The notes beneath the pieces were generated by a model that was not told where the DNA came from, ran no database searches, and saw only the letters and a list, made by a program, of their open reading frames with translations. This document shows positions 1-36,213 of a DNA stretch of 36,213 bases, piece by piece; within the stretch, counting starts at the first letter, position 1; the number at the start of each line of letters is the position of its first letter. Origin of the DNA: Candidatus Nosocomiicoccus stercorigallinarum (GTDB lineage: Bacteria; Bacillota; Bacilli; Staphylococcales; Salinicoccaceae); NCBI GenBank assembly GCA_019119225.1, contig DWXM01000034.1:1-36213 (forward strand), in the 5' to 3' direction. Made by a program: the position numbers and the translations under genes.

Positions 1-294
<294 letters not shown>

Positions 295-309
295 TTGTTG
301 GAGGATATT

Positions 310-1284
310 ATGACAAATAACCAAAATAACCCTGAAGATAATATGAAGGTATTTACTTTATCTGCAAATGAACCACTTGCTGAAGAAATCGCGGAACACT
401 TAGGAGTTGAACTCGGGAAATGTAAAGTAAATCGTTTCTCTGACAAAGAAGTTCAAGTCGACATTTTAGAGAGTGTTCGTGGGAAAGATATATTCGTTGT
501 ACAACCAACTTCAGAACCAGTGAACGATCATTTAATGGAATTACTTATTATGGTCGATGCGTTAAAACGCGCGTCAGCACGCCGTATTAACTTAGTTATT
601 CCTTACTATGGTTATGCACGTCAAGACAGAAAATCACGCCCACGTGAACCAATTACAGCAAAACTTGTTGCGAACTTACTTGAAACTACAGGCGCAGACC
701 GCGTAGTGTCTATCGACTTACATGCTGCACAAATTCAAGGATTTTTCGATATTCCAATCGACCACTTAACGAGTGTGCCGTTAATTACAAAATACTTTGA
801 AGATGAAAAAAATGACTTAAACTATGAAGAAGAAGTCGTTATCGTTTCACCAGACCACGGTGGGGTAACTCGTGCACGTCGCATGGCTGAAAGACTCGGT
901 TCGCCAATTGCGATTATCGACAAACGTCGCCCACGTGCAAACGTTGCTGAAGTTATGAGTATCGTTGGAGATATTAAAGGTAAAACAGCAATCGTTATCG
1001 ATGACATTATCGACACAGGTGGCACAATTAAAATTGCTGCAGATAAGTTAATCGAAGAAGGCGCAAAAGAAGTATATGTATGTTGTTCGCACCCAGTATT
1101 ATCTGGTAAAGCGATTCAGAATTTAAGTGAATCACAAATTAAAGAAGTTATCGTTACAAACTCTATTCAATTACCAGAAGAAAAACAAATCGATAAAGTT
1201 AAACAACTTTCTGTTGGAGAACTTCTTGCTGAAGCAATTACTCGCATTCACGAAGAGCGTTCAGTGAGTCGTTTATTTGACTAA
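310..1284 (+). CDS. prs: Ribose-phosphate pyrophosphokinase (PRPP synthetase)
   Basis: A 324-residue class I PRPP synthetase, which makes 5-phosphoribosyl-1-pyrophosphate from ribose-5-phosphate and ATP for nucleotide, His and Trp synthesis. The catalytic region has [11 protein letters not shown] (about 136-146), the SPDHGG loop (about 180-185) and the PRPP-binding signature [10 protein letters not shown] (231-240). The start chosen is ATG 310, preceded by a GGAGGA ribosome site at 300-304; a TTG at 295 would add five residues but overlaps that site. It follows glmU by 15 nt and has no promoter of its own in the gap. Length and motifs are normal for the family. Confidence 0.97.
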
Positions 1285-1307
1285 AATGTAAATACAGTTA
1301 AAATACT

Positions 1308-1337
1308 TTTACAATTTGGTCTCTTTTATGGTATTAT
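1308..1337 (+). promoter_or_regulatory. Predicted sigma-A promoter for rplY
   Basis: TTTACA (1308-1313), an 18-bp spacer and TATTAT (1332-1337) lie in the 115-bp gap between prs and rplY. Each hexamer differs from consensus at one base. I looked for a SigB-type GTTT/GGGTAT pair, because ctc in Bacillus subtilis is a classic SigB gene, and did not find one here. Confidence 0.6.
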
Positions 1338-1399
1338 TACGTATGGCTATTTGTTAAAGTGGTAAAATGACTGCTAGTTTATGAAAGGTGGAAAATATA

Positions 1400-2023
1400 A
1401 TGGCAAAACTAGTTGCGAATTCAAGAGAGAGTTTAACTAAAGGTGAACTCAATGAATTACGTGCAGCTGGTAAAGTACCTTCAGTACTTTACGGTTACAA
1501 TGTAGAGAATACATCTGTTACTGTTGATGAAGTTGAATTCATCAAACTTATCCGTGAAATCGGACGTAACGGTGTTATTGACCTAGAGCTTGACGGTAAG
1601 TCAGTTCAGGTAATGGTTAACGAATATCAATTCGAACCATTAAAAAATAGAATTGATCACATCGATTTCATCGCAATCAACATGGACGAAGAAAGAACTG
1701 TTGAAGTAAGCATCGTTACTGTTGGTGAAGCTGCTGGTGAGAAAGACGGCGGTGTTGTTGAACAACCTAACTTCGTTGTTGAAGTTACAGCACGTCCAGC
1801 AGACATTCCAGAAGAAATTGAAGTGAACGTAGAAGAACTTGAAGTTGGAGACTCAGTTACAGTTGGAGACATCCGCGATCAGTTCTCATTCACGATTGAA
1901 GACGAAGATGACACTACTCTTGCGATGGTTTCAGTACCTCAAGAAGAGGAAGAAGTTGAAGAAGCAGAAGACGCTGAAGAATCAGAAGAAGCTGCTGAAG
2001 AATCATCTGAAGACGAAGAGTAA
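1400..2023 (+). CDS. rplY: 50S ribosomal protein L25/general stress protein Ctc
   Basis: A 207-residue long-form L25 (CTC/TL5) protein that binds 5S rRNA in the large subunit. The N-terminal L25 domain (about residues 5-92) shows the family pattern around GELNELRAAGKVPSVLYG; a beta-rich TL5 C-terminal domain follows (about 100-180). The last ~25 residues are a Glu/Asp/Ala-rich acidic tail common in staphylococcal Ctc. Start: ATG 1400 with an AAAGGTGG site at 1384-1391; GTG 1388 lies inside that site and is rejected. A promoter precedes it and a terminator follows, so it may be largely a separate transcription unit. Confidence 0.95.
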   Translation: MAKLVANSRESLTKGELNELRAAGKVPSVLYGYNVENTSVTVDEVEFIKLIREIGRNGVIDLELDGKSVQVMVNEYQFEPLKNRIDHIDFIAINMDEERTVEVSIVTVGEAAGEKDGGVVEQPNFVVEVTARPADIPEEIEVNVEELEVGDSVTVGDIRDQFSFTIEDEDDTTLAMVSVPQEEEEVEEAEDAEESEEAAEESSEDEE

Positions 2024-2041
2024 TTATAATTATTATGCTAG

Positions 2042-2067
2042 GGCGGTGGGTGACCATCGCCTTTTTT
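2042..2067 (+). terminator. Intrinsic terminator between rplY and pth
   Basis: Stem GGCGGTGG (2042-2049) pairs with CCATCGCC (2054-2061), with one G-T wobble and a GTGA tetraloop, followed by six T (2062-2067). It ends 18 nt before the pth start codon, leaving no room for a new promoter, so pth depends on read-through or on an upstream promoter. Confidence 0.8.
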
Positions 2068-2085
2068 AATATGGAGGAAAGAATA

Positions 2086-2658
2086 ATGAAGTGCTTTATT
2101 GGTCTCGGGAATCCAGGAACAAAATATGATAATACGCGCCATAACGTTGGATTTATGGCAATTGATGAGTTGAGTGACAAATTTAACATCGAATTAAATG
2201 AAAATAAATTTAAATGTCATTTTGGTGTAGGTTTAGTGAATGGTGAAAAAGTAATGCTCGTGAAGCCACAAACGTTTATGAATCTATCTGGTGAAGGTGT
2301 ACGTCCATTAATTGATTACTTTAATATTGATTTAGATGATATTTTCGTTCTCTATGACGATATGGACCTTGGAATTGGAAAGCTGAGACTACGTCAAAAA
2401 GGAAGTGCCGGCGGACATAATGGAATTCGTTCGTTAAACCAGCATTTTAAAACTGAGAAATATAAACGTGTGCGTATTGGAATTGGTCGTCCAGACGGTC
2501 CGATGCCGATTGTAAAGTGGGTATTATCTAAATTTACAGATGAAGATAAACCTGTATTAGAAAAAGTAATCAGCGTGACAGGAGATGCTTGTGAAATGGC
2601 AATCGATCATGAATTCACGGACGTAATGAATCGTTATAACGGTGATGTGAATGCATGA
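2086..2658 (+). CDS. pth: Peptidyl-tRNA hydrolase
   Basis: A 190-residue Pth1 enzyme that hydrolyses peptidyl-tRNAs dropped from ribosomes, recycling tRNA in the cytoplasm. Visible motifs: IGLGNPG (5-11), catalytic His19 in TRHNVGF, KPQTFMNLSG (60-69), YDDMDL with Asp91 at the position that supports the catalytic His, and GSAGGHNG (106-113). Start: ATG 2086 with GGAGGAAA at 2073-2080; an upstream in-frame start at 2035 would run through the terminator hairpin and is rejected. The stop overlaps the mfd start by 8 nt, indicating translational coupling. Confidence 0.97.
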   Translation: MKCFIGLGNPGTKYDNTRHNVGFMAIDELSDKFNIELNENKFKCHFGVGLVNGEKVMLVKPQTFMNLSGEGVRPLIDYFNIDLDDIFVLYDDMDLGIGKLRLRQKGSAGGHNGIRSLNQHFKTEKYKRVRIGIGRPDGPMPIVKWVLSKFTDEDKPVLEKVISVTGDACEMAIDHEFTDVMNRYNGDVNA

Positions 2659-5600
2659 GAGAATTAGACAAAGAATTCAATCGGATTCACGTGTTAGAGA
2701 GCTATTAGACTATAAATCCGAAGCGTCTATTTTAGTAACAGGTGTAACTGAGGAGTTTAAAGGACCACTTTTTCATGAAGTTGTAGAAAGTCACGATAAG
2801 CCTGTCGTTTTATTTGTTGAAAATAACCATAAGATGGAAAAGCTTCAAAACCAACTTGGTGCGTATACGGACGATATTTATACGTTTCCTGTTGGAGATA
2901 TTATGATTGAAACAATGGCAGACCAAAGTCCAGAATTTAAAAAAGAACGAATGCGAACGTTATATGCCCTTCTTGAGAATGAGAAAGGGTTATTTATCGT
3001 GCCTACTGAAGGACTTATGAAACCATTAATGCGACCTGAAAAACTTCTCGAGTATAAAAAGCATATCGCGCTCGGTGACGATTTAGCATATGATTCTTTT
3101 ATTCGTTATTTAACAGAAATTGGTTACGTAAGACGTGAAGAAGTCCAAAACTTTGGTGAGTTTGCAGTTCGTGGAGATATTTTTGATATTTACATGTCAA
3201 GTGGACTCGTTCGTATCGAGTTATTTGACACAGAAGTCGACTCAATTCGTGCGATAGACGAAGAAACGAAACGTTCTACACATAATTTAGAATCTGTAAC
3301 ACTCGAGCCGTTTTCAGAGTATGTCTTAGAAGAAGACGAACGCGTAGAACTCGTTGAATATATCACAAAGTTATACGATAAAACAAAATCCATCATCGAT
3401 AAGACAGCACATGAAACATTAGATGCGTATTTTGAAAAACTTACCGATGAAAATTATACGATGACCCACCTTAGTCAGTTTAGCCACTTACTCCATGAAG
3501 AAGAGATTTCAATTTTAGATTATATAAAAGACGATTATACGATATTAGTTGATGAAGTAAAAAATATAGAAGCGAGCTTTGAACGTGAAGTTCAAGCGAT
3601 GCACAATTATTACGAAAGCCTTCAAGAAGCTGGGAAGATGTTGGCTGAAGGTGGAAATTACCTGGAACATCAGCTTGAAAGACTATATAAGAAAAACGTA
3701 GCATATTTCTCACTATTTTTAAGTAATATGCCAGTATCGATTCAAGATATCATTAAAATTTCAGTAAAACCAACAGAAGTGTACTACGGGCAATACGATA
3801 TTTTAGCATCGAATATTACACAAATGATCCGAGATGGGTTTTTAATCAATATCGAACTTCGTGACGATGACGAGTTAAAAAAGACTCGTCAGCTACTTGA
3901 AGACTTAGAAATCGATAGTTATATAAAAGAACTGCCAGATTCTGTCGAGCAAGGGGTCGTTCTTACGACAGGTAATTTTGAAGCAGGATTTATATTACCG
4001 TTTATGCATTCAGCGGTTCTGACGAGTAAAGAATTATATAACCGAACGTCTAAAAAGAAAAAGCGTACGAGAAAACTATCAAATGCTGAAAAGATTAAAT
4101 CATACCAAGAATTAAATGTCGGAGACTATATCGTTCACGTGCACCACGGTGTCGGTAGATACCTTGGTATTGAAACATTAGAGGTTGGCGGTCTCCATAA
4201 CGACTATATGAAACTTCAATATAAAGGTACCGATCAGTTATTCGTTCCAGTCGACCAAATGGATCTCGTTCAAAAATATGTGTCAAGTGATGACGGTTCT
4301 CCGAAAATGCATAAACTCGGCGGTACAGAGTGGAAGAAAACAAAAGCAAAAGTTGAAAGTAGCGTAAACGAACTTGCCGACGAACTTCTGAAACTCTATC
4401 AAGAACGTGCAGCGACGAAAGGTTTTAAATTTAGTTCTGATAACGATATGGTGCAGTCTTTTGAAGAAAGATTCCCTTACGAAGAAACACCGGATCAGCT
4501 TGCATCTATTCACGAAATTAAACAAGACATGGAAAAAGTTCAACCGATGGATAGATTGTTATGTGGAGACGTTGGTTACGGTAAAACAGAAGTTGCGATT
4601 CGTGCAGCATTTAAAGCGGTTCAAGATGGCAAACAAGTTGCAGTACTCGTACCGACAACTATTTTAGCAGCGCAGCACTTTGAGACATTTATTGAACGTA
4701 TCGAAGATTTCCCAGTAAATGTTGAAATGATGTCTCGTTTTAGAACGCCTAAAGAAATGCGTGAAGTTAAAAAAGGGTTAAAAGAAGGTACCGTTGATAT
4801 TGTCGTTGGAACGCACACGATACTCGGTAAAACGGTTGAATTTAAAGATCTTGGTTTACTTATCGTCGACGAAGAGCAGCGCTTCGGGGTAAAACATAAA
4901 GAGCGTATTAAACAGCTAAAAACAAATGTCGATGTCTTAACATTAACGGCAACACCAATCCCAAGAACACTTCACATGAGTTTAATGGGTGTGAGAGATT
5001 TATCAGTCATTGAAACACCACCACAAAACAGGTTCCCAGTTCAAACGTACGTTTTAGAGTACGATGGTAACTTCGTAAAAGAAGCAATTAATAGAGAACT
5101 TGCTCGAGGTGGACAGGTGTTTTATCTTCATAATCGTACGGATACGATTTACGAAAAAGCAGCTCACGTTGAAATGCTTGCTGAAGGTGCGAGTGTTGGT
5201 GTGATGCACGCGAGAATGACAGAATTAGAAATTGAAGAAACGATGCAAGCCTTTGTGAACGGTGAATACGATATTATTGTTACAACGACAATTATTGAAA
5301 CAGGAGTCGACGTACCAAACGCGAATACGCTAATTATTGAAGATGCTGATCGTTTTGGGTTATCTCAGCTATACCAGTTACGCGGAAGAGTCGGTCGTAG
5401 TAATAGAATTAGTTACGCTTATCTATTTTATCAACCGAATAAAGTGCTGACGGAAGTTGCTGAAAAAAGACTCGCTGCAATTAAAGAGTACACAGAACTT
5501 GGGAGTGGGTTTAAAATCGCGATGCGAGATTTAAATATCCGTGGTGCGGGTAACTTACTTGGTAAACATCAGTCTGGGTTTATAGATTCTGTAGGATATG

Positions 5601-6127
5601 AATTATATTCAGATATGTTAGAAAGTGCAGTGCTAGAAAAGCGTGGATTATCAACTGAAGAAGAGGAACCAGCAAATATCCCGGTTGATATTGAACTCGA
5701 CGCATATCTTCCAGCGACGTACATTCAACATGAGCAATCTAAAATTGACTTATATAAGCGTCTAAGATCTGTAAATAGTATTGAAGGGCTAAGAGATATT
5801 GAAGATGAAATGATCGACCGCTTCGGAGATTATCCAGTTGAAGTCGAGCACTTAATCGATCTCGTGAAAGTAAAAATATATGCACTAATACTCGGTGCTT
5901 ATAAAGTATATGAAGACAAGCGTTACTTCTATTTAAACTTAACGAAAGACGCAACAGCTAAAATTAATGGTGAGAAACTATTTATGGATACTGAAGACTA
6001 TAAACGTATACTAAGAATACGTGTAGAAAATAACGAAATTCAGTTCCAGGTAAAAACGAAAGATATTAAAGTATTCATTGACATATTAAAACGCTCAACG
6101 GAGAGTAAAGAGGAGGAAACGGTATGA
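2651..6127 (+). CDS. mfd: Transcription-repair coupling factor Mfd
   Basis: A 1158-residue Mfd, the ATP-driven translocase that removes RNA polymerase stalled at DNA lesions and recruits UvrA. Order of domains: UvrB-like N-terminal part (1 to about 350), RNA-polymerase-interaction domain (about 480-550, with NVGDYIVHVHHGVGRYLG), RecG-like helicase with Walker A GDVGYGKTE (639-647) and Walker B DEEQ (740-743), the TRG-type segment after RIRGAGNLLG-like NIRGAGNLLG, and a C-terminal TRCF domain. Length is normal for Firmicutes. ATG 2651 overlaps the pth stop; its ribosome site is weak, consistent with coupling to pth. The mazG start overlaps its stop (ATGA). Confidence 0.97.
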   Translation: MHERIRQRIQSDSRVRELLDYKSEASILVTGVTEEFKGPLFHEVVESHDKPVVLFVENNHKMEKLQNQLGAYTDDIYTFPVGDIMIETMADQSPEFKKERMRTLYALLENEKGLFIVPTEGLMKPLMRPEKLLEYKKHIALGDDLAYDSFIRYLTEIGYVRREEVQNFGEFAVRGDIFDIYMSSGLVRIELFDTEVDSIRAIDEETKRSTHNLESVTLEPFSEYVLEEDERVELVEYITKLYDKTKSIIDKTAHETLDAYFEKLTDENYTMTHLSQFSHLLHEEEISILDYIKDDYTILVDEVKNIEASFEREVQAMHNYYESLQEAGKMLAEGGNYLEHQLERLYKKNVAYFSLFLSNMPVSIQDIIKISVKPTEVYYGQYDILASNITQMIRDGFLINIELRDDDELKKTRQLLEDLEIDSYIKELPDSVEQGVVLTTGNFEAGFILPFMHSAVLTSKELYNRTSKKKKRTRKLSNAEKIKSYQELNVGDYIVHVHHGVGRYLGIETLEVGGLHNDYMKLQYKGTDQLFVPVDQMDLVQKYVSSDDGSPKMHKLGGTEWKKTKAKVESSVNELADELLKLYQERAATKGFKFSSDNDMVQSFEERFPYEETPDQLASIHEIKQDMEKVQPMDRLLCGDVGYGKTEVAIRAAFKAVQDGKQVAVLVPTTILAAQHFETFIERIEDFPVNVEMMSRFRTPKEMREVKKGLKEGTVDIVVGTHTILGKTVEFKDLGLLIVDEEQRFGVKHKERIKQLKTNVDVLTLTATPIPRTLHMSLMGVRDLSVIETPPQNRFPVQTYVLEYDGNFVKEAINRELARGGQVFYLHNRTDTIYEKAAHVEMLAEGASVGVMHARMTELEIEETMQAFVNGEYDIIVTTTIIETGVDVPNANTLIIEDADRFGLSQLYQLRGRVGRSNRISYAYLFYQPNKVLTEVAEKRLAAIKEYTELGSGFKIAMRDLNIRGAGNLLGKHQSGFIDSVGYELYSDMLESAVLEKRGLSTEEEEPANIPVDIELDAYLPATYIQHEQSKIDLYKRLRSVNSIEGLRDIEDEMIDRFGDYPVEVEHLIDLVKVKIYALILGAYKVYEDKRYFYLNLTKDATAKINGEKLFMDTEDYKRILRIRVENNEIQFQVKTKDIKVFIDILKRSTESKEEETV

Positions 6128-7284
6128 TTACAGTCGTTGGACTTGGTAGTAGTGACGTCGACCATATGACAGTCGGCGTCTACCGTAAATTGTTACAGAG
6201 TGACTATGTATATTTAAGAACAAAAGACCATCCAGCAGTCGAGTTACTCCGTGAAGAAAATATCCCGTTTCAGTCGTTTGATGATTACTATATCGAAAGC
6301 GAGACATTTGAAGAAACGTACGAAAAAATAGTGAATGAATTATTAAAGCGAGGAAAAAATCAAGATATCATATACGCTGTACCAGGATCACCACTACTCT
6401 ATGAAACGACGACGGAGTTACTATTAAATAACGATGAAGGCGTTAGTGTAGAGATTATCGGCGGGCAAAGTTTTATCGATGTATGTATTGAAGCGGTCAA
6501 TATTCCTGTAAATGAAGGATTTCAAATAGTAGATGCATCAACACTTACTGAAAAAGATTTAAATCATCATCAACATACGCTAATTACTCAAGTGTACGAT
6601 CAGTTTTCTGTATCTGATGCAAAACTTACGCTTCTCGATTATTATAATCCAAGTACAGAAGTGACGTTGATCGTCGCGGCTGGAAGTGAAAGAGAAACTT
6701 TAATTACAAGACCACTTGAAGAAATCGATTATGACGTACCGAACTCGAATTTAATGACGATGTTTGTACCAAAAGTGGAAAGTACGGACTTAGATAATCG
6801 CTCGGTGTATTATATGCGTGAGATTTACCAAGTGCTTGTTGGAGAGAATGGTTGTCCGTGGGATAAAGTTCAAACCCACAAGTCACTTGAGCGATTTTTA
6901 ATTGAAGAATCGTACGAAGTTATTGAAGCGATTGAAAAAGAAGATGACGACTTACTCGTTGAAGAACTCGGAGACATATTACTACAAGTTGGACTTCATG
7001 CAGCAATCGCTGAGCGTGACGGTTACTTTAACTTCCACGATATATTAGAAAGTTTAAATCGTAAGATCGTCCATAGACATCCCCACGTTTTTGGAGATGC
7101 GGTTGTTAATAGCAGTGACGACTTAAAAGAAGTATGGAATGCTCAAAAGAAAAAAGAAGGTAAAACAGAACGCGTTAAATACGAAAAAGAATACGCGACA
7201 AAAGTACTTGAGTGGATGAAAGAAACGATCCACAACGAAAAATCATTATCTGAAATATTGGAGGATACGAATGAGACTCGATAA
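6124..7284 (+). CDS. mazG: MazG family protein: tetrapyrrole-methylase-like domain fused to nucleotide pyrophosphohydrolase
   Basis: 386 residues with two domains. The N-terminal ~220 residues resemble an SAM-dependent tetrapyrrole methylase fold (ITVVGLGSSD at the start, AVPGSPLLYETT near 85-96). The C-terminal part is MazG, an NTP pyrophosphohydrolase that cleaves (d)NTPs to monophosphates, with the metal-binding EESYE and EELGD pairs (about 261-291) and a HRHPHVFGD motif. This is the YabN architecture of Bacillus. ATG 6124 overlaps the mfd stop by 4 nt, with GAGGAGG at 6110-6116. In S. aureus, as I recall, a MATE/MurJ-type polysaccharide flippase gene sits between mfd and mazG; here there is none. 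The methylase half has no assigned substrate. Confidence 0.93.
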   Translation: MITVVGLGSSDVDHMTVGVYRKLLQSDYVYLRTKDHPAVELLREENIPFQSFDDYYIESETFEETYEKIVNELLKRGKNQDIIYAVPGSPLLYETTTELLLNNDEGVSVEIIGGQSFIDVCIEAVNIPVNEGFQIVDASTLTEKDLNHHQHTLITQVYDQFSVSDAKLTLLDYYNPSTEVTLIVAAGSERETLITRPLEEIDYDVPNSNLMTMFVPKVESTDLDNRSVYYMREIYQVLVGENGCPWDKVQTHKSLERFLIEESYEVIEAIEKEDDDLLVEELGDILLQVGLHAAIAERDGYFNFHDILESLNRKIVHRHPHVFGDAVVNSSDDLKEVWNAQKKKEGKTERVKYEKEYATKVLEWMKETIHNEKSLSEILEDTNETR

Positions 7285-7543
7285 ATTTTTAAAAGTATCG
7301 CGAATTATTAAACGTCGTCCACTTGCTAAAACGATGAGTGACGATGGGCGCATCGAAGTAAACGGTAGAGTCGCTAAAGCTGGAACGAATGTTGAAGTTG
7401 GTGACGAATTAAAAATAAGATTCGGAAAACGAATCGTCACGTATAAAATTCTCGACTTAAAAGAACATGCAAAAAAAGAGGAAGCAGAACAAATGATAGA
7501 ATTATTAAGCGATGAAAAAATCGAAGATGATTCTGAATGGTAA
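7271..7543 (+). CDS. rqcP: S4-domain RNA-binding protein RqcP (YabO)
   Basis: A 90-residue protein made almost wholly of one S4 domain: MRLDKFLKVSRIIKRR at the start, then DDGRIEVNGRVAKAGTNVEVGD. This matches YabO/RqcP, a heat-shock-protein-15-like factor that in Bacillus works with RqcH on stalled 50S subunits to drive poly-alanine tailing (known family role, not visible in sequence). ATG 7271 overlaps the mazG stop by 14 nt and is preceded by TTGGAGGA at 7258-7265. The C-terminus is acidic. Gene order mazG-rqcP-divIC is conserved in Firmicutes. Confidence 0.92.
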   Translation: MRLDKFLKVSRIIKRRPLAKTMSDDGRIEVNGRVAKAGTNVEVGDELKIRFGKRIVTYKILDLKEHAKKEEAEQMIELLSDEKIEDDSEW

Positions 7544-7589
7544 CTCGCTTAAAAATCGTGTAAAATTAATAAAAAGGATGTGAATACAA

Positions 7590-7973
7590 ATGACAAATAA
7601 AATTATAAAAATGCTCAATAAATATACAATTGATTCTGATACAAAACGTGAAGTGTTAAAAGGCGAACGAAAAGTTCGACGCCGCCGTATGTTAGCAATG
7701 AGTATACTCGCATTTGTCTTAACATTTGTATTCATATCAATAGGCATCAACCAAAAAGTTGAAAATAGAAATCTTCAAGATGAGGTGAGAGACACAGAAC
7801 TCATCTTAGAAGAAACAAATGAAGAACATGAAGCGCTAAAACAAGAAATTGCGCAGTTAAACGATGATAATTATATTAGACGTATTGCACGTGGAGATTT
7901 CTTTATGTCAGATAGTGGAGAACTCATATTTTCATTGCCAGAATCTAAAAAAGAAAAAGATAAAGAAAAGTGA
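7590..7973 (+). CDS. divIC: Septum formation initiator DivIC (FtsB-like)
   Basis: 127 residues: a basic cytoplasmic N-terminus ending in RKVRRRR, a single membrane helix (about 34-53, LAMSILAFVLTFVFISIGI), then a Glu/Lys-rich coiled coil (about 56-95) typical of FtsB/DivIC, and a short extracellular tail. DivIC forms the FtsLB-type complex of the divisome with DivIB and FtsL. ATG 7590 has AAGGATGTG upstream at 7574-7582. It is encoded 46 nt after rqcP in the usual Firmicute order. Confidence 0.9.
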   Translation: MTNKIIKMLNKYTIDSDTKREVLKGERKVRRRRMLAMSILAFVLTFVFISIGINQKVENRNLQDEVRDTELILEETNEEHEALKQEIAQLNDDNYIRRIARGDFFMSDSGELIFSLPESKKEKDKEK

Positions 7974-7998
7974 TTATTATCTAGTTTAATGGTATGAT
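7970..7998 (+). promoter_or_regulatory. Possible extended -10 promoter for the S1-domain gene
   Basis: TGG directly before TATGAT (7993-7998) makes an extended -10; the -35 candidate GTGATT (7970-7975, 17-bp spacer) is poor. The gap between divIC and the S1 gene is 66 bp. This is a weak call. Confidence 0.35.
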
Positions 7999-8039
7999 TA
8001 GTAGTAATTAAAAGAATATTCAGGAGGATATATAATTTC

Positions 8040-8402
8040 ATGTCAGTTGAAGTTGGCGAAAAAGTCGTCGGAAGAGTTACAGGGGTAAAACCTTTTGGAG
8101 CATTTATAGAATTACCAGACGGAAAAAGTGGGCTAGTACACATCAGTGAGGTCGCAAACAAATTCGTAGAAGATATTAACGACCATGTAAAAGTGAATGA
8201 TGAGGTTAAAGTGAAAGTTTTATCCGTTGGTGATGACGGCAAAATTTCGTTATCAATAAAACAAGCAGAAAAACCAAAGAGACAACGTAAAGAACAGTCT
8301 CCAGAAGACTTCGAAAAGAAACTATCTAACTTCTTAAAAGATAGTGAAGAACGTATGAGTTCAATTAAAAGACAAGCTGAAGCGCGTCGCGGAGGCCGTT
8401 AA
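8040..8402 (+). CDS. yabR: S1-domain RNA-binding protein (YabR / general stress protein 13 / CvfD type)
   Basis: 120 residues: one S1 domain at the N-terminus (about 4-75: VGRVTGVKPFGAFIELPDG, GLVHISEVA, VKVKVLSVGDDGKISLSIK) followed by a charged tail rich in Arg, Lys and Glu. Proteins of this type bind RNA and ribosomes and affect translation and stress tolerance; the exact role here is inferred. ATG 8040 follows CAGGAGG (8021-8027) at a somewhat long spacing of 12 nt. A strong terminator follows, just before tilS. Confidence 0.88.
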   Translation: MSVEVGEKVVGRVTGVKPFGAFIELPDGKSGLVHISEVANKFVEDINDHVKVNDEVKVKVLSVGDDGKISLSIKQAEKPKRQRKEQSPEDFEKKLSNFLKDSEERMSSIKRQAEARRGGR

Positions 8403-8413
8403 ATAACAGAAAT

Positions 8414-8443
8414 AAAAAAGGCTGGAATTTTCTAGCCTTTTTT
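8414..8443 (+). terminator. Intrinsic terminator between the S1 gene and tilS
   Basis: Stem AAAAAAGGCTGGA (8414-8426), loop ATTT, and TCTAGCCTTTTTT (8431-8443). The A-tract and T-tract extend the stem, so it may work in both directions. It ends 20 nt before the tilS start. Confidence 0.8.
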
Positions 8444-8463
8444 ATCTTTATAGGGTGTTGGCC

Positions 8464-9663
8464 ATGATAAAACTAAACGTCAGTTGGAAACCATCTGATG
8501 ATATCGCACTTGCATTATCTGGTGGTATTGATTCGATGGTGTTATATCATCTTTTAAAAACAACATACAAAGACACATATCGTAAGTTATATATATTTCA
8601 CGTCAATCACGGCGCAAGAATCGAATCATTCGACGAAGAGAAAGCGTTAAAAAAACGTGTCGAGAGTGACGGTTTTAAATTTTTATCAACAACTTTAAAT
8701 ATAGAAAAATTCTCTCAGCAAAAAGGTCGTCTTTTACGCTATGAATTTTTCTTTCGAGAAATGCGTAACAATCATATCCAGTACTGCTTAACCGCGCATC
8801 ATAAGGATGATGATTTTGAAAGTATTATATTCGAGTTACTAACGAGTCGTTATTTACATGGTGTTGGTATAAAAGAAATGTACAAAAGAATCGTTCGTCC
8901 GATGTTAAACGTTCGTTTAAGAGAAATTGAAACGTATGCTCATAAATATAATGTGACGTACTTTTTAGATCAGACGAACGAAACAAATGATTACACACGA
9001 AATTACATTCGTCACGAGATTTTAACTCGTGTAGATAACCATGAGGCACTACATTTAGAGAGTTTAACAGCATTTAAAGAAGACTATAATGATCTAGTAG
9101 ACCTCGCGAAATCAGAGGCTGAAGCTTTTTTAAAGAGCCCATTTAAACGCTCACAGTTTAATCAGTGTCGTCATATTTTGAAAGTGTATATTTTAAGTAT
9201 TTGGCTCAACGTCAGTCGCACATACATCGAAGAAATTATACGAAGATTAGGTAGTAGTGAAAGTCAGTTTGAACTACCAATTGGTAATAAGATATTCGTT
9301 TGTAGTTATGATGATTGTTACATCCGTGAAGATAAAACTTATAAAACGCATTTAACAATAGATTCAACAGGCACATACGAATTTAACGGGTATAAAATTT
9401 CCGTTAAAGGATTAACAGGACTCACGGTCCGCACGTTTCAAAATGGAGACCGTGTGAAATTAAAGGATGTTGGAACTAAAAAAGTGAGTCGGCTTTTTAT
9501 CGATAAGAAAATTAGTAACGACAAACGAAAAACGATGCCAATTATCGTTGATGAAAACGGTAGAATCATTGCAGTTGGTGAAATTTATAATATAATAAAA
9601 CTATTGATGAAAAATAATCGCGAAGTAAATTTAAATATTGAGGAGATTAACTATGACGCTTAG
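8464..9663 (+). CDS. tilS: tRNA(Ile)-lysidine synthetase TilS
   Basis: A 399-residue N-type ATP pyrophosphatase that adds lysine to C34 of tRNA-Ile(CAU), so that it reads AUA. The PP-loop SGGIDS is at 19-24, HVNHGAR near 53-59 and the TAHHKDDDFE segment near 108-117; the C-terminal TilS domains include NGDRVKLKDVGTKKVSRLFID. Start: ATG 8464 with AGGGTG at 8452-8457; GTG 8455 and TTG 8458 are in frame but overlap the ribosome site. The stop overlaps hpt by 11 nt. It begins 20 nt after a terminator, so expression probably relies on read-through. Confidence 0.95.
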   Translation: MIKLNVSWKPSDDIALALSGGIDSMVLYHLLKTTYKDTYRKLYIFHVNHGARIESFDEEKALKKRVESDGFKFLSTTLNIEKFSQQKGRLLRYEFFFREMRNNHIQYCLTAHHKDDDFESIIFELLTSRYLHGVGIKEMYKRIVRPMLNVRLREIETYAHKYNVTYFLDQTNETNDYTRNYIRHEILTRVDNHEALHLESLTAFKEDYNDLVDLAKSEAEAFLKSPFKRSQFNQCRHILKVYILSIWLNVSRTYIEEIIRRLGSSESQFELPIGNKIFVCSYDDCYIREDKTYKTHLTIDSTGTYEFNGYKISVKGLTGLTVRTFQNGDRVKLKDVGTKKVSRLFIDKKISNDKRKTMPIIVDENGRIIAVGEIYNIIKLLMKNNREVNLNIEEINYDA

Positions 9664-10195
9664 AAATGATATTGAAACGATAATTTTTAGCGAAGAAGAT
9701 ATCAAAGAAATTACGAAGCGACTTGCAGACGAATTAACAAAAGATTACGAAGGTAAAGAGCCGATATTCGTTGCCTTATTAAAAGGATCAATTATGTTTA
9801 TGGGTGATCTTGTAAAATACGTCGATACGCACTTAGAGTTAGATTTTATGGATGTTTCGAGTTACGTTGGAACAAAGTCTACAGGCGACGTTAAAATTTT
9901 AAAAGACCTTTCATCTTCAATTGAAGAGCGTCACATTGTTATCGTTGAAGACATCGTAGAAACAGGCGCCACATTAAATTATATCATTGAATTTTTACGT
10001 TCGAGAAAACCGGCGAGTGTTGAAGTAGTGACTCTTTTAGATAAGCCAGTCGCAGAGCGTAAATTGGATGTTGAAGTAAAATATGTTGGAACAAAAATCC
10101 CTGAAGGATTTGTCGTTGGTTATGGATTAGACTTTAATGAAAAATACCGTAACTTACCTTATATTGGCTTATTGAAGCCAGAGCTATACGAGTAA
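9653..10195 (+). CDS. hpt: Hypoxanthine phosphoribosyltransferase
   Basis: A 180-residue purine salvage enzyme that joins hypoxanthine (or guanine) to PRPP. It has the family LLKGSIMFMGDL segment (42-53) and the PRPP-binding loop VIVEDIVETGATLNY (96-110). ATG 9653 lies 7 nt after GAGGAG (9640-9645); TTG 9638 overlaps that site and is rejected. It overlaps tilS by 11 nt, and the tilS-hpt-ftsH order is conserved across Firmicutes. Length is normal. Confidence 0.96.
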   Translation: MTLRNDIETIIFSEEDIKEITKRLADELTKDYEGKEPIFVALLKGSIMFMGDLVKYVDTHLELDFMDVSSYVGTKSTGDVKILKDLSSSIEERHIVIVEDIVETGATLNYIIEFLRSRKPASVEVVTLLDKPVAERKLDVEVKYVGTKIPEGFVVGYGLDFNEKYRNLPYIGLLKPELYE

Positions 10196-10268
10196 TGCAA
10201 AACAGTAGAACATACATGAAGAACTATGTTAATATTTCTTTTAGTGTAATAGAAACGGAGGATTACGG

Positions 10269-12338
10269 ATGCCTAAAAAGACTGGCCGTAATATATTGCT
10301 TTTAGCAATATTAGCAGTAATATTATTCGGTATTTTCCAAAGTTTTAATGGTGGTACGCAGGCAGACAAAGAACTGCAATACAACCAGTTTATAGAAGCT
10401 TTGGATAACAAAAACATAGAAAAAATGACGATTCAACCAGAGAACAACGTTTACTTAGTGAATGGTAAATTAAAAGATCAAAATGATCATGAATCGTTTA
10501 GTACAGTTATTCCTTATAATGCATCACAAGACTTAGATTCAATTTTAGAAACAGCTAAAGAAGATAAAGACTTAACATTTAACGTAGAACCTGCAGAGGA
10601 ACAAAGTCCTTGGACAGGTATGTTATTTACATTTATACCGCTACTTGTAATTCTATTTTTCTTCTTATTCTTAATGTCAAACGCACAAGGCGGCGGTGGA
10701 AACCGTATGATGAACTTCGGTAAAAGTAAGGCGAAGCAATTTGATAATACGAAATCAAAAACACGCTTCTCTGACGTAGCCGGAGCAGATGAAGAAAAAG
10801 CAGAATTAATTGAAGTTGTAGACTTCCTAAAAGATCACCGTAAATTCGACAAAATGGGTGCGCGTATTCCTAAAGGGGTACTACTTACAGGACCTCCAGG
10901 TACAGGTAAAACGTTAATCGCTCGTGCTGTCGCGGGTGAAGCGGGTGTACCATTCTTCTCAATTTCAGGTTCGGACTTTGTTGAGATGTTTGTTGGTGTT
11001 GGTGCGTCACGTGTACGTGACTTATTCGAACAAGCGAAGAAAAACTCACCATGTATTATCTTTATTGACGAGATTGACGCTGTAGGTCGTCAACGTGGTG
11101 CAGGTGTCGGTGGTGGACACGATGAACGTGAACAAACACTGAACCAATTACTTGTAGAAATGGACGGATTTGCGAGTAATGAAGGAATCATTATGATCGC
11201 AGCAACAAACCGTGCAGATATTTTAGACCCAGCGTTATTACGCCCAGGTCGTTTTGACAGACAAATTCAAGTTGGTTTACCAGACGTTAAAGGTCGTGAA
11301 GCAGTACTTAGAGTACATGCTCGTAATAAGCCATTAGACGAAACGGTAGACTTAAAAGCAATCGCACAACGTACACCTGGATTTTCTGGTGCGGACTTAG
11401 AAAACTTACTAAACGAAGCGTCACTCGTTGCGACTCGTGCAGGTAAAAATAAAGTCGATATGCGAGACGTCGATGAAGCAACAGACCGTGTAATCGCAGG
11501 ACCAGCGAAAAAATCACGTGTTATGAGTGAAAAAGAACGTCGCATTGTTGCGTTCCACGAAGCAGGACATACAGTGATTGGTATGGTATTAGACGAAGCA
11601 GAAACAGTCCATAAAGTTACGATTGTTCCACGTGGTCAAGCAGGTGGGTATGCAGTAATGCTACCGAAAGAAGACCGTTACTTTATGACAAAACCAGAAC
11701 TCCAGGACAGAATTGTTGGTTTACTTGGAGGACGCGTTGCAGAAGAAGTGACATTTGGTGAAGCATCAACAGGTGCTCATAACGACTTCCAAAGAACAAC
11801 GAGTCTTGCGAGAAAAATGGTTAAAGAATTTGGTATGAGTGAAAAACTTGGTCCAATCCAGTTCGGTGAAACAGGTGGACAAGTATTCTTAGGTAAAGAA
11901 ATGGGTAGTGAACCAAGCTATTCAGACACGTTTGCTTATGAGATTGACTTAGAAGTTCAGAAGATTGTTAAAGAAGCGTATGAAAGATGTCATGATATCT
12001 TAACGACGCATCAAGAACAACTTACTTTAATTGCAGAAACATTACTCGTTGAAGAAACGTTAGACCGCGAACAAATTGAAGGGTTATTCCATGATGGTAA
12101 ATTACCTGAACGTCAATACGATGACAGTCATCTAGAAGAAGATGATGAAGATGACGTAAAAGCTGGTCACTCATACGAGGAAATTAAAGAAAAACTACAA
12201 CATCATGAAGATGTTTCTGATGATGAGAAAGAAGTATCTCGTCCAGAAATGACTGACGATGAAGACATTACAGATAATGTGGATTCAAAAAATCCAAACG
12301 AACAACGTAATGTACAAGACGATACAGACAACAAATAA
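10269..12338 (+). CDS. ftsH: ATP-dependent zinc metalloprotease FtsH
   Basis: A 689-residue membrane AAA+ protease that degrades membrane and regulatory proteins. N-terminal membrane helix (about 7-24), extracytoplasmic domain, second helix (about 115-137) followed by a Gly-rich linker. AAA module: Walker A GPPGTGKT (208-215), Walker B IIFIDEID, and the second region of homology with [19 protein letters not shown]. Zinc site HEAGH at 430-434. The last ~70 residues are an Asp/Glu-rich tail of low complexity. ATG 10269 follows ACGGAGG (10255-10261). The 73-bp gap after hpt could hold a promoter but I see no clear one. A terminator follows. Confidence 0.97.
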
Positions 12339-12340
12339 CA

Positions 12341-12368
12341 AAAAGTCGCCTCGAGTTAGGCGACTTTT
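12341..12368. terminator. Intrinsic terminator after ftsH
   Basis: Perfect 11-bp stem AAAAGTCGCCT (12341-12351) and AGGCGACTTTT (12358-12368) around a 6-nt loop; A and T ends make it potentially bidirectional. It starts 2 nt after the ftsH stop and ends 17 nt before the hslO start. Confidence 0.85.
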
Positions 12369-12385
12369 ATTATGGAGGAAATAAT

Positions 12386-13252
12386 ATGACAGATAAATTA
12401 ATTCGTGGCCTAGGCTTAAATGATGAAGTAAGAATTTTCGCATTAGACACGACGGAAACAGTAAATGAAGCAGTCACTAGACACGGTGCGTATCCAACAG
12501 CTGCTGCAGCTTTAGGACGTACAATGACTGCAACGGTTGTATTAGGTGCAATGTTAAAAGGTGATGATAAAGTAACCGTCACAGTCGAAGGCGGAGGACC
12601 GATTGGTGCCATCGTCACAGACGCTGACTCAAAAGGACACGTTCGTGGATACGTTCAACATCCTGACGTTCACTTTGATTTAAACGAACATGGGAAACTA
12701 GACGTAAGACGCGCAGTCGGAACAAATGGTTACTTAAGAGTAGCAAAAGATATCGGACTAAAAGACAATTTCGTTGGATCTGTAGAAATTATTTCAGGAG
12801 AACTCGGAGAGGACTTCTCATACTATTTCTACCACTCAGAACAAGTCCCATCGATTGTTGCCCTTGGAGTACTTGTCAATCCAGACAATACAATCAAAGC
12901 AGCAGGTGGTTTAATCATCCAAGTTCTACCGTCAGCAAGCGAAGAGACAATCGCAAAACTTGAAAAAATTGCTGGCGACATGCGTCCGATCTCTCAAATG
13001 ATTGATGACGACTTATCTCCAGAACAAATTGTTGATGAAGTACTCGGTAACGATTGGAGAAAGTTAGACGAAATGCCAGTAGAATTTGAATGTACGTGCA
13101 GTAAAGAAAGATTCTTAAACGCAATCTCTTCAATCGACCAAAGTGAAATCAAACAAATGATTGAAGAAGACGAAGGCGCAGAAGCCGTCTGTAACTTCTG
13201 CCGAAACACAATTTGGATTGAAAAAGAAGAACTCGAAGAGTTATTAAACTAG
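12386..13252 (+). CDS. hslO: Redox-regulated chaperone Hsp33
   Basis: A 288-residue Hsp33, a cytoplasmic holdase switched on by oxidation. The substrate-binding body starts TDKLIRGLGLNDEVRIFALDTT and includes GGGPIGAIVTDA. The C-terminal redox zinc site is complete: Cys236 and Cys238 (CTC) and Cys269 and Cys272 (CNFC), the family CxC...CxxC pattern. ATG 12386 has ATGGAGG upstream (12372-12378). It starts 17 nt after the ftsH terminator, so there is no space for its own promoter. After its stop comes a long non-coding gap holding repeat element A. Confidence 0.96.
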   Translation: MTDKLIRGLGLNDEVRIFALDTTETVNEAVTRHGAYPTAAAALGRTMTATVVLGAMLKGDDKVTVTVEGGGPIGAIVTDADSKGHVRGYVQHPDVHFDLNEHGKLDVRRAVGTNGYLRVAKDIGLKDNFVGSVEIISGELGEDFSYYFYHSEQVPSIVALGVLVNPDNTIKAAGGLIIQVLPSASEETIAKLEKIAGDMRPISQMIDDDLSPEQIVDEVLGNDWRKLDEMPVEFECTCSKERFLNAISSIDQSEIKQMIEEDEGAEAVCNFCRNTIWIEKEELEELLN

Positions 13253-13255
13253 TGC

Positions 13256-13494
13256 CGTTCTGGAAATTCTCACGTTATTATTGCGGGGTCAGGTAGTTAT
13301 ATCGTTTAATTAACAAAAACTTACGTGATTATCTCAGTTTTGTAAGATAAAAAGATTTAATTAACAAAAAGCGTGCGTTGATGACAGAAAGTGTTAAATA
13401 AAAAAGTTTATTTGACAAAATGCAATCGAGTTCGTCAAAAAATGTAAAATAAATCGATATAATGAACAAATTTCGAGAAAAAATGTTAAATAGT
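13256..13494 (+). repeat. AT-rich non-coding element A: four phased imperfect dyads (upstream of cysK)
   Basis: Most of the gap after hslO is a structured repeat. Left-arm starts at 13305 (TTTAATTAACAAAA), 13356 (TTTAATTAACAAAAA), 13407 (TTTATTTGACAAAA) and 13457 (ATATAATGAACAAAT), that is steps of 51, 51 and 50 bp. Each is followed by a roughly complementary right arm: TTTTGTAAGATAAA (13338), TGTTAAATAAA (13392), TGTAAAATAAA (13443), TGTTAAATA (13484). The sequences between arms are unrelated. A matching element lies upstream of cysE at 34664-34890; similarity seems to extend leftwards through a GCGG..TC block and ..TATCGTTTAATT and ends at TTAAATAGT in both. There is no coding potential. 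Exact boundaries are uncertain and function is unknown. Confidence 0.65.
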
Positions 13495-13499
13495 AAAGT

Positions 13500-13538
13500 A
13501 AGCTTCCGAACTTTAATCTATAGTTCGGAAGCTTTTTT
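13500..13538 (+). terminator. Strong intrinsic terminator downstream of element A
   Basis: Perfect 13-bp stem AAGCTTCCGAACT (13500-13512) and AGTTCGGAAGCTT (13522-13534), 9-nt loop, then a T-run. It lies about 250 nt after the hslO stop and 6 nt after element A, so a transcript covering element A (hslO 3' UTR or a separate RNA) would end here. Confidence 0.88.
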
Positions 13539-13642
13539 CTATTTAAGAACATTGAAGATAAAAAATCATACTTTGTCTACGATTTTCTAGAAATTCTATG
13601 ATTAAAAAACTTCTTTTAGGGAAAACAATATAAACAACATCA
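13539..13642. other. Rest of the hslO-cysK gap
   Basis: No gene seen. It holds one loose inverted repeat, AATCATA (13564-13570) with TATGATT (13597-13603), enclosing the palindrome TTTCTAGAAA (13584-13593). Without a T-run it does not look like a terminator. No function assigned. Confidence 0.4.
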
Positions 13643-13688
13643 TTGTAAAAAAACTCAAACAATGGTATATTCATAGTTAGTTGCTATG
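13643..13688 (+). promoter_or_regulatory. Predicted cysK promoter with a dyad at the start site
   Basis: TTGTAA (13643-13648), a 17-bp spacer and TATATT (13666-13671) form a good sigma-A promoter. Directly after the -10 lies an inverted repeat, CATAG (13672-13676) N7 CTATG (13684-13688), placed where a repressor could block initiation. Cysteine genes in Bacillus and Staphylococcus are often repressed by CymR, but I cannot match this dyad to a CymR site with confidence. Confidence 0.6.
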
Positions 13689-13711
13689 ATATTAAATTGG
13701 GAGGACAAAAG

Positions 13712-14647
13712 ATGTCTAACAAAGTATTTAACAATATTAATGAAGCGATTGGTCATACACCACTCGTTAAATTAAACAGATTAACAGATGATAATATGGC
13801 TGATGTTTATGTGAAATTAGAATTTATGAACCCAGGCTCTTCTGTTAAAGATCGTATCGCTCTTGCGATGATTGAAGCTGCAGAAGAAGCAGGTAAATTA
13901 ACGAAAGATACAACAATCGTAGAACCAACAAGTGGTAACACTGGTATTGGTCTTGCGATGGTTGCGGCTAGTAAAGGATATAAAGCAGTTTTAGTAATGC
14001 CTGACACGATGAGTAAAGAACGTCGTAACTTATTAAAAGCATACGGTGCAGAACTTGTCTTAACACCAGGTGCAGATGGTATGAAAGGCGCAATCAAAAA
14101 AGCGAACGAACTTGCTGAAAAAGATGGTTACTTCATGCCACAACAATTCGAAAACCCTGCGAACCCTAAAATTCACGAAAACACTACAGGCCGAGAACTT
14201 GTAGAACAAGCAAAAAGTGCTGGATTCACGATCGATGCATTCATTGCAGGTGTTGGTACAGGTGGTACAGTAACAGGTGTTGGACATGTATTAAAAGAAA
14301 ACAATCCAAACACAAAAGTATACGCACTAGAACCATCAGACTCACCAGTACTTTCAGGTGGAGAATCAGGGCCACATAAACTACAAGGACTTGGTGCAGG
14401 ATTTGTACCAGACACATTAGACACTGAAGTATACGATGGAATTGTAAAAGTAGAAAACGAAACAGCATTTGAATATGCAAGAAAACTTGCTAAAGAAGAA
14501 GGAATCCTTGGTGGTATTTCTTCAGGTGCAGCAGTATATGCAGCATTAGAAGAAGCGAAAAAATTAGGTAAAGGCAAGACAGTCGTTACTGTATTACCAT
14601 CAAACGGTGAAAGATATCTATCAACACCATTATTTAATTTTGAATAA
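13712..14647 (+). CDS. cysK: Cysteine synthase A (O-acetylserine sulfhydrylase)
   Basis: A 311-residue PLP enzyme that makes cysteine from O-acetylserine and sulfide; CysE, encoded near the right end of the window, makes the O-acetylserine. The PLP lysine is Lys46 in PGSSVKDR, the phosphate/substrate loop is EPTSGNTG (71-78), and a [12 protein letters not shown] cofactor loop follows. ATG 13712 with GGGAGGA (13699-13705) is preferred over TTG 13697, which overlaps the ribosome site. It is monocistronic, with its own promoter and a strong terminator. Its upstream gap carries repeat element A. Confidence 0.96.
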
Positions 14648-14655
14648 TAAAAAAT

Positions 14656-14690
14656 AAACTCCTAGCAACTTTATGTTGCTAGGAGTTTTT
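14656..14690. terminator. Bidirectional terminator between cysK and the stress gene
   Basis: Perfect 14-bp stem AAACTCCTAGCAAC (14656-14669) and GTTGCTAGGAGTTT (14675-14688), 5-nt loop, with T after it on the plus strand and an A-rich left flank that gives T on the minus strand. It serves the convergent genes on both sides. Confidence 0.88.
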
Positions 14691-14696
14691 AATTCC

Positions 14697-15389
14697 TTAT
14701 TTTTCTCTCTCTGTTACATTCAAGTTATCACCAGTTTTATCGACTTCAATGTCATCGTATTGTACGGTGTCTTTAATGTGTTTCACTTCTTCTGTCACTT
14801 CTTTTCGAATAACAATTTCTTCAGAAACGACTTGCTCTTTAATAATACGGATACGCTCTCGAGTCACGGGTATACGCGTCACATTGATGTCGTCAGTGTC
14901 TTCAGCGTTATTGTATTCTGATAATAACGGCTCTTCTTCAAATTTATGGCGTTCGATAGTCACGGTGTCTTTTTGAATCGGTACATCGACTTCTTCTTCA
15001 CGTGTTTTTACACGTTTTCTAACATTTACTTCACCTGCGTCAACAGTGTGTGTGTTCGCAACGAGTTGTTCTTCATGTAGTTCAAATTTTCCAGGTACTT
15101 CTTGTTTATTTTCTTCACCTTCATTAAAGATGAATAACAAATATTCACCTTGATCGAGTAAATTAGAAACTTCGACGAGTTCTTCATCGGTAAAATCTTT
15201 AAAAACAGAAGCGTCTGTTGTTTCGTCGGTAATAATTGCTTCGTTTAACCCACTATATTTTTGTAAAAGTTCGGGAACTGGTTGAGCGGTAAATACAGTT
15301 AATTCATTTGGCTCATAGCCACGCGCGACGTATGCATTAATTTTTTTATCTAATTCAGTTATATTTTGTGCGTGAGTAAATTGTGACAT
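14697..15389 (-). CDS. General stress protein with YflT-like and DUF2382 (YsnF-like) domains
   Basis: A 230-residue protein without signal peptide or membrane helix. The N-terminal ~95 residues resemble the YflT/GSP17M stress domain (short alpha/beta unit ending in EYLLFIFNEG). The rest resembles DUF2382: KFELHEEQLVANTHTVDAGE, then charged beta segments such as VNVRKRVKTREEEVDVPIQK, RIPVTRERIRIIKEQVVSEE and VIRKEVTEEVKHIKDTV. Members are found in the SigB general stress regulon of Bacillus relatives; biochemical function is unknown. Start: ATG 15389 with GGAG at 15398-15401; GTG 15398 overlaps it. It lies 45 nt downstream of the dehydrogenase gene on the same strand, so both probably share the SigB-like promoter found upstream. 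Confidence 0.85.
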   Translation of the reverse strand: MSQFTHAQNITELDKKINAYVARGYEPNELTVFTAQPVPELLQKYSGLNEAIITDETTDASVFKDFTDEELVEVSNLLDQGEYLLFIFNEGEENKQEVPGKFELHEEQLVANTHTVDAGEVNVRKRVKTREEEVDVPIQKDTVTIERHKFEEEPLLSEYNNAEDTDDINVTRIPVTRERIRIIKEQVVSEEIVIRKEVTEEVKHIKDTVQYDDIEVDKTGDNLNVTEREK

Positions 15390-15434
15390 AGTAATCACTC
15401 CAAAATTATAATATTTTTAAACACGTTTAAATTC

Positions 15435-16448
15435 TTATTCTTCAACTTCTATAACGAGTTTTCCATGGACTTCGTGATTTTCTAATTTTTCGTGTGCTTT
15501 AAAGATATTGTCTACTGATAAACCTTTCATGACCTCTGTGACTGTTGGCTTATAAACGCCTTCACTAATCAGATGACTAATTTCACTTAAGTATCTATGG
15601 TACTGATACTGATCATCAAGATCTTGTAGTGCTCTTGTAAACATAAATTCATGTGTAAATGTAATACTTTTTGCTTTTAAGAGGTTTAAGTCTTGGTTTT
15701 CAGTAAATGCAACAATTGTTGCGATATGACCACGTGGCTTTACAAGGTCAATCATCACTTCATAATATAAATCTGTGTCAAATGTACAAAATACATAGTC
15801 GACGTTTTCGATATTATGAGATTTAAATTCATCACGTAAATCATTTTTATGATTTAACACGATGTCGGCACCAAGTGATTTTGACCATTCTTTTGTTTCA
15901 TCTTTTGATGCGGTTGTGATGACTGTGAGACCGTAGTGTTTCGCGATTTGTGTCGCCATACTTCCAACGCCACCTGCACCGTTAATAATAAGGATAGATT
16001 TACCTTTATTGTCTTCTTTATTTTTATTAATATTAAATACTTCAAAGAGTGTTTCTGACGCTGTAAGGCTAGTGAGTGGAAATCCTGCCGCTTCATTAAG
16101 CGATACATTTTTAGGGGCATGCGCGATATATGCTTCATGCATCACTTGATGTGTTGCATTCGAGCCATTAATATCTGCACGACCAGAGTAAAAAACGACG
16201 TCTCCTTTTTTATAGCTCGTTACTTCACTTCCAACATCTTCAACAACACCTACTGCATCGTAACCGAGTATTCTCGGTGGTTGTTTAATTTCAGTTTGAC
16301 GTGTTTTTGTATCGACAGGGTTCATACCAATCGATTTTACTTTAACAAATACGTCTTTATCATTTAATTCTGGTTTTTCGAAGTCTTTTTTGTAAAACTT
16401 ATTTCCTTCACTTAGTTTAAATGGTTCATCTGCGGCAATCGCATACAT
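15435..16448 (-). CDS. Zinc-binding-dehydrogenase family oxidoreductase (quinone-reductase-like MDR)
   Basis: A 337-residue medium-chain dehydrogenase/reductase. The GroES-like N-terminal domain contains SIGMNPVDTKTRQ and LGYDAVGVVEDVG; the NAD(P) Rossmann domain has INGAGGVGSMA (155-165). The position that holds the catalytic zinc Cys in true alcohol dehydrogenases reads MNPVDTK, so it is probably a zinc-free NADPH:quinone or enone reductase despite the family name. Start: ATG 16448 preceded by TTGGAGGCG on the minus strand; the longer frame to 16514 would run over the promoter. Substrate unknown. It heads a two-gene minus-strand unit with the stress protein. Confidence 0.85.
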   Translation of the reverse strand: MYAIAADEPFKLSEGNKFYKKDFEKPELNDKDVFVKVKSIGMNPVDTKTRQTEIKQPPRILGYDAVGVVEDVGSEVTSYKKGDVVFYSGRADINGSNATHQVMHEAYIAHAPKNVSLNEAAGFPLTSLTASETLFEVFNINKNKEDNKGKSILIINGAGGVGSMATQIAKHYGLTVITTASKDETKEWSKSLGADIVLNHKNDLRDEFKSHNIENVDYVFCTFDTDLYYEVMIDLVKPRGHIATIVAFTENQDLNLLKAKSITFTHEFMFTRALQDLDDQYQYHRYLSEISHLISEGVYKPTVTEVMKGLSVDNIFKAHEKLENHEVHGKLVIEVEE

Positions 16449-16482
16449 GTTTAACGCCTCCAATTGAATAGTTAATATATGG

Positions 16483-16508
16483 ATACCCTTACTTCTAACA
16501 TAAGAAAC
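16483..16508 (-). promoter_or_regulatory. SigB-type promoter for the dehydrogenase / stress-protein unit
   Basis: On the minus strand GTTTCT (16503-16508), a 14-bp spacer and GGGTAT (16483-16488) fit the general-stress sigma factor pattern GTTTAA-N12..15-GGGTAT: the -10 is perfect and the -35 has 4 of 6. It ends 35 bp before the dehydrogenase start. The downstream YflT/DUF2382 gene belongs to a family typical of SigB regulons, which supports the call. Confidence 0.6.
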
Positions 16509-16526
16509 CGCCAAAGAATTTATAAG

Positions 16527-16555
16527 TTAAAAAGCCGATAAAAAAATGGTATAAT
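16527..16555 (+). promoter_or_regulatory. Predicted extended -10 promoter for the fol operon
   Basis: TATAAT (16550-16555) preceded by TGG (16547-16549) gives a perfect extended -10; the -35 TTAAAA (16527-16532, 17-bp spacer) is weak. Expected transcription start is near 16562. Confidence 0.65.
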
Positions 16556-16587
16556 ACTTATATTCTATGTATTTGAGGATGATTAGA

Positions 16588-17376
16588 GTGAAGCGACTAC
16601 AAATTATGGGCATATTAAATGTGACACCGGACTCTTTTAGTGACGGTGGAGAGTTTCATCAGCTAGATCATGCGGTTGAACACGCAAAGCAAATGGTTAA
16701 AGACGGTGCAGATATTATCGACGTCGGCGGTTATTCAACGCGTCCAGGAGGGTATACACCTATTTCTGTTGAAGAAGAAATTAAACGCGTCGTTCCAGTA
16801 GTCGAAGCGATTCACAACTTAAATTTAAATGTCGATATTTCTGTAGACACGTTTCGTAGTGAGGTCGCAAAAGCGAGTATTGAAAGAGGTGCTACGATTA
16901 TTAACGATCAGTGGCGTGGAACGTATGATGAAAAGATTTTAGAAGTCGTCAGTGAATATAATGTGCCGATTATTCTAATGCACAATAATGAACACGGTAA
17001 GTACGACGAAGTCGTTGAAGGCATGATTGCAGAGTTAAAAGAAAGTGTAGAACTTTGTAAGAAATATAATATTAAAGATGAAAACATCTGGCTAGATCCA
17101 GGCGTTGGATTTGTAAAATCACGAGACGAAGACATTAAAGTGATGAAAAACTTACACAAACTCGTCGATTTAGGCTATAAAGTTCTACTCGCAACAAGTC
17201 GTAAACGAATGATTAAAAAACTTATTGAAGACGATAGAGGACCAAAAGATAGAGACGCTGGTACTGCAGCAACAACAGTGATTGGCATTAATCACGGCGT
17301 AGATGCAGTGCGCGTTCATAATGTAAAAATGAATCGAGACATTAGCGATGTTTATATGAAGTTGAGAGGAAATTAA
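16588..17376 (+). CDS. folP: Dihydropteroate synthase
   Basis: 262 residues from the chosen start. FolP joins p-aminobenzoate to dihydropterin pyrophosphate in folate synthesis and is the sulfonamide target. Motifs: IMGILNVTPDSFSDGG (6-21), VGGYSTRPG, IINDQW, LDPGVGF, ATSRKR. Start choice: GTG 16588 lies 8 nt after GAGGA (16575-16579). ATG 16567 would add seven residues, but the predicted transcript begins about 5 nt before it, leaving no ribosome site; ATG 16579 also overlaps the site. It is the first gene of folP-folB-folK-dus-lysS. Confidence 0.93.
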   Translation: MKRLQIMGILNVTPDSFSDGGEFHQLDHAVEHAKQMVKDGADIIDVGGYSTRPGGYTPISVEEEIKRVVPVVEAIHNLNLNVDISVDTFRSEVAKASIERGATIINDQWRGTYDEKILEVVSEYNVPIILMHNNEHGKYDEVVEGMIAELKESVELCKKYNIKDENIWLDPGVGFVKSRDEDIKVMKNLHKLVDLGYKVLLATSRKRMIKKLIEDDRGPKDRDAGTAATTVIGINHGVDAVRVHNVKMNRDISDVYMKLRGN

Positions 17377-17739
17377 ATGGATATTATAAAAGTAAATGGT
17401 ATTCGACTTTATGCATATCACGGTGTTTTACAAGCAGAGCGTGATATCGGCCAGTATTTCATCGTTGACGTGGCATTATATACGGATTTAAGTGACGCAG
17501 GATTTTCAGACGATGTTAACGATACGATTAATTATGCGGAAGTGTATGAATCGATTGAAACAATCGTTCAAGGTCCACCAGTGAATTTACTCGAGCACTT
17601 AGGACATAAAATTATCGAAAAACTTATGAATGATTATCCTGTTGTGAAAAAAATTGAAGTTACAATCACAAAACCGAGTCCACCAATTGACGGCAACTAC
17701 AAAGATGTGAGTGTGACGTTAAATAGAGAGGTTAAATAA
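17377..17739 (+). CDS. folB: Dihydroneopterin aldolase
   Basis: 120 residues. FolB converts dihydroneopterin to hydroxymethyl-dihydropterin and glycolaldehyde. It shows the family start IIKVNGIRLYAYHGVLQAERDIG-like (read as IRLYAYHGVL then AERDIGQYF), the NYAEVYE segment, and the C-terminal VEVTITKP-type strand ending in KPSPPIDG. ATG 17377 follows the folP stop directly, with GAGAGGA at 17364-17370, and its own TAA overlaps the folK ATG by 1 nt (TAATG), so the three fol genes are translationally coupled. Confidence 0.95.
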   Translation: MDIIKVNGIRLYAYHGVLQAERDIGQYFIVDVALYTDLSDAGFSDDVNDTINYAEVYESIETIVQGPPVNLLEHLGHKIIEKLMNDYPVVKKIEVTITKPSPPIDGNYKDVSVTLNREVK

Positions 17740-18207
17740 TGAAAGCTAAAGCTTATTTAGGACTTGGTGCAAATATTGGTGAACGACATGACAACTTAAA
17801 ACGTGCGATTCAGTTATTAAATGATGGACCGCACGTCGAAGTAACAAAAGAGTCATCAATTTACGAAACTGCACCGTATGGTAAAACAGATCAACCTGAT
17901 TTTTTAAATATGGTACTTGAAGTAGAAACAAATTTAGAACCAATTGAACTGTTAGAGTTTTGTTTATCAGTAGAAAATGAACTTGGACGTGTGCGTGAAG
18001 AAGTGTGGGGACCAAGAATTATTGATATCGACGTATTAATGTATGAAGACTTAGAAATTGACATCGATAACTTAATCGTCCCACATGAAGAGATGCACTT
18101 AAGAAAATTCGTCTTAGAACCACTAAACGAAATTGCACCAAACGCTGTTCACCCGACATTTAATAAAACAGTAAAAGAACTGTTGGAAGAATTAAACGGT
18201 GACAACA

Positions 18208-18215
<8 letters not shown>
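17739..18215 (+). CDS. folK: 2-amino-4-hydroxy-6-hydroxymethyldihydropteridine pyrophosphokinase
   Basis: A 158-residue HPPK, which pyrophosphorylates the pterin for FolP. Family landmarks: LGLGANIGERHDNL at the start, IYETAPYGKTDQPDFLN, and the metal/ATP segment RVREEVWGPRIIDIDVLMY, followed by LIVPHEEMHLRKFVLEPL. Length is standard. The start overlaps folB by one base and the stop overlaps the dus start by 8 nt. Confidence 0.96.
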
Positions 18216-20722
<2,507 letters not shown>

Positions 20723-20729
20723 TTTAAAG

Positions 20730-20758
20730 CATCCACCGAGAAATCGGTGGATGTTTTA
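20730..20758 (+). terminator. Intrinsic terminator of lysS
   Basis: Perfect 10-bp stem CATCCACCGA (20730-20739) and TCGGTGGATG (20744-20753) with a GAAA tetraloop and T4. Confidence 0.88.
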
Positions 20759-20786
20759 ATATATATAAGTAATATTGAATAATGTA

Positions 20787-20815
20787 TTGACTTTGTGAAT
20801 AATATGGGATATTAT
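20787..20815 (+). promoter_or_regulatory. Promoter of the tRNA cluster
   Basis: TTGACT (20787-20792), 17-bp spacer, TATTAT (20810-20815), about 20 bp before the first tRNA. A shifted TATAAT at 20813-20818 is an alternative -10. Confidence 0.7.
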
Positions 20816-20834
20816 AATATTTGTTCGTCAACAC

Positions 20835-20907
20835 GGAGGATTAGCTCAGTTGGGAGAGCACTTGCTCGACAAGCAAGGGGTCGGTGGTTCGAGCCCGCCA
20901 TTCTCCA
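20835..20907 (+). tRNA. tRNA-Val (anticodon GAC)
   Basis: Complete 73-nt cloverleaf: acceptor GGAGGAT with ATTCTCC (one G-T), D arm GCTC/GAGC, anticodon stem CTTGC/GCAAG, loop TCGACAA, variable GGGTC, T arm GGTGG/CCGCC with TTCGAGC, discriminator A. Read in the standard way the anticodon is GAC (Val, GUC/GUU). Position 33 is C, where nearly all tRNAs have U; positions 32-33 read TC instead of the usual CT. CCA is not encoded. First of three clustered tRNA genes. Confidence 0.85.
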
Positions 20908-20934
20908 TTTTTTATTTCAAAATTGAATATATAT

Positions 20935-21006
20935 GCGGAAGTAGTTCAGTGGTAGAACACCACCTTGCCAAGGTGGGGGTCGCGGGTTCGAATCCCGTCT
21001 TCCGCT
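20935..21006 (+). tRNA. tRNA-Gly (anticodon GCC)
   Basis: 72-nt cloverleaf: acceptor GCGGAAG/CTTCCGC, D arm GTTC/GAAC, anticodon stem CCACC/GGTGG with loop TTGCCAA (anticodon GCC), T arm GCGGG/CCCGT with TTCGAAT, discriminator T. CCA is not encoded. Confidence 0.95.
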
Positions 21007-21019
21007 TTCTGTATTCTAT

Positions 21020-21093
<74 letters not shown>

Positions 21094-21099
21094 CTTTTT

Positions 21100-21125
21100 G
21101 ACAGTCTGAATGACTGTCTTTTTTT
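21100..21125 (+). terminator. Terminator of the tRNA cluster
   Basis: 7-bp stem GACAGTC (21100-21106) and GACTGTC (21112-21118) with a TGAAT loop and a run of seven T, 6 nt after tRNA-Ile. Confidence 0.85.
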
Positions 21126-21127
21126 AT

Positions 21128-21154
21128 GCAAAAAAAACCGCTAAATTTATTAGC
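21128..21154 (-). terminator. Terminator of murT (minus strand)
   Basis: On the minus strand CCGCTAA, loop TAAAT, TTAGCGG is followed by about eight T (plus-strand A-run at 21128-21135). It sits within a few bases of the murT stop, so no gene can follow murT in the same transcript. Confidence 0.85.
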
Positions 21155-21156
21155 GG

Positions 21157-22470
21157 TTAGTTGATAATTTCTTTATCTTTTAATACTTTTCTAAACTCTA
21201 ACATTGCTGTATACGACGCAATAATTTGGATGTTTTTAGCATCTGAATTTTGTAAATCTGAAACAATTTTTTCTAAATCGTCATACTCCCTAATGAGAGA
21301 CTCATTAAATCCAGCTTCAATTAAGCGATTTGTCATAACTTCTGCACTAATTCCACCAGTTTTAATTTCAGTGATGTCGTGATCAACGAGTGATTCAAAG
21401 TTACCGTCTTTTAGCCAACTAACGTCCACACCGTCTGCGGGACGATTATTTAAAAGAGCGACTAACATTAACGGTGTTTCAGACTTTTCAATTAAAGAGA
21501 GGACTTGATTTAAGCCGACTGGATTTTTAACGACATTTAACGTCGCGATTTGGTTTTTAAATGAAATTAACTCTTGGCGACCAAATACGCGTTTCATTTC
21601 TAAAAATGCGGCTTTTATAATTTCGTTTTCTATACCATATTCTTTTGCCATACTATATGCTGCGAGGGCATTGTAAATATTGTATAATCCAGCAACAGGT
21701 ATCGTAAATCTTTCACCGTCAATTTCAAACGTTGAACTCGATTCACTGAGGTTATAGATATCGTTTACTGTATATTTTAATTCTGGACGTTTTAAATGAC
21801 ACGCATGACAAGTGAAATTTCCCTGACCAGAATATGTATAAGTCTCATAAGTTAAAGTATGATTACAGCGTGGACAATGATTAATTTTTGGAGATTCAGC
21901 TTGAACGTCGAGACCGAAAAAATTACGCTTATTCGGAAGAGGCACACTAGAGAATAATGGTAAATCTCCATTTTGTAAAAGTGTAGCGTTAGGAACTTTC
22001 TTTGCTGCATTGACGAGTAATTGATACGTTTCTTTTACATCCCCATAACGGTCCATTTGATCTAAGAAAAGGTTTGTATGAATGATGTATTTAGGATTGA
22101 GTGCTTCAACAACGTTATTTAAGCTTCCTTCATCCACTTCTAAAATCGCAATTCCTTTTTTATGTTTATTTGGTTTAGAATCAACAAATGCACCAATAAT
22201 TCCTTGTAGCATGTTACTGCCACGGCTATTTGTGACGATGTTATCGTATTTTCTTTTAAAAATGTTAGCGATTAGACTCGTCGTCAATGTCTTTCCGTTC
22301 GTTCCAGTGACGATGATGACGTCGTAATACTGACTCACATCATCTAAAACATTTGGTGAAATTTTATGTGCGACTTTTCCCGGTAAGCTACTACCACCAC
22401 CAGTTGTCTTCATGAGTAAATGTTTTGTAAGTCGTCCTGAAAGTAAAGCAAAATTCGTTCTAATAGACAT
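21157..22470 (-). CDS. murT: Lipid II isoglutaminyl synthase, MurT subunit
   Basis: A 437-residue Mur-ligase-like protein. The ATP loop VTGTNGKT is at 54-61; a zinc ribbon inserted in the middle domain has Cys199, Cys202, Cys221 and Cys224 (CPRC and CHAC); the C-terminal DUF1727 domain carries NNRPADGVDVSW, where Asp349 matches the Asp that S. aureus MurT supplies to the GatD catalytic triad. With GatD it amidates the D-Glu of lipid II to D-isoglutamine. ATG 22470 has AAGGAGA upstream. Unlike the usual murT-gatD operon, no gatD follows: the stop is next to a terminator and the tRNA cluster lies beyond. Upstream is rpsN, divergent. Confidence 0.93.
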   Translation of the reverse strand: MSIRTNFALLSGRLTKHLLMKTTGGGSSLPGKVAHKISPNVLDDVSQYYDVIIVTGTNGKTLTTSLIANIFKRKYDNIVTNSRGSNMLQGIIGAFVDSKPNKHKKGIAILEVDEGSLNNVVEALNPKYIIHTNLFLDQMDRYGDVKETYQLLVNAAKKVPNATLLQNGDLPLFSSVPLPNKRNFFGLDVQAESPKINHCPRCNHTLTYETYTYSGQGNFTCHACHLKRPELKYTVNDIYNLSESSSTFEIDGERFTIPVAGLYNIYNALAAYSMAKEYGIENEIIKAAFLEMKRVFGRQELISFKNQIATLNVVKNPVGLNQVLSLIEKSETPLMLVALLNNRPADGVDVSWLKDGNFESLVDHDITEIKTGGISAEVMTNRLIEAGFNESLIREYDDLEKIVSDLQNSDAKNIQIIASYTAMLEFRKVLKDKEIIN

Positions 22471-22500
22471 TGATCTTTCTCCTTAAAATTAATAAATATT

Positions 22501-22506
22501 ATTATA
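22501..22506 (-). promoter_or_regulatory. Candidate -10 for murT (minus strand)
   Basis: Minus-strand TGC TATAAT (TATAAT at 22501-22506) is an extended -10 about 30 bp before the murT start; no good -35 is visible. Confidence 0.45.
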
Positions 22507-22535
22507 GCATTTTAAAATTAATTCGATAAATAAAT

Positions 22536-22563
22536 TTGAATTTAAGAAAAATAGTGTTATAAT
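22536..22563 (+). promoter_or_regulatory. Promoter of rpsN
   Basis: TTGAAT (22536-22541), 16-bp spacer, TATAAT (22558-22563) with TGT before the -10 (extended). A good sigma-A promoter. Confidence 0.7.
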
Positions 22564-22570
22564 TATAAAA

Positions 22571-22583
22571 CGTAATAATTACG
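22571..22583 (+). promoter_or_regulatory. Zur-like operator in front of rpsN
   Basis: Perfect dyad CGTAAT-A-ATTACG lies 7 bp after the -10, over the expected transcription start. It matches the core of the Firmicute Zur box (TCGTAATnATTACGA; only the outermost left base differs). The following gene is the zinc-free S14 paralogue, a classic Zur target in Bacillus, so context and sequence agree. Confidence 0.75.
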
Positions 22584-22598
22584 AATTAGGAGGATTAC

Positions 22599-22868
22599 AT
22601 GGCTAAAAAATCAAAAATAGCTAAAAATAAAAAGCGCCAAGAAACAGTCGAAAAGTATCGTGCGATTCGAGAAGAAATGAAGAAAAATAAAGACTATGAA
22701 GGTCTTAAAAAACTTCCGAGAGATGCGTCTCCAACGCGTGTTGTTAACCGTTGTGAAATTACAGGACGCCCACACGGTGTATCTAGACAATTTGGTATTT
22801 CACGTATTAAATTCAGAGAACTTGCTCACAAGGGTCAAATCCCTGGTGTTAAAAAAGCAAGTTGGTAA
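22599..22868 (+). CDS. rpsN: 30S ribosomal protein S14, zinc-independent (C-minus) form
   Basis: 89 residues, the longer S14 type without the zinc ribbon: only one Cys (Cys52 in [11 protein letters not shown]) remains where the zinc form has two CxxC pairs. The C-terminal part, [28 protein letters not shown], read in pieces, is the conserved S14 core. It binds 16S rRNA in the 30S head. Such paralogues replace the zinc form when zinc is short, freeing zinc. ATG 22599 has AGGAGG at 22588-22593. The gene stands alone with its own promoter, Zur-like operator and terminator, fitting zinc-starvation control. A zinc form in the main ribosomal cluster is expected but not visible here. Confidence 0.95.
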
Positions 22869-22886
22869 TATAGATTCTATATAATG

Positions 22887-22924
22887 ACTCCCCCTAAGGT
22901 TAAATCTTAGAGGGAGTTTTATTT
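22887..22924 (+). terminator. Terminator of rpsN
   Basis: Stem ACTCCCCCTAAG (22887-22898) and CTTAGAGGGAGT (22906-22917), one C-A mismatch, 7-nt loop, then TTTATTT. It overlaps the first bases of the convergent gene's stop region. Confidence 0.8.
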
Positions 22925-23378
22925 AAAATGAAACTTCTACTGTTTTTAAACCATCAATTTCTTTAATTTCACGAACTTCATCATGTGAAGTAGGGTAAAT
23001 ATAGATTTCTTCAAGTTCTGAAGAGACACTTAAGTACGCTTCATCATCTTTAAAGAAACATAAGTCCTCCGGTAAATTAGGTAAACTCCAGTCGAACAGA
23101 CTATTTGATTTTTCTAAAAGAATATTTTTCGCTTCATCTGTCGTTTTAAAGTAATATACTTTCGCAATATCATCAAAAAGATTTGTCGATGGCCATTCGT
23201 GTTGATCGAGTGTTTCTATAAAAGAATCTCCAAACCATTCATCTAAGTCTTTAAATGAATCTTTATACTGTAAAATATCTGTACGTACAACGAGTTGAAA
23301 TTGATCACATGTTTTAAAGAGAAAATCTAATAACGCTTCGTAAGTTTTTTCTGTTGGATTATTTTTGATTGCTATCAT
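22923..23378 (-). CDS. Hypothetical protein
   Basis: 151 residues, not recognised with confidence. It is acidic, rich in Asp, Glu, Phe and Leu, with no signal peptide, membrane helix or Cys-based metal site (two scattered Cys only). The C-terminal part has a NLPEDLCFFKDDEAYL stretch followed by a beta-like segment EEIYIYPTSHDE, faintly like small SMI1/KNR4-like or other uncharacterised Firmicute proteins; this is only an impression. Start: ATG 23378 with GAGGTG at 23385-23390 on the minus strand; GTG 23387 overlaps that site. Codon use resembles its neighbours. It is downstream of nupC on the same strand but separated from it by a terminator. Confidence 0.7.
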   Translation of the reverse strand: MIAIKNNPTEKTYEALLDFLFKTCDQFQLVVRTDILQYKDSFKDLDEWFGDSFIETLDQHEWPSTNLFDDIAKVYYFKTTDEAKNILLEKSNSLFDWSLPNLPEDLCFFKDDEAYLSVSSELEEIYIYPTSHDEVREIKEIDGLKTVEVSF

Positions 23379-23411
23379 AACTTTCACCTCATATATAGTG
23401 TATCATTTATT

Positions 23412-23447
23412 AAATAATAAAAAGGTATGCCAAATGACATACCTTTA
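23412..23447 (-). terminator. Terminator of nupC (minus strand)
   Basis: Inverted repeat AAAGGTATG (23421-23429) and CATACCTTT (23438-23446); on the minus strand it is followed by TTTTTATTATTT. It ends 3 nt after the nupC stop. Confidence 0.8.
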
Positions 23448-23450
23448 AAA

Positions 23451-24665
23451 TTATCTTATGAATAATCCTACGATAACCGCACTTAAAACAGATACTAGTG
23501 ATGCACCGTAGACAAGTTTTAAACCGAATTTTGCAATTAAATCTCCAGATTTTGCATGAATACCTTTAACTGTTCCAACGATAATACCGATAGAACCAAA
23601 GTTTGCAAATGACACTAAGAATACTGAAATCATTGCTTGTGTTCTTGGTCCAAGTGTTTCTTTAACGAGTTGTAAGTTTTCCATCGCAACAAACTCATTT
23701 GTCACAAGCTTCGTTGCCATTAAGATACCAACTTCATGTGCTTCGGCAAATGGAACACCAATTAATACCGCAAGTGGCATTAAAATATACCCTAAAATAT
23801 CTTGGAATGTTAATGATGATCCAGGAATTGCTAAGAATAAGTTGTTTAAAATTGCAATTAATGCGTTAAACGCAATAAGCATTGCCCCAACGATAACTGC
23901 AATTAGCGCACCTTGTAAAATATAGTCACTCAGAATTTGGAAGAAAGATTTACCTTCATCTGGATTTGATTCAGATGCTGTATAGTTTTCTTCTTCTGGT
24001 AAGTCGTATGGGTTAATGATATGTACAATGATGTAAACACTGAATAAGTTTAAAATAATCGCTGTAATTACGTATTCAGGCGCTAGTAAAGTCATATATG
24101 CTGCTACCATCGATAGTGAAATAGAACTCATTGCTTGCGCTGCAAGTGTGTAGAGACGTTGTTCACCAAGTAATGGAATTTGGTTTTTTAATGAAACAAA
24201 CACTTCAGATTGTCCTAAAAACATTGATGCAGCTCCGTTATATGATTCTATGAAGCCCATACCTGTAATTTTTGATAAAATCCATCCTAATCCATGGATG
24301 ATAGCTGGTAAAATTCTTAAGTATTGTAAAACCCCAATTAGTGCTGAAATAACAATAATAGGAATTAATACGTTAAAGAAGAAAACGAATTGTGCTTCTC
24401 CGTTTGCATCGATCATTAATGGACCAAAAACAAAACTAGTACCTTCCGCTGCAAATTCGAGTAGTTTTCCGAAACCAAATGCTAAACCTTCAACTACTCT
24501 TTGCCCAGCTCCAGTTGAAAGAATTGAGAAGGCAAATAATAGTTGTAGAGCGAGTAATAACAGTATTTGTTTCCACTTTTTAAACGCACGCTTTCTATCG
24601 GAACTAGCAATCCAAGCGAGGAAAAAAGTTACAGCAATACCGATAACTCCCCATATTATATTCAT
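23451..24665 (-). CDS. nupC: Concentrative nucleoside transporter, NupC family
   Basis: A 404-residue integral membrane protein of the CNT family, which imports nucleosides with H+ or Na+. It is almost wholly hydrophobic segments. Family landmarks include FFFNVLIPIIVISALIGVLQY, SYNGAASMFLGQSEVFV (split here from a longer conserved stretch), SSISLSMVAAYM, and the C-terminal FVAMENLQL and ANFGSIGIIVGTVK. Start: ATG 24665, which fits MNIIWGVIG; the upstream in-frame extension to 24716 is hydrophilic and runs into the promoter. The ribosome site is AGGGGTG. Substrate range cannot be told from sequence. Confidence 0.93.
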   Translation of the reverse strand: MNIIWGVIGIAVTFFLAWIASSDRKRAFKKWKQILLLLALQLLFAFSILSTGAGQRVVEGLAFGFGKLLEFAAEGTSFVFGPLMIDANGEAQFVFFFNVLIPIIVISALIGVLQYLRILPAIIHGLGWILSKITGMGFIESYNGAASMFLGQSEVFVSLKNQIPLLGEQRLYTLAAQAMSSISLSMVAAYMTLLAPEYVITAIILNLFSVYIIVHIINPYDLPEEENYTASESNPDEGKSFFQILSDYILQGALIAVIVGAMLIAFNALIAILNNLFLAIPGSSLTFQDILGYILMPLAVLIGVPFAEAHEVGILMATKLVTNEFVAMENLQLVKETLGPRTQAMISVFLVSFANFGSIGIIVGTVKGIHAKSGDLIAKFGLKLVYGASLVSVLSAVIVGLFIR

Positions 24666-24701
24666 AAAGACACCCCTGTAAATTATGTAGTCGTCAAAAG
24701 T

Positions 24702-24731
24702 ATTATACCTATTCATAACAATGGATGTAAA
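24702..24731 (-). promoter_or_regulatory. Promoter of nupC (minus strand)
   Basis: On the minus strand TTTACA (24726-24731), 18-bp spacer, TATAAT (24702-24707), about 37 bp before the start codon. Confidence 0.65.
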
Positions 24732-24794
24732 GGTTTTTATAGATAATATATGAAGTGAAAAACATCATATATAATATTTAAAAATGCGTTGCAA

Positions 24795-24824
24795 TTGATT
24801 AAAATAGGTCAAATAAGTTATACT
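24795..24824 (+). promoter_or_regulatory. Promoter of the ctsR-clpC operon
   Basis: TTGATT (24795-24800), 18-bp spacer, TATACT (24819-24824). The CtsR box begins 3 bp after the -10. Confidence 0.7.
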
Positions 24825-24826
24825 AT

Positions 24827-24843
24827 AGTCAAAGAAGGTCAAA
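24827..24843 (+). promoter_or_regulatory. CtsR operator
   Basis: Direct heptad repeat AGTCAAA-GAA-GGTCAAA exactly fits the CtsR consensus RGTCAAA-N3-RGTCAAA. It lies over the transcription start and before the ctsR ribosome site, giving autoregulated heat-shock control. An extra single heptad GGTCAAA lies in the promoter spacer at 24807-24813. No CIRCE element is seen. Confidence 0.92.
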
Positions 24844-24855
24844 AGAGGTGATTCT

Positions 24856-25320
24856 ATGCGAAACATGTCGGATATTATTGAGGCTTATTTGAAGCAAAAA
24901 ATTGCAGAGTCTCATAATGAACGCGTTGAAATTAAACGTGCACAAATCGCAGAGAAATTCGATTGTGTACCGTCTCAGCTGAACTACGTTATTAAAACGC
25001 GGTTTACAAACGAACTCGGTTACATTGTTGAAAGTAAGCGTGGGGGCGGTGGCTACATTAGAATTACTAAAATAGAAACTCATAACAAAGCAGATTATTT
25101 AGAACATATATTAAGTCTAATCGGTAACAAACTGTCTCAAACGAACGCTCAACATTTAATTCAATCGATGTACGACGCAGAAGTCATCACTTATAATGAA
25201 GCGCGTATTATGGATAGAATTATTTTAAGAGAAACATTATTAATCGAATTACCTGAAAGAGATATATTACGCGCACATATTATGCGTAACGTAATTGAAG
25301 CAATATTATACGAGGAGTGA
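24856..25320 (+). CDS. ctsR: Heat-shock repressor CtsR
   Basis: 154 residues. The N-terminal winged helix-turn-helix (RAQIAEKFDCVPSQLNYVIKTRF, about 29-51) is followed by the Gly-rich wing KRGGGGYIRI, with Arg62 and the tetraglycine 63-66 that acts as heat sensor in Bacillus CtsR. A helical dimer/McsB-binding domain fills the rest. It represses clp genes by binding the heptad repeat just upstream. ATG 24856 follows GAGGTG at 24845-24850. It is 4 nt from mcsA, first of the four-gene ctsR-mcsA-mcsB-clpC operon. Confidence 0.96.
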   Translation: MRNMSDIIEAYLKQKIAESHNERVEIKRAQIAEKFDCVPSQLNYVIKTRFTNELGYIVESKRGGGGYIRITKIETHNKADYLEHILSLIGNKLSQTNAQHLIQSMYDAEVITYNEARIMDRIILRETLLIELPERDILRAHIMRNVIEAILYEE

Positions 25321-25324
25321 TTGT

Positions 25325-25834
25325 ATGCGATGCGAAAGATGTCATAAGCGTGAAGCGATGATTCAAGTGTCGATTAGTCAAAACAATCAAAAAAACGAAC
25401 TATTTTTATGCGACACATGCGCACACGAATTACTACAAAACAATAATGACACAAAACACCAGCATCATCACTCACTAAATAAATTTATATTGAAGTCACA
25501 ATCAGAAGTAAAAACTTGTCCTACATGTGGTTCGACACTACAATCGATACGAGATAATGGTTTATTTGGCTGTGGTGATTGTTATAAAACATTTAGTGAA
25601 GAAGCAAATCAAATTATAAACCGTGCACAACTTTTAAAAGATAGCCATACAGGAAAAGTGCCAGGATCTTATGAAAAGTGTTTAAAACAAGAAGAAAAAA
25701 TTGAAGCGCTTGAAAAGAAACTCGAAAAACTTGTAAAAGCACAAGAGTTTGAAGAAGCAGCAATTATTAGAGATGAAATTAAAGCCTTAAAGGAGGATGG
25801 TAACGATGAAGACGAGTCCTTGGCTGAAAAATAG
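25325..25834 (+). CDS. mcsA: McsA, zinc-binding activator of McsB
   Basis: 169 residues with two Cys4 zinc sites: Cys3, Cys6, Cys29, Cys32 (CERC, CDTC) and Cys65, Cys68, Cys83, Cys86 (CPTC, CGDC). A UVR-type helical motif lies near 130-165 (EALEKKLEKLVKAQEFEEAA). McsA activates the arginine kinase McsB and helps inactivate CtsR under stress. ATG 25325 with GAGGAG at 25312-25317 starts right after the ctsR stop. The 3' end overlaps mcsB by 29 nt. A His-rich stretch near 45-49 (HQHHH) could also bind metal. Confidence 0.95.
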   Translation: MRCERCHKREAMIQVSISQNNQKNELFLCDTCAHELLQNNNDTKHQHHHSLNKFILKSQSEVKTCPTCGSTLQSIRDNGLFGCGDCYKTFSEEANQIINRAQLLKDSHTGKVPGSYEKCLKQEEKIEALEKKLEKLVKAQEFEEAAIIRDEIKALKEDGNDEDESLAEK

Positions 25835-26819
25835 TCCAAACGCACCAATCGAGATGTCTTCACGTATCCGCCTCGCTAGAAATCTCGAAGGATTAACATA
25901 TCCACACTTAATCCAAGATAAGTCAGAGTACGATGAGGTTACAAAAACAATTAGTAATAAGTACAAAGACTTTGAAGTCATTAAAATGGACGATTTGACA
26001 GAGATTGAAAAACAATTAATGATAGAAAAGTTTTTAATCAGTCCACTATTTAAACGTAGAGGGCATTCGTTAATTGTAAGTGAGGACGAATCGACATCGA
26101 TTATGGTCGGAGAAGAAGACCATATTAGAATCCAAGTGATGAATGTTGGACACTCACTCGAGGAACTATATGAAATTGCCTCTGACATCGATGATACGAT
26201 TGAAAAAGATTTTGATTACCAGTTCGATCGTCAATACGGATTTAAAACGGCATGCCCTACAAACGTCGGTACGGGTTTACGTGCTTCAGTTATGTTACAC
26301 TTACCGGCATTAACGAGAAATAACCGTATTCGAAGATTACGTGATGTTTTAACGAGAATGGGGTATACGTTAAGAGGTATTTATGGAGAAGGGTCAAATC
26401 CAGTCGGTGACGTTTATCAACTCTCTAATCAAGTGACACTTGGGCTAAGTGAGTTAGAAATTATTCACCATTTAGATGAAATAAAAGAACAAATTATATA
26501 TGAAGAAACACGTATGAGAGAATGGTTTTATCATAATCGTGCACTGACGGTGCGTGATGCGATATTCAGATCATACGGGTTACTAAGATACGCTGAACAA
26601 ATGTCGTTAGATGAAGCAGCGATGCATTTAAGTCATATTAAATACGGCGTAGATATGAACATTTTAGAACTTGAAAATTTTGAGTTTCAAGCATTGTTAA
26701 AGCAAATTCAGCACGCATTTATCCGTCAGGGATTAGAAGACGTAGAATCTGTACATCTAGAAGCAGCGGAAAATAAAGCGCGTGCTACATTTTTAAAACG
26801 TACTTTAGGAGGAAAATAA
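25806..26819 (+). CDS. mcsB: Protein-arginine kinase McsB
   Basis: 337 residues, homologous to phosphagen kinases. It phosphorylates arginines, marking proteins (including CtsR) for ClpCP. Landmarks: SSRIRLARNLEGL near the start, CPTNVGTGLRASVMLHLP with the active-site Cys150, and RGIYGEGSNPVGD. ATG 25806 lies 9 nt after AAGGAGG (25790-25796); ATG 25797 overlaps that site. The overlap with mcsA and the 3-nt gap to clpC indicate tight coupling. Length matches staphylococcal McsB, slightly shorter than in Bacillus. Confidence 0.96.
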   Translation: MKTSPWLKNSPNAPIEMSSRIRLARNLEGLTYPHLIQDKSEYDEVTKTISNKYKDFEVIKMDDLTEIEKQLMIEKFLISPLFKRRGHSLIVSEDESTSIMVGEEDHIRIQVMNVGHSLEELYEIASDIDDTIEKDFDYQFDRQYGFKTACPTNVGTGLRASVMLHLPALTRNNRIRRLRDVLTRMGYTLRGIYGEGSNPVGDVYQLSNQVTLGLSELEIIHHLDEIKEQIIYEETRMREWFYHNRALTVRDAIFRSYGLLRYAEQMSLDEAAMHLSHIKYGVDMNILELENFEFQALLKQIQHAFIRQGLEDVESVHLEAAENKARATFLKRTLGGK

Positions 26820-26822
26820 TAT

Positions 26823-29267
26823 ATGTTATTCGGTAAATTAACTGAACGTGCACAGCGCGTACTTGCGTATGCACAGGAAGAAGCAATTCGCTTAAAACAT
26901 TCAAATATTGGTACGGAACATTTACTGCTTGGCCTTGTTAGAGAACAAGAAGGAATCGCAGCAAAAGTACTAAACGCTTTTGATATTACTGAACCAGTGA
27001 TCGAAAAAGAAATTAGTAAATTCGTCACTGAAGGGACAGAAACACCAACAACACTTCACTACACGCCACGTGCGAAACGCGTAATTGAACTATCGATGGA
27101 TGAAGCACGTAAACTTCATCATAATTTTGTTGGAACAGAGCACTTATTACTCGGTTTAATCCGTGAAACTGAAGGAATCGCAGCGCGCGTATTATCTTCA
27201 CTTGGTTTAAACATTACACGTGCACGTGCGATGGTGATTCGTATGCTCGGTAATCCGCAAAACTTTAAATCTCAAGAAACTAAAGAAGAGTCAGACACAC
27301 CAACTTTAGATAGTCTTGCGACAAACTTAACGAAAAAAGCATCAGATGGTAGTTTAGACCCAGTAATCGGACGTTCTGATGAAATCACACGTGTTATCGA
27401 AGTGTTATCACGTCGTACGAAAAACAATCCAGTATTAATTGGTGAGCCTGGGGTCGGTAAAACAGCAGTAGCAGAAGGACTCGCTCAACAAATTGTTAAA
27501 AATGAAGTCCCATCTACATTAAAAGATAAACGCGTCATGATGTTAGATATGGGTACCGTCGTCGCTGGTACAAAATACCGCGGAGAATTCGAAGAGCGTA
27601 TGAAAAAAGTTGTCGATGAAATTAAAAAATCAGGGAATGTTATTTTATTTATCGACGAAATGCACACGTTAATTGGTGCAGGTGGTGCTGAAGGTTCTGT
27701 GGATGCGTCAAACATCTTAAAACCATCACTTTCTAGAGGAGAAGTACAAGTTATCGGTGCAACAACGTTAGAAGAGTACCGTAAACATATTGAAAAAGAC
27801 GCAGCACTCGAAAGACGTTTCCAACCGGTTATCGTTGACCAACCATCAGTAGAAGACACGGTCTTAATCTTAAAAGGATTACGTGACCGTTACGAAGCAC
27901 ACCACGGAGTTACAATTACTGATGAAGCACTTGACGCTGCAGCAGTCATGTCTAATAGATATGTTCAAGATAGATTCTTACCAGACAAAGCAATCGACTT
28001 AATTGACGAAGCGTCATCAAAAGTACGTCTTAAATCTCATATGTCACCACCAGACTTAAAAGATTTAGAAGACGAGTTAGAAAAAGTTAAAAAAGAGAAA
28101 AATGCAGCAGTTCAGTCTCAAGAGTTCGAAGCGGCTGCTAAATACCGTGATGACCAAACGAAAATTGAAGAAAAATTAGAAACACTCGAAAACAACTGGA
28201 AAAATTCTCAGTCTTCAGAAAAACAAAAAGTGACACGCGGTGATATCGAAATCGTCATTTCTAAAATGACAGGTATTCCGCTACAAAAAATTGCTGAAGA
28301 AGAATCAGATCGACTGTTAAACTTAGAGAGTATTTTACACGATAGAGTCATCGGACAAAATGAAGCGGTGCAATCAATATCTAAAGCAGTACGCCGTGCA
28401 AGAGCAGGGTTAAAAGACCCTAAACGTCCGATTGGTAGCTTTATCTTCTTAGGACCAACGGGTGTTGGTAAAACAGAGCTTGCAAAAGCACTATCTGAAA
28501 CACTATTCGGTGAAGATGATGCGATGATTCGTGTCGATATGTCTGAGTATATGGAAAAGCACAGTGTTGCTAGACTTGTCGGTTCTCCTCCGGGATACGT
28601 TGGATATGATGATGGTGGTCAGTTAACTGAACAAGTCCGCAGAAAACCATACTCACTCATTCTCTTTGATGAGATTGAAAAAGCACATCCAGACGTCTTT
28701 AACATGCTACTTCAAGTGTTAGATGATGGTCGTTTAACAGACTCAACAGGTCGTACTGTTGACTTTAGAAATACAGTGATTGTTATGACGTCAAACGTTG
28801 GTGCCACAGAGTTAAGAGACAATAAGTTTGTCGGTTTCGGTTCAACAGAACAATCTGAGGACTATGAAACAATTCGTAATACGATGATGAAAGAACTGAA
28901 AAACACATTTAGACCAGAATTCATTAACCGTGTGGACGATATTATTGTCTTCCACAGCTTAGAAAAAGAACACTTAGAAGAGATTGTGTCACTGATGATT
29001 GACGATTTAAACGCACGTTTAGAAGACCGTAACGTTCACGTTGAGTTAACAAGTGACGCAGTAACAGCACTTGTTGATGACGGATACGACAAAGAATTTG
29101 GTGCAAGACCATTATCTAGGAGTATCCAGAAAAATGTTGAAGACACACTTAGTGAAGCAATACTACGCGGTGAAGAAATCACAGGGAAAACTGTATTTGT
29201 AGACTTTAAAGATGACAAATTTAAAGTCGATACGAAAGAAAAATCACCAGTAGCGGAAAATGAATAA
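26823..29267 (+). CDS. clpC: ATP-dependent unfoldase ClpC
   Basis: 814 residues. N-terminal double Clp-N repeat (1 to about 145, with two GTEHLLLGL repeats), first AAA module with Walker A GEPGVGKT (207-214), UVR-type middle domain (about 415-455), second AAA module with GPTGVGKT (544-551), and a C-terminal D2-small domain with [13 protein letters not shown]. ClpC feeds proteins, including arginine-phosphorylated ones, to ClpP. It is the last gene of the CtsR-controlled operon; AGGAGG at 26807-26812 precedes ATG 26823. A strong terminator follows. Confidence 0.97.
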
Positions 29268-29273
29268 TACTAC

Positions 29274-29313
29274 AGGGCTAGAACTGATATCATCAGTTTT
29301 AGCCCTATTTTTA
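29274..29313 (+). terminator. Terminator of the ctsR-clpC operon
   Basis: Long 15-bp stem with one G-T, AGGGCTAGAACTGAT (29274-29288) and ATCAGTTTTAGCCCT (29292-29306), followed by ATTTTTAT. Confidence 0.9.
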
Positions 29314-29327
29314 TCGATTATCAAAAC

Positions 29328-29356
29328 TTTCATAATTCTTTATAAAACTATATAAT
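29328..29356 (+). promoter_or_regulatory. Possible promoter of radA
   Basis: A perfect TATAAT (29351-29356) lies 37 bp before radA, but the -35 candidate TTTCAT (29328-29333, 17-bp spacer) is poor. A promoter is expected here because the clpC terminator lies just upstream. Confidence 0.4.
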
Positions 29357-29392
29357 AATGTGTAATACAAAAGAGGAGGATATCTTCGACAA

Positions 29393-30766
29393 ATGGCAAA
29401 AACAAAAACAGTTTTTGAATGTTTAGCATGTGGATATGAGTCTCCAAAATGGTACGGTAGATGTCCGAACTGCGGCGCCTGGAACCAAATGGAAGAGTCG
29501 ATTGTTCATAAAGAACAAAAAGCCAAAGGCCGCGGGACATTAGGTAAAGTATCTAATGAAAAAACAAAAGCGACACAATTATCTAAAATAAGTAAAAAAG
29601 AAGCACCACGTACCCATACAAAAAGTGGAGAATTTGACCGCGTGTTAGGTGGAGGCATCGTCGATGGTTCGCTTATTTTAATTGGTGGTGACCCAGGAAT
29701 TGGGAAATCTACGATTTTACTCCAAACGGCACTCACACTCGCAGAAGAGTATAATGTTTTGTACGTTTCAGGAGAAGAGTCACTCGAACAAATTAAAATG
29801 CGCGCAGATCGAATTACAAATGATGCGTCTAACTTACATGTCTATGCAGAGACGAATTTATTTTATATACACGATGAAATCACAAAGTTAAATCCTGACT
29901 TTTTAATTATTGACTCTATTCAAACAATCTTTCATCCAGATGTTACAAGTGCACCAGGAAGTGTGTCTCAAGTCCGTGAATCTACGCAGTCCATTATGAA
30001 TATCGCAAAAGGGCAAAATATCGCGACATTTATCGTCGGTCACGTCACTAAAGATGGTCAAATCGCAGGTCCACGGTTACTTGAGCACATGGTAGACACG
30101 GTGTTATATTTTGAAGGAGATCAGCATCATACGTTTAGAGTACTAAGAGCGGTGAAGAATCGTTTTGGTTCGACAAACGAAATGGGTATTTTTGAAATGA
30201 AGTATGACGGTCTAAAAGAAGTACTCAATCCGTCAGAAATCTTTTTAGAAGAGCGTAGTAAAAATACGCCAGGCTCTGCGATTGTTTGTGCGATGGAAGG
30301 CACACGTGCAATGCTCGTTGAAATACAAGCACTCGTCACACCGACACATTTCCATAATCCAAGACGTATGGCTACAGGTATCGACCATAATAGATTATCT
30401 CTACTTATGGCAGTACTTGAAAAGTCTGAAGGATTACTCATGCAGCAGCACGATGCGTATATAAAAGTCGCTGGAGGTGTGAAATTAGACGAACCAGCAG
30501 TTGACCTTGCAGTTATTATGGCAATCGCATCTAGTTTTAAAGATATTTCAGTTCGAGGAGATACGTGCTTTATCGGTGAAGTTGGGTTAACTGGAGAAAT
30601 TAGGCGTGTGACTAAAATCGAACAGCGTCTTCAAGAAGCAGCAAAACTTGGGTTTAATCGTGCGATTATTCCAGCGTCAAACTTACAAGGTTTAGCGCCT
30701 GTCGATATTGAAGTGATTGGTGCAAAACATTTAAAAGATGCAATGAGAGAAGTCTATAAAAATTAA
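29393..30766 (+). CDS. radA: DNA repair protein RadA
   Basis: 457 residues. N-terminal zinc finger (Cys10, Cys13, Cys24, Cys27: CLAC...CPNC), RecA-like ATPase with Walker [11 protein letters not shown] (98-107), the RadA-specific KNRFG motif (255-259), and a Lon-protease-like C-terminal domain without the catalytic Ser-Lys pair expected of a protease. RadA helps process recombination intermediates by driving branch migration. ATG 29393 follows GAGGAGGA (29373-29380) at a long 12-nt spacing. It is followed 17 nt later by yacL, the conserved Firmicute order clpC-radA-yacL. Confidence 0.96.
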
Positions 30767-30783
30767 TAAAGGGAGATGGACGA

Positions 30784-31806
30784 ATGTTAAGATGGCTATT
30801 AACACTCGTCTACTTTCTTACAGGTGTAACACTTGGGGTATGGTGTTATCACTCTACAAATTTAAGGTTACCAGATGCAATTAATAACGTATTTTTATAT
30901 GGTGCAATTGGTGGGATAGTATTTTTAGCGGCCACTTTATGGACGCTACCTTATTTTGTAAAAGGTTTAAAGAAAGTAGAACGAAAACTATTATCAAACA
31001 ACGTCACAGAAATATTTTTCGCAACGATTGGAATGTTAGTTGGTTTATTGTTTACTGTTTTTATTACGCTTTTATCAAATATGCTAGACATTCCAATTGT
31101 TAGAGAAATACTACCACTCATATCTGCAGTGATTCTTGGATATTTAGGCTATCAACTCGGTTTAAAAAAGACGAACGAAGTACTAGAGCTCTTTAACCGA
31201 GCACCTAAAAACTTAACGAAAAAATTATTAGATACAAGTGTTATTATCGACGGTAGAGTGCTTGAAGTTTTAAAATCGGGATTTTTAGAAGGAGAAATTA
31301 TTGTCCCGCAGTTCGTATTAGATGAGTTACAACTCATTGCGGATTCGACGGATCATATTAAGCGAGATAAAGGACAACATGGCTTAGACATTCTAAATGA
31401 GCTTCAAAAATATTCCGAACACGTTAAAATAAAATCTATTCAGTACGATAAGCTAGATGTCGACCAACAACTTATTGAACTCGCTAAAGATGAAAAAGCT
31501 GCAATTTTAACGACGGATTATAATTTAAATCGTGTCGCTAAAGTACATAAGATTACCGTATTAAATGTAAACGAACTTAGTGAAGCGATGCAGTTACACA
31601 TCCAGCAAGGAGACACGTTTGAAATTCTTATTACAAAAGCTGGAAAAGAAGATAATCAAGGGGTCGGTTATTTAACAGACGGTACGATGGTCGTTTTAGA
31701 TGCTGGAGTATCTTATATTAATGAAACAGTTACCGTTGAAGTGACGTCGATTTTACAAACACACTCTGGAAGAATTATATTTACAAAACTTGGAGAGAAA
31801 TCATGA
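30784..31806 (+). CDS. yacL: Membrane-anchored PIN/TRAM-domain protein YacL
   Basis: 340 residues. Four membrane helices in the first ~125 residues (for example LLTLVYFLTGVTLGVWCY and LISAVILGYLGYQLGL), then a PIN-type nuclease domain (about 145-265: LLDTSVIIDGRVLEVL with the acidic residues, TTDYNLNRVAKV), and a C-terminal TRAM RNA-binding domain (about 280-340, GVGYLTDGTMVVLDAG). It is likely a membrane-bound RNase, but its substrate is unknown. ATG 30784 follows a GGGAGA site. The stop overlaps ispD (ATGA). Confidence 0.93.
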   Translation: MLRWLLTLVYFLTGVTLGVWCYHSTNLRLPDAINNVFLYGAIGGIVFLAATLWTLPYFVKGLKKVERKLLSNNVTEIFFATIGMLVGLLFTVFITLLSNMLDIPIVREILPLISAVILGYLGYQLGLKKTNEVLELFNRAPKNLTKKLLDTSVIIDGRVLEVLKSGFLEGEIIVPQFVLDELQLIADSTDHIKRDKGQHGLDILNELQKYSEHVKIKSIQYDKLDVDQQLIELAKDEKAAILTTDYNLNRVAKVHKITVLNVNELSEAMQLHIQQGDTFEILITKAGKEDNQGVGYLTDGTMVVLDAGVSYINETVTVEVTSILQTHSGRIIFTKLGEKS

Positions 31807-32477
31807 ATTACACAGCGATTATTCCAGCAGCCGGTATTGGAAAACGAATGGGCCTTGGGTTCAATAAAATTCGTTATGAATTAAATGGTAAGTCGATTAT
31901 TAAACGAACAGTAGAAATTTTTGAGAACGACCGAGACTGCAGTGCGATAATTATCGCAACCGGAAAAGAAGAGATTCATCTATTAGAAGAGGATTTAAAA
32001 GATTTAAATAAAATAGAAAAAATCGTCGTAGGTGGTAAAGAGCGCCAAGATTCAATATATAACGCGCTAGTTCATGCAAAAACTGACTATGTTTTTGTGC
32101 ATGACGCAGCCCGTCCATTTTTAGATGACGACACGCTTACAAGATTGAAAACAGCAGTCGTGAAAAAAGACGCTGTGATTTGTGGTGTACAAACGAAAAA
32201 CACATTAAAAAAGGTCGTTGACGGAAAAGTTGTAGACACAATTGACAGAGATACGACCGTCGAGGTGCACACGCCACAAGCTTTTTGTTATAATTTATTA
32301 ATGGATGCATATCATTATGCGAGAGACAGGCATTTACAAGTAACCGATGATGCGATGATGGTCGAAGCATTCGGACACGATGTATTTGTCGTCGATTCGA
32401 CGTATAATAATATTAAAATTACAACGACGGAAGATTTAATTCAATCTGAAGCAATATTAAGGAGTAGAGATGAATGA
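31803..32477 (+). CDS. ispD: 2-C-methyl-D-erythritol 4-phosphate cytidylyltransferase
   Basis: 224 residues. Nucleotidyltransferase of the MEP isoprenoid pathway. The CTP-binding loop is [20 protein letters not shown] (7-26), VHDAARPF sits near the active site and VEVHTPQAF near 150-160. TarI-type CDP-ribitol enzymes share this fold, but coupling with ispF (4-nt ATGA overlap) makes IspD the better call. ATG 31803 overlaps the yacL stop, with TTGGAGAGA upstream. Most human-associated staphylococci use mevalonate instead, so this gene is informative on lineage. Confidence 0.93.
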
Positions 32478-32950
32478 GAATCGGTCACGGATATGACGTT
32501 CATCAGTTAACGAGTGGGCGTCCGTTAATTATTGGAGGCCTTGAAATCGATCACGATAAAGGACTCATCGGCCATAGTGATGCGGATGTGTTACTCCATA
32601 CGATTGCCGACGCGATTTTAGGTGCGTTAGCACTTGGAGATATTGGCAAGTTTTTCCCAGATAATGATCCAAAGTATAAAGACATGGATTCACAACTTCT
32701 TTTAAGTGAAGTCGTTGAAAAAATGTTTGAGAAAAATTATGAAGTCGGTAACGTCGATGCGTTAATAATTGCAGAAGCACCGAAATTTAGACCGCATATT
32801 GACGACATTCGAGAAAATGTTGCGCGTTTATTAAAAACGTCTATAGATAACGTTAACGTCAAAGCGACGACGCATGAAAAGCTCGGTCCAATCGGCCGAC
32901 AAGAAGGAATCGCAAGTGAAGCAGTTATTTTATTAAAAGAAAGAGGTTAA
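32474..32950 (+). CDS. ispF: 2-C-methyl-D-erythritol 2,4-cyclodiphosphate synthase
   Basis: 158 residues, the standard IspF length. Zinc ligands Asp8 and His10 (GHGYDVH) and His42 ([10 protein letters not shown]) are all present, with [13 protein letters not shown] after them and [16 protein letters not shown] near the C-terminus. It cyclises CDP-ME-2-phosphate in the MEP pathway. ATG 32474 overlaps the ispD stop by 4 nt; AAGGAG lies about 10 nt upstream. It is 3 nt from gltX, so yacL-ispD-ispF-gltX is one operon, as in Bacillus. Confidence 0.97.
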
Positions 32951-32953
32951 ACA

Positions 32954-34414
32954 ATGAGTAAAGTAAGAGTAAGATACGCACCAAGTCCAACAGGATATCT
33001 CCATATCGGAAACGCAAGAAGTGCGTTATTTAACTACCTATTCGCTCGTCACTACGACGGGGAATTCATCATTCGTATTGAAGATACAGACAAAGCACGT
33101 CACGTCGACGAAGGTGAAGCGTCACAGTTAAACTATTTAAAATGGTTAGGTATCGACTGGGATGAGTCAGTAGACGTTGGAGGAGATTATGGTCCGTATC
33201 GTCAATCTGAGCGTAGTCATATTTATAAACCATACATCGACAAACTTCTAGAAGAAGATAAAGCATACCGCTGCTATATGACAGCTGAAGAATTAGAAGC
33301 TGAACGTGAAGAACAACTGAAAAACGGCCAACAACCAAAATACAGTGGTAAACATGCACACTTAACAAAAGAAGAAGAAGAAGCGTTTATTGCTGAAGGT
33401 AGAGAACCATCAATTCGTATCCGTGTGCCAAAAGATAAAACATACACGTTTAACGACATGGTAAAAGGTGACGTGTCGTTTGATTCAAACGGTATTGGAG
33501 ACTGGGTCATTGTGAAAAAAGATGGTACACCGACATACAACTTCGCAGTTGTTATCGACGATCACGAAATGGATATTACGCACGTATTGCGTGGAGATGA
33601 CCATATCTCAAACACACCACGTCAACTTATGGTGTATGAAGCACTCGGTTTTGAAGCACCAGAATTTGGTCACATGACGTTAATCGTAAACGAAGAGCGT
33701 AAAAAGTTATCTAAACGTGACAGTGGAATTTTACAATTCATTGAAGACTATGAAGCACTTGGCTACTTACCAGAAGCACTATTTAACTTCATCGCATTAC
33801 TTGGTTGGACTCCAGGTGGGGAAGAAGAAATTTTCTCTAAAGATGAATTCATTGAGTTATTCACTGAAGACCGTCTATCAAAATCACCAGCATTCTTCGA
33901 CAAGACAAAATTAGCATGGGTAAACAACCAGTACATGAAACAAAAAGATACTGAAGCGGTGTTTGAACTTGCGTTACCATTCTTAGTAAAAGAAGGAGTT
34001 GTAAGTGAAAATGCTTCAGAAGAAGAACTTGATTGGGCAAAACGATTAGTTGCATTGTACCAACCTCAAATGAGTTACGCTGCAGAAATCGTTGAATTAT
34101 CTGAACAGTTCTTTAAAACAGAAGTGACATACGATGAAGATGCGAAAGCTGTTTTAGCTGAAGAACAAGTGCCTGAGTTAATGGACGCATTAAAAGAAAC
34201 GTTTAACAACTTAGAAGACTTTAAAGCAGATAACATTAAAAAAGCGATCAAAGAAGTGCAAAAAGCAACCGGCATCAAAGGTAAAAAATTATTTATGCCA
34301 ATCCGAGTTGCGACAACTGGTGAAACAAAAGGACCAGAACTTCCAAATGCTTTAGAATTACTTGGAAAAGATACAGTACTCGCGCGCATTGAGAATGTTA
34401 TTAGAAGTCTCTAA
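32954..34414 (+). CDS. gltX: Glutamyl-tRNA synthetase
   Basis: 486 residues, class I. The HIGH motif is HIGN (17-20) in [23 protein letters not shown] is KLSKR near 250 ([12 protein letters not shown]), and an all-helical anticodon-binding domain ends with [14 protein letters not shown] and [12 protein letters not shown]. In Firmicutes this enzyme is usually non-discriminating and also loads tRNA-Gln, later amidated by GatCAB (known of the group). ATG 32954 has an AGAGG site at 32941-32945. No terminator is evident before the next promoter, 3 nt downstream. Confidence 0.96.
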
Positions 34415-34416
34415 GC

Positions 34417-34445
34417 TTGAAAAGAATTAAAAAACGATATATAAT
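34417..34445 (+). promoter_or_regulatory. Promoter of the cysE-cysS T-box transcript
   Basis: TTGAAA (34417-34422), 17-bp spacer and a perfect TATAAT (34440-34445), just after the gltX stop. Transcription should begin near 34452. Confidence 0.78.
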
Positions 34446-34451
34446 TCCTTT

Positions 34452-34614
34452 GTTCAAAGTATTTAAATAATGTGAAATCAGAGATTGCTTGGCTGGTGTG
34501 AAAGCAACACTGTTATTTAGAGAACTGCAATAATTAAAGATGCAATATTAAAGGAAAAATCAGAGTGGAACCGTGCGACGCACCTCTGTCCGTATTAGGG
34601 CAGGGGTGTTTTTT
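34452..34614 (+). promoter_or_regulatory. T-box leader, probable tRNA-Cys specificity
   Basis: The T-box sequence AGTGGAACCGTGCGAC (34564-34579) fits the consensus AGGGTGGAACCGCG with two changes, and it overlaps a terminator, as in all T-boxes. Upstream is a stem I region with hairpin TTGCTT/AAGCAA and, at its 3' side, AGAGAACTGCAAT with TGC (34526-34528) in the place of a specifier codon, which reads Cys. Uncharged tRNA-Cys would let transcription continue into cysE-cysS. The full stem I fold was not computed, so the specifier is less sure than the T-box itself. Confidence 0.85.
34581..34614 (+). terminator. T-box terminator
   Basis: 11-bp stem CACCTCTGTCC (34581-34591) and GGGCAGGGGTG (34598-34608) with two G-T pairs and a GTATTA loop, then TTTTTT. 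Its 5' arm overlaps the sequence that would form the antiterminator. Confidence 0.9.
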
Positions 34615-34663
34615 AATTAATTGAAGAGTGAGCAGGGGTTTCTTTACTAACTTTAGAGGTTAA
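34615..34663 (+). other. Leader between T-box terminator and element B
   Basis: No gene seen. It contains CTTTA/TAAAG half-repeats around 34650 that could form a small hairpin; no recognised motif. With element B it makes the distance from terminator to cysE about 360 nt, much longer than needed for a T-box operon. Confidence 0.4.
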
Positions 34664-34890
34664 AGGTACTAAGAATACCTCAACGCAATATTTAGAGCGG
34701 TCTTTTTATCGTTTAATTTACAAAGAACATTCGAATTTGTAAGATATATCCTTTTATTTAACAAAAACAGTTTGTATTCAGTTGAAACTGTTCATTATCT
34801 ACATTTATTTTACAAAAAACGATAAAAAAACTAATTTCTGTTAAATATATTAATATTTTTAACATATTCGACTATTTTTTGTTAAATAGT
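34664..34890 (+). repeat. AT-rich non-coding element B: four imperfect dyads (in the cysE leader)
   Basis: Second copy of the element seen upstream of cysK. Left arms: TTTAATTTACAAA (34712), TTTATTTAACAAAAA (34753), TTTATTTTACAAAAAA (34804) and TATTTTTAACA (34854), in steps of 41, 51 and 50 bp. Right arms: TTTGTAAGATA (34736), TGTTCATTATC (about 34790), TGTTAAATATA (34839), TGTTAAATAG (34880). The second module adds a perfect AACAGTTT/AAACTGTT pair. Both copies share a GCGG..TC block, then TTATCGTTTAATT or TATCGTTTAATT at the left, and end in TTAAATAGT. The element lies inside the transcript that reads through from the T-box into cysE. Confidence 0.65.
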
Positions 34891-34939
34891 TACACCCATA
34901 AGCCACTCACACTAAGTACCAGCCGCATAAAACACACAG

Positions 34940-34957
34940 TACCCTACTATAAGGGTA
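34940..34957 (+). promoter_or_regulatory. Short dyad before cysE
   Basis: TACCCT (34940-34945) N6 AGGGTA (34952-34957), 7 nt before the cysE ribosome site AAGGAGA. It could be an operator or a small RNA hairpin affecting initiation. The overlapping TATAAT (34956-34961) is too close to the ribosome site to be a promoter. Confidence 0.35.
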
Positions 34958-34974
34958 TAATTAAAGGAGAGACA

Positions 34975-35628
34975 ATGTTTAAGAGAGTTAAAGAAGATAT
35001 CGATATGGTTCAAAAACTTGATCCAGCAGCGACGAGTCGTATGATGGTATTTCTAACGTATTCCGGTATGCACGCTATTTGGGGCCATTTAGTTGCCAAC
35101 TGGTTTTATAAAAGAAAGATGCATGTAATTGCGCGTATAATTTCTCAATTGATTCGATTTCTGACAGGTATTGAAATTCATCCAGGCGCGACGATTGGTC
35201 GTAGACTTTTCATCGACCATGGAATGGGTATTGTCATCGGAGAAACGACAATAATCGGTGACGACGTTACTCTATACCAAGGCGTAACACTTGGTGGTAC
35301 GGGTAAGGAAAAAGGTAAGCGTCACCCTACGATTGAAGATAAAGTACTCGTCGCAACAGGCGCACAAGTACTTGGTAATATTACAATCGGTGAAGGCACG
35401 AACATTGGTGCGAACTCTGTAGTGCTTAAAAATGTACCTTCTTATTCAACGGTCGTAGGTATTCCAGGGCATATCGTCAGACGCCACGGTAAACGTGTGC
35501 CTTCAGATACGTTAAACCACAGAAATTTACCAGACCCAATTTTAAATAAAATTTTAGACTTAGAAAAAGAAATCTCAGAATTTAAACAAAGAGAGAGGAA
35601 TGAGGTAAAAGATGGTTCTCATATATAA
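34975..35628 (+). CDS. cysE: Serine O-acetyltransferase
   Basis: 217 residues. CysE acetylates serine to O-acetylserine, the substrate of CysK encoded at 13.7 kb. After a helical N-terminal domain comes a left-handed beta-helix of hexapeptide repeats (about 70-185: [22 protein letters not shown] read in parts, [35 protein letters not shown]). The catalytic His is in IDHGMG. Start: ATG 34975 with AAGGAGA (34964-34970); a longer in-frame extension to 34879 has no ribosome site or homology. It is 17 nt overlapped by cysS and lies under the T-box. Confidence 0.95.
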
Positions 35629-36213
35629 TACACTCACACGTAAAAAAGAAAAATTTATCCCACTTGAAGAAGGTAAAGTAAAAATGTACGTCTGTGGACC
35701 GACAGTATACAACTACATCCATATTGGTAACGCACGTCCAGCAATCGTCTTCGACACAGTAAGAAGATATTTACAATATAAAGGATACGACGTAACGTAC
35801 GTTTCTAACTTTACTGACGTTGATGACAAATTGATTAATGCTTCAAAAGAAACAGGCGAAACAGTGCCTGAAATTGCGGACAAATTTATCAACGCATACT
35901 TTGAAGATACAGGTGCATTAAACGTTAAACAAGCAGACATACACCCGAGAGTTATGGATCATATGGATGATATTATCGAATTCATCCAAACGTTAATCGA
36001 CAAAGGTCATGCATATGAAAAAGATGGTGATGTCTATTTTAAAACACGTTCATATAAAGATTATGGGCAACTTTCTAAACAGTCGATTGACGATTTAAAA
36101 GTTGGTGCACGTATCCAGCAAGGCGAGAGTAAAGAAGATCCATTAGATTTTACACTTTGGAAACACGAAAAAGAAGATGAAATCAGCTGGGACAGCCCGT
36201 GGGGTAAAGGACG
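35612..36213 (+). CDS. cysS: Cysteinyl-tRNA synthetase (5' part; runs off the window)
   Basis: The first 200 codons are present. Class I synthetase for tRNA-Cys: the zinc ligand Cys28 in [10 protein letters not shown], the HIGH motif as HIGN (37-40), and FTDVDDKLI as in other CysRS. KMSKS and the anticodon domain are beyond the right edge. ATG 35612 overlaps the cysE stop by 17 nt, with TGAGG at 35601-35605, so cysE and cysS are coupled and both controlled by the cysteine-specific T-box; this gltX-cysE-cysS order is conserved in Firmicutes. Confidence 0.96.

Follow-up and report, generated by a model that had tools for sequence, protein, structure and literature searches.

Results

Two copies of an intergenic array in the window

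The window analysed here is a stretch of 36,213 nucleotides from the draft genome (G000, 1.39 Mb) of Candidatus Nosocomiicoccus stercorigallinarum, in which two copies of an intergenic repeat lie on the same strand, copy A between hslO and cysK and copy B between gltX and cysE (Table 1). Copy B is situated between cysE and an upstream T-box leader (34444-34590), the match of which to Rfam RF00230 (41.4 bits, E 9e-8) does not reach the gathering score of 93.

The element spans ~190 bp and comprises eight 14-bp half-sites, i.e. three 30-bp palindromes of the form TTTGTTAAATA-N8-TATTTAACAAA, spaced ~51 bp apart, plus one outer half-site per end, with spacers of 19 bp inside the element and of 19 or 9 bp at its ends. 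An earlier reading of the letters alone (hereafter, the sequence-only reading) had described four dyads; the arms it saw are real, but they are better read as three fixed palindromes, each made of a right and a left arm, with variable spacers and two outer half-sites, than as four hairpins. Of the left arms it placed in copy A, those at 13305, 13356 and 13407 are correct, whereas the fourth starts at 13458 rather than 13457, giving a period of 51, 51 and 51 bp; the right arms start at 13338, 13389, 13440 and 13481. It rightly saw the same layout recurring on the same strand at 34664-34890, although the left arms of copy B (34712, 34753, 34804 and 34854) step by 41, 51 and 50 bp, not 51, 51 and 50, because of a short outer loop at its start; the right arms there begin at 34735, 34786, 34836 and 34877. 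The ends that it assigned to the two copies (13256-13494 and 34664-34890) hold, but the starts do not, as 13256-13304 and 34664-34711 lie outside the repeat. Copies A and B are alike in their first right arm, TTTGTAAGATA, and in their last arm, ...AAATAGT, and may be sister copies.

Table 1. Positions of the two array copies and their parts within the window
Feature	Position	Strand	Remarks
Copy A, whole element	13305..13494	+	eight half-sites; spacers 19, 19, 19, 9 bp
Copy A, neighbours			hslO stop 13252 on one side; terminator-like inverted repeat 13500-13534, then cysK, on the other
Copy A, outer half-site L1	13305..13318	-	TTTAATTAACAAAA
Copy A, palindrome 1	13338..13369	.	R1 13338-13351, L2 13356-13369
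Copy A, palindrome 2	13389..13420	.	R2 13389-13402, L3 13407-13420
Copy A, palindrome 3	13440..13471	.	R3 13440-13453, L4 13458-13471; more degenerate
Copy A, outer half-site R4	13481..13494	+	preceded by 9-bp spacer
Copy B, whole element	34712..34890	+	spacers 9, 19, 18, 9 bp; T-box leader / cysE interval
Copy B, palindrome 1	34735..34766	.
Copy B, palindrome 2	34786..34817	.	right arm degenerate
Copy B, palindrome 3	34836..34867	.

The palindrome core (three or fewer mismatches) occurs four times in the window versus never in 100 shuffles, and genome-wide 44 times in G000, 40 times in the second Nosocomiicoccus genome compared (G017) and 70 times in the third (G018), with no occurrence of the reversed pattern; the window count and the 44 to 0 ratio to the reversed pattern in G000 exclude chance.

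Half-sites are helically phased and evolve slowly

A half-site scan made without any spacing assumption returned a single layout, L-(33 or 23)-R-18-L-33-R-18-L-33-R-18-L-(23 or 33)-R, the numbers being distances between 14-mer starts, with outer arms that are often degenerate. Within palindromes, 131 of the 133 neighbouring pairs have a right-to-left distance of 18; from left to right, the distances are 33 (96 cases), 23 (44) or, in nine cases, 22 or 32, but never 24-31, and the inner spacers are exactly 19 bp long in 84/92. Successive half-site centres are separated by 20, 31, 20, 31, 20 and 21 or 31 bp, which amounts to two or three turns, and are in phase with a best period of 10.2 bp per turn (vector strength 0.98; 300 simulations in which spacer lengths were random reached 0.53 at most), which places them on one face of the helix. 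Aligned copies carry position-specific arm variants, e.g. TTTTGTTAGATAAA as the second right arm, implying that all copies derive from one ancestor; the spacings are therefore not independent observations, which weakens the phasing test. However, ancestry alone explains neither the choice between 9- and 19-bp spacers, which differ by exactly one turn, nor why length has stayed constant where sequence is saturated.

The spacers are near random in sequence, with an identity between paralogues of 34-35% as against 28-29% expected, but retain a weak position-specific consensus and hence may depart somewhat from neutrality. Across 14 orthologous G000/G017 element pairs, divergence is 5.2% in half-sites, 19.2% in spacers and 20.8% in the 4-bp cores, the difference persisting when A/T positions alone are counted (arms 4.3%, spacers 16.7%; odds ratio 4.4, p 5e-18, 14/14 loci agreeing). 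Since fourfold sites in the flanking hslO, cysK, gltX and cysE genes have diverged by 13%, the spacers evolve at a roughly near-neutral rate while the arms are held back by purifying selection. The proposal of conserved arms in strict phase, with the sequence between them free to vary, is hence borne out.

The family is specific to Nosocomiicoccus

The element is a dispersed intergenic repeat, present at a dozen or more places and restricted to the genus Nosocomiicoccus. A gapless sequence-only profile of the three palindromes (134 columns) matches 3/3 Nosocomiicoccus genomes and 0/154 others of the order, and the core palindrome is absent from 26 of 30 other genomes of the family, the remaining four having a single match each. 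Searches of genome and viral collections for the exact palindrome found nothing in viral contigs and, elsewhere, only isolated hairpins without relation to the repeat, in Treponema and in two other MAGs; blastn searches with the element against phage and plasmid collections gave no matches. In the Treponema MAGs (L047, L048 and L050-L053), one perfect TTTGTTAAATA-N8-TATTTAACAAA hairpin, unrelated to the repeat, lies at a single conserved position, ahead of a small gene resembling that for the ATP synthase c subunit.

Copies lie mostly at the same sites between species. The element is found at both hslO-cysK and gltX-cysE in G000 and G017; in G018, contigs break at both places, with element sequence on both contig ends at hslO-cysK, whereas its presence at gltX-cysE is inferred from the contig break. 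The hslO-cysK site lacks the element in genera g5, g3 and g6, and gltX and cysE are almost adjacent in two g5 genomes. Individual copies can be dispensed with, as the site beside a CorC-domain gene has an element in G000 and G018 and is empty in G017. It follows from these site comparisons, and from the absence in g5, g3 and g6, that the family arose in the genus and is mostly stable, with copies still being gained or lost.

Complete arrays have three palindromes in nearly all cases. Whole-element tandem copies with a period of 235-267 bp occur in G018, including an array of 3.4 copies with a period of 266 bp (L088:31-932), each unit of which has, beyond its eight half-sites, a conserved dyad, TTATC...GATAA, that is also seen next to many other copies. 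In G017, two near-identical copies and a truncated one (L077:4551-5920) flank a small gene encoding a 93-residue, apparently bacteriocin-like peptide with no Pfam match, where G000 has one element. In both species, a NERD-domain gene lies, cassette-like, between two direct copies with related spacers (L078:2003-3302 and L074:9370-10717). In G018, an element adjoins what appears to be the C-terminal part of an IS3-family transposase (L097:1-252).

The flanking genes include moaB/moaC, recQ/EamA, pcp/EamA, purC/metallo-hydrolase, CNNM-CBS/copZ, SMR transporter/prepilin peptidase, LytTR, M20 peptidase, NERD, TM2, ABC transporter, D-glutamate cyclase, folE2 and nrdE genes, among others. Roughly five G017 sites are convergent (moaB/moaC, recQ/EamA, pcp/EamA and purC/hydrolase being among the convergent sites), eight co-directional and three divergent. 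Both orientations relative to neighbouring genes are used, and polarity toward the terminus looks random by eye.

Discussion

The conserved half-sites, the spacers that are near neutral yet fixed in length, and the 10-bp steps together form a signature that points to protein binding on one face of the helix. We modestly favour the interpretation that a single dimeric DNA-binding protein, which probably oligomerises, would use the eight half-sites as a helically phased array, a candidate role suggested by the quantisation of the spacing by 10 bp, the slow half-sites, the near-neutral spacers and the lack of covariation (below). The three 30-bp dyads and the two outer half-sites would each be recognised by the putative dimeric protein, presumably a single host protein, and, as all half-sites face the same way on the helix, adjacent dimers could make contact or wrap the DNA. 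The earlier suggestion of a protein-binding array with sites about five helical turns apart thus gains support from the 10.2-bp phasing and the purifying selection on the arms. The role of such an array would probably be architectural, in chromosome or nucleoid organisation, rather than the control of particular genes. A more specific and only tentative version is that of a genus-specific chromosome organiser, in which an oligomeric protein would wrap or bridge each ~190-bp array via its eight in-phase half-sites; a period of 10.2 bp, less than the 10.5 bp found in relaxed DNA, is in keeping with wrapping around a protein core. If so, the more than a dozen sites would anchor the nucleoid whatever genes lie next to them.

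Two alternatives raised by the sequence-only reading, RNA hairpins and shared control of cysteine genes, fare poorly. That the element acts as RNA, with four transcribed hairpins and variable loops, is very unlikely: the arms are complementary, and locus L087 (z -5.3) and, modestly, copy B (z -2.2) fold better than shuffles, but copy A does not (z -0.86), the folds are inconsistent between copies, and pairings across the loops or within the palindromes covary no better than with shuffled partners. With no compensating changes in either geometry, pairing in RNA or in a cruciform is not supported, and protein recognition of each half-site would be the simpler reading. Nor would loops be expected to keep a strict spacer length and 10-bp steps, and the elements occur in both orientations relative to neighbouring genes; at gathering score, Rfam gave only tRNAs in the window and no match to the element there or in the scanned loci. 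RNA hairpins were rejected on the negative covariation counts and the inconsistent folds. We give very little credence to the idea that the arrays serve as operators through which a transcription factor controls cysteine or sulfur genes, as in a CymR-like regulon. Copy A does precede cysK and copy B cysE, and all three species retain both sites (by inference for gltX-cysE in G018), but these two sites, both in the window, are the only ones with sulfur genes among the identified flanking genes, so that the location expected of CymR or cysteine operators was not found across them. The other identified neighbours are unrelated, with no function in common, which makes the link to cysteine genes probably one of chance; several copies sit in convergent intergenic regions, which offer no promoter for an operator to act on, and cysE is already equipped with a T-box, albeit one below the gathering score. 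The sequence-only reading had also named random intergenic scatter without covariation, or a period and arms no better than in shuffled sequence, as grounds for doubt: the matches are indeed scattered and do not covary, but the period and arms go far beyond those of shuffles, and selection maintains them.

Of the explanations that invoke mobility or recombination, a non-autonomous, MITE-like repeat, with half-sites as subterminal transposase or recombinase sites and copies that are mostly immobile relics, is possible but doubtful. It would account for the position-specific arm variants shared from a common ancestor, for the gain or loss of copies between species, for the near-identical recent copies around the small gene in G017 and for the tandem copies in G018. 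The outer half-sites make inverted ends, L1 and R4 being inverted copies, as expected of terminal inverted repeats, although this follows from the array itself. The fourfold slower evolution of half-sites in orthologous copies is, however, unexpected for relics, and no Y1/RAYT transposase occurs in the nine genomes examined. At the empty G017 site the intergenic DNA does not align, with no target duplication definable there. A REPIN/RAYT system was rejected on the absence of the Y1 transposase (PF01797) from all three Nosocomiicoccus genomes. It is highly improbable that the element is a CRISPR-like array or a set of recombination sites. Repeats of ~30 bp with unique 19-bp spacers recall the former, but the repeats are degenerate and complete arrays nearly always have three palindromes; the 11-8-11 palindromes resemble the core geometry of tyrosine recombinase (Xer-type) sites, and we take one arm variant to resemble a XerD arm, but an ordinary single dif, ACTTCCTATAATATATGTTATGTAAACT, lies elsewhere in all three genomes and the number of integrase-family genes is not unusual. 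The element is not itself dif, which is an 11-6-11 site present once per chromosome near the terminus. The separate dif (G017:C1:872087-872114), identical in the three genomes, lies ~13 kb from two element copies.

Searches of the literature on half-site strings and on Nosocomiicoccus repeats yielded nothing relevant and no published description of the repeat. The biotin operator of BirA has half-sites, TTGTTAA...TTAACAA, like those of the element, but the spacing in the element is ~3 bp shorter, its half-site continues with AATA, and none of its many arrays was seen at biotin genes; it was rejected as an identification. The sopC centromere of plasmid F is an array of tandem ~43-bp units with an inverted repeat, on which bound dimers build a larger complex. 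Centromeres of this type are single plasmid loci with par genes, whereas the element has many chromosomal copies and no known partner.

Like BOX, RUP, REP/BIME and other MITE-like intergenic repeats, the element is small, palindromic, dispersed and genus-restricted (PMC10969869); by their descriptions, these families are set apart by the fixed eight phased half-sites and free spacers of the element, for which searches of Y1 and integrase families found no transposase partner. The STAR elements of Staphylococcus are interspersed intergenic arrays of a short motif with locus-specific spacers, stable positions and unknown function; the motif, T(G/A/T)TGTTG(G/T)GGCCC(C/A), is GC-rich, 14 bp long and directly repeated, with spacers of 40-44 bp (PMC3532100). 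Membership of the STAR family was rejected, as the motif TDTGTTGKGGCCCM has no exact match in 210 loci and matches in the window are at chance level. The earlier view that no named family fits holds. In layout the element nevertheless resembles STAR: both form interspersed intergenic arrays at stable positions, with spacers specific to the locus and the last one distinct, and both expand and contract locally, although the motif of the element is AT-rich and palindromic, with 19- or 9-bp spacers phased at 10.2 bp. The interspersed intergenic repeats of Gram-positive cocci, such as STAR, are of unknown function, and for the element described here, with the same kind of layout, the quantitative signature makes the question of protein binding directly testable.
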